NCBI GenBank assembly: GCA_012522185.1
Contig: JAAYKY010000035.1
Span: 1 to 64,000, forward strand
Source: Flavobacteriaceae bacterium
GTDB taxonomy: Bacteria; Bacteroidota; Bacteroidia; Flavobacteriales; Weeksellaceae
DNA length: 64,000 nt
Direction of reading: 5' to 3'
The position numbers were made by a program, and so were the translations under genes. This document shows, one piece after another, positions 1-64,000 of the stretch. The notes beneath the pieces are model-generated. The model made no database searches. It had not been told where the DNA came from and saw nothing but the letters and a program-made list of their open reading frames with translations. Positions within the stretch are counted from its first letter, which is position 1, and each line of letters starts with the position of its first letter.

Positions 1-47
1 GTAGTATACGGGTAACTGTATCGAGGGTTCGAATCCCTTCCTCTCTG
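1..47 (+). tRNA. tRNA-Ser, 3' part (truncated by the window edge)
   Basis: Only the variable arm, T arm and 3' acceptor strand are in the window. A long variable arm is visible: a 6-bp stem (ATACGG with CTGTAT) closed by a GTAA tetraloop, which makes it a class II tRNA. The T stem-loop follows (GAGGG, loop TTCGAAT, CCCTT), then the acceptor strand CCTCTCT and discriminator base G. A long variable arm plus discriminator G points to serine rather than leucine (usually A). No CCA is encoded. The anticodon lies outside the window, so the isoacceptor cannot be named. Confidence 0.85.
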
Positions 48-54
48 CAACTAT

Positions 55-92
55 AAAACGCAAACGCCTACTTATTAGGTGTTTGCGTTTTT
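55..92 (+). terminator. Rho-independent terminator after tRNA-Ser
   Basis: A 15-bp stem (56-70 with 76-90, one G-T pair) with a 5-nt loop is followed by T residues. It starts 8 nt after the tRNA end. The arms are also flanked by A residues on the left, so it could act on both strands. Confidence 0.85.
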
Positions 93-174
93 GCTTATTG
101 TGATAATGCACACAAAATGATAAGAACGAAGTTCTGGGTATTTGGGTTTAAAACGCCCCCGCTGGGCTCAACCC

Positions 175-228
175 AGTTGATTCTTGGAAGTTTGAAAATC
201 GAACAACGAAAATCGTTAAGAATCAACT
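175..228. repeat. 11-bp inverted repeat downstream of the GNAT gene
   Basis: AGTTGATTCTT at 175-185 is exactly inverted as AAGAATCAACT at 218-228, with a 32-nt spacer that holds a smaller palindrome (AACGAAAATCGTT). There is no clear T-run. It lies between the tRNA terminator and the stop of the minus-strand GNAT gene and may be a 3' end structure or an old insertion scar. Confidence 0.4.
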
Positions 229-282
229 AAGTCAATCTTTCTTTTTTATATCTATTTTTTTATAATAAATAAGATTTTACGC

Positions 283-708
283 TCAATCTTCATGTATCAA
301 TCGCGTCATTCCCGAACCTAAAAAATCATTGGGTCGAATGAGAAAACCAAACTTCTCATAAAATCTTTCCTTACCTTTTGCCGACATCAATCCAACAAAA
401 GCACCGTCAACCGCATTCTCTTTAATATAATTCATTAATTTCTCCATTAGCAAATACCCGATTTTCCGGTTTTGGAATTCAGGCAAAACAATCAAATCCT
501 GAATGTAAAAAACCAGCTTTCCGTCTCCGAGCACCCTGCCCATACCGATGATATGACTATCTTTCATCACGCTCAAAACATAGAGTGAGCTTTTTAACGC
601 GAGACCAACTCCCTCGCCCTCAATCATTTCCCATCCCACAGAATTTCGCAAGGAATTATAATCCTCACCGCTCGGTGCCATTTCCAGAAATATTATTTCA
701 CCATTCAT
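283..708 (-). CDS. GNAT family N-acetyltransferase
   Basis: A 141-residue single-domain acetyltransferase of the GNAT fold, which transfers acetyl from acetyl-CoA to an amine; the substrate cannot be read from the sequence. The core strand around residues 66-77 (ending DLIVLPEFQ) leads into the acetyl-CoA pyrophosphate-binding turn QNRKIG at 79-84, followed by helix YLLMEKLMNYI. The C-terminal YEKFGF segment is also typical of the family. The start codon overlaps the stop of the upstream membrane-protein gene by 4 nt (ATGA), so the two are probably translationally coupled. The domain call is firm, the role unknown. Confidence 0.85.
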   Translation of the reverse strand: MNGEIIFLEMAPSGEDYNSLRNSVGWEMIEGEGVGLALKSSLYVLSVMKDSHIIGMGRVLGDGKLVFYIQDLIVLPEFQNRKIGYLLMEKLMNYIKENAVDGAFVGLMSAKGKERFYEKFGFLIRPNDFLGSGMTRLIHED

Positions 709-1838
709 CTCAACTTTATTTTAAATTCTGATTTTAATTTTTCTCTCCAAATGAATAACTCATAAGCTTTCTCATAAATTTCACTTTCTACAGCTTTCAA
801 AATCTCCGAATCTAAACGATGGACTATGTTTTCAGAATTTTTGAAATGACCATAAACATCCCGATGTTGCTCAAATAATTCATAAACCCATTTACGCACA
901 GATACTCTCAACTGCTTTCTTTCTGTTTCGTCAAGACTTTTGAAATAATTATATCGTTTATTTAAAACTTTATATTCTTCTGCCCTCTTTTGGTTTTCAG
1001 TCTGATAAGTTTTTGAAAATTTATTTTTCTCTTCGGTCTTTATCTCTTCAAAAACATCTTGTAAAACTTTCTGTGTTTTCAATTCCTTCTCCGCTTTTTC
1101 AAAAAAACTTTTCATCCGAATGACTTTTACTAAATCTGAATTTACATACTCAAAACCGCGAGGAGTCAGATAGATTTTACCGCGTACGGCCAGTACGTCA
1201 AAGCTTGAAGTTCGTAAAGGACTTCTTTGGAAATGATGATGAAACAAGGAATGAAATGCCAATAGTTTATAAATCTGAAAGCCTTTACCACTTAAACCTT
1301 CGTCAATTTCATCATTATAATGTTCTACAAACTCATTCGGTGTTTTATGATACAATTTATGGTAAACCGACCACAGCAAATCTTCATTCACCTCAGGGCA
1401 AAACAATTGTTTAACTGTCGAATTAAATTTCTCAAATTTTTCTTTTAAATCCTTTTCCTTAGCTATTGTTTCTTTTTCTATAATTGGAATCGGAGTGGGG
1501 TTTGGAGTAAGAACTAATGATTTTTCTCTGGAAGGAATCATACTGAAAATTGTATAAGCAATCCAAATAACCTTTATAAAAGTCCAGAGTTCTACTTCCA
1601 ATGGAACTTGAAAAAAAGGATTAATAAGAACCGCTGAAAACAGCCAGAAAAACAATCGCTGTGAATCATCTTTTTCATGAAAAGCAAAAAAACAGAAAAT
1701 CAAGAGTCCAATAAATTGAATGTAACTGAAATAATCATTTCCCTTGCTCGATAAACTAAATAACAATAAAACCACCCAGGAGATTTTGACGATGACCAAT
1801 AAATCCTTGCGTCTGATGCCTTCAAGTTCTGCATTCAT
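705..1838 (-). CDS. DUF6804-like membrane protein with long charged cytoplasmic tail
   Basis: 377 residues. The first ~100 contain three or four hydrophobic helices (about residues 14-30, 38-53, 63-77, 84-100) whose pattern, including FFWLFSAVLINPFFQVPL, resembles the small DUF6804 membrane family. That assignment is from memory and moderate. A proline-rich linker (TPNPTPIPI) follows, then about 260 charged, largely helical residues with Lys/Glu-rich stretches near 120-135 and 240-290 that look like coiled coil. No catalytic motif was recognised. It is transcribed ahead of the GNAT gene with a 4-nt overlap. The function is unknown, and the joining of a DUF6804-type anchor to a long cytoplasmic tail is unusual. 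Confidence 0.7.
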   Translation of the reverse strand: MNAELEGIRRKDLLVIVKISWVVLLLFSLSSKGNDYFSYIQFIGLLIFCFFAFHEKDDSQRLFFWLFSAVLINPFFQVPLEVELWTFIKVIWIAYTIFSMIPSREKSLVLTPNPTPIPIIEKETIAKEKDLKEKFEKFNSTVKQLFCPEVNEDLLWSVYHKLYHKTPNEFVEHYNDEIDEGLSGKGFQIYKLLAFHSLFHHHFQRSPLRTSSFDVLAVRGKIYLTPRGFEYVNSDLVKVIRMKSFFEKAEKELKTQKVLQDVFEEIKTEEKNKFSKTYQTENQKRAEEYKVLNKRYNYFKSLDETERKQLRVSVRKWVYELFEQHRDVYGHFKNSENIVHRLDSEILKAVESEIYEKAYELFIWREKLKSEFKIKLR

Positions 1839-2308
1839 AGCATTAATTTTTTAAATTAAACTTCTCTGAAATTGCAAGGATGAAAACTCAATCGAAATGA
1901 ATACAGAAAGGAATCTGCACCTTTTATTTAGTCTTACGACCTTGCAAGTTGCCAAATCATTGCACCACCTTATCAGTTCGGTCTGACAGGTTGGCGTCCA
2001 TTTGAATTCATTCAAATGAAGCTCTATAGATTCAGAATTTCAATAACAAATCAAACTAAGATTGATTTGCTCTACAAAGATTATTTTATTTAATGAAATA
2101 TGCAAATCATCTATTTTTAAGTCTTTGCCTTTTTTCACCTCCAGCTATCTCTGGACTATATCATGTACATCCAAAGCATTTGAAATAAGAGGTTTATTCA
2201 AAAATAAATCTAAGAATTTGTTAATTTTTTTGGTATCGTTTTTGTACAAAACTTGATAATTAAATAATTAAGCCGGCTTAGTCTTTTAATCATTCCAAAT
2301 TATCAATT
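1839..2308. other. 470-bp intergenic region between divergent genes
   Basis: No convincing gene. It holds a tight palindrome, CATTTGAAT-TC-ATTCAAATG at 1999-2018, and a looser inverted pair TTGCAAGG (1872-1879) and CCTTGCAA (1940-1947). A 64-codon open frame at 2062-2256 has no family resemblance or usual leader. The region must carry promoters for the minus-strand membrane gene and the plus-strand YtxH gene, but no good TAnnTTTG element was located. Confidence 0.5.
1999..2018. promoter_or_regulatory. Perfect 9-bp inverted repeat, possible operator
   Basis: CATTTGAAT and ATTCAAATG flank a 2-nt spacer (TC). Size and symmetry fit a dimeric regulator site. It sits in the divergent intergenic region, about 160 bp from the membrane-protein start and 290 bp from the YtxH start. 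No bound protein is known. Confidence 0.35.
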
Positions 2309-2593
2309 ATGAAAAAGAATAATGAGAATTTCGTTTTATTGACCGGACTCATTGGAGGCGTAGCGGCTGGATTTTTGGCGGGAATACTTTTAGCTCCTGA
2401 CTCTGGAAAGTCAACACGTGAAAAGTTAAGAAAAGGTTGTAATAATTGCAGAGAAGAATTTGAACGAGTAATTCACCAAATCAAAGATTTAACTTGTGAT
2501 AAAAAGACCGAAAATGAAGCCCAAGAAGCAATTATAAAGCCCAAGAAGCAGAAGTCTACATCCACAACTAGAAAAGCAAAGCTGAAGAAATAA
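2309..2593 (+). CDS. YtxH domain-containing protein
   Basis: A 94-residue membrane-anchored protein. One N-terminal glycine-rich helix (residues 8-28) is followed directly by the YtxH signature LLAPDSGKSTREKLRK, then a charged Lys-rich tail. Two close Cys (CNNC, about residues 44-47) are uncommon. YtxH proteins are stress-linked and mechanistically unclear. It is first in a run of small same-strand genes (YtxH, holin-X-like, basic protein), a grouping common in Flavobacteriia and usually thought to serve the envelope or a general stress response; that role is inference. Confidence 0.85.
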   Translation: MKKNNENFVLLTGLIGGVAAGFLAGILLAPDSGKSTREKLRKGCNNCREEFERVIHQIKDLTCDKKTENEAQEAIIKPKKQKSTSTTRKAKLKK

Positions 2594-2638
2594 TGATCAA
2601 CAGAACTTCTCCAGCCTTTTTTCATTTAAATAAGGCCT

Positions 2639-2983
2639 ATGCTAAACTATCTGAAAAAATATGTGAATTATGGTATTGCCTATGCCAAACTCGAAATCAC
2701 CGATTCGGTCAGTAATATGATTGGTGCAGGTGTATTCGGTATTCTGGCTGGAGTTTGCGGACTGATGATTTTGTTCATGGGAAGTATTGCCGCGGCCTAT
2801 TTACTCAGTGATTTACTTGAAACACCCGGCACAGGCTTTTTGATCGTGATGGTATTTTATGTGTTGTTGTTTGTGGTATTTATTCTGTTCAGAAAGAAAA
2901 TTAAACTCTTATTTACCAACAATGTAGTGGAAGCCGCAATGGAAGCAATGGATGACCCTGAATCTGAAAATTATGAAAACTAA
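2639..2983 (+). CDS. Phage-holin-like (holin-X/DUF1469-type) membrane protein
   Basis: 114 residues with an amphipathic N-terminal helix, two strong transmembrane helices (about 28-55 and 67-85) joined by a short turn with LETPGTG, and an acidic C-terminus. This is the layout of the actinobacterial holin-X/DUF1469 family. Despite the family name there are no phage genes nearby. It follows the YtxH gene by 45 nt and overlaps the next small gene, so all three are probably co-transcribed. Confidence 0.75.
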   Translation: MLNYLKKYVNYGIAYAKLEITDSVSNMIGAGVFGILAGVCGLMILFMGSIAAAYLLSDLLETPGTGFLIVMVFYVLLFVVFILFRKKIKLLFTNNVVEAAMEAMDDPESENYEN

Positions 2984-3302
2984 AGACATCAACACGCTTG
3001 CACAATTGAGACAAGCCAAATCTGAGCTCAAAATGAAAATGAAGCGCAAAGACAATGATTTGCAAAACAATTTGATTTATTCGCTTGCCAATAAACTTTT
3101 CTCCGGAAAAAGCAAGGCTCCGAATTATGTTTCATCAGCTCTGGACAAGGGCACAAGAAACGCAATCCAGTTTCTGGCTCACACAACAAAAAGAAAACCG
3201 AGAATCAAAAGAGTCATCAAACCGGCTCTTATTGCTGCTTTAGCAATAGCCGTTCCCGTTTTGGCTACGAAAGCCGGCGGATTTTTAAAGGCAAAAGCTT
3301 AG
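2973..3302 (+). CDS. Small basic protein of the YtxH/holin-X cluster
   Basis: A 109-residue, strongly basic protein. The ATG at 2973 is preferred over the one at 2952 because it gives the usual short overlap (11 nt) with the previous gene and begins MKTKDINTLAQLRQAK. The middle is Lys/Arg-rich (KMKMKRKDND, TTKRKPRIKRVIK), and a C-terminal hydrophobic segment (about residues 80-104) could insert into the membrane. It is regularly found next to YtxH and holin-X genes in flavobacteria. Function unknown. Confidence 0.75.
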   Translation: MKTKDINTLAQLRQAKSELKMKMKRKDNDLQNNLIYSLANKLFSGKSKAPNYVSSALDKGTRNAIQFLAHTTKRKPRIKRVIKPALIAALAIAVPVLATKAGGFLKAKA

Positions 3303-3310
3303 TCTTTTAT

Positions 3311-3568
3311 ATGGAAAATATAGTGGGAAGCGCAGCAGGGATATTAACATCGGTGTCGATGATCCCGCAGTTAATCAAAGTTTTGAGAGAGAAAAATGTG
3401 GAAGATTTATCAGCCGGAATGCTCATCGTGCTGATTTCAGGCCTTTCACTTTGGGTTTGGTATGGAATTATGAAAGGCGAATGGCCCATTATTCTTTCCA
3501 ATGCCTTTGCTGTATTGGTAAATCTTTGGTTGGGAATTTGTTTGATTTACTATAGAAAAAATAATTAA
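3311..3568 (+). CDS. SemiSWEET-type sugar transporter (PQ-loop/MtN3 family)
   Basis: At 85 residues this is the standard size of a bacterial SemiSWEET, a three-helix unit that dimerises to carry sugars across the inner membrane. The PQ motif lies in helix 1 (SMIPQL, about residues 16-21). Helices run roughly 5-23, 37-55 and 62-80. The LSLWVWYGI segment in helix 2 carries the aromatic residues expected along the substrate path. It starts 8 nt after the previous stop. The sugar transported cannot be told from sequence. Confidence 0.85.
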   Translation: MENIVGSAAGILTSVSMIPQLIKVLREKNVEDLSAGMLIVLISGLSLWVWYGIMKGEWPIILSNAFAVLVNLWLGICLIYYRKNN

Positions 3569-3598
3569 CTTCAATTTTTCTCACTTAATTTACAAAAC

Positions 3599-6500
3599 TT
3601 GAAATTTAAAATAAATAAGAGAAAACTTCTGAAATGGACCGGCATCACGCTGGGATCCTTAATTGTACTTCTTATTTTATTGATTTTAAGTTTAAGAATT
3701 CCCGCGGTTCAAAATTACGTTAAAGACAAACTCATTGTCTATCTGGAAGATAAAATCCAAACCGATGTAAATCTCGAAAAAGTTTTCATAGCTTTTCCCA
3801 ACCGAATCATTCTCGAAAATCTTCATTTACAGGGACAGGATGTCGATACTTTATTGGCAGTTCGTAGTTTTGATGTAGGATTGAATATGTGGAAATTGCT
3901 TGACTCCAAAGCCGATTTTACTTCGATTGATTTGCAGGGCGTTCGCGCCAATGTCGTCCGGAATCCCGATGGGACTTTCAATTTTGATTATATTCTCGAT
4001 GCTTTTGCCACCGAAGAAAAAGAAGAAGAATCCAAACCTTTTATCATTTCATTGGATAAAATAGAATTGCAGGATATCGGCATCAGTTTCATTGACAAAC
4101 AATCGGCAAACGACATCAATGTGTTTTTTAATCATTTGAAAACCAGAGTGAAAACTTTCGATCTCGAAGAAAATTCCTATGCTTTGGACGAATTAAATCT
4201 CGACGGATTAAAACTGAAACTTCATCAGGATTTTGTGGAAGAAGTAGCGGTAAATGTTGAAGAAACCGTGGACTCGCTCAATCAGCAGAAACCGATGAGC
4301 ATTGATTTGAACGCAATTAAATTCACCAATTTCGATGTGGATTATGGCGATGATAATTCCAAAACTTATGCAAAAGTTCTGTTCAAAGAATTAAGCGCCG
4401 AAATTGATAAACTCGATCTGCAAAATAATTCCTTCGAAATCGACAAAATCCTTTTGTCCGGAGCACGATTAAATGCCGATTTGTTTTTGCCTGAAACTTC
4501 AAATGAAGAAAATAAAAAAGACAGCATTTCTTCTTCCGGCTCAACGCCTAAGTTGGTATTGAGAAAATTAGAGTTGAATGATGTTCAGGCGGTTTATAAT
4601 AATACAGCGGTTACATCGACTAATCAAGGAATGGATTTCAATCACCTTGATTTTTCAGATTTAAATCTGGAAGTCCGGGATTTTCAGATGGAAAATAATG
4701 AATTTATCGGGAGAATTGAGTCTGCCGAAATTCAGGAAAAAAGTGGTTTGAACATTCAGGAATTCCGAACGGATTTTGCTTATCAGTCCCAACAAGCCTT
4801 TTTGAAAAATCTTTACCTGCAAACGCCCAAAACCATTTTGCGTGATGAAATTGTTTTGAATTATTCGTCCATCGAACAGTTAAGCGAGGATTTAGGAAAC
4901 GTTGCGATTTCAGCCGATTTGTACAATTCCAAAATTGGATTTTCTGATATTCTCGCCCTCGCGCCCGATTTGAGAAATACAGCGCCATTCAATAAATATC
5001 CGAATGCTTCGCTCCATCTCGATGCTGAAATCAATGGAATTGTCAATGATTTATTGATCCAAAATCTGGAAGTTTCCGGATTGGATGATTTGAAACTTAA
5101 AGTTCGCGGGCGACTTCGCAATGCCACAAATCCTGAAAATATTTATTACGATTTAAACATTTCGGAACTTTCTTCTTCGGCCAAAACCATCTACAATCTC
5201 GTTCCGCCGAACACCATTCCGTCCAATATTAGTTTGCCTTCTTCTTTTACCCTTCGCGGAAAAGCAAAAGGAACCATAGAAATCATCGATGCCGATTTGA
5301 AACTCAATTCCACACTTGGGAATGCGGCCGTTTTGGCTAAGCTCGATATGAGCCGTGAAAACCGGGAAACTTATGATGTAAAAGCCAATTTACGCGATTT
5401 GCAAATCGGAAAAATCATTCAAAATCAAGAATTGGGAGCTATTTCGGCAGATATAACTGCAAAAGGCGAAAGCTTTGATTTTGCCCGTGCCAATGCGGAT
5501 TTGTCGGGCGATGTTGCCTATGTGGATTACAATGGTTATCGCTACCAAAATATGGATCTGACCGGGAAAATTCGAAACGGAAATTACGATATCGAACTGA
5601 TTTCCAAAGATCCGAATGCGGATTTGAATTTGATTGCTTCGGGTGTTTTCAATGAAGAAAATCCGACGGTAAAATTAGACGGAACCATTACCAAATTGGA
5701 TTTGAATAAACTCGGATTTTATGCCGAACCGATGATCATTGCAGGAAATATCGAAGCGGATTTCACCAATTTAAATCCGGATGAATTGAATGGTTTTTTG
5801 AACCTCAGAAACTTCGCCATTTCCGATACAGAAGAAGTTTTTCCGATTCAGGATTTAAGTCTGAATGCGCTTTCCACCATAGATTCAACTAAAATTTCTT
5901 TGCAATCCCAAATCGCCGATTTGGAGCTGAACGGAAAGTACAAAATCACTCAGATTTTTGGTTCGCTTCAGCAGACGCTCAATCAATATTATCAGTTCCA
6001 GCCGGTCGCGGACACGGTGGTCATCGATCCTAATCAATATTTCACTTTGGATGCACGGATTAAAAACGATGATTTAATTCGGAAATTTGTGCCGGATTTG
6101 AAAAGTTTTGAAACCATTGTCATTAACGGAAATTATGACGCCGACACCCGAAAAATTGAATTGAATGGTGAAATTCCACATATTTCTTATGGCGAATATT
6201 TGGTCGAAAATGCAAGTCTTCAAATTCAAAATGAAAATCAGGCGCTTCAATATAATTTAAATGTCGCCGGATTGAACAGTGAAAGTTTTGCGCTTAACAA
6301 ACTCAGTCTTTCAGGTGATGTGGCCGATAATGTCATTTCTTATAATCTGACCAAAAAGGATGAAAAAGAGGAGGATCAGTTTTTAATTGCCGGAACCGCG
6401 GAGTCTTTGGGCGAAATCACAGAAATTTCACTCCATCCCGATGGTTTAAAACTAGATTATAAAGACTGGACGGTTGCCGAAAATAACAAAATTCAAATTG

Positions 6501-8599
6501 GTCCGGATGGGATTTTTGCCGATAATTTCCGGATTTCAAATGAAGGAAATGAAATTCTCATTCAGTCCGAGTCGAATTCACCCAATAGTCCACTCAATAT
6601 TGATTTTACCGATTTTGAAATTGCCAATATCACCGAAATCATTCGCAAAGATTCTTTGCTTGCAGAAGGTAGAATTAACGGAAATGTTCAGATACGAAAT
6701 ATTACTGAAAACCTGAGTTTTACTTCGGATTTGAACATCAGTGAACTGGGTGTTTTCGGAAATCCGGTGGGCGATCTGGCGGTAAAAGTGGACAATGCGG
6801 CGGGGAATTTACTCAATGCAGATGTAGCGCTGAGCGGAAACGATAACGATGTGAAAATTCTGGGCGATTACAATATGGAGTCCGGAAGTTTTGATTTGGA
6901 TATGGACATCAACCGTCTTCAGATGCAGAGTGTTCAGGGACTTTCAATGAACCAGATTACCGATACGGAAGGTTATCTTTCGGGCAATCTAAATATCACC
7001 GGGACGACCGAAGCACCGAGGATTTTGGGTGCGGTTCGTTTCAACGATGTCGGATTGCAAATTGCCCAAACCGGAAGTGATTTCAGAAATATCAATGATG
7101 AAATTGATTTTACCGGAAGAGGAATTGAATTTGATAATTTCAAAATCAACGACAGCGACGGAAATTCTCTGAATATCAACGGGCAGGTGCTTACACAGAC
7201 TTATCGGGATTTCGGTTTCAATCTGGATTTGACAGCCGATGATTTCAAAGTGGTGAATTCCGAGAAAAACAATGAAGCCATTATGTACGGCGTACTTTCC
7301 ATTGATGCAGATTTGAGAATTCGAGGTGATTTGGACTTACCGATTGTCGATGGAAATCTGGCGGTTTCAGACGATACTGATTTTACTTTTGTGTTGCCGC
7401 AGGAGTCGCCTTCCTTGCAGGAAAGAGAAGGAATTGTGGAGTTCATCGACAAAGACCAGCCGGTACTCAATCAAACTTTGGTGGACGAGACATTGAATTC
7501 CCAAACCAATTTCACCGGAATGGATGTGAATGTAAACATCGAAGTCAGTCGAGAGGCCAAAATGTCGATTATCATTGACAAAGCCAATGGAGATTTCGTG
7601 GAATTACAGGGCGAAGCCCAGTTGACAGGCGGAATTGATCCTTCGGGAAAAACGACTTTGGTGGGCGTTTATCAGGTCGAACAAGGTGGTTATGAACTTT
7701 CGGTAAGTATGCTGAAACGAAGATTTGACATTCAAAAAGGAAGTACGATTACCTGGAACGGCGAACCGACCGAAGCCACTTTGGACATCACAGCGATTTA
7801 TAAAACCCAAGCACCGCCGATTGATTTGGTGGAACAACAAATGTCCGGAAAATCCAATTCCGAAATGAACCAGTACAAGCAAAGAATTCCATTCAATACT
7901 TTACTTAAATTAAAAGGAGAATTACTCAAACCCGAAATCAGTTTTGACATTACGGTGGACGAAGAAAATGCAGGCGTTTCTTCGATGGTAATGGACGATA
8001 CCAAACAAAAATTGCAACAATTAAGAAACGAAGAAGCCGAAATGAACAAACAGGTTTTTGCTTTGTTACTACTGAACCGATTTGTGGGTGAAAATCCTTT
8101 TGACAGCGGTTCGGGACTTTCGGCTGAGTCGCTGGCACGGCAGAGTGTGAGTAAAATTCTTTCGCAGCAATTGAATAATCTTACCGAAGATTTAATTGAA
8201 GGCGTGGATTTGAATTTTGATTTGGAGTCAACGGAAGATTATACTTCGGGACAAAAAAATACACGTACCGATTTGAATGTCGGCGTAAGCAAAAGATTGC
8301 TCAACGACCGTCTGAAAGTTTCGGTGGGAAGTAATTTCGGGATTGAAGGCGATGCACGTCAAAATGAGAATACGACCAATATCGCGGGTGATGTGACCAT
8401 TGATTACAACCTATCCAAAGACGGAAGGTATATGTTGCGGGCGTATCGAAAAGATGAGTACCAGGTCGCTTTGCAGGGACAAATCGTAGAAACGGGCGTT
8501 GGATTTATCATTACATTGGATTACGACAAATTCCGTGAGATTTTTCAGCGAAGTAAGGAGAAAAAGAAAAACAGAAACAAAGAAGTAGAATTTAAATAA
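3599..8599 (+). CDS. tamB: TamB-like translocation/assembly module protein (AsmA-like repeats, DUF490)
   Basis: 1666 residues. An N-terminal transmembrane helix (about residues 12-31) anchors it in the inner membrane. A very long beta-rich periplasmic body built of AsmA/TamB-like repeats follows, ending in the conserved TamB (DUF490) C-terminal domain over roughly the last 350-400 residues. TamB proteins span the periplasm and are implicated in outer-membrane protein assembly and phospholipid transport. The start is TTG: no ATG precedes the transmembrane helix after the last upstream stop. Its stop overlaps the start of the Omp85 gene by one base (TAATG), the usual tamB-tamL arrangement in Bacteroidota. 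Confidence 0.93.
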   Translation: MKFKINKRKLLKWTGITLGSLIVLLILLILSLRIPAVQNYVKDKLIVYLEDKIQTDVNLEKVFIAFPNRIILENLHLQGQDVDTLLAVRSFDVGLNMWKLLDSKADFTSIDLQGVRANVVRNPDGTFNFDYILDAFATEEKEEESKPFIISLDKIELQDIGISFIDKQSANDINVFFNHLKTRVKTFDLEENSYALDELNLDGLKLKLHQDFVEEVAVNVEETVDSLNQQKPMSIDLNAIKFTNFDVDYGDDNSKTYAKVLFKELSAEIDKLDLQNNSFEIDKILLSGARLNADLFLPETSNEENKKDSISSSGSTPKLVLRKLELNDVQAVYNNTAVTSTNQGMDFNHLDFSDLNLEVRDFQMENNEFIGRIESAEIQEKSGLNIQEFRTDFAYQSQQAFLKNLYLQTPKTILRDEIVLNYSSIEQLSEDLGNVAISADLYNSKIGFSDILALAPDLRNTAPFNKYPNASLHLDAEINGIVNDLLIQNLEVSGLDDLKLKVRGRLRNATNPENIYYDLNISELSSSAKTIYNLVPPNTIPSNISLPSSFTLRGKAKGTIEIIDADLKLNSTLGNAAVLAKLDMSRENRETYDVKANLRDLQIGKIIQNQELGAISADITAKGESFDFARANADLSGDVAYVDYNGYRYQNMDLTGKIRNGNYDIELISKDPNADLNLIASGVFNEENPTVKLDGTITKLDLNKLGFYAEPMIIAGNIEADFTNLNPDELNGFLNLRNFAISDTEEVFPIQDLSLNALSTIDSTKISLQSQIADLELNGKYKITQIFGSLQQTLNQYYQFQPVADTVVIDPNQYFTLDARIKNDDLIRKFVPDLKSFETIVINGNYDADTRKIELNGEIPHISYGEYLVENASLQIQNENQALQYNLNVAGLNSESFALNKLSLSGDVADNVISYNLTKKDEKEEDQFLIAGTAESLGEITEISLHPDGLKLDYKDWTVAENNKIQIGPDGIFADNFRISNEGNEILIQSESNSPNSPLNIDFTDFEIANITEIIRKDSLLAEGRINGNVQIRNITENLSFTSDLNISELGVFGNPVGDLAVKVDNAAGNLLNADVALSGNDNDVKILGDYNMESGSFDLDMDINRLQMQSVQGLSMNQITDTEGYLSGNLNITGTTEAPRILGAVRFNDVGLQIAQTGSDFRNINDEIDFTGRGIEFDNFKINDSDGNSLNINGQVLTQTYRDFGFNLDLTADDFKVVNSEKNNEAIMYGVLSIDADLRIRGDLDLPIVDGNLAVSDDTDFTFVLPQESPSLQEREGIVEFIDKDQPVLNQTLVDETLNSQTNFTGMDVNVNIEVSREAKMSIIIDKANGDFVELQGEAQLTGGIDPSGKTTLVGVYQVEQGGYELSVSMLKRRFDIQKGSTITWNGEPTEATLDITAIYKTQAPPIDLVEQQMSGKSNSEMNQYKQRIPFNTLLKLKGELLKPEISFDITVDEENAGVSSMVMDDTKQKLQQLRNEEAEMNKQVFALLLLNRFVGENPFDSGSGLSAESLARQSVSKILSQQLNNLTEDLIEGVDLNFDLESTEDYTSGQKNTRTDLNVGVSKRLLNDRLKVSVGSNFGIEGDARQNENTTNIAGDVTIDYNLSKDGRYMLRAYRKDEYQVALQGQIVETGVGFIITLDYDKFREIFQRSKEKKKNRNKEVEFK

Positions 8600-10923
8600 T
8601 GGGGAAAATTCAAACATACATTCGTTCGTTATTGGTTTCAGGATTTGCCGTTTTGATTTCTTCTTGCAGCAATACCAAATACCTGAATGAAGGCGAAATG
8701 CTCTTTACCGGAGCTGAAGTGAAAATTGAAAACGACTCGCTTCCGCGAAAGGAAAGAAAGGAATTAAAAGAACAATTGGAAGATAATCTTACGCCGAAAC
8801 CGAATTCTTCTTTTTTAGGACTTCGTCCGAAATTATTGTTCTACAATATTACCAAAGAACCCGAAAAAGACAAGGGTTTACGTTATTGGATGAAATACCG
8901 ATTGGGCGAAAAACCGGTTTTATTGCAGGATGTGGACCGTGATTTTAACCGGGAAATTTTGGTGAATTATTCGGAGAACAAAGGTTATTTCAATGCAAAT
9001 GCTTCTTACGATACGATTTCAAAAAATAAAAAAGCCGAAATCATTTATACGGCCAATCCCGGACCGCGTTACCGACTGGGGTTGGTGGAATATCAAAAAG
9101 ACTCAACGCTGATCAATGAAGAAATTCAAAATTTAACCGATAAATCTTTGCTCAAAACCGATGAGCCATTTGATCTGGATGTCATCAAAGCGGAGCGGGA
9201 GCGAATTGACCGAAATCTCAAAGAGCGTGGATTTTATTATTTTAGTCCGGATAATATCATTGTTCAGGCCGATAGTACAGTTTCAAATGACCATAAAGTC
9301 GATGTCAATGTGAAGCTGAAAGACGATACGCCACAATTGGCCAAAGAGCAATTCACCATTGACAAAGTGATTGTATTTCCGAATTATAATATCGACGAAG
9401 TCAAACTGGGACGCTACGGAATTCCGGCTCATATCGATACGATTTCAGCCTATAAATACGAAGATATTTATGTGATGGATCACGATAACAAATTCAAACC
9501 CAAGATATTTGACCGCGCACTTTATTTCAAAACCGGTGATTTGTACAATCGTTCAGACCATAACCTGACCTTGAGCCGTTTGATCAATCTAGGTGTTTTC
9601 AAATTTGTGAAGAATGAATTTGTGGTTTCGGATTCGGCCAATCATAAGTTTGATGCCTATTATTTACTGACGCCAAGGGAGTTACAATCATTGCGTTTGG
9701 AAGCTCTGGGTCGTACGAATTCTGCGAATTATGCCGGAAGTGAATTGAACCTGAACTGGACACATCGCAATATTTTCCGTGGAGCCGAACAATTGAAAGT
9801 AGCGGTTTTTGGTGCTTTTGATGTGCAGATGGGCGGTCCGAAAGATGCAGCCAATATATTTCGTGCCGGAGCCAATGCGCAACTTTCCATTCCGAGGATA
9901 GTGGCACCTTTCCGATTTCAATCGTCGAGTGCCTTTGTGCCGAGGACGAATATTTCTATCGGATATGAATTTATGAACCGAACGGAACTTTATACACTCA
10001 ATAATTTCAATGCTTCTTTTGGTTATCTCTGGAAAGAAAATGAACGGAAAGAACACGATTTGAAAATCATAGATATTACCTATGTTTCGCCGGCCAATGT
10101 AACGGAAAAGTTCGACTCGATTTCGGAGAATAATCCCTTTATGCAAAGAATTGTAGAGCCTCAATTGATTTTCGGACCGATTTATTCGTATACTTATACG
10201 AATACGATGTTGCCGAAAAAGAACACGATTTATTACAGAGGGCGACTGGATTTGGCAGGAAATCTGGCGGGATTAATTTCAGGTGGAAATGCGAAGGAAG
10301 GTAATCAGAAGGAAATATTCGGAGTTCCTTTCAGTCAATATGCGAAAATTGAAAACGACTTCCGATTTTATCATAAACTGGACGATAAAAATTCGATTGC
10401 GACGAGGTTAATTGCCGGAGTGGCTTATCCGTACGGAAATTCCGAACATATTCCCTTTTCCCGACAGTTTTTCATTGGGGGAAGCAATAGTATCCGGGCA
10501 TTTCGGGCGCGGACTTTGGGACCAGGAAGTTTCGATCCACGGACTTTGGACAATGCCTTCTTTTTTGATCAGTCGGGTGATGTGAAGTTGGAATTGAATG
10601 CGGAATACCGACTCAATCTTTTCAATTTTCTGAACCTTGCGGTTTTTGCCGATGCGGGAAATATCTGGTTGGTAAACGAAGATCCGGATCGTCCGGGCGG
10701 AAAGTTTTCCAAAGACTGGCTGGATGAAATTGCGGTAGGTGCAGGATTGGGATTAAGAATGGATTTTTCGATTTTGATACTTCGACTGGATTTGGCGATG
10801 CCGCTCAGAGTTCCATATTTTGAGAAAGGCGATCGATGGGCATTTGATAAAATTGATTTCAGCAGTAGTCAATGGCGAAGGGATAATCTGATTTTGAATA
10901 TTGCGATTGGGTATCCGTTTTAG
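8599..10923 (+). CDS. tamL: TamL: BamA/Omp85-family outer-membrane lipoprotein
   Basis: 774 residues. A signal peptide ends in a lipobox (LISSC, Cys23), so the mature protein should be lipidated, as in the TamL branch of Omp85 proteins in Bacteroidota. Residues about 30-400 form POTRA-like repeats; about 400-774 form a 16-strand Omp85 barrel ending in aromatic-rich beta strands (last residues IAIGYPF). The strongly conserved Omp85 stretch is seen near GGSNSIRAFRARTLGPGSF. It is translationally coupled to tamB and should act with it in outer-membrane assembly. Confidence 0.92.
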   Translation: MGKIQTYIRSLLVSGFAVLISSCSNTKYLNEGEMLFTGAEVKIENDSLPRKERKELKEQLEDNLTPKPNSSFLGLRPKLLFYNITKEPEKDKGLRYWMKYRLGEKPVLLQDVDRDFNREILVNYSENKGYFNANASYDTISKNKKAEIIYTANPGPRYRLGLVEYQKDSTLINEEIQNLTDKSLLKTDEPFDLDVIKAERERIDRNLKERGFYYFSPDNIIVQADSTVSNDHKVDVNVKLKDDTPQLAKEQFTIDKVIVFPNYNIDEVKLGRYGIPAHIDTISAYKYEDIYVMDHDNKFKPKIFDRALYFKTGDLYNRSDHNLTLSRLINLGVFKFVKNEFVVSDSANHKFDAYYLLTPRELQSLRLEALGRTNSANYAGSELNLNWTHRNIFRGAEQLKVAVFGAFDVQMGGPKDAANIFRAGANAQLSIPRIVAPFRFQSSSAFVPRTNISIGYEFMNRTELYTLNNFNASFGYLWKENERKEHDLKIIDITYVSPANVTEKFDSISENNPFMQRIVEPQLIFGPIYSYTYTNTMLPKKNTIYYRGRLDLAGNLAGLISGGNAKEGNQKEIFGVPFSQYAKIENDFRFYHKLDDKNSIATRLIAGVAYPYGNSEHIPFSRQFFIGGSNSIRAFRARTLGPGSFDPRTLDNAFFFDQSGDVKLELNAEYRLNLFNFLNLAVFADAGNIWLVNEDPDRPGGKFSKDWLDEIAVGAGLGLRMDFSILILRLDLAMPLRVPYFEKGDRWAFDKIDFSSSQWRRDNLILNIAIGYPF

Positions 10924-11039
10924 CATTTTCCATTGTTTATAATTAAAGAAAGTTTCATTTTTAATTAATTAGTAGTTTAATCAAAATATAAACAAACTAA
11001 AGTTTTCTGTTATTATCTTTACGCCGCTCATACCGGTTT

Positions 11040-12329
11040 ATGGTTCAAAAAAACAATCCCAAAGTTGTCAATCCCTGGAAGTTCTATGATTGAGCCAATT
11101 CGGTTCATTCCTTGGTGATTGCCTCTGCGGTTTTCCCGATTTATTATGGTGCTGTAACGCTTTCTAACACTGCAAATCCGACTAAATTTATGGGGTTTCA
11201 TCCCGAAGCAGCTTTCAATTTCTCCTTGGCAATTTGTTTCTTTCTCGTGATTTTGATGTCGCCGGTTTTGAGTTCGGTTGCCGACACCATCGGAAACAAA
11301 AAAAAGTTTCTGAAATTCTTTTGCTACCTCGGTTCTTTCAGTTGTATGGGACTTTTCTTTTTCACAGAAGAAAACATTTGGCTGGGATTATTGTTGAACT
11401 TATTGGCTGCCGTAGGATATTGGGGAAGCATGGTTTTTTACAATGCTTATCTGCCCGAAATCGTGACCGAAGACCGGCTCGACAAAACTTCAGCGCAAGG
11501 ATTTATGGTCGGATATGTCGGCTCTGTCATTCTTTTGGTGATTTGTCTGGTTTTAATTCAGGTCGTGGGTGCAGGAAATGAAGGTTTCTGGACGCGACTG
11601 AGTTTTGTGCTTGTCGGACTTTGGTGGATGGGTTTTGCGCAGATTACCTTTCGCCGGCTTCCGACGAATATTTACAATAAAAAAATTCCGAGAAGTATAT
11701 TCAAATCGAGTTTTAAAGAACTTCGAAACGTTGCCCGTGAATTGAATTCTTATTCGACTTTACGGATTTTTCTAGGGTCATTTTTCTTTTACAGTCTTGG
11801 GATGCAAACCATTTTTCTGGTGGCGGCACTATTCGGTCAATCCGAAATCGGATTGACAACGGACAAACTGATCATGACGATTTTATTGATTCAGATTGAA
11901 GCCATTCTGGGCGCTTGGTTATTTTCGTTTTTATCGGGAAAAATAGGCAACCGAAATACACTTTTGATTGGAATTTTCATTTGGATCATCGTTTGTTTAT
12001 TGGGTTATACCATCGAAAAAGAAAGTCCTTCGGTAGAAACGCAGTTTTACATTATGGCCGCTCTGGTCGGATTGGTAATGGGTGGAATTCAGTCACTTTC
12101 CCGGTCGACGTATGCGAAATTATTGCCACCCACAGAAGATCATACCACTTATTTCAGTTTTTACGATGTGTTTGAAAAAATGGCATTGTGTTTGGGACTT
12201 TTCACATTCGGACTAATCATAGAAATGACCGAAGGAATGAAGGTTTCGACCTTGGCAATGGGTGCTTCGTTCTGTATCAGTTTCGTGATTATGTGTTTCT
12301 TGAAAATGAAAAAGCCGGTTTCAAATTAA
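11040..12329 (+). pseudogene. MFS transporter (UMF1/Atg22-like family) with in-frame TGA at codon 18
   Basis: Read from the ATG at 11040, the frame gives a normal UMF1-family N-terminus, VNPWKFYD-(stop)-ANSVHSLVIASAVFPIYY, then a complete 12-helix transporter. The TGA at 11091-11093 stands exactly where the family has Trp (YDWANS, TGG), so one G-to-A change explains it. The rest is open, with no frameshift. TGA is an ordinary stop elsewhere here (for example 43121-43123). A shorter product could start at the TTG at 11112 (405 residues), still holding most of helix 1. A sequencing error, a recent nonsense mutation or re-initiation are all possible. The upstream element TATCTTTA (11014-11021) looks intact. 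Confidence 0.75.
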
Positions 12330-12340
12330 ATCAAATTTTT

Positions 12341-13351
12341 ATGCTGAAAAATAAATTCACATTGGATTATTGGAAGAAAATTCTGCAAATTACGATCAAA
12401 GCAGCTAAAGGTTTTGCCGATGATCGTTGTATGAAATTCAGTGCTTCGTTGGCTTATTATACGATTTTTTCCATTGGGCCTTTATTGCTAATTGTCATTT
12501 GGTGCATCGGATTTTTCTACGGACAGCAATTGGAGGAAGGAACTTCTGCCCAAATGGAAGTTTTCGAAGAATTAAGTGAGATCTTCGGTACAAATGTGGC
12601 TAGTTTTATGCAAAGTTCGATGGAGAAAATGATGATCCAATCGGACTCCAACCTGGGAATTATCGTCGGGATTGGGACTTTATTATTTACTTCAACAACG
12701 GTTTTTGTAGATATTCAGGACTCCATCAATGCGATTTGGGGCGTAAAGCCAAAACCTAAAAAAGGTTGGCTTAAATTAATTCTGGATCGATTGATTTCTT
12801 TGTCAATGATCCTTGGGCTTGGATTTTTATTGATTACATCCTTGCTGGTCAATTCATTTATAATGCTTTTTACCAATTATATAACCGAAATCATTCCGGG
12901 CATTACGCTCAGTATGCTGAACTGGATCAACACCGGGATTACCTTTTTGGTGATTACCACCTTGTTTGGATTTATTTTCAAAGTTCTACCCGATGCAAAA
13001 GTCCGAAACCGTGACATCATCGGCGGTGCGATTTTCACTTCTTTATTATTCATGTTGGGGCGATACGGAATTTCCTTTTATTTGCAACACAATGCGACGG
13101 CAAGTGCTTTTGGAGCTGCCGGATCGGTGATTTTACTCTTGTTATGGATTTATTATTCGGCGGCTATTTTGTATTTCGGAGCGGAATTTACCAAGGAACA
13201 TTCCAAAGTTTTTGGGAATGGAATTCAACCATCCACTTATGCCGTTTTGGTTGCCAAAACAGAAATTGCGGTGAAAGGCGGTGACGATGCGGCAGTAAAA
13301 GAAGGCGAAATTCTACTGGAAAAAGACGAGAGTAAATGTGAGGAGGGCTAG
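12341..13351 (+). CDS. YihY/virulence factor BrkB family membrane protein
   Basis: 336 residues from the ATG at 12341; longer readings run back into the MFS gene in another frame and are not credible. The family motif region KFSASLAYYTIFSIGPLLL (about residues 27-45) begins helix 1. About six transmembrane helices follow, with the conserved GAAGSVILLLLWIYYSAAILYFGAEF near 263-288 and the cytoplasmic tail rich in Glu/Lys. YihY proteins were once annotated as RNase BN; that is not supported for the family and the function is unknown. It lies 11 nt after the transporter gene and is probably co-transcribed with it. Confidence 0.9.
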   Translation: MLKNKFTLDYWKKILQITIKAAKGFADDRCMKFSASLAYYTIFSIGPLLLIVIWCIGFFYGQQLEEGTSAQMEVFEELSEIFGTNVASFMQSSMEKMMIQSDSNLGIIVGIGTLLFTSTTVFVDIQDSINAIWGVKPKPKKGWLKLILDRLISLSMILGLGFLLITSLLVNSFIMLFTNYITEIIPGITLSMLNWINTGITFLVITTLFGFIFKVLPDAKVRNRDIIGGAIFTSLLFMLGRYGISFYLQHNATASAFGAAGSVILLLLWIYYSAAILYFGAEFTKEHSKVFGNGIQPSTYAVLVAKTEIAVKGGDDAAVKEGEILLEKDESKCEEG

Positions 13352-13354
13352 GCT

Positions 13355-13780
13355 TTATTTATAAATTTCAATAAACTCTGTTATTCTAAGAATTTGAGTT
13401 GAATTAAATTGCTGAATTTCAAGCAAATCTCCATCACCAGTTAAGAGATAATCTGCTTCTGAATCGACTGCAAGTGCCAGTAAAAAATTATCCTTTTCAT
13501 CTCTGCACTCATTTACTACCGATTTAACATCTATAAATTCGGCGTAATCTTGAATTATTTCAATAAGACTTTCAACATCCTTAATTTTGAAAAAGCGTTT
13601 AAACTTTGGTCGAGCAACCACTTCAAGGAACTCGCTTAAAAGTTCTTCGCTAAAAATTAAAACAGATTTACCAGAAAGAATTATTTCATCGAGTTGTGCG
13701 AAATTTTTAGTAATTAGAAAGCTAATCCAAAGATTGGTATCAATAATTATCCTTTTCGACTTATTTCCCATAACGCTCAT
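13355..13780 (-). CDS. PIN-domain toxin of a type II toxin-antitoxin pair
   Basis: A 141-residue PIN ribonuclease of the subfamily annotated as putative toxin-antitoxin toxin component. Acidic metal-binding positions are intact: IIIDTN (residues 11-16), SEELLSEFLEVV with Glu in mid-protein, and DEKDNFLLALAVDSEADYLL-TGDGDLL near 94-120. Expected activity is Mg-dependent RNA cleavage. The gene starts inside the end of the small upstream gene (20-nt overlap, or 11 nt if the ATG at 13771 is used), as toxins usually follow antitoxins. The toxin stop is 3 nt from the stop of the convergent YihY gene. Confidence 0.85.
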   Translation of the reverse strand: MSVMGNKSKRIIIDTNLWISFLITKNFAQLDEIILSGKSVLIFSEELLSEFLEVVARPKFKRFFKIKDVESLIEIIQDYAEFIDVKSVVNECRDEKDNFLLALAVDSEADYLLTGDGDLLEIQQFNSTQILRITEFIEIYK

Positions 13781-13976
13781 TCCGAACTTTTTCCACTTCA
13801 GCCGTTATTTCATCTAAAGTAGGCGCAGAATCAGAATTGGATCGTAATTTTTTCAAAACACCTGAAAAACCGCTCCTTGAATCCTGTCTTATTGAAATTA
13901 ATTTCTGATCCGCCAAATCACGTAGTAATTTAACTGCTTTCGGATTTAATATTTCAATTTTGATACTGGTATTCAT
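13761..13976 (-). CDS. Antitoxin partner of the PIN toxin
   Basis: 71 residues from the ATG at 13976 (start MNTSIKIEILNPKAVKLL); the longer reading from 14024 is rejected because it runs across the promoter. The sequence is a short helical protein with an N-terminal beta strand and a conserved-looking NPKAVKLLRDLADQKLISI segment, seen in flavobacterial antitoxins paired with PIN toxins. It precedes and overlaps the toxin gene. A well-formed promoter lies just upstream (13992-14024), and such antitoxins often repress it. Confidence 0.75.
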   Translation of the reverse strand: MNTSIKIEILNPKAVKLLRDLADQKLISIRQDSRSGFSGVLKKLRSNSDSAPTLDEITAEVEKVRNERYGK

Positions 13977-13991
13977 ATTAATCATTTGACT

Positions 13992-14024
13992 CAAATATAC
14001 AAAAAATCGTTCATTTAAACTCAA
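13992..14024 (-). promoter_or_regulatory. Promoter of the PIN toxin-antitoxin operon
   Basis: On the minus strand, TTG (plus 14022-14024) is followed by 22 nt and TATATTTG (plus 13992-13999), matching the Bacteroidota consensus TTG-N17-23-TAnnTTTG. The expected transcript start is near 13986, about 10 nt before the antitoxin ATG. The -33 element lies at the very end of the upstream nucleotidase gene. Confidence 0.65.
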
Positions 14025-14965
14025 ACCAAACGCCCATCCACCAAATAATCACTCAGTCCATAAGCTGTATATTTCTGAACTTTTCCGTGTTGCAGATGAA
14101 AATCAATTCGACCTAGGAATAGCCCTGCCCAGCCTACCTGATTATACAAAACCGTTTTTCCTTTTGCATTCAGAAATTCTTCGGGTTGGGGCAGAAAAGT
14201 ATGGGTATGTCCGCCGATGATCAAATCAATTCCTGAAGTTTTTTTGGCTAAATGTTTGTCAGAAACAATACTGTCATCGTGCTGATATTCGTAGCCGATG
14301 TGCGAAAGGCAAATCACCAAATCACATTTTTCTTCTTCGCGTAAAATCCGGCTCATATCCTGCGCAATCTCAATCGGATCATAATATTTCATTTCGCCGT
14401 AAGCATCGCGGGAAACCAAACCGGTGAGGTCCACTCCTACTCCGAAAATCCCAATCCTAACGCCTGATTTCTGAATGACTTTGTAAGGTTTGAAAAAACC
14501 TTCCATCAAAGTATTTGTAAAATCATAATTCGCAATTACGATTTCAAATTTCGCGTGCGGCATACGACTTTTGATACCTTCCAGCCCATTGTCAAATTCG
14601 TGATTTCCCAAAGTCCCGACATCGTACCCCATTTGTGACATCAGTTTGTATTCAAGATCGCCGCCAAACAAATTAAAATAAGGCGTTCCTTGCACCACAT
14701 CGCCTGCATCCAACAGAAGAACATTTTCTTCCTGTTGTCGGATTTGATGAATCAGAGCTGCCCGACGCGCAAAACCACCTTTATTGGAATAAGTTTCATC
14801 GCTCGATGGTTCAAAAGGTTCTATCCGGGAATGTTGATCATTGGTATGAAGAATCGTTATTTTCTGGGTTTTATTGAACTCTTCCGCCAGCAAATTCGCC
14901 GTCGGAACCATCGTCAGCAAAGAAGCTGCAGCTGCCTTTTTTATAAATTCTCTACGGTTTTCCAT
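14021..14965 (-). CDS. Bifunctional metallophosphatase/5'-nucleotidase, catalytic half, with Tat signal
   Basis: 314 residues. The N-terminus carries a twin-arginine motif, NRREFIKK (residues 3-10), and a mild hydrophobic stretch, so export by Tat is predicted. The calcineurin-like metallophosphatase domain of UshA-type nucleotidases follows, with metal-site motifs HTNDQHSR (about 40), DAGDVVQGT (about 86), GNHEFDNG (about 120) and GGHTHT (about 252). The substrate-binding C-terminal domain normally fused to it is missing; it is encoded by the gene directly upstream (14997-15740), 31 nt away. The two genes most likely make the two halves of one nucleotide hydrolase. Confidence 0.9.
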   Translation of the reverse strand: MENRREFIKKAAAASLLTMVPTANLLAEEFNKTQKITILHTNDQHSRIEPFEPSSDETYSNKGGFARRAALIHQIRQQEENVLLLDAGDVVQGTPYFNLFGGDLEYKLMSQMGYDVGTLGNHEFDNGLEGIKSRMPHAKFEIVIANYDFTNTLMEGFFKPYKVIQKSGVRIGIFGVGVDLTGLVSRDAYGEMKYYDPIEIAQDMSRILREEEKCDLVICLSHIGYEYQHDDSIVSDKHLAKKTSGIDLIIGGHTHTFLPQPEEFLNAKGKTVLYNQVGWAGLFLGRIDFHLQHGKVQKYTAYGLSDYLVDGRLV

Positions 14966-14996
14966 TTACGTTATGAGTTTAGGGTTGTGAGTAGTT

Positions 14997-15740
14997 TTAT
15001 TTGTCAAGAATTCGTTTTTCCAGGTTTACCCGGATGGTATCGTTTTTCCCAAAATAATTCATCATCAAATCTCTTTGTTTGATACCCAAGTTTTCGGCCG
15101 AAACCGGATTTTCAAAGAAACTCATCTGATCGCCTCCTTTTTGAAGGAAATCATTGGTGACAATCGTATAATTTTTGTTTTTGTCTAATTTTTCACCATT
15201 GATGAGAATTGAACTTTCATCGTTTGAAACGAATTGAATTCCCGACAGCGGATGACCCACCGACGCATTGGACAGAAAATGCATCATTTCCGGAATTTTA
15301 TCACCCGAAAGGGTTACCACAACCACTTCATTTTCAAAAGGCATTAGTTCAAAAACATTTCTTACCATCAAATCTCCGGCAGTGAAAGTCCGGCGAATTC
15401 CGCCCCAGTTCAAAACACAGAGATCGATTTTCTGGTTGTGTTTTTTCTGATAAATCAAATTGGCTTCTTCCAAAACCATATCACAATTCAGATTAGCGAG
15501 CGGACTATTGTAGCCGTCTCTGTGCAAATCAACAGGTGTATAACTGATGACTTTATCCATCGTTTCCTGCAATTCACGTTTGTAAGGCGCAATCAGCGCC
15601 ACAACGGTTTCATCGGCTTCCAACTGATTGGAAATGGAAATATTTTCCTGATAATCCGCTTGTTGAACCTGATAAATCTTTTGGGAACAAGCCGTCAGAA
15701 AAAACAATAAAATGAGAACGGGAACAAAGAAGTTTTTCAT
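14997..15740 (-). CDS. 5'-nucleotidase C-terminal domain lipoprotein
   Basis: 247 residues from the ATG at 15740, which places a Sec signal peptide with lipobox FLTAC (Cys17) at the start; the longer frame back to 15833 is not credible. The remainder matches the 5'-nucleotidase C-terminal (substrate-binding) domain: NWGGIRRTFTAGDL and NVFELMPFENEVVVVTLSG in the middle, and NYTIVTNDFLQKGGDQMSFF near residues 194-214. It lacks the catalytic phosphatase domain, which is the next gene. The pair uses different export signals, Sec/lipoprotein here and Tat there. Confidence 0.9.
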   Translation of the reverse strand: MKNFFVPVLILLFFLTACSQKIYQVQQADYQENISISNQLEADETVVALIAPYKRELQETMDKVISYTPVDLHRDGYNSPLANLNCDMVLEEANLIYQKKHNQKIDLCVLNWGGIRRTFTAGDLMVRNVFELMPFENEVVVVTLSGDKIPEMMHFLSNASVGHPLSGIQFVSNDESSILINGEKLDKNKNYTIVTNDFLQKGGDQMSFFENPVSAENLGIKQRDLMMNYFGKNDTIRVNLEKRILDK

Positions 15741-15874
15741 TTTGATTAATTCTGCTATCAAATTTGAAAAATCTTTTTGGTTTAAACCTATTTTCAAGAT
15801 TAAAATTAGCTTTAAATCATATTTTATTGTCAATTTTTCATAAATTTAAATATCTAAACTTAAAGCACTTAAAA

Positions 15875-16576
15875 ATGAAACAACTTTATTTTCTTCTTTT
15901 CTTCATTTCATTTGAATTAAGTTTTGCGCAAACCTCTTCAGAAATTTTGCTGAACAACACCTGGCGGTTGGTTTCTTTTGATAATGAATGTTTTGGTCAT
16001 GGTCCGATTGAAAATGGAGAATTTAATCCGAATAATATTCTTTTAAATTTCTCAGAAGAAAACGGACAGCTTTATTTTCAAACTGAAATCTGTCAGGCAA
16101 TCGATGGCACCGTCCATATAAATGATGCTGAAATTAATTTCACAATTACATCGACCCAAGGAGATCCTTGCGAACATCCTTTAAATCAACAATATGAAGA
16201 CGGATTTCAATGTGCAATGTCAGCTGAATACCATTTTACCATTACAGAAGAAAATGGATTTTATAAATTATCTCTTAGCAATGAAATTTTTATGGATGTG
16301 ACTTTTACTACTGAATTATTAAAAACAGAATATTTAACTCAGAACTTTCTTTCTCTCCATCCCAATCCGGTCAAAGCAATTCTAAACATTGAAAATCCCG
16401 ATTTGAAAATTATGAATTTGGAATTACTCAATTCCGAAGGGAAAATTATTTTGCAAAAAGCTGTAAATCAAAAAGAGATTGCGCTGAATTTCAATCCTTT
16501 TGCAAAAGGTATTTATTATTTGAAACTCCGATTGGAAAACGGACGGGTTCAAACCGAAAAAATCATTAAAAAATAA
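15875..16576 (+). CDS. Secreted protein with T9SS type A sorting domain
   Basis: 233 residues from the ATG at 15875, chosen because it opens a clean signal peptide ending at SFAQ. The mature N-terminal part (about residues 22-150) has a lipocalin/META-like look (NNTWRLVSFDNE) with several Cys, but no family could be fixed. The last ~75 residues are a por secretion tail: LHPNPVKAILNIE, then LLNSEGKIILQKAV, ending GRVQTEKIIKK. It should be exported by Sec, crossed by T9SS and cell-attached. The gene is divergent from the nucleotidase pair. Confidence 0.85.
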   Translation: MKQLYFLLFFISFELSFAQTSSEILLNNTWRLVSFDNECFGHGPIENGEFNPNNILLNFSEENGQLYFQTEICQAIDGTVHINDAEINFTITSTQGDPCEHPLNQQYEDGFQCAMSAEYHFTITEENGFYKLSLSNEIFMDVTFTTELLKTEYLTQNFLSLHPNPVKAILNIENPDLKIMNLELLNSEGKIILQKAVNQKEIALNFNPFAKGIYYLKLRLENGRVQTEKIIKK

Positions 16577-16618
16577 TCGGTTTATTTTTCGAATTAACTC
16601 CAAAGCCTTTCAAATCCT

Positions 16619-16651
16619 TTGAGGTTTTTCTATTTATATACCTTAAATTTG
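16619..16651 (+). promoter_or_regulatory. Promoter of dapA
   Basis: TTG at 16619-16621, a 22-nt spacer and TAAATTTG at 16644-16651 fit the Bacteroidota promoter. Transcription would start near 16658 and leave a leader of about 57 nt before the dapA ATG. The -33 element overlaps a weak hairpin (TCAAA/TTTGA followed by T residues) that may end the preceding transcript. Confidence 0.6.
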
Positions 16652-16714
16652 AACATTCGAATGATGGAATTTTCATTTCATTCAAAACATTATTTATAAT
16701 CAAATTTTTCAAAT

Positions 16715-17590
16715 ATGAACGAATTGACAGGAACCGGAATTGCACTGATTACCCCTTTTCATCAGGACGGAAGCATTGATTTTCCGGCACTTGAAAAACT
16801 GGTGGATCACGCCATAAAAGGCGGAGTCGAATACCTGGTTTGCTTGGGAACCACGGCAGAAACCCCGACTTTAACCAAAAATGAAAAGATAGAAATCGTT
16901 TCAACCATAAAATCGGCAAATGCCGGTCGTTTACCACTGGTTCTGGGAATTGGAGGTAATAATACCGCTGAAATCAAGGAAGAATTTAGCCAAACCGATT
17001 TGTCGGATTTCCTGGCCGTACTTTCCGCTTCGCCGGCTTACAACAAGCCTACGCAAGAAGGAATTTATCAGCATTACAAGGCTTTGGCCGAAAATACTGA
17101 AGCTAAAATTATTCTCTACAACGTTCCGGGAAGAACCAGTTCCAATATCAATCCCGAAACGACTTTAAGATTGGCGCATGATTTCAAAAATATAGTTGCC
17201 ATCAAAGAAGCTTCGCCTAATTTCCTGCAAAGCACAGAGATTTTAAAAGACAAACCGGAAGATTTTATGGTGATTTCAGGCGATGATGAATTCGGTTTGC
17301 CGATGACACTTGCCGGAGGAAAGGGCGTGATTTCGGTTATCGCACAAGGATTGCCGGAGGAATATACCCAAATGATCCGTTTGGGATTGGAGAGAAAAGT
17401 AGATGAGGCATATTCTTTGCACTATCGACTGATGGACATTACCCGTTCCATTTATGTGGAAGGAAATCCTTGCGGAATCAAATCTTTATTGGCACACAAA
17501 GGTATTTGCAAACCTTTTACCCGACTTCCCTTGGTTCAAGCAAGCGAAAATTTATCAAAGCAAATTAAAGAATTATCAGAAAAAATTTAA
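16715..17590 (+). CDS. dapA: 4-hydroxy-tetrahydrodipicolinate synthase
   Basis: 291 residues, normal DapA length. It condenses pyruvate with aspartate semialdehyde, the first committed step to diaminopimelate and lysine. The Schiff-base lysine is Lys164 in VAIKEAS; the proton-relay Tyr135 sits in LYNVPGR; the TTAET segment (residues 46-50) supplies the conserved Thr. Cytoplasmic TIM barrel, probably tetrameric. The substrate arginine expected after LYNVPGR (Arg140) is present. A ferritin gene follows 10 nt downstream and is likely on the same transcript. Confidence 0.96.
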   Translation: MNELTGTGIALITPFHQDGSIDFPALEKLVDHAIKGGVEYLVCLGTTAETPTLTKNEKIEIVSTIKSANAGRLPLVLGIGGNNTAEIKEEFSQTDLSDFLAVLSASPAYNKPTQEGIYQHYKALAENTEAKIILYNVPGRTSSNINPETTLRLAHDFKNIVAIKEASPNFLQSTEILKDKPEDFMVISGDDEFGLPMTLAGGKGVISVIAQGLPEEYTQMIRLGLERKVDEAYSLHYRLMDITRSIYVEGNPCGIKSLLAHKGICKPFTRLPLVQASENLSKQIKELSEKI

Positions 17591-17600
17591 ACTGAAAGTT

Positions 17601-18098
17601 ATGATCAAACAAAGTATATTGGACGCCCTGAACAATCAAGTAGAAGCCGAAGCAACCGCTTCACAGCTTTACCTTGCGATGGCTTCTTGGGCAGACGCCC
17701 GCGGACTTGAAGGAATTTCGGAATTTCTTTTTGCCCATTCCGACGAAGAAAGAATGCACATGCTGAAGCTCGTTCGTTTCATCAACGAACGCGGTGGCAA
17801 AGCCATCATTCCGGCATTGCAAATGCCGAGACAGGATTTTCAGAATCTGCATGAAATATTTGAAATGCTTCTCGAGCACGAAATCAAAGTATCGGAAATG
17901 ATCAATGAAATCGTGGATCTGACACTTGCCGAAAAAGATTATACGACACATAATTTCCTTCAGTGGTATGTTTCGGAGCAAATTGAAGAGGAAAGACTGG
18001 CTCGGATTATTCTGGATAAATTAAAATTAATCGGCGACGACAAAGGAGGTATGTATTTGTTCGACAGGGACATTTCAAGTTTCCATTCGCCTAAATAA
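17601..18098 (+). CDS. ftnA: Bacterial non-heme ferritin
   Basis: 165 residues from the ATG at 17601. It stores iron by oxidising Fe2+ in a 24-subunit shell. All ferroxidase-site residues fall at the same numbers as in E. coli FtnA: Glu17, Glu50, His53, Glu94, Gln127 and Glu130. The four-helix ferritin pattern is complete, with no heme-binding Met typical of bacterioferritin. It lies 10 nt after dapA. No Fur-like box was recognised upstream, so iron control, if any, is not visible here. Confidence 0.95.
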   Translation: MIKQSILDALNNQVEAEATASQLYLAMASWADARGLEGISEFLFAHSDEERMHMLKLVRFINERGGKAIIPALQMPRQDFQNLHEIFEMLLEHEIKVSEMINEIVDLTLAEKDYTTHNFLQWYVSEQIEEERLARIILDKLKLIGDDKGGMYLFDRDISSFHSPK

Positions 18099-18158
18099 TT
18101 TTAATTCCCTTAACATTTTGCCACCTGCAATTGTATTATGTTTGTGGCAAATATTTTA

Positions 18159-18166
18159 TACCTTTG
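18159..18166 (+). promoter_or_regulatory. -7 element of the bamD operon (probably leaderless)
   Basis: TACCTTTG matches TAnnTTTG and ends only 4 nt before the bamD ATG (18171). Transcription in this phylum starts a few nt after the element, so the mRNA should begin at or next to the ATG. TTG triplets at 18131 (25-nt spacing) and 18142 (14 nt) are slightly outside the usual window. Confidence 0.5.
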
Positions 18167-18170
18167 CAAA

Positions 18171-19034
18171 ATGTTTAAAAAGTTCGGTGTTTTATTGATT
18201 GTTTTGACGTTGTTGGTATCCTGCAATAAACGTTTTGAAAAAGCTATGAAGAGTTCTGACAAGGACTATATCCTAGAAGCCGCCGATGAGCTCTATGAAG
18301 AAGGCAAATGGGCTTACGCCATCGAATTATACCAGAAAGTTTCTTCGGCATTTGCCGGGACTGAATATGCCGCAGATATTTCGTACAAACAGGCTGACGC
18401 AAATTTTCAAGATAGAAATTACCGTTTGGCTGCCCACCAATTCAAAACATTTTACATTACCAATCCGACAGATCCGCGCGCAGAAGAAGCAGCTTTCCGT
18501 TCGGCTTATGCTTTTTACACCGATTCACCGGTTTATAATTTAGATCAAACCAGTACGTATAATGCGATTGATGAATTACAGTCTTTTATCAATTCATATC
18601 CCGAATCATCCAAAGTGGAGGAAGCAAACGGATATATCAATGAGTTGAGGGAAAAACTAGAGAAAAAGTCATTTGAAATCGCAAAGATTTATTATAAAAC
18701 ACTGAAATACAAAGCAGCAGCAATTGCATTTGACAATATGTTGGATGATTATCCCGATACCAAATTTCGAGAAGAAGCTATGATGTATTCGCTTCGCTCA
18801 AAGTATGAATTGGTAAATTACAGTCGATTTGACCGCAAGGAACTTCGTTTGCAAGAAGCCTTGACGCAGCATCGACTTTTTATTAAGGCTTACCCAGACT
18901 CCGAATTCAGTGATGAAGCACAGAAAATCAATCAGCGAATGCAGGATGAGTTGGTAAAACACAGAGAAATTGCAGCTCAGATGGAAAAAGAGCGAAAAGA
19001 AAATCAAAGCCGGGAAACACCCGCAGAATCATAA
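18171..19034 (+). CDS. bamD: Outer membrane protein assembly factor BamD (lipoprotein)
   Basis: 287 residues from the ATG at 18171; this start gives a signal peptide with lipobox LLVSC (Cys18), whereas the GTG/ATG readings further up add residues ahead of it and overlap the promoter. Tandem TPR repeats fill the mature protein (for example AIELYQKV, AAHQFKTF, AAAIAFDNMLDDYPDTKF), as in BamD/YfiO, which anchors to the periplasmic face of the outer membrane and works with BamA to insert beta barrels. First gene of the bamD-rpoZ-coaBC-DUF4835-recN run. Confidence 0.93.
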   Translation: MFKKFGVLLIVLTLLVSCNKRFEKAMKSSDKDYILEAADELYEEGKWAYAIELYQKVSSAFAGTEYAADISYKQADANFQDRNYRLAAHQFKTFYITNPTDPRAEEAAFRSAYAFYTDSPVYNLDQTSTYNAIDELQSFINSYPESSKVEEANGYINELREKLEKKSFEIAKIYYKTLKYKAAAIAFDNMLDDYPDTKFREEAMMYSLRSKYELVNYSRFDRKELRLQEALTQHRLFIKAYPDSEFSDEAQKINQRMQDELVKHREIAAQMEKERKENQSRETPAES

Positions 19035-19058
19035 ATTAAGAACTAATCATTTATAAAT

Positions 19059-19388
19059 ATGAACTTCAAAGACATTGATGCACCTACAACGACGGAAACC
19101 TTTAACAGAGGGATCATCGAAGAAAAAACCGGAAATATTTACGAAGCAATCGTAATTATGGGAAAACGTGCTGAACAAATTAATCAGGAGATGAAAACTG
19201 AATTGATTCAGAAATTGGACGAATTTGCTTCTCATACCGATTCTTTGGAAGAAATTTTCGAAAACCGTGAACAAATCGAAGTTTCTAAATTCTACGAAAG
19301 GCTTCCAAAACCAACTTCAATTTCAATTAAAGAATGGATGAGTGATGACATCTACTTCAGAAATCCAAACGAAAACGAAGAAGCTTAA
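19059..19388 (+). CDS. rpoZ: DNA-directed RNA polymerase subunit omega (Bacteroidota type)
   Basis: 109 residues. The segment NIYEAIVIMGKRAEQIN (about residues 27-43) is the Rpb6/omega core motif that holds the beta' C-terminus; the long acidic C-terminal half is typical of the Bacteroidota form rather than the short E. coli one. It lies 24 nt after bamD and 10 nt before coaBC. This order is a conserved block in flavobacteria, which supports the call. Confidence 0.9.
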   Translation: MNFKDIDAPTTTETFNRGIIEEKTGNIYEAIVIMGKRAEQINQEMKTELIQKLDEFASHTDSLEEIFENREQIEVSKFYERLPKPTSISIKEWMSDDIYFRNPNENEEA

Positions 19389-19398
19389 ATAATAAGAT

Positions 19399-20601
19399 AT
19401 GTCTATTCTGAACCGGAAAAAAGTTCTGTTGGCCGTTACCGCAGGTATAGCTGCTTACAAAACTGCTTTTCTGGTTCGTTTATTTATAAAAGAAGGTGCT
19501 GAAGTAAAAGTAATTCTCACTCCCAAAGCCAGAGAATTTGTGACGCCTCTTACCCTATCCACTCTTTCAAAAAATCCTGTGGAATGGGATTTTTCAGAAG
19601 AAAGCGGAACTTGGAATAACCACGTGGAGCTCGGACTTTGGGCAGATTTTATGGTGGTCGCACCGGCTACTGCCAATTCACTTTCCAAAATGGCAGATGG
19701 AAGTTCTGACAACTTACTACTAGCTACTTATCTTTCCGCAAAATGTCCGGTTTACATTGCTCCGGCAATGGATTTGGATATGTACCAACACCCGACAACC
19801 AAAGAAAACTTAACGAAACTTGAAAGTTTTGGAAATATCATCATCCCGGCTGAAAGCGGTGAATTAGCGAGCGGACTTCGTGGGGAAGGTCGCATGGCTG
19901 AACCTGAAAACATACTTTCTTTTATTGCAAATGATTTGCAAAAGAAAGCGCCATTATTTGGAAAAAGTGTATTGATTTCTGCCGGTCCGACTTATGAAAA
20001 AATGGACCCAGTTCGCTTCATCGGGAATTTCTCATCTGGGAAAATGGGAATTGAAATCGCCAAATCGGCTGCAAATCTAGGAGCAGATGTAATCTTGGTT
20101 TGTGGTCCTTCTTCTATATCCACTTCCAATTATAATATCAAACGTATTGATGTAGTTTCTGCAATGGAGATGAAAGAAGCAATGGATTCAAGATTTGAAA
20201 ATTCTGACATCGTGATTATGTCGGCAGCCGTTGCGGATTATCGCCCGGCTGAGTTGGCCGAACAGAAAATCAAGAAAGATGATGAAACGATGAGCATTGA
20301 AATGATCAAAAATCCGGATATATTAAAAGCTCTGGGCGAAAGAAAAAAACATCAGATATTGGTAGGTTTTGCTCTTGAAACTAACAATGAATTAGAATTT
20401 GCCAAAGGGAAATTACAAAAGAAAAACTTGGACTTCATCGTGTTAAACTCCATGCGTGACGAAAAAGCCGGATTCCAAAAAGACACCAATAAAGTCACAA
20501 TCATTCCCAAAAAAGGTGAACCCATCGCTTACGAAGCAAAAAATAAAGCCGAAGTTGCAAAAGATATTATTAACTTTATCCTTGAAAATTACGAATTATG
20601 A
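19399..20601 (+). CDS. coaBC: Bifunctional phosphopantothenoylcysteine decarboxylase/phosphopantothenate-cysteine ligase
   Basis: 400 residues, standard CoaBC length. It carries out two successive steps of coenzyme A synthesis. The N-terminal flavoprotein decarboxylase domain (1-~185) shows the active-site His in HVELGLWADFMVVAPAT, the PAMDLDMYQHP substrate clamp and the FMN-site Ser/Thr pattern. The C-terminal ligase domain (~186-400) begins ISAGPTYEKMDPVRFIGNFS and contains the KIKK-type nucleotide-binding loop (EQKIKKDD). The stop overlaps the next start by 4 nt. Confidence 0.96.
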   Translation: MSILNRKKVLLAVTAGIAAYKTAFLVRLFIKEGAEVKVILTPKAREFVTPLTLSTLSKNPVEWDFSEESGTWNNHVELGLWADFMVVAPATANSLSKMADGSSDNLLLATYLSAKCPVYIAPAMDLDMYQHPTTKENLTKLESFGNIIIPAESGELASGLRGEGRMAEPENILSFIANDLQKKAPLFGKSVLISAGPTYEKMDPVRFIGNFSSGKMGIEIAKSAANLGADVILVCGPSSISTSNYNIKRIDVVSAMEMKEAMDSRFENSDIVIMSAAVADYRPAELAEQKIKKDDETMSIEMIKNPDILKALGERKKHQILVGFALETNNELEFAKGKLQKKNLDFIVLNSMRDEKAGFQKDTNKVTIIPKKGEPIAYEAKNKAEVAKDIINFILENYEL

Positions 20602-21500
20602 ATAAAATGAAACTGCTTTTTGTGAGTTTGATATTCTCTATTTCACTGTCTGCGCAAGAGTTTCTCGCAACAGTCACCGTAGATTATTCGCAAGTACAGG
20701 GTTCAAATGTCCAGGTTTATCAAACCTTACAAAAATCCTTGAGTGACTTCATCAACACCACAAAATGGACAGATAATAGATATAAAATTCACGAAAAAAT
20801 AGAATGTAACTTCCTGATTATCATTACATCAAGAAACAACAACAGCTATAATGCTCGACTGCAAATTCAATCCAGGAGACCAGTATATAATTCAACTTAT
20901 TTTTCACCGATTTTAAATTTTGTGGATAGTAAATTTGACTTCGAATACACTGAGTATGAGGAACTTATTTTTAACCCGAGAACTTTTAGCAACAAAAACC
21001 TTACGGATGTAATTGCTTTTTATATTTATTATATTTTGGGAATGGATGCCGACACTTTTCAGTTAGAAGGTGGAACATCTTATTTCAAAATTAGTCAACA
21101 AATTGCAATGAATGCAACGAGTTCCAATTTTGGTGGTTGGAATGAAATCGATGGAAACCGTGCTCGGGCTTCCTTGATAAATAATGTTTTGAAAACAGAT
21201 AATAAAACACTTCGAAATATTTATTACCAATACCACCGTTTAGGTTTGGATCAAATGAGTGATAATGAAACCCGTGCGAAAAATGCGATTGGAAACACTT
21301 TGGAGACTCTGAGCTTTTATGCACGTGGAAATTATGCACTTTTTTATCCACTTGATATTTTCTTTATGGCAAAAAAGGATGAAATTTCAAAAATATTTGG
21401 TGGCGGTATGATGTCGAATGCGAACATTGCACAAATTAAAGAAACCTTGAACGCTCTTTCTCCAACAAATAGCTCCACCTGGAATAATCTAAAAAGATAA
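20598..21500 (+). CDS. DUF4835 family secreted protein (possible T9SS accessory PorD)
   Basis: 300 residues with a signal peptide ending LSAQ|EF. The rest is the DUF4835 family, found only in Bacteroidota: an N-terminal region with TVDYSQVQGSN and a C-terminal helical region with ALFYPLDIFFMAK. Some databases call this family the type IX secretion protein PorD; that name is recalled from memory and no T9SS motif can be seen directly. It is coupled to coaBC (4-nt overlap) and to recN (1-nt overlap, TAATG), a fixed neighbourhood in the group. Confidence 0.85.
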   Translation: MNKMKLLFVSLIFSISLSAQEFLATVTVDYSQVQGSNVQVYQTLQKSLSDFINTTKWTDNRYKIHEKIECNFLIIITSRNNNSYNARLQIQSRRPVYNSTYFSPILNFVDSKFDFEYTEYEELIFNPRTFSNKNLTDVIAFYIYYILGMDADTFQLEGGTSYFKISQQIAMNATSSNFGGWNEIDGNRARASLINNVLKTDNKTLRNIYYQYHRLGLDQMSDNETRAKNAIGNTLETLSFYARGNYALFYPLDIFFMAKKDEISKIFGGGMMSNANIAQIKETLNALSPTNSSTWNNLKR

Positions 21501-23155
21501 TGCTTACCCGACTTTCGGTTTCCAACTTTGCCATCATTGATGAACTGCAAATGCAGTTTCATAAAGGCTTGACAATTATAACCGGTGAAACAGGTGCTGG
21601 AAAATCGATTTTATTGGGTGCCCTGAAATTAATTTTGGGCGAACGCGCAGATTTAAAACAATTGAATGATACGTCCAAAAAATGTATAATCGAAGCAGAT
21701 TTTGACATTTCGGGTTTAGATTTGGAAGTCTTTTTTAAGGAAAATGAACTTGATTTTGATTTCGAAACCATTCTAAGAAGAGAACTTTTACCCAGTGGTA
21801 AATCAAGGGCTTTTATCAATGATACGCCCGTGAATCTGCAAACTTTGCAAGGTTTGGGCAATCAACTAATTGACATTCACTCACAATTCAATACGGAAAA
21901 TTTATTTCATCAAAACTTTCAACTACAAATTCTTGATGCCTATGCAAATCAGTTTGATTTGATTAAGGATTATCAAAACTTATTTTTTAAAAGAAATCAA
22001 AAATCTGAAAGACTCCATCAACTCAAGGAAAGTTTGGCTCAATTAAACCTTGAAGCAGATTACAAGGATTTCTTGTTGGAAGAACTCGAATCCGCTCAGC
22101 TGGAAATCAACGAGTTAGAGGATTTAGGGAGAGAGCAAAAAGAATTGCAAAACATCGATGAAATTCAACGTATTTTAATCGAAGTCGAGCGTCAATTGGA
22201 TACGCCTGAACTCGGTATTTTATCGCAATTATATGAAACTGCTCTTCAGCTCCATAAAATTTCGGAATGGAGTGAAGAATTGGAAGGATTTCATAAACGA
22301 ATTGAATCGGCACGAATTGAATTGGATGATTTACACTCAGAAATCAATTTGAAAATTCAACGAATGGAATCGAACCCGGAACGATTGATTCTAATCAACG
22401 AGCGAATCGATTTAATTCATTCACTTTTGAACAAGCATCGGGTTCAAACATTGGAGGAATTGATCCAAATTACAATAAATCTAAAAGATGAAAAGTCAGG
22501 CTTTAAAGAACTTGAGAAAGAGATCCTTCAGCTTGAAGAAGAAATCGCCAAACTCGAAGTCGAATTAAATCAAAAGTCAGTTAAAATTACAAAAGGACGT
22601 AAATCCTCGATTCCTTTTGTCGAAAAAGAATTATTAGTTTCTCTGGAAAAGCTTGGAATGGAAAATGCCGAAATGAAATGGGAATTAAAACCTAAGCAGC
22701 AATTTACATCAAACGGAAAAGATGAAATCATTTTTTTGTTCAGTGCTAATAAAGGTTCTTCTCTAAAGCCAGTCAGCAAATCTGTTTCGGGAGGGGAACG
22801 TTCACGACTCATGCTTGCTGTCAAAAAAGCGCTCGCTGGAAAACTTGAACTTCCAACACTGATTTTAGATGAAATCGACACGGGTGTTTCAGGAAAAGTC
22901 GCAAATGAAGTTGGAAATTTGATGAAAGAAATGGCAAAAGACCTTCAATTGATTTCAATTACTCATCTGCCACAAGTTGCTGCAAAGGCTGATTACCACT
23001 TCAAAGTATCCAAAACCCTAAAGTCCAATCAAACAGTAACGGAAGTAAAGGAATTAAGTGAACTACAAAGAATACATGAAATCGCTGAACTAATCAGCGG
23101 ATCCAATATTTCCGAAACAGCATTGCACCAAGCAAAAGAGCTGATTAACTCCTAA
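21500..23155 (+). CDS. recN: DNA repair protein RecN
   Basis: 551 residues, SMC-like ATPase of double-strand-break repair. Walker A is GETGAGKSI (about residues 29-37), the ABC signature is SVSGGERSRLML (about 428), and Walker B is PTLILDEIDTGVSG (about 453). The central ~250 residues are coiled coil. The N-terminal LSVSNFAIIDELQM and the IDIHSQF hinge also match RecN. Last gene of the bamD operon, and its C-terminal end is complete. Confidence 0.96.
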   Translation: MLTRLSVSNFAIIDELQMQFHKGLTIITGETGAGKSILLGALKLILGERADLKQLNDTSKKCIIEADFDISGLDLEVFFKENELDFDFETILRRELLPSGKSRAFINDTPVNLQTLQGLGNQLIDIHSQFNTENLFHQNFQLQILDAYANQFDLIKDYQNLFFKRNQKSERLHQLKESLAQLNLEADYKDFLLEELESAQLEINELEDLGREQKELQNIDEIQRILIEVERQLDTPELGILSQLYETALQLHKISEWSEELEGFHKRIESARIELDDLHSEINLKIQRMESNPERLILINERIDLIHSLLNKHRVQTLEELIQITINLKDEKSGFKELEKEILQLEEEIAKLEVELNQKSVKITKGRKSSIPFVEKELLVSLEKLGMENAEMKWELKPKQQFTSNGKDEIIFLFSANKGSSLKPVSKSVSGGERSRLMLAVKKALAGKLELPTLILDEIDTGVSGKVANEVGNLMKEMAKDLQLISITHLPQVAAKADYHFKVSKTLKSNQTVTEVKELSELQRIHEIAELISGSNISETALHQAKELINS

Positions 23156-23164
23156 ATTTGAAAT

Positions 23165-23196
23165 AAAAAAACCTCATAGTAGAGATAACCATGAGG
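23165..23196 (-). terminator. Probable terminator of the Rrf2 gene
   Basis: CCTCAT (23172-23177) and ATGAGG (23191-23196) form a short stem. On the minus strand it is followed by a run of seven T (the plus-strand A run at 23165-23171). It lies about 130 nt downstream of the Rrf2 stop. The stem is only 6 bp, so termination is likely but not strong; it might also stabilise the end of the recN transcript. Confidence 0.5.
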
Positions 23197-23328
23197 CATA
23201 AATAACTAACACACAAATATCTTAAAAAATAAGATATGTACAATTATTTCATGATTGAAACTCTTGTACAAGGCAAATATACAAAAGTCTACTAAAAAAG
23301 TATACTAATTTAATTGTTTTTTTTGATT

Positions 23329-23736
23329 CTAAATTAAATCCTCTAAAGATTGGCTTTCAAGGACTTTGAGTGTTTTATCCCGAACCTGTACCATTACACG
23401 GTTTAGAGAACAAGTCATCTCATCAGGACAGTCGTCACATTTCTGATAATAATTTAAACTGACACAAGGAAGCAAAGCTATCGGCCCATCAAGAACACGA
23501 ATAATAGCTGCAATTGGAATACTCTGGGCGGGTACTTCCAAAAAATACCCACCTCCTTTTCCTTTTTTGGAAGATAAAAGCCCACTTTTCTTTAAATCCA
23601 ATAAAATTCCTTCTAGAAACTTCAGTGGAATACTTTCTTTGGTGGCAATTTCTGAAATTAAAATAGGTTTTCCATGAGAGTTTCGCGCCAGATAAGCCAT
23701 CGCTTTTAGTCCGTATTTTGTTTTTTTGGTCAGCAT
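23329..23736 (-). CDS. Rrf2 family transcriptional regulator, probable Fe-S sensor
   Basis: 135 residues. The N-terminal winged helix (residues 1-65) has the family start LTKKTKYGLKAMAYLAR and wing GKGGGYFL. The second half carries four cysteines (91, 100, 103, 109) in the region where IscR/NsrR-type members hold an iron-sulfur cluster, so a redox, iron or nitric-oxide response is plausible. It is divergent from a T9SS cargo gene with 82 nt between the starts. No isc/suf genes are in the window, so the target is open. Confidence 0.88.
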   Translation of the reverse strand: MLTKKTKYGLKAMAYLARNSHGKPILISEIATKESIPLKFLEGILLDLKKSGLLSSKKGKGGGYFLEVPAQSIPIAAIIRVLDGPIALLPCVSLNYYQKCDDCPDEMTCSLNRVMVQVRDKTLKVLESQSLEDLI

Positions 23737-23818
23737 AATTCAGTTCCTCAATTCGTTAAATCAAAATCAAAGTTCGATAATTTTTATAAATTGCATTTTC
23801 AAATATAAATTACATTTT

Positions 23819-25288
23819 ATGAATTACCGAATTTTATCCTTGCTATCCTTCCTAATCTGTTCGAACTTGGTTGCTCAATATTCCACCCCAAACACTGGTG
23901 TTCATTGGACTTTGGATGATATTGCCAATCAATCTCCCGGAACGATTACAGTCGCGGGGAATGAATATACTTTGCACGAGGATTTACTGATCGAAGTAAA
24001 TGACTCCTTATCATTGAATGAAATCCTGACGCTGAAAATTGCTCCAGGCGTAGAAATTGAAGTAAAAGGGTACTTTTCAAGTGATGCCGATGAAATTACC
24101 ATCACAGCGGTAGATCAAGCTGATCCTTACAAAGGTTTCTGGATGTATGATACTTCCGAAATTTATTTCAATAATACATTGGTAGAATTCGGTGGTGGAA
24201 TTCGGGTGATTACTCCTAATTTTATGATGGAGAATTCCGAAGTTTCAAATAACAACAATCCTAGTGGTTCGGCTACAGGTGGGGCAATTACCTTTTCAAA
24301 CGGAAGTCCGGTTATCCGAAATTCCACTTTTAAAAACAATCATCATCCTGCATTGAGCTCCGGAGCAAATACTTCGGTTGCCATTCAAATTGAAAATTCT
24401 TATTTCGAAGGAAATAACACAAACAACAACAACCGTCCTCAAATCAATATGGGACCAAGTGGAGATGCCGATTCCACTCGAATTATTAACAATACAATCA
24501 TCGGAAACCGAGATTTCAACATGGTTGGTGGAATTTCCGTATCAAGCCTCACAGGAGTAACAAACAAATTTCTGGTCAAAGGAAATACCCTTCGTGACAA
24601 CCGTTACGGTTTCACTTCTCTGGGTAATGTTTCTACTGGTATTATTCAAGACAATATCTTTGAAGACAACGACACGGAAACCAATCCCATGAATGGAGGT
24701 AGTGGAATTTCCCTATACAATACAGGCATGGTTTACATCATCGGAAATGAAATCCGAAGAAGCCTTTGGGGAATTACACTGATTGGTTCAGCACTTGCCA
24801 ATCTGGGTAGCGATGATGCGGAAGATATCAATCCAGGTGGAAATATTTTTAGCGAAAATGGAAACGGAGGAGAAATATATGCGTTGTTTAACAATACACC
24901 CAATGAAGTGAAAGCGCTTCACAATTGCTGGATCGAAGGTCAGCAATCTACTGCCGAGGATGTGGAAGGAGTCATTTCACATGTTGTGGACGACCCAACT
25001 TTGGGAGAAGTCTTCTTCGACCCTTTTATTTGTGGAATTGAAATGAACACAAATGAACTTAACAAATCTGATTTTAAAATCTACCCAAACCCCGCTCAAA
25101 ACTCATTCACCATCCAATCGAATGAAAATGGAAGCGTGAAAATCTTTGATTTAAATGGGAAATTGGTTCAATCCGAAATGAAAACAGAGGATTCTAAACT
25201 CATCCCAATTAATTTACCAAAGGGTGTGTACTTGGTTGAATTCAATTCAGGAAAAGCAAAATCCACTCAAAAATTGATTGTGCGTTGA
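23819..25288 (+). CDS. Secreted right-handed beta-helix protein with T9SS type A sorting domain
   Basis: 489 residues from the ATG at 23819, which opens a signal peptide ending NLVAQ; upstream in-frame residues are not part of it. Residues about 90-400 are Asn/Gly-rich short repeats (NSEVSNNNN, IENSYFEGN, VKGNTLRDNRYGF, IIQDNIFEDND) that match parallel beta-helix proteins of the pectate-lyase type. No catalytic residues were recognised. The C-terminus is a por secretion tail with IYPNPAQNSFTI and KGVYLVEFNSG near the end. Confidence 0.9.
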   Translation: MNYRILSLLSFLICSNLVAQYSTPNTGVHWTLDDIANQSPGTITVAGNEYTLHEDLLIEVNDSLSLNEILTLKIAPGVEIEVKGYFSSDADEITITAVDQADPYKGFWMYDTSEIYFNNTLVEFGGGIRVITPNFMMENSEVSNNNNPSGSATGGAITFSNGSPVIRNSTFKNNHHPALSSGANTSVAIQIENSYFEGNNTNNNNRPQINMGPSGDADSTRIINNTIIGNRDFNMVGGISVSSLTGVTNKFLVKGNTLRDNRYGFTSLGNVSTGIIQDNIFEDNDTETNPMNGGSGISLYNTGMVYIIGNEIRRSLWGITLIGSALANLGSDDAEDINPGGNIFSENGNGGEIYALFNNTPNEVKALHNCWIEGQQSTAEDVEGVISHVVDDPTLGEVFFDPFICGIEMNTNELNKSDFKIYPNPAQNSFTIQSNENGSVKIFDLNGKLVQSEMKTEDSKLIPINLPKGVYLVEFNSGKAKSTQKLIVR

Positions 25289-25305
25289 TCGAATACGAAA
25301 AAATG

Positions 25306-25341
25306 AAAAAGTCCCGGAATATCAATTTCGGGACTTTTTTT
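25306..25341 (+). terminator. Bidirectional terminator between convergent genes
   Basis: An 11-bp stem, AAAAAGTCCCG (25306-25316) with CGGGACTTTTT (25329-25339), and a 12-nt loop are followed by T on the plus strand; the A run on the left serves the minus strand. It ends the beta-helix protein gene. The 3' side touches the fabH stop at 25340. Confidence 0.85.
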
Positions 25342-26353
25342 ACCATCTCATCAAAACAGAACCCCAAGTGAATCCACTACCAAAAGCCGTCATACAGATT
25401 AAATCTCCTTTCTGAAATCTGCCTTCTGCATATGCCTCGCTTAAAGCAATCGGTATGGAAGCTGCCGTTGTATTTCCGTATTTCTGAATATTATTAAAAA
25501 CTTGATCATCACGCAATCCCAACTGTCTTTGAACAAATTGACTGATGCGCAAATTGGCCTGATGCGGAATGAATAATTTTAAATCTTCTATGCTTTCGCC
25601 TGAGTTTTCAAAAGCCTCTCGGATAGATTCGGGAAAACGAGTCACGGCATGTTTGAACACAAAATTCCCATTCATATAGGGATAAATCTGTTCTGGCGTC
25701 AAAGTGTTGCCTTCTTCCAGCATCACATCGGACCAGCCTAATTTGGTTCCGGGAAACTGAACCGCAAGCTCTTCGGCAAATTCACCTTCGCTGTGCATAT
25801 TAGTCGAAATAATTCCGCTATTTTCATCATCGGAAGCCGAAACTACTACCGCTCCTGCCCCATCTCCAAAAATCACCGAAACTCCTCGCCCACGCGTACT
25901 CATATCCAATCCGAAAGAATGGTTTTCAGCACCCACAACCAAAACGTTTTTGTACATACCAGAACGAATGTAGGCATCTGCCGTCGAAAGTGCATATACA
26001 AATCCGGAGCATTGATTTCGAACGTCCAATGCACCAATGGTATCACATCCTAAATTTTTCTGAAGCAAAACACCACAACCCGGAAAATAATAATCGGGAC
26101 TTAATGTGGCAAAAAGTATAAAATCGATGTCTTTAGCGGTAAGTCCCGCATTTCTGATGGCGATTTCGGCTGCTTTGGTTCCCAAATCGGAAGTCGTCAC
26201 ACCAGAATGTTTCCCCAAATGACGACGTTCTTTGATCCCAGTTCGTTCTTGAATCCATTCATCATTGGTGTCCATTACTTTGGCCAAATCGTCGTTGCTA
26301 ACTATATTTCCGGGAACATAATGACCGATTCCAGTTATGATTGATTTTTTCAT
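25340..26353 (-). CDS. fabH: 3-oxoacyl-[acyl-carrier-protein] synthase III (KAS III)
   Basis: 337 residues. It starts fatty acid chains by condensing acyl-CoA with malonyl-ACP. The catalytic triad is visible: Cys115 in NQCSGFVYAL, His in PHQANLRI (about 261) and Asn in YGNTTAASIP (about 291). The loop DEWIQERTGIKERR near the N-terminus is the CoA-binding region. Monocistronic by context, between a terminator and the efp operon end. It has its own promoter, with a palindrome over the -33 region (26429-26452). Confidence 0.95.
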   Translation of the reverse strand: MKKSIITGIGHYVPGNIVSNDDLAKVMDTNDEWIQERTGIKERRHLGKHSGVTTSDLGTKAAEIAIRNAGLTAKDIDFILFATLSPDYYFPGCGVLLQKNLGCDTIGALDVRNQCSGFVYALSTADAYIRSGMYKNVLVVGAENHSFGLDMSTRGRGVSVIFGDGAGAVVVSASDDENSGIISTNMHSEGEFAEELAVQFPGTKLGWSDVMLEEGNTLTPEQIYPYMNGNFVFKHAVTRFPESIREAFENSGESIEDLKLFIPHQANLRISQFVQRQLGLRDDQVFNNIQKYGNTTAASIPIALSEAYAEGRFQKGDLICMTAFGSGFTWGSVLMRW

Positions 26354-26404
26354 TCGTAGTTTTTTTGATTACTCTTCAGATGAATCTCTTCACCTACCGT
26401 CAGA

Positions 26405-26452
26405 CAAATTTAACTGAATTTATGAATTCCTATTTAATGAATTGAAAATAGG
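26405..26452 (-). promoter_or_regulatory. fabH promoter with operator-like palindrome
   Basis: On the minus strand TAAATTTG (plus 26405-26412) is a -7 element about 52 nt before the fabH ATG. An inverted repeat, CCTATTT (26429-26435) and AAATAGG (26446-26452), covers the place where the -33 element should be; no clear TTG is present there. A dimeric regulator bound here would block or replace -33 contact, which suggests regulated fatty acid initiation. This is inference. Confidence 0.45.
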
Positions 26453-26476
26453 ATGATTATAAATTAGATTTTGGAA

Positions 26477-26504
26477 ATAAAAAAACCTCGTAGTATCTAC
26501 GAGG
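26477..26504 (-). terminator. Terminator of the lpxD-lpxC/fabZ-lpxA-efp operon
   Basis: An 8-bp perfect stem, CCTCGTAG (26486-26493) and CTACGAGG (26497-26504), has a TAT loop. On the minus strand a T run follows (A run at plus 26477-26485). It begins 25 nt after the efp stop. Confidence 0.88.
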
Positions 26505-26528
26505 CTAAATCATTTAGATTCCAGAAAA

Positions 26529-27095
26529 CTATTCCTTGATTCTTTCCATATAAGAGCCGTCCTCCGTGTTTATTTTCACTTTGTCACCTTCGTTGATAAA
26601 GAGAGGGACACGTATTTCCGCACCTGTTTCAGTTGTTGCAGGTTTAGTCGCATTGGTTGCTGTATCTCCTTTTAAACCGGGTTCGGTATAGGTGATTTCC
26701 ATGATTACGAACTGAGGAAGTTCTGCTGAAAGTGGCATTTCATCTTCTGCTCTGAACATAATTGTAACCTCATCACCTGCTTTCATAAATTCGGGGTTAT
26801 CGATCATTTCTTTATTGATGTACACTTGTGAAAAGTCATCATTATTCATGAAATGAAATCCATTATCATCGTCATATAAATATTGATATTTACGAGTTTC
26901 CACACGTACTTCATCAATTCGGTGACCTGCTGGGAATGTGTTATCCAAAACTTTTCCGCTCGTTACACTTTTAAGTTTTGTACGCACAAATGCCGGTCCT
27001 TTACCTGGTTTCACGTGCTGGAATTCAACAATTTTCCAAGTATCATCATTCCAATTAATGCAAAGTCCTTTTCGAATGTCTGCTGTAGTTGCCAT
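26529..27095 (-). CDS. efp: Elongation factor P
   Basis: 188 residues with the three beta-barrel domains of EF-P, which relieves ribosome stalling at proline runs. The tip of domain I carries Lys32 in KPGKGPAF, the usual site of modification. The C-terminal domain ends with EGDKVKINTEDGSYMERI. No EF-P modification enzyme (EpmA/B, EarP) is in the window. Its position directly after lpxA (16-nt gap) is common in flavobacteria, and it is last in the operon before the terminator. Confidence 0.95.
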   Translation of the reverse strand: MATTADIRKGLCINWNDDTWKIVEFQHVKPGKGPAFVRTKLKSVTSGKVLDNTFPAGHRIDEVRVETRKYQYLYDDDNGFHFMNNDDFSQVYINKEMIDNPEFMKAGDEVTIMFRAEDEMPLSAELPQFVIMEITYTEPGLKGDTATNATKPATTETGAEIRVPLFINEGDKVKINTEDGSYMERIKE

Positions 27096-27111
27096 TTAAA
27101 TATTTTCTAAA

Positions 27112-27903
27112 TTAAATTTCTGCTCTTGTACTATATCCTTTCATCAAACCTCTTGGGCTATTTTTAATAAAACTCAGAATTTGGTTTCTTTCTGGTGTTT
27201 CTTCGAATTCATTTTCAATGATTTCTAAAGCTTGAGTAACATTCTTACTTTTTTGAAAAAACACTCTATAAATATTCTGAATTTCGGTAATTTGATCGGT
27301 TGAAAATCCTCTTCTTTGTAGGCCGATCGAATTTACTCCGGCATACGATAAAGGGTTTCTTGCAGCTTTCACAAATGGAGGAACGTCTTTTCTGACGTGA
27401 GACCCACCCGCGATGAAAGCATGTTCTCCAATATGTGTAAACTGATGTACGGCACTCATTCCACCTAAAAATGCATGATCACCGATTTCAATATGTCCAG
27501 CCAATCCAACTCCATTTACCAGAATAACATGATTGCCAATCACACAATCATGTGCAATATGTGCCGTTGCCATCACCAAACAATTATCACCAATTTTTGT
27601 ATAACCCAAAGCATTGGTTCCTTTATTGACCGTTACACATTCGCGGATTGTGGTATTATCACCAATATAAGTCAATGTTTTTTCTCCTTGGTATTTTAAA
27701 TCCTGCGGCTCAGCCGATATAACGGTTCCCGGATAAATCTTACAATTTTTTCCAATGCGGGCACCTTCCATGATGGTTACGTTGGGGCCAATCCATGTTC
27801 CTTCTCCGATTTCAACATTATCGTAAATAGTAGAAAAGGGTTCTATTATCGCAGTTTCGGCAATTTTCGCATTCGGATGAATATAAGCCAATGGTTGATT
27901 CAT
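27112..27903 (-). CDS. lpxA: Acyl-ACP-UDP-N-acetylglucosamine O-acyltransferase
   Basis: 263 residues from the ATG at 27903 (MNQPLAYIHPNAKI); the frame extends to a TTG at 27912 but the ATG matches family starts. It performs the first step of lipid A synthesis, 3-O-acylation of UDP-GlcNAc. Left-handed beta-helix hexapeptide repeats run through residues ~10-190, with the catalytic His in TAHIAHDCVIG. The C-terminal helical domain is complete. It follows the fused lpxC/fabZ gene by about ten bases. Confidence 0.95.
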   Translation of the reverse strand: MNQPLAYIHPNAKIAETAIIEPFSTIYDNVEIGEGTWIGPNVTIMEGARIGKNCKIYPGTVISAEPQDLKYQGEKTLTYIGDNTTIRECVTVNKGTNALGYTKIGDNCLVMATAHIAHDCVIGNHVILVNGVGLAGHIEIGDHAFLGGMSAVHQFTHIGEHAFIAGGSHVRKDVPPFVKAARNPLSYAGVNSIGLQRRGFSTDQITEIQNIYRVFFQKSKNVTQALEIIENEFEETPERNQILSFIKNSPRGLMKGYSTRAEI

Positions 27904-27913
27904 TGTTTCCAAA

Positions 27914-29308
27914 TTATATTTTGTCTTTTGTTACCAACGCCATCATTTCTGCTTCAACGGCAATTGTATCGTTTACATATCCGTATCCCTGCATGTGTAC
28001 GATTCCTCTTCTGATGGGTTGCAACAAATCAACTTTTAGAATCAAGGTATCACCCGGAATAACTTTTCGTTTGAATTTCACGTTTTCAATTTTCATAAAA
28101 TAGGTAGAATAATCTTTCGGGTCATCGATTTCGCCCAAAACAAGGATTCCTCCCAACTGTGCCATAGCTTCTACTTGCAATACGCCTGGCATAACCGGTT
28201 CTTGAGGGAAATGCCCCACAAAAAACGGTTCGTTCATAGTAACATTTTTGACACCAACCAATGATGTTTCTGTTTTTTCAATCACTTTGTCCAGCAATAA
28301 AAACGGTGGACGATGGGGAAGAATCTTCATGATATCGTTGATGTCGTAAATCGGGTCTTTGGTCAGGTCAAATTCCGGAACATTTTTTCTTTTTGCGATA
28401 GCGATTTGTTTACTTAATTTCTTTGCAAAATTAGTATTTATCTGGTGACCGGGTTTATTTGCGATGATTTTTGCTTTTAATTTGGTTCCGATCAATGCGA
28501 GATCTCCGACTACATCCAAAAGTTTATGACGTGCAGCTTCATTTGGATAATGAAGGTTAATATTGTCCAAAACACCGTTGGGGCGAATTGAAACGTCTTC
28601 TTTGTTAAATGCTTTGGTCAGTTTCTGTTTAGTTTCCGGAGTGATTTTCTTGTCCACATATACAATCGCATTTCCAAGGTCGCCACCCTTGATGAGTCCG
28701 GCATCTAAGAGGTATTCGATTTCATGGAGGAAACTAAACGTACGTGCGTTGGCAATTTCGCTTTTAAATTCCGACATACTTTTGATGGAAGCATTTTGAG
28801 TTCCCAGAACTTTTGTTCCAAAATCCACCATAGTGGTGACTTGGTATTCATCGGCCGGAATAGCCGTGATTTCCGAACCGGTTTCAGGATCCGTATATGT
28901 TACAATGTCCTTTACAACATAGTATTCCCGGTCTTCTTCTTGTTCTAGGATTCCTGCGTTTTCTATAGCTTCTACGAAGTGTTTAGAAGAGCCATCCAAA
29001 ATAGGAACTTCAGAATTATTAATTTCGATCAGAACATTGTCCAAATCCATTCCCGTCAAAGCTGCTAAAAGATGCTCTGTGGTATGGATTTTCACTCCTT
29101 TCTTTTCGATGGTTGTTCCCCTTTCGGTACTTGTTACATAATTCGCATCCGCCTCGATGTGCGGGTTTCCTTCCAAATCGGTTCTCACAAACACAAAACC
29201 GGTATTTACCGGCGCAGGTTTCAGTGTCATTGTCACTTCACGCCCTGTGTGAAGTCCCACGCCGTTTAAAACGTATTCGCTGGCCAGCGTTTTTTGTTTA
29301 TCAGACAT
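27914..29308 (-). CDS. lpxC/fabZ: Fused UDP-3-O-acyl-N-acetylglucosamine deacetylase/3-hydroxyacyl-ACP dehydratase
   Basis: 464 residues. The N-terminal ~300 are LpxC, the committed zinc deacetylase of lipid A synthesis: zinc-site His in TTEHLLAAL (about 78), the HYPNEAARHKLLDVVGDL stretch (about 253-270) with the second His and Asp, and PGHQINT. Residues ~315-464 are FabZ, with the hot-dog active site GHFPQEPVMPGVLQVEA (catalytic His and Glu). The fusion is normal for Bacteroidota and ties lipid A and fatty acid synthesis. It overlaps lpxD by one base (TAATG). Confidence 0.96.
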   Translation of the reverse strand: MSDKQKTLASEYVLNGVGLHTGREVTMTLKPAPVNTGFVFVRTDLEGNPHIEADANYVTSTERGTTIEKKGVKIHTTEHLLAALTGMDLDNVLIEINNSEVPILDGSSKHFVEAIENAGILEQEEDREYYVVKDIVTYTDPETGSEITAIPADEYQVTTMVDFGTKVLGTQNASIKSMSEFKSEIANARTFSFLHEIEYLLDAGLIKGGDLGNAIVYVDKKITPETKQKLTKAFNKEDVSIRPNGVLDNINLHYPNEAARHKLLDVVGDLALIGTKLKAKIIANKPGHQINTNFAKKLSKQIAIAKRKNVPEFDLTKDPIYDINDIMKILPHRPPFLLLDKVIEKTETSLVGVKNVTMNEPFFVGHFPQEPVMPGVLQVEAMAQLGGILVLGEIDDPKDYSTYFMKIENVKFKRKVIPGDTLILKVDLLQPIRRGIVHMQGYGYVNDTIAVEAEMMALVTKDKI

Positions 29309-30345
29309 TAATCTTTTATTGTTTGTTGTTTTATATCTTTTTCTAATTCTTCCAAACGTTTCACTATGCTCGGAAAATTTCGGAAATATACATAAGATTT
29401 CCTAAAGTCGGTTGCATCCATTGATGGCGAACCGTATATTTTTGATTGGTCAGGCACATTATTATTGACTCCGCTTTGCGCCTGAATTTGTACAAAATCA
29501 CCAATTTTAAGGTGCCCTACGATTCCTACCTGCCCACCAATCATACAATTCTTTCCGATTTTAGTAGAACCAGCAATTCCTGTTTGAGAAGCAATCACCG
29601 TATTTTCACCAATTTCTACATTATGAGCAATCTGAATTTGATTGTCAAGCTTTACCCCAGCCCGAATGATGGTGGAACCCAAAGTCGCTCGGTCAATCGT
29701 ACATGAAGAACCAATCTCTACATTGTCTTCGATGATGACATTACCAATTTGTGGAACTTTTTCCAATGTCCCATCAGCCTTCGGAGTAAACCCAAAGCCG
29801 TCTGCGCCTACGACTGTATTGGAATGAATAATACAATTTTCTCCAATTTGACTTTCCGAATAAATTCGTACGCCCGAATGAATCACAGTTCCCTCTCCTA
29901 TCTTCACATTTTCTCCGATGTGTGCATTCGAATGAATCATCACATCTTTTCCTATTTGAGCATTTTCTCCTACATAAACAAAACTTCCGATGTAAATATT
30001 TTCACCTAAGTTCGCAGATTCATGAATTTGAGAGTTCGATTCAATCCCAACTTTTTTATTTTTCAAATGATTGGCATAATGCAGAAGCTTTGTAAAAGCT
30101 TTGTAAGCATCTTCCACCCAAATTAAGGTTGAATTTACCTCCTTTTCGGGTACAAAATCTTTGGAAACGATTACGATTGACGCTTCGGTACTATATAAAT
30201 AAGGTTCGTATTTCAAATTCGAAAGAAATGAAATAGACCCCACTTTCCCTTCTTCAATTTTAGAAAGCGTGTTTACCCGCACATTTGGGTCACCTTCTAC
30301 TTTCCCTTCTAAAACCGAAGCAATTTCTACTGCACTAAACTCCAT
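29308..30345 (-). CDS. lpxD: UDP-3-O-(3-hydroxyacyl)glucosamine N-acyltransferase
   Basis: 345 residues from the ATG at 30345 ([14 protein letters not shown]). The frame reaches a TTG at 30354, but that codon overlaps the -7 element. LpxD adds the second acyl chain in lipid A synthesis. An N-terminal uridine-binding domain (1-~100) is followed by hexapeptide repeats (~105-300) and a C-terminal helix. The catalytic His lies in [10 protein letters not shown]. First gene of lpxD-lpxC/fabZ-lpxA-efp. Confidence 0.95.
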
Positions 30346-30351
30346 AGTATG

Positions 30352-30359
30352 CAAAAATA
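30352..30359 (-). promoter_or_regulatory. -7 element of the lpxD operon (probably leaderless)
   Basis: TATTTTTG on the minus strand ends 6 nt before the lpxD ATG (30345). The transcript should therefore begin within a few nt of the start codon. No TTG at the usual distance was found, so strength is uncertain. Confidence 0.45.
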
Positions 30360-30387
30360 TAAATTTTGGGTATATCTCTAATTTGAA

Positions 30388-31611
30388 TTACATATTTTTC
30401 TTAACATCTAAGTAACATAAATGAAACTTTTCAATTGGAATCAACAAATGATGAGATAAAATCTGCAAAGCTGACTCAGAAATCTCTTGCAAACTTCGGT
30501 CTTTGTTCATGATATAAACCGGTGATTTGTGTTTGTCATACGGAATAACTTTCACACTGGACTGATGCACAAAATAACTTCCGTCTTCCACTCCGAGTTC
30601 TCCGGCGGTTTTATTTGTCAAAACATTTAATTCTTCGGCAGAAAGAGGTTCATTTAAAATTTTTGAAACCGGAAGCTTCCTGTTAATTAAACAACCTGAC
30701 AAACAGGATAAAATTATATCCTCATGGTTTTGCCATTGTTTGAGCGAAGCCCATACATCACTATCGTCCAACTGAATAAATTGCCCGAGCTGATCTTTCA
30801 GGTTTTCTTTTACTTCATTTTGCAAAAAATATCCGAAAGCGTCTGTGGCAAATAATTTTTCGCCATTTCGACTTAATTCTTTTGCTCTACGCATCGCTTG
30901 CGTCAATAAAACTTCTGCCGAAAAAGAAGTCCGGTGGTTGTAAACCTGCCAATACATAAACATTCGCGCAGCCAGGTATTTTTCAATGGAATAAATCCCT
31001 TTGGAATCCACCACAAGTTGATCGTCCTTTACATTTAACGTGGAAATAATCCGGTCGGGATTGATGTTCCCTTCAACAACGCCTGTAAAAAAGCTGTCCC
31101 GTTTCAGGTAATCCAATCGGTCCATATCCAGTTGGCTCGAAACCAATTGCGTGAGAAATTTCCTTTCGTATTCGCCTTTAAAAATCCGGATGGCAAGATC
31201 CAATTCACCAGAAAATTCACGGTTCAACATTTCCATCAAATACAATGAAATTCTTTCATGGTACAGGTTTTCAATGATGGAATGTTCCAAAGTATGAGAA
31301 AAAGGTCCGTGCCCGATATCATGTAAAAGTATGGCACAAAGCACGCCGTTTTTTTCTTCTTCCGAAATTTCCACATTTTTTGCCCGAAGCGTTTCCACCG
31401 CTTTTTGCGTCAGGTGCATGGCTCCGAGCGCATGGTGAAATCGAGAATGTTTCGCTCCCGGATAAACCAACTCGGTCAATCCAGTTTGGCATATTCTTCG
31501 CAGTCGCTGAAAACTTGGATGCTGAATAATATCGAAAATTAATTCGTTGGGTATGCTAATAAATCCGTGTACGGGATCGTTAAATACCTTTAGTTTGTTT
31601 ACATACTCCAA
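30388..31611 (-). CDS. HD domain-containing phosphohydrolase (dGTPase-like)
   Basis: 407 residues. It begins VFNDPVHGFISIPNELIFDIIQHPSFQRLRRI in outline, the typical start of the SAMHD1/YdhJ-like HD family. The metal site shows His-Asp pairs: HHALGAMHLTQ (about 60), ILLHDIGHGPFSHTLEH (about 93-109) and a later Asp in DMDRLDYLKRD. Likely a metal-dependent dNTP or nucleotide phosphohydrolase; the exact substrate is unknown. It is divergent from porX with 55 nt between the starts. A -7 element TAAATTTG (plus 31643-31650) lies 31 nt before the ATG. Confidence 0.88.
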   Translation of the reverse strand: MEYVNKLKVFNDPVHGFISIPNELIFDIIQHPSFQRLRRICQTGLTELVYPGAKHSRFHHALGAMHLTQKAVETLRAKNVEISEEEKNGVLCAILLHDIGHGPFSHTLEHSIIENLYHERISLYLMEMLNREFSGELDLAIRIFKGEYERKFLTQLVSSQLDMDRLDYLKRDSFFTGVVEGNINPDRIISTLNVKDDQLVVDSKGIYSIEKYLAARMFMYWQVYNHRTSFSAEVLLTQAMRRAKELSRNGEKLFATDAFGYFLQNEVKENLKDQLGQFIQLDDSDVWASLKQWQNHEDIILSCLSGCLINRKLPVSKILNEPLSAEELNVLTNKTAGELGVEDGSYFVHQSSVKVIPYDKHKSPVYIMNKDRSLQEISESALQILSHHLLIPIEKFHLCYLDVKKNM

Positions 31612-31642
31612 TTTATTACTTATTTTATCACTAAATTAGTTA

Positions 31643-31650
31643 CAAATTTA
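31643..31650 (-). promoter_or_regulatory. -7 element of the HD-hydrolase gene
   Basis: TAAATTTG on the minus strand, 31 nt upstream of the HD gene ATG (31611), inside the short divergent region shared with porX. No -33 TTG at the standard spacing was seen. Confidence 0.4.
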
Positions 31651-31666
31651 ACAGAAAAACGCTTGT

Positions 31667-33217
31667 ATGGCTATAAAAATTTTATGGATCGATGATGAGA
31701 TTGAGTTGTTGAAACCACATTCCATGTTTTTGGAGAAAAAAGGTTACGAAACACAAATGATTAATAATGCCACAGATGCTCTGGAAATCATCCCAAATGA
31801 AAATTTTTCCGCAGTGCTGATCGACGAAAATATGCCCGGAATGGGCGGACTCGAAGCTTTGCAAAAAATCAAAGAAATAAAACCTCAACTTCCGATTGTG
31901 ATGATCACCAAAAATGAGGAAGAACACATCATGGAAGAAGCAATCGGCTCGCACATAGCAGATTACCTAATCAAACCGGTCAATCCGAATCAAATTTTAC
32001 TGAGTTTGAAAAAAATTCTCGACAGCAGTAAAATTATCACCGAAAAGGCAGTTGTGAATTATCAGATGGAATTCCGAAGCATAGCGATGGACATGATGAA
32101 TGCGCGGGATTTTGAAGACTGGAGAGATATTTATAAAAAACTGGTTTATTGGGAATTAGAACTTGAAAACATTCAGGACAATGAAATGGCCAAAATCCTG
32201 GAAGCCCAAAAACAAGAGGCTAATGCTGCCTTTTTCAAGTTTGTAGAAAGAAATTACCACGATTGGCTTCATACCGATGAGAAACCGGTTTTGTCGCATA
32301 CCGTTTTTAAGGATTACGCAAAACCCCATTTGTCCAAAGACCAAAACACTTTGCTCATCATGGTGGACAATTTGCGTTATGACCAATGGAAAGCAATTGA
32401 ACCTTTGTTCACACCTCATTTCAACGTAGAAAAAGAGCAGATGTATTACAGTATTTTGCCTTCGGCGACGCAATACGCACGAAATGCTTTCTTTTCGGGA
32501 CTTCTGCCTTCGCAAATTGAAAAACGTTTCCCGAATGAATGGCTCAATGACAACGACGAAGGAAATAAAAATCAGTTTGAGAAATTATTTCTGGAAGACC
32601 AAATGAAGCGATTGGGTATGTCGGATTTGAGTACGCAATATTTTAAAATTCTGAATTCGGATTTTGAAAAGAAAATTTTGGACGAATTCCATCAGTATAA
32701 AAATAAAAACTTGACGGTCATCGTCTATAACTTTATCGATATTCTTTCCCATGCCAAAACCGATAATCGGATTGTGAGCCAAATGATCAGAGATGACAAA
32801 ACCTATCGTTCTACAACCAAAAATTGGTTTGAAAACTCTTATTTGATGCAGATTGTGAAAAAAGCCCAACAAGAAGGAATGAAAATTTTGCTGACCACCG
32901 ATCACGGAACGATTTTCGTGCGCAAACCTTCTCAGGTAGTCGGTGACCGCGAAACCAGCACCAATCTTCGTTACAAAATGGGAAGAAAGTTACAATATGA
33001 CGAAGATGATGTTTTTGCCATTGAAAATGCAGAAGATTATTATTTGCCCAAAGTAAATATGACATCCAAATACATTTTTGCGAAAGAAGATATTTTTCTG
33101 GCTTATCCGAAAAACTACAATCACTATGTGAATTATTACAAGGAAACCTATCAGCACGGCGGAATTTCCATGGAAGAAATGATCATTCCTTTTGTAACTT
33201 TGACGCCTAAAACTTAA
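31667..33217 (+). CDS. porX: T9SS response regulator PorX (receiver plus PglZ phosphatase-like domain)
   Basis: 516 residues. The receiver domain (1-~120) has the acidic pocket Asp9/Asp10 (ILWIDDE), phospho-acceptor Asp53 (LIDENMPGMGG), Thr81 and Lys103 (LIKPV). Instead of a DNA-binding domain, a helical linker leads to an alkaline-phosphatase-like PglZ domain (~200-516) with metal-site motifs LLIMVDNLRYDQW, Ser/Thr in LPSATQYARNAFF, and LLTTDHGTIFV. This is the PorX layout; PorX with the kinase PorY controls type IX secretion genes. The kinase is not in the window. It leads the porX-tsaE-ald-DUF4258 run. Confidence 0.95.
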   Translation: MAIKILWIDDEIELLKPHSMFLEKKGYETQMINNATDALEIIPNENFSAVLIDENMPGMGGLEALQKIKEIKPQLPIVMITKNEEEHIMEEAIGSHIADYLIKPVNPNQILLSLKKILDSSKIITEKAVVNYQMEFRSIAMDMMNARDFEDWRDIYKKLVYWELELENIQDNEMAKILEAQKQEANAAFFKFVERNYHDWLHTDEKPVLSHTVFKDYAKPHLSKDQNTLLIMVDNLRYDQWKAIEPLFTPHFNVEKEQMYYSILPSATQYARNAFFSGLLPSQIEKRFPNEWLNDNDEGNKNQFEKLFLEDQMKRLGMSDLSTQYFKILNSDFEKKILDEFHQYKNKNLTVIVYNFIDILSHAKTDNRIVSQMIRDDKTYRSTTKNWFENSYLMQIVKKAQQEGMKILLTTDHGTIFVRKPSQVVGDRETSTNLRYKMGRKLQYDEDDVFAIENAEDYYLPKVNMTSKYIFAKEDIFLAYPKNYNHYVNYYKETYQHGGISMEEMIIPFVTLTPKT

Positions 33218-33233
33218 TTATTTCTGAATTTTT

Positions 33234-33638
33234 ATGGAATTTCAAATTCATTCAATTGAAGAACTAAACAGCGTCGCCCAAGAAATTATTTCTCAACTTC
33301 AGCAGAAAATCATTTTGTTTGAAGGCGAAATGGGCGCAGGAAAAACCACTTTTATCAAAGTTTTGCTTCAGGAAATGGGAAGTACCGATGAAATCAGCAG
33401 TCCTACTTTTTCCATCGTCAACGAATATGAAATTCCCGAAGGAAAAGTTTTCCATTTTGATTTGTATCGGATTAAATCCGAAGAAGAAGCATTGGATTTC
33501 GGGATAGAAGAATATCTGTATTCCGGTCATTATTGTTTCATCGAATGGCCCGATAAAATTTCAGACTTACTCCCTGAAAAGCATCATACAATTAAAATTA
33601 TTGCAGAAGGAAATCAAAGAACCATTATTTTTGTGTAA
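33234..33638 (+). CDS. tsaE: tRNA threonylcarbamoyladenosine biosynthesis ATPase TsaE
   Basis: 134 residues, usual TsaE size. It is the ATPase that works with TsaB and TsaD to make t6A37 in ANN-decoding tRNAs. The Walker A motif is GEMGAGKTTF (about residues 27-36); HFDLYRIKSEEEALDFG and FIEWPDKI are the family motifs. It is 16 nt after porX, a recurrent neighbour in Flavobacteriia. Confidence 0.95.
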   Translation: MEFQIHSIEELNSVAQEIISQLQQKIILFEGEMGAGKTTFIKVLLQEMGSTDEISSPTFSIVNEYEIPEGKVFHFDLYRIKSEEEALDFGIEEYLYSGHYCFIEWPDKISDLLPEKHHTIKIIAEGNQRTIIFV

Positions 33639-33647
33639 TTTTAAAAG

Positions 33648-34853
33648 ATGGAAAACAGCGGTATTTATACACCTTTTACACGTCAGGAACTTATGCCGAA
33701 GGAAGAACGGCTGGAAGTTCGGTTAAGAGAAGGGAAATTAAGCATAGGAATTCCTAAGGAAATTCATTTGGAAGAAAAAAGATTGAGCCTTTCCCCTGAT
33801 GCTGTCCAGGTTTTGGTTGCCAACGGCCATGACATCACGGTGGAAACGGGTGCCGGTGAAGGTGTTAACTACACCGATCAGGAATATTCCGAAGCAGGCG
33901 CAACCATCGCTTATGACAAAAAAGAAGTTTTTTCAAAACCTATCATACTAAAAGTCAGTCCTGCAACGACAGAAGAAATCGAACTGATGATGCCGAATTC
34001 ATTTTTGGTTTCAACCGTTCAGATCAATATGCAGACGAGAAGTTATTTCGAAAAATTATCGGCCAAAAAAATCACCGCACTTGGATTTGAATTCATCAAA
34101 GATGCACACGGACACCTTCCGGTTGTGCGATTGTTGAGTGAAATCGCCGGAACCACTTCGATTTTACTCGCTGGCGAATTAATGTCCAATACCAATGGTG
34201 GAAACGGCGTTTTGATGGGCGGAATTGCCGGTGTACGTCCGGCTGAAATCGTTATTCTGGGTGGCGGCACCGTGGGGGAATACGCCTCAAGAGCTGCCTT
34301 GGGACTGGGTGCCAACGTAAGGGTTTTTGATAATTCTTTGAGTCGTTTACGAAGATTGCAAACCGATTTGGGTGTAAGAATTTCCACTTCCATGATTGAC
34401 CCAAAGGAACTCGGAAAAGCACTGAAACGATGCGATGTAGCCATCGGTGCGCTTCGTGGGGATGCCCGCGCTCCTTGCGTGGTAACCGAAAAAATGGTTG
34501 AAAACATGAAACAAGGAGCGGTCATCATCGATCTGAGCATTGACAATGGCGGTTGTTTTGAAACCTCTGAAATCACTACACACTCCAAACCGTTTGTCAA
34601 CAAACACGGCGTCATTCATTATGGCGTGACCAATATTACTTCGCGCGTTTCGCGTACAACTACCAAAGCATTGAGCAATTTCTTTTTGCCTTATTTGCTC
34701 TCGGTGGCCAAAGAAGGCGGTTTTGAACATGTTATAAAATGCGATCGCGGACTTCGGTCGGGAATTTATCTTTACCACGGCCGCATGACCAAGAAAAAAA
34801 TCAGCGACTGGTTTGACCTTCCTTTTCACGATATAAATTTATTAATCGTATAA
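33648..34853 (+). CDS. ald: Alanine dehydrogenase
   Basis: 401 residues. It interconverts L-alanine and pyruvate plus ammonia with NAD. The substrate domain has GIPKEIHLEEKRLSLSPDAV (about 37-56, with the pyruvate-binding Arg/Lys) and the conserved His in KDAHGHLPVV (about 145). The Rossmann motif is ILGGGTVGEYASRAALGLGA with Asp acceptor VFDNS. The N-terminus has about 30 residues before the family start, common in Bacteroidota. Transhydrogenase alpha is excluded by length and motif. It follows tsaE by 9 nt. Confidence 0.92.
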   Translation: MENSGIYTPFTRQELMPKEERLEVRLREGKLSIGIPKEIHLEEKRLSLSPDAVQVLVANGHDITVETGAGEGVNYTDQEYSEAGATIAYDKKEVFSKPIILKVSPATTEEIELMMPNSFLVSTVQINMQTRSYFEKLSAKKITALGFEFIKDAHGHLPVVRLLSEIAGTTSILLAGELMSNTNGGNGVLMGGIAGVRPAEIVILGGGTVGEYASRAALGLGANVRVFDNSLSRLRRLQTDLGVRISTSMIDPKELGKALKRCDVAIGALRGDARAPCVVTEKMVENMKQGAVIIDLSIDNGGCFETSEITTHSKPFVNKHGVIHYGVTNITSRVSRTTTKALSNFFLPYLLSVAKEGGFEHVIKCDRGLRSGIYLYHGRMTKKKISDWFDLPFHDINLLIV

Positions 34854-34887
34854 TTGCCGGAAATTTCAGCATTAAAATTTTAGATTT

Positions 34888-35283
34888 ATGGACTTTTGGA
34901 AACGATTGCGCTTTTATCTGATTGGGGTTTCAATCGGAGTTGTATTGGTAATGATTTTGTTTGGCCCACGCTCCATGCAGTGTTCGTATTTTCCGAATTC
35001 AAGAGCATTGGAAGAAGCTAAAATCTATCCGATGTCCTATTCTGAAAATGCAAAGCAAACAATTAAAAATGAACAACTTGACAGTGTTTTCATTTATAAT
35101 GAATTGTTTAAAAAGAGTAAAATAACCAATTTCGGGACCGATGAAGTGAGGGAAACGCCTTGCCGGACATATCGTGCACAATACCGCGAGGAAAAAAATT
35201 TCGATTTTGTTTATCAGATTTGTAAAAAACAAACCATTCTGACGGAACTTCAGAAACTGGATAAAGTAGAAGAAGAAAAATAA
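34888..35283 (+). CDS. DUF4258-like membrane-anchored protein
   Basis: 131 residues with one N-terminal transmembrane helix (about 9-25) and an extracytoplasmic domain. The pair of Cys in MQCSYFPNSRALEEAK and PCRTYRAQY, plus a third in YQICKKQTILTEL, are conserved-looking. Flavobacterial databases usually name it DUF4258 domain-containing protein; this is from memory. It lies 34 nt after ald and before a strong terminator, so it should be the end of the porX run. Function unknown. Confidence 0.75.
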   Translation: MDFWKRLRFYLIGVSIGVVLVMILFGPRSMQCSYFPNSRALEEAKIYPMSYSENAKQTIKNEQLDSVFIYNELFKKSKITNFGTDEVRETPCRTYRAQYREEKNFDFVYQICKKQTILTELQKLDKVEEEK

Positions 35284-35294
35284 TTTCAAAAAGA

Positions 35295-35326
35295 AATCCT
35301 GACAAGAAAACTTATCAGGATTTTTT
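35295..35326 (+). terminator. Bidirectional terminator between DUF4258 gene and adk
   Basis: AATCCTGA (35295-35302) pairs with TCAGGATT (35315-35322), and the stem can be extended by AAG/CTT past one mismatch, leaving an AAAA loop. Six T follow on the plus strand; the A-rich left flank serves the minus strand (adk ends at 35342). Confidence 0.85.
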
Positions 35327-35341
35327 ATTATTGTTGTTTAA

Positions 35342-35920
35342 TCAAACAAACTTTTCGATTTCGGCCGATAAATTAGCAGTGATTTCAGCGATTTCGCCGA
35401 CACCGTTTACTTCTGCATATTTCCCTTGGGCTTTATAATGTTCGGCAACCTCGTCGGTTTTTTTGTAGTATTCCACAATTCGTTCTCGAATGACCTCTTC
35501 GTTGGCATCATCTGCGCGACCGCTTTCTTTTCCTCTTTCCAAAAGCCTGCCCACCAAAACTTCATCATCTACTTTCAGGGAAAGACAGATCTTTACTTCT
35601 TGACCTAGGTCTTCTTTCAGAATTACGTCCAGAGATTCTGCCTGAGTAGTAGTCCGTGGATATCCGTCAAAGATAAAACCAGAATAGCCGGTATGCTTTT
35701 TCAGTTCATCACGAAGCATATTTGTCGTCACTTCGTCTGGAACCAAATGCCCTTGATCCATATAAGACTGAGCCAATTTTCCTAATTCAGTTTGGTTTTT
35801 CAAGTTGAAACGAAACATATCGCCAGTGGACAATTGTTTCAGATTAAATTTTTCTTCCAAAAATTTTGCCTGCGTCCCTTTTCCGCTTCCCGGAGGGCCA
35901 AATAATACAATGTTGATCAT
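35342..35920 (-). CDS. adk: Adenylate kinase
   Basis: 192 residues. It converts ATP and AMP to two ADP. The P-loop GPPGSGKGTQ is at residues 7-16, the AMP-site motif LSTGDMFR near 34-41, and the FDGYPRTTTQAE motif near 84-95. The LID is the short form (GRLLERGKESGRADD), without zinc Cys. The start lies 2 nt after the hpt stop, so it is co-transcribed with hpt. Confidence 0.96.
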   Translation of the reverse strand: MINIVLFGPPGSGKGTQAKFLEEKFNLKQLSTGDMFRFNLKNQTELGKLAQSYMDQGHLVPDEVTTNMLRDELKKHTGYSGFIFDGYPRTTTQAESLDVILKEDLGQEVKICLSLKVDDEVLVGRLLERGKESGRADDANEEVIRERIVEYYKKTDEVAEHYKAQGKYAEVNGVGEIAEITANLSAEIEKFV

Positions 35921-35922
35921 TT

Positions 35923-36459
35923 TTATTGTTTAATTTGATAAATATCGGGCAGGTTTCTTCCAAGACCGTCATAGTCAAGTCCGTATCCCACCACAAATTT
36001 ATCGGGTATAGTAAGTGCAACCAAATCAATGGTTAAATCTTTTTTATAAGCTTCCGGTTTGTACAGAAGCGTTGCTATTTTTATGCTTTTCGCATTCTTT
36101 TTACTCAAAATTTTATGAAGCGCTTCCAGAGTATTTCCGGTATCGATGATGTCTTCCAGGATGATGATGTGACGATCGGTCAGATCCATCGGGATATCCA
36201 TATGTAATTTCACTTCTCCACTCGAAGTAGTTCCTTCATAAGAAGCCATTTTCAAAAATGAAATTTCACATTGCCCTGGATATTGTTTCAGGAAATCACT
36301 CATGAACATAACCACACCATTCAATACACCAATAAATACGGGAACATCGTCTTTGTGTTGTGCATAAATTGTGTTGGCCATACGTTTGATCGCATGCTCA
36401 ATTTCTTCAAATGTAATATAGGGTATAAATACCTTGTCGTGAATTTTAATTTCTTCCAT
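35923..36459 (-). CDS. hpt: Hypoxanthine phosphoribosyltransferase
   Basis: 178 residues from the ATG at 36459 (MEEIKIHDKVFIPYI); the frame extends to 36507 but that would run through the promoter. Purine salvage enzyme that makes IMP/GMP from base and PRPP. The PRPP loop is IILEDIIDTGNTLEAL (about 98-113), preceded by the flexible loop MASYEGTTSSGEV and followed by KPEAYKKDLTIDLVALTIPDKFVVGYG. First gene of hpt-adk, with a good promoter. Confidence 0.95.
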   Translation of the reverse strand: MEEIKIHDKVFIPYITFEEIEHAIKRMANTIYAQHKDDVPVFIGVLNGVVMFMSDFLKQYPGQCEISFLKMASYEGTTSSGEVKLHMDIPMDLTDRHIIILEDIIDTGNTLEALHKILSKKNAKSIKIATLLYKPEAYKKDLTIDLVALTIPDKFVVGYGLDYDGLGRNLPDIYQIKQ

Positions 36460-36476
36460 AAGGCTCAATGAGTTGC

Positions 36477-36507
36477 CAAAACTACATAAATTTTTAGAAT
36501 CTGTCAA
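36477..36507 (-). promoter_or_regulatory. Promoter of hpt-adk
   Basis: On the minus strand TTG (plus 36505-36507), a 20-nt spacer and TAGTTTTG (plus 36477-36484) match the Bacteroidota consensus. Expected transcription start is near 36471, giving an 11-12 nt leader before the ATG at 36459. This placement also excludes the longer hpt reading frame. Confidence 0.65.
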
Positions 36508-36635
36508 TTCGATGATTCAAAAAATAACATCCCTTTACCATAATATCCCGAAACGTTGAGATTGAGAATTTAAATTAGATTCAGTTTGAATTAGCAAACA
36601 TTAAAAAAGTCATAAATTATCCTATGGTAAAGGTT

Positions 36636-36643
36636 TAAATTTG
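36636..36643 (+). promoter_or_regulatory. -7 element of hemF
   Basis: TAAATTTG at 36636-36643, 18 nt before the hemF ATG at 36662. It overlaps the TTG that would extend the gene to 36641, which argues for the ATG as the true start. No TTG at the standard -33 spacing was found. Confidence 0.45.
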
Positions 36644-36661
36644 TTAACAAAGCAATTCGAA

Positions 36662-37564
36662 ATGAGAGATCAGTTTTACAATTACATTCAAAACCTTCAG
36701 AAAACCATTACCGACGAACTTGAACGCGTCGATGGAAAAGCAAAATTCAAAAAAGATGAATGGCAGCGCGATGGCGGCGGTGGCGGACTTACCATGGTCA
36801 TGGATGAAGGCAATGTTTTTGAAAAAGGCGGTGTGAATATTTCACGCGTTTATGGAGACCTTCCCGAGTCTTTGCAAAAAGCTCTGAATGTTTCATCGGG
36901 TAAGTTTTTTGCCTGTGGATTGAGTATGGTAATTCATCCAAAAAGCCCGAAAGTTCCAACCACGCATGCCAATTGGCGTTATTTTGAAATGTATGACGAA
37001 GCCGGAAATGTGGTGGACCATTGGTTTGGTGGCGGTCAGGATTTGACACCCTATTTTTTGGACGAAGAAGATGCGGTACATTGGCATACGGTCTGCAAAA
37101 AAGTTTGCGATGCACATCACCCGGATTTTTATGCCAAATATAAAAAGGAATGTGATGATTATTTCTGGAATTCACATCGTGGGGAAGCAAGAGGACTCGG
37201 CGGATTGTTTTTTGATTACCTGAAACCAACCGAAGAATTTGATGTGAATTTTTGGTATGATTTCGTGACGGCAGTGGGTGATTCCTTTTTGGAAGCCTAT
37301 ATACCGATTGTGGAAAAACACAAAAATGAAGCTTATACTGAAGCCGATCGTGAATGGCAGGAAATTCGTCGCGGTCGTTATGTGGAATTTAATTTGATTC
37401 ATGACCGCGGAACTTTGTTTGGATTGAAAACCAATGGAAGAATTGAGTCCATTCTGATGAGTTTACCCAAATATGTTCAATGGCATTATAACCATCAACC
37501 CGAGCCGGGATCGGAACAGGAAAAACTGGTAAAAGTGCTCATGAATCCGAGGGAATGGGTTTAA
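36662..37564 (+). CDS. hemF: Oxygen-dependent coproporphyrinogen III oxidase
   Basis: 300 residues from the ATG at 36662, family length. It converts coproporphyrinogen III to protoporphyrinogen IX using O2, in heme synthesis. Recognisable signatures include GGGGGLTMVMDEGNVFEKGGVN near the start, HPKSPKVPTTHANWRYFEM with active-site His (about 100-118), WFGGGQDLTPYFL (about 127-139) and GRYVEFNLIHDRGTLFGL near the C-terminus. It indicates an aerobic lifestyle. Monocistronic by context. Confidence 0.96.
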   Translation: MRDQFYNYIQNLQKTITDELERVDGKAKFKKDEWQRDGGGGGLTMVMDEGNVFEKGGVNISRVYGDLPESLQKALNVSSGKFFACGLSMVIHPKSPKVPTTHANWRYFEMYDEAGNVVDHWFGGGQDLTPYFLDEEDAVHWHTVCKKVCDAHHPDFYAKYKKECDDYFWNSHRGEARGLGGLFFDYLKPTEEFDVNFWYDFVTAVGDSFLEAYIPIVEKHKNEAYTEADREWQEIRRGRYVEFNLIHDRGTLFGLKTNGRIESILMSLPKYVQWHYNHQPEPGSEQEKLVKVLMNPREWV

Positions 37565-37590
37565 TGTGGGTTTAAGGTTTGACGTTTAAT

Positions 37591-37674
37591 GTTTAAAGTT
37601 TTTGGAAAACAAACTCCAAAATCTGCGCATACAGTGACTGTTGCACATTAGACTTTGAACTTGAAACTTTAAAC
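37591..37674. repeat. Inverted repeat of GTTTAAAGTTT type between hemF and kdsA
   Basis: GTTTAAAGTTT (37591-37601) is repeated inverted as AAACTTTAAAC (37664-37674), with related GTTTAA units on each side and a shorter palindromic centre. It occupies the whole gap between the convergent hemF and kdsA genes. Similar GTTTAA-rich intergenic elements occur in flavobacterial genomes. It may fold into the 3' end of either transcript; there is no long T run. Confidence 0.5.
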
Positions 37675-37683
37675 CTGAAACTC

Positions 37684-38493
37684 TTAAAGAACGGCTTCCC
37701 TAATCCGAACCAATTTTCGAAGTAAATCTTCCAATAAATCCAATTGCAGCATATTGGCTCCATCGCTTTTGGCGTTTTTCGGGTCGGGATGTGTTTCAAT
37801 GAAAATCCCGTCGGCCCCTACTGCGATTCCGGCTTTGGCAATGGTTTCTATTAATTCGGGCTTTCCTCCGGTTACGCCACTCGCCTGATTGGGTTGTTGC
37901 AAAGAATGCGTTATATCTAAAATCACCGGCGCATAGTTCTGCATCACGGGAATTCCCCGATAATCCACCACCAAATCGCCATAGCCCAACATCGTTCCAC
38001 GCTCAATAATTGCCACATTTTGATTGCCTGAATCGGTTACTTTTTCCACCGGAAACTTCATGCTTTCAGGTGAAAGGAATTGTCCTTTTTTCAACGTGAC
38101 ATGTTTTCCGGTTTTCGCAGCTGCCACGACCAAATCGGTTTGACGCACCAAAAATGCCGGAATTTGAAGCACATCGACATATTCAGCAGCCATTTCCGCA
38201 TGAAAAGGTTCATGAATATCGGTCGTGGTCGGAACGTCAAACTCCTCTCCTATTTGTCGGATGATTTTTAGCGCTTTTTCGTCGCCGATTCCGGTAAAAG
38301 AATCAATTCGCGAGCGATTCGCTTTTTTAAACGAACCTTTGAAAATATAGGGAATATTGAGTTCATCGGTAATTTTGATGACTTTTTCCACGATTCTGCG
38401 TGGTGTTTCTTCATTTTCGATGGCGCAAGGACCCGCGATTAAAAAGAAATTCGGCGAATCTTTGTGTTTGATTTTGGGTAAGTTCTGAATCAT
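37684..38493 (-). CDS. kdsA: 3-deoxy-8-phosphooctulonate synthase (KDO-8-P synthase)
   Basis: 269 residues. It condenses PEP with arabinose-5-phosphate to build Kdo for the LPS core. Family motifs are LIAGPCAIENEE (about 18-29), FKGSFKKANRSRIDSFTG (about 51-68), LKKGQFLSPESMK (about 134-146) and ETHPDPKNAKSDGANML (about 238-254). The absence of the metal-site Cys after GPCAIE cannot be judged by eye, so the metal class is left open. It complements the lpx genes 8 kb away. A TAATTTTA element ends 4 nt before the ATG. Confidence 0.95.
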   Translation of the reverse strand: MIQNLPKIKHKDSPNFFLIAGPCAIENEETPRRIVEKVIKITDELNIPYIFKGSFKKANRSRIDSFTGIGDEKALKIIRQIGEEFDVPTTTDIHEPFHAEMAAEYVDVLQIPAFLVRQTDLVVAAAKTGKHVTLKKGQFLSPESMKFPVEKVTDSGNQNVAIIERGTMLGYGDLVVDYRGIPVMQNYAPVILDITHSLQQPNQASGVTGGKPELIETIAKAGIAVGADGIFIETHPDPKNAKSDGANMLQLDLLEDLLRKLVRIREAVL

Positions 38494-38629
38494 TTGGTAA
38501 AATTACAAAAAACTGTGGATGTTGGATGATGAATATGGGATGCTTAATTATTTCGAATTTTCAGAATTATATTCTAAACGAAGTTGAAAGCGGAAACAAA
38601 ACAATATTCCTTAATTTCGCAGTTCGTAT

Positions 38630-40285
38630 ATGACTGCAAAAATCACCTATTTCAAACCTGAACAAATTCAGGGCATTTCCTTGCCTGAAAAATTTACTTT
38701 TCCTTTTTATTATGAACCGCATCCGCTAACGGAATTGGCAGCGAAAGATTTGCAAGATTATTTGGAAAATGAATTCATTGGAAATCATAATTTCGGTTTG
38801 GATGAATCCCGTGAGGGACTGATCATCGGGAAAATGTTCGGTGTTTTGGTGGTTCAGGACAAGCAAGGCAAACTCGGCTTTTTATCGGCTTTCTCAGGGA
38901 AACTTGCAGGTTCCAACGAACATGAAAAATTCGTTCCGCCGGTTTTTGATATGCTCAAAGAAAACAGTTTTTTCTTGCAACAGGAAGAAATTCTGAATGA
39001 AATGAACCGGAAAATTGAAATCCTGGAAAAGAATCCTGAATTTCTCCGGCTGAAATTGGATTTGGAAAAATATGCTCAAGAATCTACCGAAGAAATTTCC
39101 TCATTTAAAAATGGAATGAAAGAAAACAAAGCCAACCGTAAAAAAATTCGCGAAGCAATGGATTCTTCCGTTTCCGAAGCAGAATTAATTAAGGAAAGCA
39201 ATCTCGATCAGTTTAAATTTCGGATGTTGAAAGAAAGCTGGAAACAGGTTTTGGATGAATTCCAATTAAAAATCACTTCTTTTGAATCTCAAATTGAAAA
39301 GCTAAAAAAGGAAAGACGTGCAAAATCTTCCGCCCTTCAAAATCAATTATTTGAGCAATATTCCTTCCTGAATCAATCGGGAAAAACCAAAAGTTTAGGA
39401 GCCATTTTTGCCGAAACGGTTTTTGAGAAACCTCCTGCCGGAGCGGGCGAGTGCGCGACTCCGAAATTATTGCAATATGCCTTTTTGCATAATTTGAAAC
39501 CCTTGGCATTTGCCGAATTCTGGTGGGGTGCTTCACCTAAATCGGAAATTAGAAAACACGGAAATTTTTATCCGGCTTGCAGTGGAAAATGCCGTCCCAT
39601 CCTCAGGCATATGCTCGAAGGAATGGAAATCGATGAGAATCCGCTTTTGAAAAATTTAGCCAAAGACAAGCAGATTGAAATCATTTATGAAGATGATGCG
39701 TTTTTAATTGTGAACAAACCTGCGGAATTGCTTTCGGTTCCCGGAATCGAAATTCAAGACTCGGTTTATACAAGATTGCAGGAGATTTTAAACCCAATTG
39801 AACCTTTGATTATTCATCGGCTCGATATGTCCACTTCAGGAATTCTGGTGGTTGCTAAAACCAAACAAGCCCATAAAAACATTCAACATCAATTTCTGAA
39901 ACGAACTGTCGTAAAACGCTACACGGCTTTGTTGGACGGAACTTTAGAAAATGAAGAAGGCGAAATTCAACTTCCGCTTCGTGGCGATATTACCGATCGC
40001 CCACGACAAATGGTTTGTTTTGAAAAAGGAAAAAAAGCCATCACCCAATGGAAGAAAATCGAAACGAAAAACGGAAAAACCAAAGTTCATTTTTGGCCTC
40101 TGACCGGTCGAACTCATCAATTAAGGATGCATTCCGCACATGAATTGGGTTTAAATGCGTCGATTGTCGGCGATGACCTTTACGGAAATCCGGCCGAAAG
40201 GCTTTATTTGCACGCCGCATATTTGGAATTCAAGCATCCTACAACCCATGAAATTGTCAAATTTGAGGTGAAAGAAAAATTTTAA
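38630..40285 (+). CDS. RluA family pseudouridine synthase with N-terminal extension
   Basis: 551 residues. The C-terminal ~220 are the RluA catalytic domain: IIYEDDAFLIVNKPAELLSVPG, then the catalytic Asp in IIHRLDMSTSGILVVAKT (about residue 400) and GRTHQLRMHSAH. The N-terminal ~330 residues are a fused domain with GKMFGVLVVQDK and LSAFSGKLAGSNEHEKFVPPVFDML, a coiled-coil insert (~125-260), and a possible metal or RNA site FYPACSGKCRPILRHML (about 305-321). This longer form is known in Bacteroidota and Vibrio, but its extension has no defined role. The target uridine is unknown. Confidence 0.9.
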   Translation: MTAKITYFKPEQIQGISLPEKFTFPFYYEPHPLTELAAKDLQDYLENEFIGNHNFGLDESREGLIIGKMFGVLVVQDKQGKLGFLSAFSGKLAGSNEHEKFVPPVFDMLKENSFFLQQEEILNEMNRKIEILEKNPEFLRLKLDLEKYAQESTEEISSFKNGMKENKANRKKIREAMDSSVSEAELIKESNLDQFKFRMLKESWKQVLDEFQLKITSFESQIEKLKKERRAKSSALQNQLFEQYSFLNQSGKTKSLGAIFAETVFEKPPAGAGECATPKLLQYAFLHNLKPLAFAEFWWGASPKSEIRKHGNFYPACSGKCRPILRHMLEGMEIDENPLLKNLAKDKQIEIIYEDDAFLIVNKPAELLSVPGIEIQDSVYTRLQEILNPIEPLIIHRLDMSTSGILVVAKTKQAHKNIQHQFLKRTVVKRYTALLDGTLENEEGEIQLPLRGDITDRPRQMVCFEKGKKAITQWKKIETKNGKTKVHFWPLTGRTHQLRMHSAHELGLNASIVGDDLYGNPAERLYLHAAYLEFKHPTTHEIVKFEVKEKF

Positions 40286-40290
40286 TTCAG

Positions 40291-40959
40291 CTAAATATCC
40301 AATTCTTTCACACCTTCTGTAGCCGTTTTTCGGATGACTTTGATGTTGGGATTATTGGGAACTGTAATAGAATTCGGGTCGATGACATAGATAGGTTTTC
40401 CGTATTCGATGAAATCAATCAGCGAAGCCGCCGGGTACACCTGCAATGAAGTCCCGATAACCAACATAATATCAGCGTCGGAAACCTCTTCCATGGCGCG
40501 CTCCATCATCGGAACCATTTCACCAAACCAAACGATATGCGGTCGCAATTGAGCACCGTCTTCGGCCAAATCTCCCGGATTAATATCCTCTTCCCAATCC
40601 AGAATCAGGTCTTCGTTTTTTTCACTTCGGGCTTTTCTGAGCTCGCCGTGCAAATGAATCACCTTTGAAGATCCAGCGCGTTCGTGCAAATCGTCCACAT
40701 TTTGAGTGATGATAACGACCTCGTATTTTTCTTCTAATTCTTTCAGAAAATAATGAGCGGAATTGGGCTTCACTTCTTTTAATTGTCTTTGTCTTAAATT
40801 ATAAAAACTCAATACCAATTCGGGGTTATTTCGCCAGCCTTCAGGTGAAGCCACTTCCATAATGTCATGGTTTTCCCAAAGTCCATTTGAGTCTCGAAAA
40901 GTAGAAATCCCGCTTTCGGCACTAATTCCGGCACCTGTCAATACAACAACTTTCTTCAT
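40291..40959 (-). CDS. Sir2 family NAD-dependent protein deacylase, zinc-less type
   Basis: 222 residues. The NAD pocket GAGISAESGISTFR (9-22), TQNVDDLHERAG (85-96) and catalytic His104 (HLHGEL) are intact. YNLR at 53-56 fits the Tyr-xx-Arg signature of class III sirtuins that remove succinyl or malonyl groups. The protein contains no cysteine at all, so the usual Cys4 zinc site is absent; the region between 108 and 135 (KARSEKNEDLILDWEED) is acidic instead. It converges with the pseudouridine synthase gene (5 nt apart). Confidence 0.9.
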   Translation of the reverse strand: MKKVVVLTGAGISAESGISTFRDSNGLWENHDIMEVASPEGWRNNPELVLSFYNLRQRQLKEVKPNSAHYFLKELEEKYEVVIITQNVDDLHERAGSSKVIHLHGELRKARSEKNEDLILDWEEDINPGDLAEDGAQLRPHIVWFGEMVPMMERAMEEVSDADIMLVIGTSLQVYPAASLIDFIEYGKPIYVIDPNSITVPNNPNIKVIRKTATEGVKELDI

Positions 40960-40994
40960 AAATCCTTAAATTGCATTAAATTTAAAAAAATCTT

Positions 40995-41729
40995 ATGAAA
41001 GATAATTTTTCTGACAAATCGGAATTGTATGCCAAATTCCGTCCTTCCCTTCCTATTGAGTTGTTTGATTATTTGATTGAAATGGTTCCTGCACGTGAAA
41101 ATGCTTGGGATTCTGCGACAGGAAATGGTCAGTCTGCTTATCTGATTTCCAACTTTTTTAAAAATGTATATGCGACCGACATCAGCGAAGAACAATTGAA
41201 AAATGCTGCCCAGTCGGAAAATATTCATTATTCCAAACAATCGGCAGAGCAAACGGATTTTGAAGATAATTTCTTTTATTTAATCATTGTTTCCCAAGCT
41301 ATTCATTGGTTTGATTTTGACCGGTTTTTCAATGAAGCGAAACGCGTATTGAAACCCAATGGAATTCTCGCCGTTGCCGGATATGATTTGCCACGGCTTT
41401 CACCCGAAATTAATTTGATTATCGATAATTTATACAAAGAAATTCTGGACGGATTTTGGGACGATGAACGACAACACATTGATACACATTATCAAAACAT
41501 TCCGTTCCCCTTTGAAGAGATTAAAATTCCTGATTTTCATATTCGTGATGAATGGCAACCAGAACATCTTATCGGTTACCTCAACACTTGGTCTGGATTG
41601 AAACATTTCATCCGTGAAAAAGGATTTAATCCAGTAGAAGAATTGGAATCTGAAATCCAGAAAGCTTGGGGAAATTCGAAGCTTCAGAAAGTTACATTTC
41701 CGGTTTTCACAAGAATCGGAAGGATCTGA
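40995..41729 (+). CDS. Class I SAM-dependent methyltransferase
   Basis: 244 residues. The SAM-binding motif I is WDSATGNGQSAYLI (about residues 36-49) with motif II acidic residue in VYATDISEEQL; the post-motif region FYLIIVSQAIHWFDFDRFF is typical of the family often named trans-aconitate- or S-adenosyl-dependent YcgJ-like methyltransferases. The aromatic IHWFD suggests a small-molecule substrate. Start divergent from the sirtuin gene, 35 nt apart. The target is unknown. Confidence 0.88.
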   Translation: MKDNFSDKSELYAKFRPSLPIELFDYLIEMVPARENAWDSATGNGQSAYLISNFFKNVYATDISEEQLKNAAQSENIHYSKQSAEQTDFEDNFFYLIIVSQAIHWFDFDRFFNEAKRVLKPNGILAVAGYDLPRLSPEINLIIDNLYKEILDGFWDDERQHIDTHYQNIPFPFEEIKIPDFHIRDEWQPEHLIGYLNTWSGLKHFIREKGFNPVEELESEIQKAWGNSKLQKVTFPVFTRIGRI

Positions 41730-41780
41730 TTTTATTAATAATTTATTTTTTTGTCAAATAAATAAAAACGCAGGTTTATT

Positions 41781-41788
41781 TATTTTTG
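41781..41788 (+). promoter_or_regulatory. -7 element of the rRNA methyltransferase gene (probably leaderless)
   Basis: TATTTTTG ends 6 nt before the ATG at 41795. A TTG at 41751-41753 would give a 27-nt spacing, longer than standard. The mRNA should start at or next to the ATG; the upstream TTG start at 41786 would lie inside the element. Confidence 0.45.
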
Positions 41789-41794
41789 CAATTG

Positions 41795-43123
41795 ATGACA
41801 AAATTGCCTGATTCATTCTTAAAACGTATGGAGTCGAGGATTTCTGAAAAATATTTCCAGGAATTCGTTTTGGCTTATGATCGTTCTGCTCCGCAAAGTA
41901 TCCGATTAAACTCCAAAAAACCTACCGATGTTTATCATGAATTAAAATCGGTTGCTTGGTTTTCGGACGGTAAATATTTGGACGAAAAGAAGCAGTTTAT
42001 TACTGATCCGCTTTGGCATGCGGGGACTTATTATGTTCAGGAAGCTTCTTCCATGATTTTAGCTGAAATTTTCAAACAGATTTATGGAGACGAAAGCCCA
42101 AAAAGAGCTTTGGATCTTTGTGCTGCTCCGGGTGGAAAATCGACTTTGCTCCAGAGTTTATTGGATGAGAATTCGGTTTTAGTTGCCAACGAAGTCATCA
42201 AACCAAGGGCGCAGATTTTAAAAGAAAATCACATCAGATTGGGGATTTCTGAAAATCTAATCATCACCCAAAACGACCCGAAACAGTTTTCAAAGCTTGA
42301 AGAATTCTTTGATTATATACAGATTGATGCGCCTTGCAGCGGTGAAGGGATGTTTAGAAAAGACGAAACTGCACTCCGCGAATGGTCGGAAGCCAATTGC
42401 AATCTCTGCTGCGAACGATCCAAACGGATTCTCGCCGATACACTTCCGGCGTTGGCAAAAGACGGATATTTGGTTTACAGCACCTGTACATTTGATCCCG
42501 ATGAAAATGAAAATCTGATGGAATGGGCTTCTGAAAACTTTGATTTGACTTCGGTAAAACTGGATTTTCCTGAAGAATGGGGAATTTCTCAAATGGAATT
42601 AAACGGTGTTTGGGGTTATTATTTTTATCCGCACAAAGTGGAGGGCGAAGGTTTATTTGTTTCGGTCATGAAAAAGAACTCTGGTTTGGGATTATTTCAT
42701 CCCGAAAACGGCAAAAAGCCAAAATCGGTTCAAATTGCCAGTCTGATTCCAAGTGAAAACGTCATTCAGGAAAAAGAAAAATTGATTTGGGAAACAGAAG
42801 AATTGAGAAAAGTCAAAAACTTCATTAACCATAAATTAAATATTGTTTATTCGGGAATCGAATTGGGTGAAATCAAAGGGAAAGATTTCATTCCGGCTCA
42901 GGCATTGGCCTGCTTTTACAAACATTTACATATTTTCCCCGAAGTGGATGTCAAGGCAGAAACTGCGCTTCAGTTTCTTCGTGGAAATGATCCTCAGCTT
43001 GATTTAGATCAAAAAGGAATTTACCTTCTCACCTATCAGAATCACGGATTGGGATTTGTGAAATTCATCGGCAACCGCTCCAATAATTATTATCCGAAAC
43101 CCTGGCGAATAAAGAATTATTGA
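41795..43123 (+). CDS. RsmF/NOL1-NOP2-type rRNA (cytosine-C5)-methyltransferase
   Basis: 442 residues from the ATG at 41795. SAM-binding site CAAPGGKSTLLQSLL (about 111-125), first catalytic Cys motif DAPCSGEGMFRKD (about 178-190) and second catalytic Cys in YSTCTFDPDENE (about 228-239) are all present. The C-terminal ~150 residues form the RNA-binding FAU/PUA-like domain seen in RsmF (16S m5C1407) relatives, with YYPKPWRIKNY at the end. The TGA stop at 43121 shows that TGA is used as a normal stop codon here. Confidence 0.92.
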   Translation: MTKLPDSFLKRMESRISEKYFQEFVLAYDRSAPQSIRLNSKKPTDVYHELKSVAWFSDGKYLDEKKQFITDPLWHAGTYYVQEASSMILAEIFKQIYGDESPKRALDLCAAPGGKSTLLQSLLDENSVLVANEVIKPRAQILKENHIRLGISENLIITQNDPKQFSKLEEFFDYIQIDAPCSGEGMFRKDETALREWSEANCNLCCERSKRILADTLPALAKDGYLVYSTCTFDPDENENLMEWASENFDLTSVKLDFPEEWGISQMELNGVWGYYFYPHKVEGEGLFVSVMKKNSGLGLFHPENGKKPKSVQIASLIPSENVIQEKEKLIWETEELRKVKNFINHKLNIVYSGIELGEIKGKDFIPAQALACFYKHLHIFPEVDVKAETALQFLRGNDPQLDLDQKGIYLLTYQNHGLGFVKFIGNRSNNYYPKPWRIKNY

Positions 43124-43195
43124 TACTCATTCCTTTCTTGTGGTCAGGAAAGAAGTTTTTCAAACCATTAGCGAAGAATAATTCCCTCAATTTTC

Positions 43196-43203
43196 TATCT
43201 TTG
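43196..43203 (+). promoter_or_regulatory. -7 element of the small lipoprotein gene
   Basis: TATCTTTG at 43196-43203 fits TAnnTTTG and lies 16 nt before the ATG at 43220. No TTG at -33 spacing. Confidence 0.45.
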
Positions 43204-43219
43204 AATAAAACGACTGACA

Positions 43220-43717
43220 ATGAGAAGTTTTCTTACAACTGCTTTATTTCTAATTTTCTTTTTTTCCTGCACCGGAGAAAACGCGACTCAATACAATGAT
43301 TCCATCATCAAACCACAATTGGAAATCGTGGCTTATATGGACTCGATTTTCAGTCCCGAGACAAATTATGAAGAGATTGTGGAATACCGACAAAAAATGG
43401 TGAATTCAGCCGATCGAGGATGGGAGTCTATTGGGAGATTGGGAGATTTTCGTGGCAATGATTCTTTTCGAAATGCCGGGGAGGAATATTATTCCTATGT
43501 GAGGAATTACTTCGGAACTACGGAAGGCATGGACAGCCTTATGTTCAAATTTAATTCTCCCGAAGGCATCGAAACTTTATCAGAAGAGGCTTACTTAGAA
43601 ACGCAGGAAAGTTTCAAGAAGTTTTTGGAACTGGAAAATAATTTGCTCAGTGAGCAGCAAAGATTTGCGGTAGAATTTAACCTAAAAATGGATTATCGTC
43701 CGAATGAAACCCCTTAA
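43220..43717 (+). CDS. Putative lipoprotein of unknown function
   Basis: 165 residues. A short signal peptide ends at Cys17 (FFFSC), a weak but acceptable lipobox, followed by Thr-Gly. The mature part is acidic and mostly helical (IVEYRQKMVNSADRGWESIG and TQESFKKFLELENNLLSEQQ) and resembles the LIC11966-type surface or DUF-like helical lipoproteins only in general character. No family was recognised. It lies between the methyltransferase and the small HExxH membrane protein, 9 nt upstream of the latter, so the two may be co-transcribed. Confidence 0.75.
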   Translation: MRSFLTTALFLIFFFSCTGENATQYNDSIIKPQLEIVAYMDSIFSPETNYEEIVEYRQKMVNSADRGWESIGRLGDFRGNDSFRNAGEEYYSYVRNYFGTTEGMDSLMFKFNSPEGIETLSEEAYLETQESFKKFLELENNLLSEQQRFAVEFNLKMDYRPNETP

Positions 43718-43726
43718 ATTTGCACT

Positions 43727-44071
43727 ATGTTTGTGATAGTTGTGAGTTGGTTATTTGCAAAAAACTTTCGTGGACTTGCTATTTATCCGTTTATTTTTTT
43801 ACGCGAAAAAGCCTTAAAGGAAAATCAGAAAATCATCAACCACGAGAAAATTCATTTGCGTCAACAGATTGAAATGCTTTGGATTTTTTTCTTTTTATGG
43901 TATGGAATTGAGTTTTTCGTCCGATGGATTCAATTCAAAGATCCGCTTACTGCTTATTTCAATATTAGTTTTGAAAAGGAGGCTTATGCCAATGAAATTC
44001 TTCCTGATTATTTAAAAAAAAGAAAGATATGGGCATTTACAAAGTATTTAAAATCTGAGATTAAACCTTAA
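43727..44071 (+). CDS. Small membrane protein with HExxH zinc-like motif
   Basis: 114 residues. The motif HEKIH (residues 39-43) is followed by one transmembrane helix (about 48-66) and by FEKEAYANE (82-90), where a Glu could be a third metal ligand, as in gluzincins. An N-terminal hydrophobic stretch (1-10) may be a second helix. Close homologues exist in many flavobacteria as hypothetical proteins. It could be a minimal M48/M56-like membrane peptidase, but peptidase activity is inference. The end overlaps the convergent RDD gene by 4 nt. Confidence 0.8.
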   Translation: MFVIVVSWLFAKNFRGLAIYPFIFLREKALKENQKIINHEKIHLRQQIEMLWIFFFLWYGIEFFVRWIQFKDPLTAYFNISFEKEAYANEILPDYLKKRKIWAFTKYLKSEIKP

Positions 44072-44904
44072 AGTTTCTGTGTATAATAATTAAAATCTTT
44101 CATGACCCTGTCTATGAATTCCACATCTGACTGTTCCCCTTTTACGTCCATCACTTCTTCCAATCGGGAACGAAGTCTTCTTAAAGTGACATAATCGCGG
44201 TTTTTTCTAGCAATGACAAATGTGTCTTTTATGATTCTTGCATCGTTATCGCTCAATTTCATGACCTGACTGTATTTCGGGATATAGGTTTCTTGAATTT
44301 CTTCGAGAATGGTAATATCTATCGAATGTTTTTCTCTGAGTTTCAGAACTGTAGTTCCAGCGACTATATCGCCAAGTCGCTGAGAGTTTCGAGTACGAAT
44401 AATCGAAATAAAAGCTACGATTCCGGTCATCATAGTCATCATTGCGGCCAAAATCATTGCGGTATCTAATCCAAAAATAGGGATGAAAAACAGCAGCATA
44501 AAACTTCCCGTCCAGAAATCCACAAATCGGAATATCCATCGAGTAAAATATTCAGTAAAACCGGCTTTGTATCCGTTGAGTTTCACAACACGAATTTTAC
44601 AAATCATCTTGCCAAAGGTTTGTCCATTGAATAGAAATTCGGTCCAGAGTGAATAAAACAGAGCAGGAAAAAGTAAAATCACAAATAGGATTTCAAGGAA
44701 AACATGGACATCATAATGCAAAGTTCCACCGTCAAAAATATTTCCTTGCACACCAAATAAGTCAAAAAACGTATAAGAAAGCGCCCAGATGTAGAAATAA
44801 ATAAAAATCAGATCTAGGAGAAATGCTACCAAACGGAGTCCGACACCGGCATGTTGGACATCCACGTTTACGTTTAGGGGTGTTTTGATTACGAGTTTTT
44901 GCAT
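44068..44904 (-). CDS. RDD family membrane protein
   Basis: 278 residues. The RDD domain covers ~20-190: VGLRLVAFLLDLIFIYFY with the namesake Arg and Asp, a second helix pair around LEILFVILLFPALFYSLWT, the signature FNGQTFGKMICKIRVVKLNG, and RWIFRFVDFWTG. The cytoplasmic C-terminal ~90 residues are helical and charged. RDD proteins are implicated in Na+/H+ or solute transport in only a few cases. It is divergent from the SpoIIM gene (94 nt), a conserved arrangement with the operon that follows. Confidence 0.88.
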   Translation of the reverse strand: MQKLVIKTPLNVNVDVQHAGVGLRLVAFLLDLIFIYFYIWALSYTFFDLFGVQGNIFDGGTLHYDVHVFLEILFVILLFPALFYSLWTEFLFNGQTFGKMICKIRVVKLNGYKAGFTEYFTRWIFRFVDFWTGSFMLLFFIPIFGLDTAMILAAMMTMMTGIVAFISIIRTRNSQRLGDIVAGTTVLKLREKHSIDITILEEIQETYIPKYSQVMKLSDNDARIIKDTFVIARKNRDYVTLRRLRSRLEEVMDVKGEQSDVEFIDRVMKDFNYYTQKL

Positions 44905-44998
44905 GATTGTTCAGGAAAGGTACACAAAGAATGTTTAAATTTATTTTTTATGCGCTATATTTCTATCTTTACGGTTCAATTTAAATCTTTTTTCCGCA

Positions 44999-46009
44999 TT
45001 GAGAGAAGCTGCTTTCATCAAACAAAATAAAGAAAAATGGCTGGAATTTGAAAAATCATTGTACAATTCCACCGAAAATAAGCCAGAAAGGCTCGCGGAA
45101 TTATTTATTCAGGTAAACAATGATTTGGCGTATGCTCAGACCTATTACCCAAAAAGCAATGTCATCAAGTACCTCAATGCCATTACAGCTACAGCTTATC
45201 ATAAAATTTATGGAAAACAAAAGTCAGGCAAGGGACTTGCGAGTTTTTGGACTTTTGAGATTCCGATGATTATGTATCAATATCGGAAATATTTTTATTT
45301 TTCATTTGCTGTTTTTTTTCTGATGGCTCTCATCGGTGTGTTTTCTGCGATTCACGAACCGGAATTCGTTCGTTCTTTTCTGGGAGATGATTATGTAAAT
45401 ATGACGGAAGACAATATCGAGCGTGGTGATCCTTTGGCGGTTTACAATAATGAAACGAGTTTTGGGGATTTCAACAGTTTTTTCATGATTGCTACCAATA
45501 ATCTTCGGGTAGGATTTATGTCTTTTGTTTATGGAATTTTTGGTGGGATTGGTTCTCTTTATTTTATGTTGGTAAATGGGATTATGGTCGGAAGTTTCCA
45601 ATATATGTTTTACGAGAAAGGACATTTTTTCCTTTCCCTTCGTACGATTTGGATGCATGGAGCCATGGAGATTTTCGCTATGTGTATCGAAATTGGAGCC
45701 GGTGTTTTGATGGGAACAAGTTATTTGTTTCCTGGTATTTTGACACGTAAGCAAGCGTTTTTTCAGAAAGGAAAAGCAGCTTTGAAAATCGTTTTGAGTA
45801 CAATTCCATTTACATTGGCGGCGGCTTTGATCGAAGGTTATTTAACCCAATATGCCAATGAAATGCCGATTATTCTTGCCGCTTTGATTGTATTAGGAAC
45901 CTTGGGTTTTATCAGTTGGTATTATTTGATTTATCCTCCTCGTGTCTATCGAAAAAACCAAGAAGATATTTCATATTTATTAAAAGAAATTGGACATGAG
46001 AAAACTTAA
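44999..46009 (+). CDS. Stage II sporulation protein M (SpoIIM) family membrane protein
   Basis: 336 residues from a TTG start (MREAAFIKQNKEKWLEFE), the N-terminus seen in flavobacterial members; no ATG is available nearby. The C-terminal two thirds has five or so transmembrane helices with the family pattern TNNLRVGFMSFVYGIFGG and WMHGAMEIFAMCIEIGAGVLMG. The name comes from Bacillus, but no sporulation is implied here. First gene of a five-gene block with DUF4129, DUF4350, MoxR and DUF58 proteins. TATCTTTA just upstream may be its -7 element. Confidence 0.88.
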   Translation: MREAAFIKQNKEKWLEFEKSLYNSTENKPERLAELFIQVNNDLAYAQTYYPKSNVIKYLNAITATAYHKIYGKQKSGKGLASFWTFEIPMIMYQYRKYFYFSFAVFFLMALIGVFSAIHEPEFVRSFLGDDYVNMTEDNIERGDPLAVYNNETSFGDFNSFFMIATNNLRVGFMSFVYGIFGGIGSLYFMLVNGIMVGSFQYMFYEKGHFFLSLRTIWMHGAMEIFAMCIEIGAGVLMGTSYLFPGILTRKQAFFQKGKAALKIVLSTIPFTLAAALIEGYLTQYANEMPIILAALIVLGTLGFISWYYLIYPPRVYRKNQEDISYLLKEIGHEKT

Positions 46010-46718
46010 ACTCCTTTTTCTTTCTTTTTTATTGGGGCAGGTTTTCATCTGCGCACAAGGCTATGAAGAGGTCATAAATGTTTATGAAGAAGAATCCATT
46101 CAGACACCGAGCAAAGAAGAAATAGGTGAAATATTTTATGAATCCAAAAGTTTAGATCCGGGATTTAAAGAGAAGTACAAAGGCAAAAAATTTAATTACG
46201 ACCAAAAGGAAAAGCCAAGCAAACCGCCCTCTACCCCTATGTTTCAATTGCCTCCAGGTCTTTTGCAAGTTTTGATGTACACAGGACTTGCGGTTATTTT
46301 GGGTGTCATTATTTATCACATCCTAAGAAATTCAGGCGGATTTGAATTCAGAGGACGCAAGAAAAAAATCCGATACGATACCGTAGAGGAAATACTGGAA
46401 GATCCGGATGACATTGAAAACAACGACTTCCCAAGATTGATACAAAAAGCAAAATCTGAGAATAATTTCCGACTTGCCATTCGTTATTATCATTTGTGGG
46501 TTTTGCAATTATTGTCCGATCGAAATCTCATCAAGTGGAATCGAGACAAAACCGATCATGATTATTATAACGAACTAAATACCAAATCTATACAAAAATA
46601 CTTTTCTCAAAATATTTATATTTATGATTATATCTGGTATGGGAATTTCGAGTTAAATCCTAATGAGTTTCAACTGGCTGAATCCATTTTTAAACGAACT
46701 TTAAACAAACTCAAATGA
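45996..46718 (+). CDS. DUF4129-like membrane protein
   Basis: 240 residues from the ATG at 45996, after an overlap of 14 nt with the SpoIIM gene. A signal peptide (ending FICAQG) is followed by an extracytoplasmic segment, one transmembrane helix (about 85-105) and a cytoplasmic domain with NNFRLAIRYYHLWVLQLLSDRNLIKWNRDKT (abridged), the core of the DUF4129 family, which often accompanies transglutaminase-like or MoxR/DUF58 genes. No catalytic site known. It overlaps the next gene by 4 nt. Confidence 0.85.
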   Translation: MRKLKLLFLSFLLGQVFICAQGYEEVINVYEEESIQTPSKEEIGEIFYESKSLDPGFKEKYKGKKFNYDQKEKPSKPPSTPMFQLPPGLLQVLMYTGLAVILGVIIYHILRNSGGFEFRGRKKKIRYDTVEEILEDPDDIENNDFPRLIQKAKSENNFRLAIRYYHLWVLQLLSDRNLIKWNRDKTDHDYYNELNTKSIQKYFSQNIYIYDYIWYGNFELNPNEFQLAESIFKRTLNKLK

Positions 46719-47944
46719 AAATCAACGGTCTGAAATATCTGATTGCTTTGATGGTTTTCCTCGTTTGGGGCTGTACGGATGTGCCTGTGAATTGGCAACG
46801 AACATTTGATTCGAAAGACACGATTCCTTATGGAACTTATGTTTTGCGACAGGAATTGTCAAATATGTTCCCGGACTCTCAAGTTTATAATATCCACGAT
46901 ACCGGTGAGGATTTTTTTGAATATTTTCATTACGATTATACCTACGATCAGTATATTTTCATTCGAGACAATGTTTTCTACGATGATTCGACTTGGGAAA
47001 ACATTGTAGGCTTTGTGAGCAGAGGTGGCACAGCTTTCATTTCGCTTCCGGTTCATAATCTGACATTGGAAAGATCGTTAGGCTTGAAAACCACTCAATT
47101 AGCTCGTAGTTTTGAAACTAACGAAGTTAAACTATCGGTAAAAACACCCCAAAACCTCAATACATATATTTTCGAAAAAGGATTTAATCTGGCTTATTTT
47201 TCAGATTTTGAGGAATATCGCACCGAAGTTTTGGGCTATATCAATTACGATGGGACGACGGCTCCCAATTTTTTGAAAATTTATCATGGAGAAGGAGCGT
47301 TTTTCGTTCATACTGAACCCATTGCTTTCACGAATTATTACTTATTGAAAACGGAAAATGATGGATATATCAATGATTTATTTTCCTATTTAGGTTCTGA
47401 AGATATCATTTGGGACAACCACCGGATTTACAATCGTCATTCGGGTGAGCGAAATGACGGAGGATTTTTCAATGGTTTGGATTTTATCATGAAGCATGAT
47501 TCGCTGCGCTGGTCGTTTTTCCTTTTGATAATTCTTGGCATTCTTTATTTGCTGTTCAATTCCAAACGCCGTCAAAAAGCAGTTCCTATTTTACTACCCT
47601 ACACCAATTACACCCTTGATTTCGCAAAAACACTTTCGGAACTTTACCGATACAACAAAGATCATACGGCGATGGTTCGCTACAAAATCAATTATTTTCT
47701 GGAACAGATTCGTCAGCATTACAACATCACTTCAAAAGATACGGAAAAAGATTTCTCGGAACTTTTAAGTTCAAAATCGGGAGTAGATATCGATTTATGT
47801 CGAAAAATTGTGGTGACAATAGATATTTTCAAGAGTCGAAATTACCTTGACAAAGAAGATTTCTTTAAATTACATTCTTTAATCGAAAAATTTAACCAAA
47901 AATCAAATAATTATGGAAGACCTATCGCAAGAAAAACAAGCTGA
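46715..47944 (+). CDS. DUF4350-like membrane protein
   Basis: 409 residues. A signal peptide with a possible lipobox (FLVWGC, about residue 20) is followed by an extracytoplasmic domain (~25-255) with DSKDTIPYGTYVLRQEL near the start, which is the DUF4350 opening, then one transmembrane helix (~267-283) and a cytoplasmic helical tail (~290-409). DUF4350 domains resemble glutamine-amidotransferase-like folds, but catalytic residues were not identified. Start overlaps the DUF4129 gene by 4 nt and its end overlaps moxR by 32 nt: tight coupling. Confidence 0.85.
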   Translation: MKINGLKYLIALMVFLVWGCTDVPVNWQRTFDSKDTIPYGTYVLRQELSNMFPDSQVYNIHDTGEDFFEYFHYDYTYDQYIFIRDNVFYDDSTWENIVGFVSRGGTAFISLPVHNLTLERSLGLKTTQLARSFETNEVKLSVKTPQNLNTYIFEKGFNLAYFSDFEEYRTEVLGYINYDGTTAPNFLKIYHGEGAFFVHTEPIAFTNYYLLKTENDGYINDLFSYLGSEDIIWDNHRIYNRHSGERNDGGFFNGLDFIMKHDSLRWSFFLLIILGILYLLFNSKRRQKAVPILLPYTNYTLDFAKTLSELYRYNKDHTAMVRYKINYFLEQIRQHYNITSKDTEKDFSELLSSKSGVDIDLCRKIVVTIDIFKSRNYLDKEDFFKLHSLIEKFNQKSNNYGRPIARKTS

Positions 47945-48959
47945 ATTCTCAGAAGAAAAGAATCATTTGACTGAAAATTCAGGTGCTGAACTTGTGTTTG
48001 GAAGTCGAATTGATTTGGGTAAAATCAAAAATGGAGTGGCGGAAATAAAGCATCAACTTAGCAAAGTCATCGTGGGGCAGGAAGAATTCATCGAACTTTT
48101 GATGGTAAGTATTTTCTCAAATGGTCATGCTTTGATTGAAGGCGTTCCGGGTGTTGCCAAAACGATTACAGCTAAATTACTTGCTCGGACGATGGATGTT
48201 GGGTTTAGCCGGATTCAATTTACGCCTGATTTGATGCCTTCGGATATTTTGGGAACTTCCATTTTCGATATTAAAAAGAATGAATTTGAATTTAAAAAAG
48301 GACCTGTTTTTTCCAACATAGTTTTGATTGATGAAATCAACCGTGCACCCGCCAAAACCCAAGCAGCATTGTTTGAAGTAATGGCCGAAAGGCAAGTGAC
48401 AATTGACGGAAATCAATACGATATGGAGCCTCCGTTTTTGGTTTTTGCTACCCAAAATCCGGTGGAACAAGAAGGCACCTATCGACTTCCCGAAGCCCAA
48501 TTGGATCGGTTTCTTTTTAAAATTGAAGTCGGTTATCCGACTTTGGAGGAAGAGGTTTCCATCATTGAGGGAAATAATCTCAGAAAAAATAAAGATTCTA
48601 CGCAATTGGTTTCTCCGATTTTCAAAGCTCATGAGATCAAGGAGTTTCAGGAAATCATACAGGAAGTTTTGGTGGAATCGAGGTTGATTCGATACATCGC
48701 TTCGATTGTAAATTCGACTCGAAATCATCCTTTTTTATTTTTGGGAGCTTCGCCTCGTGCTTCGATTTCGATTTTGAATGCTTCGAAAGCCTTGGCGGCC
48801 ATTCGCGGGCGTGATTTCGTCATTCCAGAGGATATAAAATCCACGGCGATTCCTGCCTTGAAACACCGAATTGTCATTTCTCCGGAAAAAGAAATGGAAG
48901 GGATGACTTCTTCGCAAATTATTCAGCAAATCATCGAAAGCATCGAAATTCCTCGTTAA
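47913..48959 (+). CDS. MoxR family AAA+ ATPase
   Basis: 348 residues. The P-loop GVPGVAKTITAKLLAR (about 76-91) has Ala in place of the common Gly, as in many MoxR proteins. Walker B is VLIDEINRAPAKTQAAL (about 138-154) and sensor motifs are VFATQNPVEQEGTYRLPEAQLDRF in outline (about 180-203). MoxR ATPases act as chaperone-like partners of VWA/DUF58 proteins. It is directly followed, with a 1-nt overlap, by a DUF58 gene. Confidence 0.94.
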   Translation: MEDLSQEKQAEFSEEKNHLTENSGAELVFGSRIDLGKIKNGVAEIKHQLSKVIVGQEEFIELLMVSIFSNGHALIEGVPGVAKTITAKLLARTMDVGFSRIQFTPDLMPSDILGTSIFDIKKNEFEFKKGPVFSNIVLIDEINRAPAKTQAALFEVMAERQVTIDGNQYDMEPPFLVFATQNPVEQEGTYRLPEAQLDRFLFKIEVGYPTLEEEVSIIEGNNLRKNKDSTQLVSPIFKAHEIKEFQEIIQEVLVESRLIRYIASIVNSTRNHPFLFLGASPRASISILNASKALAAIRGRDFVIPEDIKSTAIPALKHRIVISPEKEMEGMTSSQIIQQIIESIEIPR

Positions 48960-50284
48960 TGAAATACTGGAAACAAATATTTCTAAATAAACCTTTTTTT
49001 TACGCCTTTTCCCTCGTGATCATAGGGTTTTGTCTCGGGTTTTATTTTCCGGAAATGATTTTGATTTCGCAATTGATTCTGTTTGCAGTAGTTCTCATTA
49101 CTTTGTTTGAAGTTGTACTTTTATTTTGGACTCGAAAGGGTGTTTCTGCCCAAAGAATTCTTCAAGACAAATTATCGAATTCCGATTCCAATCCGGTTGA
49201 AATTCATTTGGAAAATCATTTTCCGTTTCGAATTAAATATAGTTTAGTTGACGAAATTCCAAACCAGTTTCAGATTTTTGATTTTAAAATAAAGGGGGTA
49301 TTGGGATCTCGGTCTTCTACTCAAATTACATATGAACTTATTCCGAAAGAGAGAGGCGTCTATCGTTTTGGCGATTTAAATGTTTTTGTGGCAACTCCCC
49401 TTGGATTTTTTCAGAGGAGAATTCAAATTCCGGCTCAATCTGAAATTAAGGTTTATCCTTCTTTTCTACGATTGAATCAATTCAGTTTACATAATTTCAA
49501 GGCTCATATCAATGAAATTGGTCAGAAGAAAATGAGGCGGATTGGTCATAGTATGGAGTTTGAGCAAATCAAGGATTATGTAGCGGGTGATGATTTCCGG
49601 ACTATCAATTGGAAATCTACTGCCAAGAATCAGAAGCTGATGGTCAATCAATATGTGGATGAGAAGTCCCAACAGGTTTATTGTGCGATTGACAAGGGAA
49701 GAGTGATGAAGATGCCTTTTGGAGGCATGAGTTTATTGGATTATGCGATCAATTCCAGTCTTGTTTTCAGCAATGTAGTTCTTCAGAATCAGGATCGTGC
49801 TGGTGTTTTTACTTTTTCCAGTCAATTGGAGAATTTAGTAAAAGCAGAAAGGCGTTCGACTCAACTTCATAAAATTTCGGAAAGTCTTTATAATATTCAG
49901 AGTAATTTTTCTGAAACGGATTTCGGGAAACTTTATAATTCGATAAAATATAAAATTACCCAAAGGGGATTGATTGTTTTGTTTACCAATTTCGAAAGCA
50001 TGGATTCGCTGCATCGTCAGCTTCCTTATTTGCAAGGAATTAATAAAAGTCATTTGTTGGTGGTTGTATTTTTCAGGAATACGGAACTAGAAGATTTTTT
50101 ATTGAGTCAAGAAGATTCGGATTTGTACGAGCGTACATTGGTGGAGAAATTCATTTATGAAAAACAACAAATCGTTTTAGAGCTCAACAAATATGGAATT
50201 CAAACGGTTCTTACTCGACCGGAAGACTTAACGGTCAATACCATAAATAAATACCTCGAGATTAAATCCCGAGGTATTATTTGA
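48959..50284 (+). CDS. DUF58 domain-containing protein
   Basis: 441 residues. Two N-terminal transmembrane helices (about 15-55) precede a cytoplasmic-type domain with the DUF58 signature EFEQIKDYVAGDDFRTINWKSTA (abridged; about 199-220) and a VWA-like fold after it (CAIDKGRVMKMPF). It pairs with the MoxR ATPase upstream (TAATG overlap). The last codons lie in the stem of a terminator. The five-gene block is conserved across Bacteroidota. Confidence 0.92.
   Translation: MKYWKQIFLNKPFFYAFSLVIIGFCLGFYFPEMILISQLILFAVVLITLFEVVLLFWTRKGVSAQRILQDKLSNSDSNPVEIHLENHFPFRIKYSLVDEIPNQFQIFDFKIKGVLGSRSSTQITYELIPKERGVYRFGDLNVFVATPLGFFQRRIQIPAQSEIKVYPSFLRLNQFSLHNFKAHINEIGQKKMRRIGHSMEFEQIKDYVAGDDFRTINWKSTAKNQKLMVNQYVDEKSQQVYCAIDKGRVMKMPFGGMSLLDYAINSSLVFSNVVLQNQDRAGVFTFSSQLENLVKAERRSTQLHKISESLYNIQSNFSETDFGKLYNSIKYKITQRGLIVLFTNFESMDSLHRQLPYLQGINKSHLLVVVFFRNTELEDFLLSQEDSDLYERTLVEKFIYEKQQIVLELNKYGIQTVLTRPEDLTVNTINKYLEIKSRGII
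50250..50280 (+). terminator. Terminator overlapping the end of the DUF58 gene
   Basis: AATACCTCG (50250-50258) pairs with CGAGGTATT (50270-50278). The stem lies within the last twelve codons and runs almost to the stop at 50282-50284; only a weak T-rich stretch follows (TATTTGATTTAATTT). It closes the SpoIIM-DUF58 operon from inside the coding sequence. Confidence 0.6.
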
Positions 50285-50297
50285 TTTAATTTCTTAG

Positions 50298-50501
50298 TTA
50301 AGTTTTTTGAGGTAGATAAATGATAGAATCTGAGTGAAAGATGGTGCCATCATTTATCGTGAATTTGACGTTGCTTTCTATATAAATTTGAGCCTGAAGA
50401 AAAGAGAAGTTTAGAAATACAAAAACAAGCCCAAGAATCTTTCCGGTAGTCAGAAAAAATTCGAAAGGGCTTGGGTTTTGGTATTTAGGCTGATTAAGCA
50501 A
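50298..50501 (-). CDS. Possible short secreted protein or gene remnant
   Basis: 67 codons from a TTG start, with no ATG. The middle is a hydrophobic helix ending LQAQ, the typical signal peptidase site of flavobacterial secreted proteins, followed by only ~30 residues (IYIESNVKFTINDGTIFHSD). This looks like the front of an exported protein that has lost the rest, or a very small exported peptide. No family was recognised and the start is weak. Confidence 0.35.
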   Translation of the reverse strand: MLNQPKYQNPSPFEFFLTTGKILGLVFVFLNFSFLQAQIYIESNVKFTINDGTIFHSDSIIYLPQKT

Positions 50502-50545
50502 GCTGCGTAATTTTGCAACGAAATTAGCCGTTAAAAAAACTATTT

Positions 50546-50590
50546 AAAAAGGTTTGGTTTACCGATCTCCCTAAAACGGCAAACCAAAAC
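50546..50590 (-). terminator. Terminator of the AraC/TPR regulator gene
   Basis: GTTTGGTTTACCG (50552-50564) pairs with CGGCAAACCAAAAC (50577-50590) except for one A-C mismatch, giving a ~12-bp stem. On the minus strand it is followed by TTTTT (plus 50546-50550). It starts about 30 nt past the regulator's stop. Confidence 0.75.
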
Positions 50591-50619
50591 AGAGCCATAA
50601 AAGACTCAACACCAACACA

Positions 50620-52191
50620 CTAAACACATCCCCTCTCCACTTCTTCCAGTGATTTGATAAACAAAGAAGGTGAGATAGAAGTTACTTTCTTAAATACAGT
50701 TGCAAATTTATTTTGAGAAGAAAACCCTGCTTCTTCTGCGAGTGTAGCCATTTTATATTTTCTGTATAAAGGTTCTTTGTTTAATTTTTTTATGATATAA
50801 TTTACTCGAAGTTCATTTATATAATTATTGAAATCCTGTTTTTTATATGTATTGATTACATAAGACAGATATTTCGTATTGGTATCACAATAAGTAGCCA
50901 AGAAAGAAAGCGATACATTGTTTCGGGTAAAGAGATTGGAGGATTCAAATTTCTCTAACTTGGTCAAAAGCCTATCTTCTGTTGCAGAGGTCATGATAGT
51001 CGATGCACCAACTTCATTCTCTGAATTTTCTTTATTTTCTTGACTATCCTCTTTAGGATTAATTGGCTTTGGCTGTGTTTTACTATCAATTCTTGCTAAA
51101 ATCTCTTTTATCTTTTGAATATTTCTTTTTTGTTGCTTTCTGTACCAGATGAAGTACATAATCCCCAACATAATTATTATAAATAAAACAATTACAATTT
51201 TATTTTTTGCACTGACTTTATTCTCTATACTCGATTTCTCTTTATCCATCTTCGCAAAAGACTCTGTAACTACAACTGTCTTATGATCAGAAATAAGCCC
51301 ACGAACTGAGTCTTGTTTGCTTTTTGTAAGAATTATGTTTTCGATATCTTTTGTCAGGGCATAATACCGTTGGGAAGTTTCATAAACACGATTTTTTAAT
51401 TCCAGATAATTAGATCTTTCAGCAATTTGATTAGCCAGATCAAGGTTTTCCTTTGCCAGATTATTTTCTCTTCTCTCGATATAAACATTGGTCATTCCAT
51501 TATAAATTAATCCTTTTAAATAAGATTCTGGCAAATCGCCATAAGAACGGAGCGCCTCTTCAAAATAAACCAATGCTGTTTTATACTCTTTCAAGTGATA
51601 ATAACATTCTCCCAAAAAAACTCTATTTTCCGCAACCCTAAAGCCTTTATTGTCTTTTAGATTATTTAAATAATCGATCGCTTTCTCGAAATAGTGTACA
51701 GCAGTCTTATACTCTTTCTGCCCCATATGGCTAAAGGCGATTTCGTGATACAAAGAACCAACTGCACTGTTCGCAGACTCCTTTGGCTCAATTTTCTCAG
51801 CACTTTCCAACGCGATATTCATAAACTCATTCGCTTTCGTATAAAGTCCGGATAAACGGTATTGAGTTGATAAAAAACCATTTACTCTTGTAATCCAGTT
51901 ATAATCTGTCGTCTGAGAGATGACCTCTTTTGCCTTCAGGCCATATTCGATAGCTTTGTTCAGATCTCCGGAATGCTGATACAAAGTAGCAGTCAACATC
52001 AAACTCCTGGTTTTAAAATAAGGTGTTTCAGAAACTTTAAACAAAGAATCAGCAATATACAATGCTCTTTCAAAATCATTCTGAGCGATTTCATTATAAG
52101 TTTTCAGATAAACTTCATTATAATTTTCAAGATTCTGTGCATTTAAAATTGATAAAATAAAAAAGAAGGGAAACAAGCAAATCTTATTCAT
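50620..52191 (-). CDS. Membrane-bound TPR/AraC-type transcriptional regulator
   Basis: 523 residues. A signal peptide (ending LNAQ) leads to periplasmic TPR repeats (about 25-290; for example YKTAVHYFEKAIDYL and YKTALVYFEEALRSY), then one transmembrane helix (about 330-347, IVIVLFIIIMLGIMYFIWY) and a cytoplasmic AraC/HTH_18 domain (~415-520) with the second helix-turn-helix ATLAEEAGFSSQNKFATVFKK. This single-chain sensor/regulator layout is common in Chryseobacterium-like bacteria. The signal and the regulated genes are unknown; the neighbouring T9SS cargo and TlpA genes are candidates. Confidence 0.9.
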   Translation of the reverse strand: MNKICLFPFFFILSILNAQNLENYNEVYLKTYNEIAQNDFERALYIADSLFKVSETPYFKTRSLMLTATLYQHSGDLNKAIEYGLKAKEVISQTTDYNWITRVNGFLSTQYRLSGLYTKANEFMNIALESAEKIEPKESANSAVGSLYHEIAFSHMGQKEYKTAVHYFEKAIDYLNNLKDNKGFRVAENRVFLGECYYHLKEYKTALVYFEEALRSYGDLPESYLKGLIYNGMTNVYIERRENNLAKENLDLANQIAERSNYLELKNRVYETSQRYYALTKDIENIILTKSKQDSVRGLISDHKTVVVTESFAKMDKEKSSIENKVSAKNKIVIVLFIIIMLGIMYFIWYRKQQKRNIQKIKEILARIDSKTQPKPINPKEDSQENKENSENEVGASTIMTSATEDRLLTKLEKFESSNLFTRNNVSLSFLATYCDTNTKYLSYVINTYKKQDFNNYINELRVNYIIKKLNKEPLYRKYKMATLAEEAGFSSQNKFATVFKKVTSISPSLFIKSLEEVERGCV

Positions 52192-52240
52192 TTCTATTGG
52201 AATTTTGAGCGACCCTATTCGCAGGTAGAGACTTAATCCT

Positions 52241-52248
52241 CAAAGATA
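52241..52248 (-). promoter_or_regulatory. -7 element of the AraC/TPR regulator gene
   Basis: TATCTTTG on the minus strand, about 49 nt before the ATG at 52191. No TTG at the normal -33 distance was found. Confidence 0.4.
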
Positions 52249-52616
52249 ACCCTTTATAAAGTTTGAGAAAACACCCATTCAAATTTTCTCTTTTAAACCA
52301 TCAAACATAAGTATCATTTTCAGTAAAACGGTAAATGTTTATTTTGATAACAGCCTCAAATAAACTAAGTTATATAGCGATTTAAAATTAAGACTGAGTT
52401 TTAACTGGATAACGTAATAAATATGAATTTGATGGAAATTCGATAGGTTTAAGATACATTAATTGCCCCCTCATAATTCATCTGTTCGTTAAAGTCCCTT
52501 CTCGAGTAGAGAACAGAACATTCCAAGTTTAGCGGTTTAGTACTCTCTCAGAATACAAATTCAAAAAAGGAAATTACTTGTAGATAAATAAAGAACTATG
52601 GCCCATTATAAAAATT

Positions 52617-52651
52617 GCTAAAGTTATAGGTAGAACGCATATAACTTTAGC
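52617..52651 (-). terminator. Terminator of the TlpA-like thioredoxin gene
   Basis: A 12-bp perfect stem, GCTAAAGTTATA (52617-52628) with TATAACTTTAGC (52640-52651), 11-nt loop, followed on the minus strand by AATTTTTAT. It begins 43 nt after the stop at 52694. Confidence 0.82.
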
Positions 52652-52693
52652 AAAATTATTTTTAAACCTCAGTTTAACTGATTTGGCAACAAA

Positions 52694-53992
52694 TTAGAAT
52701 TCCACCAATTCCGAAATATGTGTTGCCTTTTTTATGAGTTTGTTGTCCTTATCGACTAAAAATAAAGTTGGTGTAGAAGTAACGCCAAAGTCTTGAACCG
52801 CTTGGGTATCCCACTGAAGTAATTCGGTATAGTTTACCCACTCCACATCATGCGTTGCTGAATTGAACATTCCGGCATCATAATCCAAAGAAATGCTAAC
52901 TATTTCACCTCCATTTTCTTTGAAGCTACGATAATATTCTTTCACAAAAGGAAGTTCATCATTACAAGCAGGACACCAAGAAGCCCAAAACATGATGATT
53001 TTCTTATCGGCCTTGACGTCGTACAAAGACTTGTATCCATTCACGGGTTTTTGAAAGATGATGTTGGGAACCTGGCTTCCTGGGATTGTACTTTTATGGG
53101 CTGAAAGGTTGGACTTTAGCTCATCAGTTATTTCACAAGTCAATGCATTTGCCTTTGCATAATATTTCTCCAAAAGCGAAGAAAACTGCTCGGAGGGAAG
53201 TACTAAGAAAACACTTGACAATATATTTTGTCCTCGCGAAGTTTCTAAATCGGCTTTTTCCAATAAATCATCCAATTCCTTTTCAATGGTAGAGTTGATT
53301 TCTTCCTGAGAATTAGCTCCAAAAATGGCGGCTCTTAAATAGTCCAAAACAAGTTTGGGCATAAACCCGGTTCCTTCGAGGTAATCATTGTCCGAAATCA
53401 ATCTTTTTTCGAGGTTTTCTTTATGTCTGTCGGCTGCGAATTTCCCTTCAAAGGGTCGGTTGGCTAGTTCAGTAATCGCTACATAATAATCCAATAAGGG
53501 AGACTCTATAGTAGGATTTAATGCTTCGATTCTTTTTTCTTCTTTTAGTATTGCTTGGTAGAATTCATCTGTTTCTTTGTACAAAGGTTTGATGATGGGA
53601 AAGACATTATTTTTCACATCTTTGAAACCGTCCACCGATAAAAACTGTTGAAAGGCTTGTGCTGATTTTCCTTCTGTGAATTTTAAATCTGTGAAATTAT
53701 TATTTCTATAAGTTGCAGTAAAATTCACAGCTTCATTGTCGCTTAAAATGTCTAAAACGGATTGCTGAGAAGTATCGGTCAATCGTACTACACCACGATA
53801 TTTTGGAATATTTACAGAGAATTTTCCGTTTTTATCGGTTTTGATTTTATTGATAAGAATATCTCCCGGTCCGTTGAAAATCCGAATCATTAGATCTTTT
53901 TCGGAAAAGTTTTGGATTTCACCCGAGACTTTAAACTGCGCGTTAAGCGGCAATGTGAGTAGAAACAGGAGTATCAAAAGAATTTTGTTCAT
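52694..53992 (-). CDS. TlpA family thiol-disulfide oxidoreductase with N-terminal DUF4369-like domain
   Basis: 432 residues. A signal peptide ends PLNAQ. The N-terminal beta domain (~20-110: VSGEIQNFSEKDLMIRI) resembles DUF4369; a helical middle follows. The C-terminal ~130 residues are a thioredoxin fold with redox motif WASWCPACNDELPF (CPAC) and the cis-proline in VTSTPTLFLVDKDN. Periplasmic or surface disulfide reductase; substrates unknown. Located between the AraC/TPR regulator and two exported-protein genes. Confidence 0.92.
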   Translation of the reverse strand: MNKILLILLFLLTLPLNAQFKVSGEIQNFSEKDLMIRIFNGPGDILINKIKTDKNGKFSVNIPKYRGVVRLTDTSQQSVLDILSDNEAVNFTATYRNNNFTDLKFTEGKSAQAFQQFLSVDGFKDVKNNVFPIIKPLYKETDEFYQAILKEEKRIEALNPTIESPLLDYYVAITELANRPFEGKFAADRHKENLEKRLISDNDYLEGTGFMPKLVLDYLRAAIFGANSQEEINSTIEKELDDLLEKADLETSRGQNILSSVFLVLPSEQFSSLLEKYYAKANALTCEITDELKSNLSAHKSTIPGSQVPNIIFQKPVNGYKSLYDVKADKKIIMFWASWCPACNDELPFVKEYYRSFKENGGEIVSISLDYDAGMFNSATHDVEWVNYTELLQWDTQAVQDFGVTSTPTLFLVDKDNKLIKKATHISELVEF

Positions 53993-54008
53993 TTTAAAAT
54001 ATTTGTTT

Positions 54009-54016
54009 CAAATATA
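54009..54016 (-). promoter_or_regulatory. -7 element of the TlpA-like gene
   Basis: TATATTTG on the minus strand, 16 nt before the ATG at 53992. It directly abuts the T run of the terminator that ends the upstream small gene, so termination and initiation are packed together. No -33 TTG was found. Confidence 0.45.
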
Positions 54017-54017
54017 A

Positions 54018-54048
54018 AAAAACCCTTTCGTAATGGAAAGGGTTTTTG
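54018..54048 (-). terminator. Terminator of the small secreted protein gene
   Basis: AACCCTTTC (54021-54029) pairs with GAAAGGGTT (54036-54044), a 9-bp stem extended by A/T pairs, with a 6-nt loop. On the minus strand seven T follow. It starts about 20 nt after the stop at 54067. The plus strand also has a T run. Confidence 0.85.
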
Positions 54049-54066
54049 GGTATGATCGATTGTAAT

Positions 54067-54300
54067 TTAATCTGCAATTTGTTTTCTTGCATTCTTAATG
54101 ATGAAATAGGCTCCAATCAGGACGGCAGCCATTAACAAAAACGGCAAAAATTCATCTATGGGCGTATCTGGTGCATCATCAGCTGGTGCTCCAAAACCTC
54201 CAGAAGCATTTTCTCCTTGTGGTGGTGGTGGCACCGGTGTTTGTGCAAATGAAATTGCACTGAAAATAAACAAGAATATTAGAGGAAGTATTTTTTTCAT
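54067..54300 (-). CDS. Very small exported membrane protein
   Basis: 77 residues: a signal peptide (ending ISFAQ, about 19), a Pro/Gly-rich loop (TPVPPPPQGENASGGFG), then one C-terminal transmembrane helix (about 53-69) with Lys/Arg after it. Flavobacteria carry many such signal-peptide, linker, PID-plus-helix proteins (here TPIDEFLPFLL) next to T9SS cargo genes; their role is not described. It lies 39 nt after the large T9SS cargo gene. Confidence 0.75.
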   Translation of the reverse strand: MKKILPLIFLFIFSAISFAQTPVPPPPQGENASGGFGAPADDAPDTPIDEFLPFLLMAAVLIGAYFIIKNARKQIAD

Positions 54301-54339
54301 ATCAAATATTTTATAGGTTGATTTAATTATATAATAGGT

Positions 54340-56370
54340 TTAAAATTTAACAATTATTTTCTGTAATTCTGTTTCACCTTTTTCACTTTGTGATTTCACT
54401 ACATATACACCTGGTTGTTTGATTCCAAGTACGTGGTCGTGTGTGGTGTTAATTGAATTAGCTGTATAAATCACTCTTCCTGAAATATCATACACAGTCA
54501 GATTTGCAGAGTTCCACTGATCGTTAAATCTTACTTTGTATTCGGATCCGTGTTTGAATACAATTGTTCGCGATGAAATCAAATCAGCAGTCCCCATGGT
54601 ATCGTCTTCTTCAGGATAACCATTCCAGTAAACTACAAATCGGTCGAATGAAGACTCTACATCATTTCCAATAAGGTATTCGAAATTTGAATCAATTTCC
54701 ATTAATACATCTTCAACTGTATCGTGAAAATAGAATTTGTTATCATTTTGGAATCCTCCTTCGGTTAATTTATTGAAGATATTTCCTTCGTACAAATCTC
54801 CTTTTAATTTAAATGAACCTTCTGTATTTCTATTAAATACGATATTGATTGGTTTTGCAACGTAGTCGTTGGAATTGATAGCATTTATATACAAAGGAGT
54901 GAAATCTGTTACAATCTCATCGGCGCTTTCTTGTAATCCATAAAATCCGGTAGTCGTTGTAAAGAATCCAGTGTCTTCATTGATGTCACCCGAGTAATCG
55001 GATTCATATTCCTGCTTTTCACCCGTTACACCTTCGGCCATTGCCACGATAAACAAATGATTTCCAGTAGGAGTTCCCACTTCATCATTTTTAACTAAGT
55101 ATAAACCTAATTGATGGAAATCATTCACCAATCTTGGTGAAACAGAACCAGAAGGAGTCATTGCAAAAGTTTTTTCTGCATCTCCAATCGTTAGCGATCC
55201 ACCTGTATCATCATTTAAATGAAGTCCAAATCCTTCAAAAGGCTTTACAATCAAAGCTTCCGCACTACCTGTCCATTGTCCGGCTCCAGTTCGGGTTGCT
55301 TTTACGAATTGACTTTCTACTGCTGTTGTACCTTGACCTCCGTTTTCTTCGGTTGTCGTTACATCAGAATACTTATATACACCTCTCAGGTTAGGTAAAG
55401 TCAATCCTGATAAATCCAAATTAGAAGTAAATGGATTTCCGTATTGGAAACCGTATTTACCATATTCTGTTTGATTAGCACCTACATCAGCGATATTCAC
55501 AAATGCATCATCGATATAGCTTTCTAATCTTTCATTATAGTTATTTCTTTTTCTACTCCAGCAATTCTCTCCTCCCTCTCCCGAACATCCCGAAGCATTC
55601 CATTGAGAGGTAGCCGTATAAGGATGATTAGCAATAGACATAGAAAGAGTCACTGAATTAGGAGTAGGAATTCCTTTGTAAGAAAGCGGAGTATTGCTTG
55701 AACTATGGGAATCCATAATATTTTTCAATCCTGTTCCGTTGCTCGTAAAGTTTAAGTAATAGTATTTTGTAGAATTAACACTCTCTCCTGTTGGTTCTGC
55801 ATCGGATTCATATTCTACGTTGTCCCAAGACAATAAAGATTGAGCATATCTGGTAGTACCACAATTTACGTTCACCCCACAATCCCCCACATAAGGTATA
55901 GCAGATCCAAACAAGAATTTAAATGCATCCTCTGACTTATAGGCTCCGTACTGAAAGGGAATAGCAAACTGACCTAAATCAAAAGCGTCGGTATCAATCG
56001 GATTTTTCTGCATGGTCAAATAGCCTGTAGAAGTTGCGCCGTTCTCGATAATGACTTGTCCGTAACTATCTACGCCATTCCATACATTCACAAAGTTATT
56101 TCCTTTGTCAAATTCCGCTACTGAAGCATTTGCTGTGGTGGCTGTGTTGGTGTACCCTCCAACAATTTGGATATTACCTTCGTTAATAATTGTATTAGCC
56201 GTACCTGCAGCTTCATTTACAACATTAAACGACCCTCCATGGTAAAAAAGGGTATTGGATTCAACTTTAACTTTTGCAGCTCCCGTAACATAAGTATCTT
56301 GCCCATGCAGAATTCCTGCAGCAGTAAATACAATCGAAAATGCAAAGAAACATAAGTAATTTTTCTTCAT
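54340..56370 (-). CDS. Large T9SS cargo protein with C-terminal sorting domain
   Basis: 676 residues. A signal peptide ends ILHGQ (about 24). The body is a Gly/Asn/Thr-rich beta protein with no catalytic motif recognised; Cys pairs occur in YVGDCGVNVNCG and ASGCSGEGGENCW. The last ~70 residues are a type A sorting domain (NLTVYDISGRVIY, then PGVYVVKSQSEKGET, ending KIIVKF). Likely a secreted, cell-surface or extracellular protein. Its 5' leader of about 90 nt holds two hairpins. Confidence 0.88.
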   Translation of the reverse strand: MKKNYLCFFAFSIVFTAAGILHGQDTYVTGAAKVKVESNTLFYHGGSFNVVNEAAGTANTIINEGNIQIVGGYTNTATTANASVAEFDKGNNFVNVWNGVDSYGQVIIENGATSTGYLTMQKNPIDTDAFDLGQFAIPFQYGAYKSEDAFKFLFGSAIPYVGDCGVNVNCGTTRYAQSLLSWDNVEYESDAEPTGESVNSTKYYYLNFTSNGTGLKNIMDSHSSSNTPLSYKGIPTPNSVTLSMSIANHPYTATSQWNASGCSGEGGENCWSRKRNNYNERLESYIDDAFVNIADVGANQTEYGKYGFQYGNPFTSNLDLSGLTLPNLRGVYKYSDVTTTEENGGQGTTAVESQFVKATRTGAGQWTGSAEALIVKPFEGFGLHLNDDTGGSLTIGDAEKTFAMTPSGSVSPRLVNDFHQLGLYLVKNDEVGTPTGNHLFIVAMAEGVTGEKQEYESDYSGDINEDTGFFTTTTGFYGLQESADEIVTDFTPLYINAINSNDYVAKPINIVFNRNTEGSFKLKGDLYEGNIFNKLTEGGFQNDNKFYFHDTVEDVLMEIDSNFEYLIGNDVESSFDRFVVYWNGYPEEDDTMGTADLISSRTIVFKHGSEYKVRFNDQWNSANLTVYDISGRVIYTANSINTTHDHVLGIKQPGVYVVKSQSEKGETELQKIIVKF

Positions 56371-56399
56371 AGTATTTTATTTTAGGTTGTGTTCAATAA

Positions 56400-56460
56400 A
56401 GTTGATTTGTTAAATTTCAACTAACAATATTTAGGAAACATGAATTTACATCTTGTTTCC
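56400..56460 (-). promoter_or_regulatory. Two stem-loops in the leader of the large T9SS cargo gene
   Basis: Downstream of the -7 element the leader contains GGAAACA/TGTTTCC (arms 56434-56440 and 56454-56460) and AGTTGA/TCAACT (arms 56400-56405 and 56417-56422). They could stabilise the mRNA or regulate translation. No known riboswitch fold was recognised. Confidence 0.4.
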
Positions 56461-56466
56461 ACGGCA

Positions 56467-56474
56467 CAAATATA
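56467..56474 (-). promoter_or_regulatory. -7 element of the large T9SS cargo gene
   Basis: TATATTTG on the minus strand, 96 nt before the ATG at 56370. Expected start near 56461, at the base of the first leader hairpin. No TTG at the standard distance. Confidence 0.4.
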
Positions 56475-56578
56475 AAAATATTTTTTGTATGTCGTACATT
56501 TTTTTTCAGATAAGACATATCTATTTTATTAAAAACTATCTAAAATAGAATTACTTAAATAGATGTCTAACTTCAATC

Positions 56579-57868
56579 TCAAATAGCTTTCTTAACTGAA
56601 TTTTCAATCCCTCCTCGGTCAATTACAATTACTTCCGGCATCTCATCAATTTCATACATAATGTCTGTGAAAATCTCTTCCACTACCGACCGCAAACCTC
56701 TTGCGCCTAAACCTAACTCTTCAGCTTTCTCCACAATGTAATCAAGCGCAGATTCTTTCACAATCAGTTCTTTGCCTTCCAGGGAAATCAGTTTTTGATA
56801 TTGCTTTACAAGGGCATTTTTGGGTTCAGTCAAAATCTTCTTCATGGCTTCGTTATCCAAAGGCGTAAGGTTTGCAATTACGGGCAAACGACCAATTAAT
56901 TCAGGGATCAAACCAAAGGACTTCAAATCCATGGCATTGACTTCATTGAGCAAATCACCTGAACTTTTGGCGTTCTCTTCATTTTTATAACCAATTACGT
57001 GCGTGTTCAAGCGATTGGCAATATGGCGCTCGATACCTGAAAAGGCACCTCCAGCAATAAACAAAATATCTTTTGTATTGACTTCCACAAATTTCTGATC
57101 GGGATGTTTGCGTCCACCTTTTGGGGGAACATTTACAATTGTTCCTTCCAAAATTTTCAGCAAAGCTTGTTGAACCCCTTCTCCCGAAACATCTCTTGTA
57201 ATGGATGGATTATCACTTTTTCGTGCGATTTTATCAATTTCATCAATGAAAACAATTCCTTTCTCAGCCAAATCCACTTCATAATTTGCATCTTGTAACA
57301 AACGTGTCAATATACTTTCCACATCCTCACCCACATATCCGGCTTCCGTCAAAACCGTTGCATCTACGATTGCAAACGGCACATTCAACATCCGAGCAAT
57401 GGTTTTGGCCAATAGTGTTTTCCCACTTCCTGTTTCGCCGACCAGAACTACATTGGATTTATCGATTTCTACATCGTCCTTTTCTTCAACAGGATTCAGG
57501 ATTCTTTTGTAGTGATTGAAAACAGCTACGGACAATACTTTTTTGGCATGATCCTGACCGATTATATAATCATCCAAGAACTTTTTAATTTCTTTTGGTG
57601 ATTTTAATGGAAGAGGATTGACAAGTTTATTTTTATTTTTAAATGAAATTTCTTCCTCTACAATTCCATGTGCTTGTTCGATACATTGATCACAGATATG
57701 ACCATCAATTCCTGCGACAAGTAAATTCACATCACTTTTTGACCGTCCACAAAATGAACATTTATTTTCTTCCAATTCTTTATCTTTTATAACGTACAAA
57801 GTTACAAAATCCCATAGTTTTAACTGAAGTATTTCTTTTGAAATTTCCGAGGCAAAATCCTTCTCCAC
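56579..57868 (-). CDS. clpX: ATP-dependent Clp protease ATP-binding subunit ClpX
   Basis: Up to 429 residues as drawn. The zinc finger [26 protein letters not shown] (about 37-61) is followed by the AAA+ core: Walker [17 protein letters not shown] (about 141), Walker [13 protein letters not shown] and the IGF-like loop region for ClpP. The start is uncertain. The ATG at 57868 overlaps the upstream gene by 49 nt, and a -7 element TAACTTTG lies inside that stretch. A TTG at 57775 ([10 protein letters not shown]) fits the family better; there is no ATG between. It unfolds substrates for ClpP, whose gene lies 1.4 kb upstream in the same run. Confidence 0.93.
57797..57804 (-). promoter_or_regulatory. 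Possible internal -7 element before clpX
   Basis: TAACTTTG on the minus strand, inside the longest clpX frame and 15 nt after the HTTM gene's stop. It would start a separate clpX transcript near 57790, upstream of the TTG at 57775. No -33 TTG. Confidence 0.35.
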
Positions 57869-58653
57869 TCCTCATCGTTTAGCAGGAATCCATATAATAA
57901 AATGACAATCAATTCAAATTTCCATAATCCAAATTGCCACAACATAATTAGATGCAAAACAATTCCGATGAGGATGATTGGAATTCGGGTTTTCCGAATC
58001 ATCACCCAGACTGGAAAAAGAAATTGAATTAAAATGATGAAATAAGATGTTAGTTGACTTATCCATTCGTTTTTCAAAAGCAAATGAAAAAAGCTGTTTT
58101 CGAAATTATGAAATTGGGCAAATGCAAAATAAACTGCATATCCCTCCTGCCAAGTGGAGTCAGTTAATTTCGAATACCCATTGCTGACGTAAACCAAAAA
58201 TAAATTTAAGATAATCGAGAAGACAGCAAGTTTGGCAATCCATTTTTCCAAATCCGATTTTCGATGTTTCTTCCCCGCACTTAAATGTTGGGAAGAATCC
58301 GCAAAAATGAAGTACAAAAGCGTAAATCCTAAAATCAAATCGCCCCAAGTCAAAGCAGTCGGTTCCAAAAGATCAAATGCTACCGAAAATAAAAAAACAA
58401 TTCCCTTTACCCAAAAACCACCGATCCCAATTAAAAACAAAAGCAGAAAAATGATATAAATAGATTGAAATACAATGTGATTTTCCCGAAAGAAATTCAG
58501 AACACTATTTTCATGATAAAGCGCATTAAAATTTGCATCAAAAATAAATCCATTGACCGAAATGCTGAAAACTGCATCGATCAAAAGAATTGTCCCAAGC
58601 AATATGCGGAACAAAGATGGATAAACGGTTCGTTCGGCTTTCCAAAAATTCAT
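57820..58653 (-). CDS. HTTM-domain (SdpB-like) membrane protein
   Basis: 277 residues with about eight transmembrane helices. It begins with [20 protein letters not shown], and the later [23 protein letters not shown] and [32 protein letters not shown] stretches fit HTTM (horizontally transferred transmembrane, vitamin K-dependent carboxylase-like) proteins, which include SdpB of Bacillus. The active-site residues of the carboxylase itself are not obvious. It is coupled by a 4-nt overlap to the 204-residue gene upstream. Function unknown. Confidence 0.8.
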
Positions 58654-59264
58654 TTTCCCTCTTTATCGGTTAAATAATAGGTTTGAAAAAAAACGGTATC
58701 TCCTACAAAAAAACTATAATTGGGTTCGTAGTCCGGTTGAAATGGTAAAATTATAGGCATTCTCCGGACACTGATGGCCACACTATCGGTTCCGGCTAAT
58801 TTCAGATCTTCATAGATGAAGATTTCAGAAACATTTTTTAATTTACCTACCAAATTATTTAAATAGACCCCTTGTACAAATCCACTGTCAGGTTGCTCTA
58901 TTTTTCGAATATATTTCCAATCATAATCATGGTTGAGGAAAGCATGGTCTAAGTTGGAAACACGATAGAAATACACCATCTTTTTGAGAAATATTTCTTT
59001 TCGCTCGAGTAGAGATTTCCCCGACTCATCCAAATATTCCCAAGAGTTTAACTCTCCGACTTTCTGATTTCCATTGTAAAACACATACTTCACATTGAAA
59101 TTGGTTTGAGTTACGGGCACGAACATATTGTAGCCGCTGGGCACAAAAAACCGATAATAGGACTTTCTAACGCTTTCTTTCAAGCTCGAACTAAAAAAGG
59201 TTACTCCCACTACGCCTGCCCAGTAGAGCAGAAAAAGTGCTAAGAGTAACCTTTTCGGGTTCAT
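58650..59264 (-). CDS. Membrane-anchored partner of the HTTM protein (SdpA/DUF5819-like)
   Basis: 204 residues. One N-terminal helix (about 5-22) anchors an extracytoplasmic domain. The segment FFVPSGYNMFVPVTQTNF right after it resembles the P-x-W-x-M-F-x-P motif of SdpA/DUF5819 partners of HTTM proteins; similarity is by eye and moderate. The start follows clpP by 12 nt and its end overlaps the HTTM gene by 4 nt, so the pair is coupled and driven with tig-clpP. Confidence 0.65.
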   Translation of the reverse strand: MNPKRLLLALFLLYWAGVVGVTFFSSSLKESVRKSYYRFFVPSGYNMFVPVTQTNFNVKYVFYNGNQKVGELNSWEYLDESGKSLLERKEIFLKKMVYFYRVSNLDHAFLNHDYDWKYIRKIEQPDSGFVQGVYLNNLVGKLKNVSEIFIYEDLKLAGTDSVAISVRRMPIILPFQPDYEPNYSFFVGDTVFFQTYYLTDKEGK

Positions 59265-59276
59265 TTTTAAAAGATA

Positions 59277-59939
59277 TTAAGTTCTTGGCAACAGTACTTC
59301 GTCCACCATTCCGTATTCTTTCGCTTCCGCAGAAGTCATCCAATAATCGCGTTCTCCGTCTTTTTGAATTCTCTCAAAGGACTGACCTGAATGATGCGCG
59401 ATGATTTGATACAGCTCTTCTTTCAACATCAAAATCTGTTTCAGAGTAATTTCCATATCGGTCGCTTGACCTTGCGCACCACCCAAAGGCTGATGGATCA
59501 TCACGCGTGAATGTTTCAAAGCGGATCGCTTACCGGCAGCACCTGCACAAAGCAAAACCGCTCCCATCGACGCCGCCATACCCGTACAAATCGTCGATAC
59601 GTCCGGCTTTACGATTTGCATCGTATCATATATCCCCAATCCGGCGTGAACGCCACCGCCCGGTGAGTTGATGTAAATCTGAATGTCTTTGGAAGCATCT
59701 ACACTTTCAAGGAATAAAAGCTGCGCCTGAATGATATTGGCAATTTCATCGTTGATAGGCGTTCCCAAAAAGATGATTCTATCCATCATCAATCTTGAAA
59801 AAACATCCATTTGTGCCACATTCAGTTTTCTTTCTTCTACAATATAAGGCGTCATGCTTTCTACATAACTGTCCACGTGTAGACTGTTGATTCGTTGATG
59901 TCCTGTTGCGTATTTTTTAAATTCTTTTCCGTAATCCAT
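59277..59939 (-). CDS. clpP: ATP-dependent Clp protease proteolytic subunit
   Basis: 220 residues. The catalytic Ser is in GMAASMGAVLLCAG (about 118), His in SRVMIHQPLGG (about 143), with the Asp further on in the IQKDGERDYWMTSAEAKEYG helix region. The N-terminal ~25 residues are longer than in E. coli. It forms the tetradecameric protease chamber fed by ClpX, encoded in the same direction 1.4 kb downstream. The tig gene lies 80 nt upstream. Confidence 0.95.
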   Translation of the reverse strand: MDYGKEFKKYATGHQRINSLHVDSYVESMTPYIVEERKLNVAQMDVFSRLMMDRIIFLGTPINDEIANIIQAQLLFLESVDASKDIQIYINSPGGGVHAGLGIYDTMQIVKPDVSTICTGMAASMGAVLLCAGAAGKRSALKHSRVMIHQPLGGAQGQATDMEITLKQILMLKEELYQIIAHHSGQSFERIQKDGERDYWMTSAEAKEYGMVDEVLLPRT

Positions 59940-60019
59940 AATTATTTTTTCTAATTAAAGTCAATCATTCAAAATTAATACAAATCTTGTTTTACTGACG
60001 AAATGTCAACTTTAACTTA

Positions 60020-61408
60020 TTAATGTTCGTGATCATGGTCATGCGCATGATCGTGATCGTGGTTTTGATGCTGCGCATTTTTTTCTTCCATCAATTTCAC
60101 AAACTCATCAAATGTAAGCTTTTTCTCGTTCAATTTCACATTGTCCTTGAATGCCTGCATCATTTTGTCAGAAAACACTTGGTCTGCCATTCGCTGAAAT
60201 TCCTGTTGGTTCTGAATGGATCCCTGAACGATTCTTTCCAGGTCTTCTTCCGGCATATTGGCCTGTCCGTACATAGCCAATTGCTCTTTGATGATGTTGC
60301 GCATTGCATTTTCCACGTCGGCATATTCGACTTTCAAATCGTATTTTTCAGCGATTTTGGATTCGATCAACTGATAACGCAATCCGTTTTCTTCTTTCTT
60401 TAATTGTTCAGCAGCTTGCTCTTCTGTTTCGATGTTTTCGTTTGAAAAAACCAACCAGCGTGACAAAAATTCAGTAGGAAGATCAAATTTCGTTTCTTTG
60501 ATCAACTCGTCAACTACTTCATTCATCATTTGTTTGTCCGTTTCACGTACGTACATTTTCTCGGCTTCTTCCTTGATTTTCTGGCGGAATTCTTTTTCAT
60601 CCTTCACAGCTCCTTCCCCATAAACTTTGTCAAACAAACTTTGATCTACCGGTGAAGCTTCCATTGCCGTGATTTCAAGGATTTCAAATTGAAGTTCGCC
60701 TTCAAATTCTTTTGCTTTTTCAGGCGTCCAGCTAAGGATTTGCTCAAGGTTTAATGCGTCTTCGCTGACTTCTTTTGATTTCAAAACGACCAGATCACCG
60801 ATTTTCTTTCCAATCAGTTTTTTTGGTTTTGCCAATTCATCTACAAAAAGATAGATTTCTTTTTCGCTTCCTTCCACTGCATTTTTATCGGCATCCAATT
60901 CTTTCATCAGAACTTTCACGTTGGCTCCGTCTTCCACTTTTTCAAGTGTTTTCATAGTTCCGAAACGTTTGGAGAAATTATCGACGTATTTCTGAACTTC
61001 TTCCTCGTTTACTTCGATTCTATACGTATCGGCTTTGATTTTGGTCAAATCCACATCAAATTCCGGAGCGAGTCCCAATTCGAATTCAAAATTCAAAGTA
61101 TCGGCATCCCAATCCAGTGATTCATTCACTTTTGGAAGTGGATTTCCCAAGATGGAAATTTTTTCTTTCTGGATGAAATCATTGATTCCCGTTTGCAATA
61201 GTTGATTGACTTCGTCAAAAATGATGCTTTTCTCGAATTGCTTTCTCACAAAGCTCATCGGTACCTGACCTTTTCTGAAACCTTTTATAGTAGCGTTTTT
61301 GCGGTAATTGTTCAGCGCTTTTTCTACCTTTTCTTTATAATCGTCTTTTTCAATTGTAACGGAAAGTACAGAATTTAAGTTGTCTATACTGTTTTGGGTA
61401 ATGTTCAT
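60020..61408 (-). CDS. tig: Trigger factor with histidine-rich C-terminal tail
   Basis: 462 residues from the ATG at 61408 (MNITQNSIDNLNSVLS). The N-terminal ribosome-binding domain has the signature GFRKGQVPMSFVRKQFEKSI (about 47-66). The FKBP-like PPIase domain is hard to see, and the helical C-terminal domain ends in a tail of His and Asp (QHQNHDHDHAHDHDHEH), like the metal-binding tail of SlyD. A chaperone for new chains at the ribosome exit. It leads the tig-clpP-clpX run, with -7 element TACCTTTG at plus 61430-61437. Confidence 0.93.
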   Translation of the reverse strand: MNITQNSIDNLNSVLSVTIEKDDYKEKVEKALNNYRKNATIKGFRKGQVPMSFVRKQFEKSIIFDEVNQLLQTGINDFIQKEKISILGNPLPKVNESLDWDADTLNFEFELGLAPEFDVDLTKIKADTYRIEVNEEEVQKYVDNFSKRFGTMKTLEKVEDGANVKVLMKELDADKNAVEGSEKEIYLFVDELAKPKKLIGKKIGDLVVLKSKEVSEDALNLEQILSWTPEKAKEFEGELQFEILEITAMEASPVDQSLFDKVYGEGAVKDEKEFRQKIKEEAEKMYVRETDKQMMNEVVDELIKETKFDLPTEFLSRWLVFSNENIETEEQAAEQLKKEENGLRYQLIESKIAEKYDLKVEYADVENAMRNIIKEQLAMYGQANMPEEDLERIVQGSIQNQQEFQRMADQVFSDKMMQAFKDNVKLNEKKLTFDEFVKLMEEKNAQHQNHDHDHAHDHDHEH

Positions 61409-61429
61409 TTCTCTAAAAAATTTGGTTTG

Positions 61430-61437
61430 CAAAGGTA
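61430..61437 (-). promoter_or_regulatory. -7 element of the tig operon
   Basis: TACCTTTG on the minus strand, 21 nt before the tig ATG (61408). It coincides with the end of the longer tig frame, supporting the shorter start. No TTG at the standard spacing. Confidence 0.45.
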
Positions 61438-61566
61438 GTTATTTTAATAGAATTTATGAGTTTAGATTTGATAATTTCAAATGGAATGAGAAATGGTTAT
61501 AACATATTACGTTAGGGCGTGAATTTATTTCGATTAAAACATGAATTCTGAATAAGTCCGGCTTTG

Positions 61567-61574
61567 TATCTTTG
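61567..61574 (+). promoter_or_regulatory. -7 element of the yqeY-type gene
   Basis: TATCTTTG at 61567-61574, 14 nt before the ATG at 61589. It overlaps the GTG that would otherwise extend the gene, which supports the ATG as the start. Confidence 0.45.
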
Positions 61575-61588
61575 TGAAAAATAAAAAT

Positions 61589-62035
61589 ATGAGTTTAGAG
61601 AATAAAATCATGGATCAGATGAAAGAAGCGATGAAAAGCAAAAACCAAATCGCATTGGAAGCTTTACGCGCCATCAAATCTGAAATCCTTTTGCTTAAAA
61701 CCTCAGGAGCCAACTTAGAAGTTTCAGAATCCCAAGAAATTGCCATGCTTCAGAAACTGATTAAACAAAGAAAAGAGGCTGCTGAACAATTTTCTGCCAA
61801 CGGCAGAACGGAACTTGCCGAAAAAGAAATCGCCCAAGCCAATGTCATTCAAGACTTTTTGCCTGCACAACTTTCAGAAGAGGAATTGGAAGCCAAACTA
61901 AAAGAAATCATCTCTAAATCAGGCGCTTCCAGCCCAGCAGATATGGGAAAAGTGATGGGAATGGCTTCTTCAGAACTGGCCGGAAAAGCAGAAGGTAAAT
62001 TGATCGCAGCGACCGTTAAAAAACTACTGAGTTAA
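61589..62035 (+). CDS. GatB/YqeY domain-containing protein
   Basis: 148 residues from the ATG at 61589 (MSLENKIMDQMKEAMKSKN). A four-helix N-terminal part is followed by the YqeY tail domain: KLIKQRKEAAEQFSANGR, EKEIAQANVIQDFLPAQLSEEEL and GKVMGMASSELAGKAEGK. YqeY proteins resemble the tRNA-sensing end of GatB; a role in tRNA-dependent amidation has been proposed but is not established. No partner genes for GatCAB are nearby. Confidence 0.92.
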   Translation: MSLENKIMDQMKEAMKSKNQIALEALRAIKSEILLLKTSGANLEVSESQEIAMLQKLIKQRKEAAEQFSANGRTELAEKEIAQANVIQDFLPAQLSEEELEAKLKEIISKSGASSPADMGKVMGMASSELAGKAEGKLIAATVKKLLS

Positions 62036-62187
62036 AATTGATTGTTAAATTTTTTAACAATTTAAGTTTTTTTAACACAAGTTTAACCGCTGAGACTAAT
62101 CCCTTTATTTATAAGGGTTTCTAAGATAATCAAGCGTAAAAAAAGAGGTGATTTTGGTAAATCGTTTTTCAGATTAGACCGCCGTTG

Positions 62188-62195
62188 TACTTTTG
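62188..62195 (+). promoter_or_regulatory. -7 element of the RlpA-type gene
   Basis: TACTTTTG at 62188-62195 fits TAnnTTTG, 27 nt before the ATG at 62223. A TTTG at 62153 is too far upstream for a standard -33. Confidence 0.4.
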
Positions 62196-62222
62196 CCGGA
62201 GCAAATCTGAAAATAAATAAAA

Positions 62223-62594
62223 ATGAAATCAGTATTTACATTCGTATTACTTATCGGATTTATCACATTCGGCGGTGCGGGACTTTACAGTGGTGCCAAT
62301 TGGTTATCAGGTTCCGGTAAAGCTTCATGGTATGGTGATAAATTCCATGGTAAGACAACTGCAAGTGGTGAGAAATACAATATGAATGAGTTGACAGCAG
62401 CTCATAAAACGCTCCCTTTTGGAACAAAAGTAAAAATAACCAACCATAGAACCGGCAAATCAGTTGTAGTTGAAATCAACGACAGAGGACCTTTTGTAAA
62501 GTCTCGTCAATTTGATTTGAGCAAAGCAGCTTTTGCTGAAATCGGTGATATAAACCGAGGAATTATGTCCATAGACTACGAAGTGGTTAATTAG
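62223..62594 (+). CDS. RlpA-like septal ring lytic transglycosylase family protein
   Basis: 123 residues. An N-terminal hydrophobic stretch (about 4-24) acts as a signal peptide or anchor; the rest is one double-psi beta-barrel domain. Family motifs are GKASWYGDKFHGKTTASGE (about 32-50), AAHKTLPFGTKVKITN (about 59-74) and EINDRGPF (about 83-90), the last with the catalytic Asp. RlpA-like enzymes cut denuded glycan strands. There is no SPOR domain, so septal targeting would need a partner. Ended by the terminator 62618-62644. Confidence 0.92.
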   Translation: MKSVFTFVLLIGFITFGGAGLYSGANWLSGSGKASWYGDKFHGKTTASGEKYNMNELTAAHKTLPFGTKVKITNHRTGKSVVVEINDRGPFVKSRQFDLSKAAFAEIGDINRGIMSIDYEVVN

Positions 62595-62617
62595 TATTAA
62601 ATAAGAATTATCTTAAT

Positions 62618-62644
62618 AAGGCTCCCCAAAAGGGAGCTTTTTTT
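62618..62644 (+). terminator. Terminator of the RlpA-type gene
   Basis: GCTCCC (62621-62626) and GGGAGC (62632-62637) with A/T pairs on the outside and a CAAAA loop, followed by seven T (62638-62644). It ends 30 nt before the next gene. Confidence 0.87.
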
Positions 62645-62674
62645 GTACCTTTTCATTTTGTAATTATTTACCCT

Positions 62675-63721
62675 ATGCTGGCGGACTGTATTTTTTATAT
62701 TCTTTCAACTATTTTTATAATTCTGACGCTTCTGCCCTTCATCAAATCGCCACATTGGGCGATTCGTGTATGGGATTTTCCACGATTTCAGATTTTCTGC
62801 ATCATTTTACTGGTGTTGACATTCGCAGGAATTTTCGTAAAATTCGACTTCTGGTTGAAATGGGTGCTGCTCGCCTTACTCTTCAAAACTCTCTTCTTTC
62901 TGTTCTGGTTTATTTATCCCTACTCTTTTTTATCAAAAAAAATGCTAATTAATGAACCAGAAAAACAACCTAAAAACACCATAAAACTTCTGACAGCCAA
63001 CGTATATCAAGAGAACCAATCTTTTCAAAAAACGATTGATTTGATTTCGGAAGTTTCACCCGATGTTGTTTTTTTATTGGAAACAAATCAAAAATGGAAA
63101 AGTGCTATGCAAGTCCTTAAAAAAGATTTTCCTTATTTCATTGAAGTGCCAAAAGAAAACACATATGGACTTCTATTTTACTCAAAACTAGCCTTTGAGA
63201 ATTATGAAATAAACTATTGGATTGACAAGGAAATTCCATCGATTGTAGCAGATGTCCAAGTCCGCGATGAGAGAGTTCGTTTGTATGGAATCCACCCGAC
63301 TCCACCTGTTCCTCAGGAAAATACAGAAAGCACAGAGCGGGACGCTGAAATTCTTTTGGTAGGTAAAAAAGCTAAATCTTTTGATGGACCTTCCATTGTT
63401 TTTGGGGATTTAAACGATGTAGCTTGGAGTCATACAACAAGATTATTTTTACGCATCAGCGAAATGCTAGATCCGCGCATCGGACGTGGGATGTACAGTA
63501 CTTTTCATGCAAAATACCCTTTGATGCGATGGCCGTTAGATCATTTCTTTGTAAGTAGTCATTTCCGATTGATCGATTTGAAAGTTGAAAAGGGAATCGA
63601 TTCCGATCATTTCCCGATCAGCATTCATCTGTCCATACAATCTGAAATCAAAGAAAAGGAACTTAATGCCTCCAAAGGCGATAAGGAGGAAGCCAATGAA
63701 ATAATCGAGGAGGCAAAATAG
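62675..63721 (+). CDS. Membrane-anchored endonuclease/exonuclease/phosphatase (EEP) family protein
   Basis: 348 residues. Three N-terminal transmembrane helices (about 4-22, 36-54, 61-86) precede an EEP domain (~100-320): KLLTANVYQENQ (Asn of the active site), VVFLLETNQKW (metal Glu), IHPTPPVPQ (His), VFGDLNDVAWSHTT (Asp-x-Asn) and IDSDHFPISI (final Asp-His pair). Substrate unknown: DNA, phosphoinositide-like or other phosphodiester. The C-terminal tail is charged. Converges with rsmD. Confidence 0.9.
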   Translation: MLADCIFYILSTIFIILTLLPFIKSPHWAIRVWDFPRFQIFCIILLVLTFAGIFVKFDFWLKWVLLALLFKTLFFLFWFIYPYSFLSKKMLINEPEKQPKNTIKLLTANVYQENQSFQKTIDLISEVSPDVVFLLETNQKWKSAMQVLKKDFPYFIEVPKENTYGLLFYSKLAFENYEINYWIDKEIPSIVADVQVRDERVRLYGIHPTPPVPQENTESTERDAEILLVGKKAKSFDGPSIVFGDLNDVAWSHTTRLFLRISEMLDPRIGRGMYSTFHAKYPLMRWPLDHFFVSSHFRLIDLKVEKGIDSDHFPISIHLSIQSEIKEKELNASKGDKEEANEIIEEAK

Positions 63722-63751
63722 CTCACTTGTGCTATTATTTAAACCTGAAAC

Positions 63752-64000
63752 TTATTCGAAATCAAAAAAGGAAAATCGCACACTTCCGTACTTTCGGGTT
63801 TGAAGCAAATGCGGGTGATTTTCGAAATGAATCTGTGCCGAATGTTCCAAAATCAATTCACCATCTGATTTTAGCCAATCGTTTTCTTTGACCAATTCAA
63901 TGATTCGGTCGTAATCTTCTTGAAGAAATTCATAGGGAGGATCGGCAAAAATAACATGAAAACTTCCTTGATTGTTTTTTTCCAGAAATTGAAATACATC
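63752..64000 (-). CDS. rsmD: 16S rRNA (guanine(966)-N(2))-methyltransferase RsmD, C-terminal part
   Basis: The last 82 codons plus the stop at 63752 are in the window; the start lies beyond its edge. The active-site motif ADPPYEF is visible about 20 residues into the fragment, followed by the RsmD pattern LKSDGELILEHSAQ and the typical end TRKYGSVRFSFF. It methylates G966 of 16S rRNA. It converges with the EEP gene (30 nt between stops). Confidence 0.9.
   Translation of the reverse strand, partial: DVFQFLEKNNQGSFHVIFADPPYEFLQEDYDRIIELVKENDWLKSDGELILEHSAQIHFENHPHLLQTRKYGSVRFSFFDFE

Follow-up and report, generated by a model that had tools for sequence, protein, structure and literature searches.

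An in-frame TGA at a conserved tryptophan codon in an Atg22-like transporter gene of Moheibacter, probably a young nonsense allele

A lone in-frame TGA at a tryptophan codon resembles recoding, and this likeness calls for caution, since raw reads and sister strains are needed before such a codon is interpreted. The question of what the TGA stands for is raised by a transporter gene lying in a 64,000-nucleotide stretch of DNA (contig JAAYKY010000035.1, positions 1 to 64,000; hereafter the window) from an environmental flavobacterium of the genus Moheibacter, whose congeners include M. lacus, M. sediminis and the MAG BROCD015. The assembly that contains the window is a draft of 63 contigs with an estimated completeness of 99.63%. 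In our judgement the TGA is probably a young nonsense allele, produced by one base change at Trp codon 18, which leaves the Atg22-like transporter gene near-null. A base error in the consensus, a restart of translation downstream of the TGA and several ways of decoding UGA have to be weighed against this reading.

The transporter gene and its TGA codon

The frame that opens at ATG 11040 and closes with TAA 12327-12329 translates into a string of 430 residues and stops, in which the sole internal stop is the TGA, at codon 18 of 429 (Table 1). It begins with MVQKNNPKVVNPWKFYD, is interrupted by the TGA and goes on with ANSVHSLV, and from there up to the TAA it is open, as the original prediction had stated. 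If the TGA is obeyed, the product is a peptide of 17 residues and most of the transporter is removed.

Table 1. Position of the transporter gene, its in-frame TGA and nearby signals in the window
Feature	Coordinates	Strand	Basis
Predicted -7-like promoter element TATCTTTA	11014..11021	+	5/6 specified positions of TANNTTTG; like element in four congener sequences
Codons 1-17 of the ATG22-like transporter gene, opening with the native ATG 11040	11040..11090	+	ATG likewise placed in L005-L008
In-frame TGA, codon 18; TGG (Trp) in relatives	11091..11093	+	Translation; 80/80 readable relatives TGG
Remainder of the gene, ATG22-like MFS transporter (PF11700), ending with TAA	11094..12329	+	PF11700 match
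TTG suggested as restart codon; encodes Leu at residue 25 when the full frame is read	11112..11114	+	TTG also in M. lacus; within predicted helix 1

The same prediction held that the TGA replaces the conserved Trp of a YDWANS motif and that one G-to-A change accounts for it, and both points are borne out by the comparison with relatives. The best 80 of 99 encoding stretches (L006-L085), together with L005 from a separate search, make up 81 loci, three duplicate loci being left out of the count (L002-L004, which had been taken in the wrong orientation and duplicate L007, L006 and L008); codon 18 is TGG in all 80 loci that contain the position, L034 ending before it. In an alignment of 21 relatives the invariant W18 falls exactly at the TGA codon, and the window agrees with all of the 60 columns that are invariant across these relatives (the window row being excluded from their definition), provided that Trp is assigned to the TGA. 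Because codon 18 is TGG in the relatives and the invariant columns are all kept, the TGA in place of Trp is not a misalignment. The orthologues of M. lacus, M. sediminis and BROCD015 are 86, 79 and 79% identical, respectively.

The original prediction assigned the transporter to UMF1; the family tested here was Pfam ATG22 (PF11700, Atg22-like MFS). Against the curated Pfam cut-off of 24.1 bits, the frame with the TGA read as Trp scores 221.1 bits, the frame that starts at the suggested TTG 221.6 bits and the M. lacus orthologue 235.8 bits. In NCBIfam no family was found for the TTG frame, and a literature search returned nothing that joined UMF1, Atg22 and "major facilitator". For the read-through frame, AlphaFold2 gives a model with an MFS fold (mean pLDDT 85.8, pTM 0.85); the 50 PDB matches listed include the MFS proteins MelB, FucP, FLVCR2, OxlT and XylE (query TM-scores 0.54-0.76). 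The gene thus resembles other Atg22-like MFS transporters in its PF11700 match, in its N-terminal motif, conserved bar one codon, and in its predicted fold, and differs from them in that the Trp of YDWANS is a TGA codon.

Upstream of the gene, the putative -7-like element fits, at five of six specified positions, the consensus TANNTTTG given in PMC6847099. In the four congener sequences compared, a like element occurs within one base of the same distance and the ATG stands in the matching place, in agreement with the earlier claim that the gene keeps such an element.

Age of the stop and in-frame stops elsewhere in the genome

Among the three options that the original prediction had offered, namely a very recent nonsense mutation, a sequencing error and a restart at TTG 11112, the recent nonsense mutation fits best. 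A single-base change would have turned the conserved Trp codon 18 into TGA; the gene would still be transcribed, but release factor 2 would end translation from ATG 11040 once 17 residues had been joined, so that the transporter would be essentially absent from the cell. If traces of full-length protein were made, tRNA-Trp would have misread UGA at the usual low rate, with insertion of the ancestral residue. The young nonsense alleles or incipient pseudogenes described in PMC7918605 are similar in having one in-frame stop, an otherwise conserved frame and an occurrence in one lineage, the difference being that the TGA considered here is known from one genome.

An old origin of the stop is unlikely, although the data do not go as far as "very recent". 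In a codon model of four sequences and 426 codons, in which the branch leading to this genome was freed, omega was 0.056 here and 0.034 elsewhere (p = 0.44), so that this weak test gives no significant rise of amino-acid change on the transporter's branch. Fixing omega at 1 on the same branch gave p = 0.063, above the 5% level; the rejection is missed because synonymous changes are near saturation among the four sequences. Of the base changes found only in the window, 12 fall on first, 6 on second and 27 on third codon positions, third positions being still favoured, and where the other three sequences do not vary the window has 8 amino-acid changes of its own (the stop included) vs 15, 28 and 34 in the congeners. 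In a simulation of neutral evolution, the probability of no further stop was 0.49 at 20 substitutions, 0.12 at 60 and 0.035 at 100; since the open frame alone permits some 60-100 neutral substitutions, the term "recent" is loosely bounded. An old, decayed pseudogene was rejected on the absence of any further stop or frame break after the TGA, neutral evolution of the branch being disfavoured but not rejected at the 5% level (p = 0.063).

The strongest competitor of the nonsense allele is an error of the consensus or of the assembly, in which case the cell would have TGG and the gene would be intact; we consider it unlikely, but worth keeping in mind. The remainder of the gene without decay, the invariance of the site elsewhere and the draft state of the assembly all agree with such an error. 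Indels are the error type that most often breaks frames. The TGA, however, results from a substitution, and no homopolymers surround it. Moreover, among 27 alignments of the window with ORFs of the congeners, which leave out positions 1-11039 and most of 40300-64000, four carry a stop, three of these just upstream of the start; that of the transporter is the only one inside a gene, and there are no split matches of the kind that a frame break leaves.

A homology screen in this genome gave a similar picture: 10 of 74 alignments carried a stop, nine ahead of the gene's initial Met and one inside, the transporter itself. This set amounts to 24,289 codons, a part of the genome, and its count of one is ascertained, because it includes the window (33 of the 74 alignments). 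The corresponding set from the congeners (25,655 codons, part of their genomes) had a stop in 12 of 79 alignments, always before the Met, and hence in none inside. A hexamer-score screen returned 29 candidates (5 of them TGA) in 490,001 bases of this genome and 37 (4 TGA) in 440,000 bases of M. lacus, most of which look by eye like gene junctions or reverse-strand noise; as it missed the TGA of the transporter, its sensitivity is limited. A genome-wide surplus of in-frame TGA was rejected on these two screens, each of which covers part of the genomes and of which that by homology is the cleaner. From the hexamer scores alone, one M. lacus gene may contain an in-frame TAA (L189:8375).

One candidate of the hexamer screen in this genome is real, namely a second in-frame TGA (L144:2845-2847 on contig C39; also L209) in an MFS gene that we call, by likeness, nucleoside-symporter-like. 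It is followed by 66 open codons, and its position is Gly in five of five congeners (GGC, GGA, GGA, GGT and GGT), two of which are only 51-52% identical. Such a second lone TGA in another gene is what a few base errors would produce, and to this extent it favours the error. The two lone TGAs, deriving from a Trp and a Gly codon, agree better with mutations that arose sporadically, or with some base errors in the consensus, than with recoding to Trp. Most likely, the stop in the transporter gene is an ordinary kind of event, one more isolated premature stop.

Other family searches in this genome covered MFS_1, with 18 matches, three rows of which had stops, and ABC_tran, in which none of the 36 matches had any. 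The MFS_1 row at C6:34435-35016 was discarded as a gene junction among intact frames, and that at C15:11775-12476 because it runs beyond the transporter's own TAA; the third row, on C39, is the nucleoside-symporter-like gene with the second TGA, to which this search had led.

Restart of translation and decoding of UGA

Restart at TTG 11112, or at GTG 11115, would yield a working transporter of 405 residues. The frame from the TTG is indeed open over this length and keeps the family match given above, but the restart proposed by the original prediction found no positive support, and we regard it as quite improbable. In the read-through model, predicted helix 1 spans residues 7-40 and so includes residue 25, and a protein starting there would keep 16 helix residues and would lose W13, D17, W18, N20 and S21, which are invariant in the 21 relatives. 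The TTG is an ordinary Leu codon, found as TTG in M. lacus, where the gene is intact, and as CTC, CTG and TTA in the other three congener sequences. An A at position -3 aids initiation in Flavobacterium johnsoniae, according to PMC6847099; the TTG has a T there, not an A, although the native ATG has a T as well. The mean predicted unpairedness, computed with an assumed transcript start, is 0.34 around the TTG vs 0.35 around the ATG.

Under functional readthrough, decoding of the TGA by tRNA-Trp would be frequent enough for a useful, if lowered, level of the transporter, an outcome that we hold to be very unlikely. In its favour, PMC7918605 describes leaky reading of UGA as Trp in Escherichia coli and reports that stops lying in frame, with dN/dS below 1, are widespread in bacteria. 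Furthermore, the tRNA-Trp gene of this genome (anticodon CCA, five anticodon-stem pairs, A9 and a U11-A24 pair) carries A24, which in E. coli is introduced by the Hirsh mutation and increases readthrough of UGA (PMC13092985). This base is, however, shared across the genus and by many other matched genomes of the class: besides this genome, the 11-24 pair is U-A in 18 and C-G in 6 of 24 genomes, in a survey in which 25 of 60 class genomes, this one included, were matched and in which matching by likeness favours U-A. The wild-type tRNA-Trp of E. coli has U11-G24. The gene is identical in six of six genus genomes compared, so the tRNA has not changed alongside the TGA, and a strain-specific suppressor tRNA-Trp was ruled out on the same ground. 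Of the genomes compared, no other carries the TGA, so the stop is not conserved across lineages, and the other in-frame TGA known from this genome stands in place of Gly rather than Trp. The known tRNA-Trp(CCA) variants that read UGA (Hirsh A24, A9C and a 4-bp anticodon stem, as listed in PMC13092985) are comparable in that UGA to Trp would fit and A24 is present; the tRNA considered here departs from them by the genus-wide occurrence of A24, the five-pair stem, the A at position 9 and the lack of any sign that UGA is a sense codon.

A broader form of this idea is that flavobacterial UGA is unusually leaky through a natural A24 of the Hirsh type, and that TGG-to-TGA changes are tolerated as alleles of lowered expression, the transporter being one of them. 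We give this proposal very little credence, although it frames a wider, testable question, that is, whether the A24 tRNA-Trp of flavobacteria surpasses its E. coli counterpart in reading UGA. By analogy with other bacteria (PMC7918605), low-level misreading of the TGA as Trp may occur here, and nothing points to a dedicated mechanism for decoding UGA in this genome. In a genome of the same family, a tRNA-Trp(CCA) gene (L146:1501-1572) combines C9, A24 and a C27-U43 mismatch, and features of each of these types have been linked elsewhere to UGA readthrough (PMC13092985).

Selenocysteine or a general reassignment of UGA, to which the in-frame TGA alone would point, has practically no chance of being correct: relatives carry Trp and not Cys at codon 18, selenocysteine is rejected with the best SelB match and the 150 of 259 tRNA-Sec candidates scored all below cut-off, and UGA as Trp is ruled out by the presence of release factor 2 and the use of TGA as a terminator. 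For SelB the best match in the genome reached 190.5 vs 242.25 bits and, lying between the tRNA-Thr and tRNA-Trp genes, is presumably EF-Tu; for tRNA-Sec, the five places of the matches coincide with ordinary tRNA genes. Likewise, no tRNA with a TCA anticodon (UCA) was found among the 150 of 220 tRNA candidates scored, an incomplete list that is without tRNAs for Glu, Val and Ile. The gene for release factor 2 (prfB) scores 489.4 bits (cut-off 370). Among long mechanical ORFs that do not overlap, TGA is the terminator of 13 out of 54 within the window and of 2 out of 19 over the following 20 kb.

The neighbouring gene

Next to the transporter, at 12335-13348 of the window, lies a YihY/BrkB-like gene that is 85% identical to its counterpart in M. 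sediminis vs 68% to that in M. lacus, whereas the adjoining transporter gene shows the reverse order (86% to M. lacus vs 79% to M. sediminis). This pattern of identities may perhaps reflect replacement of the YihY/BrkB-like gene in one lineage.
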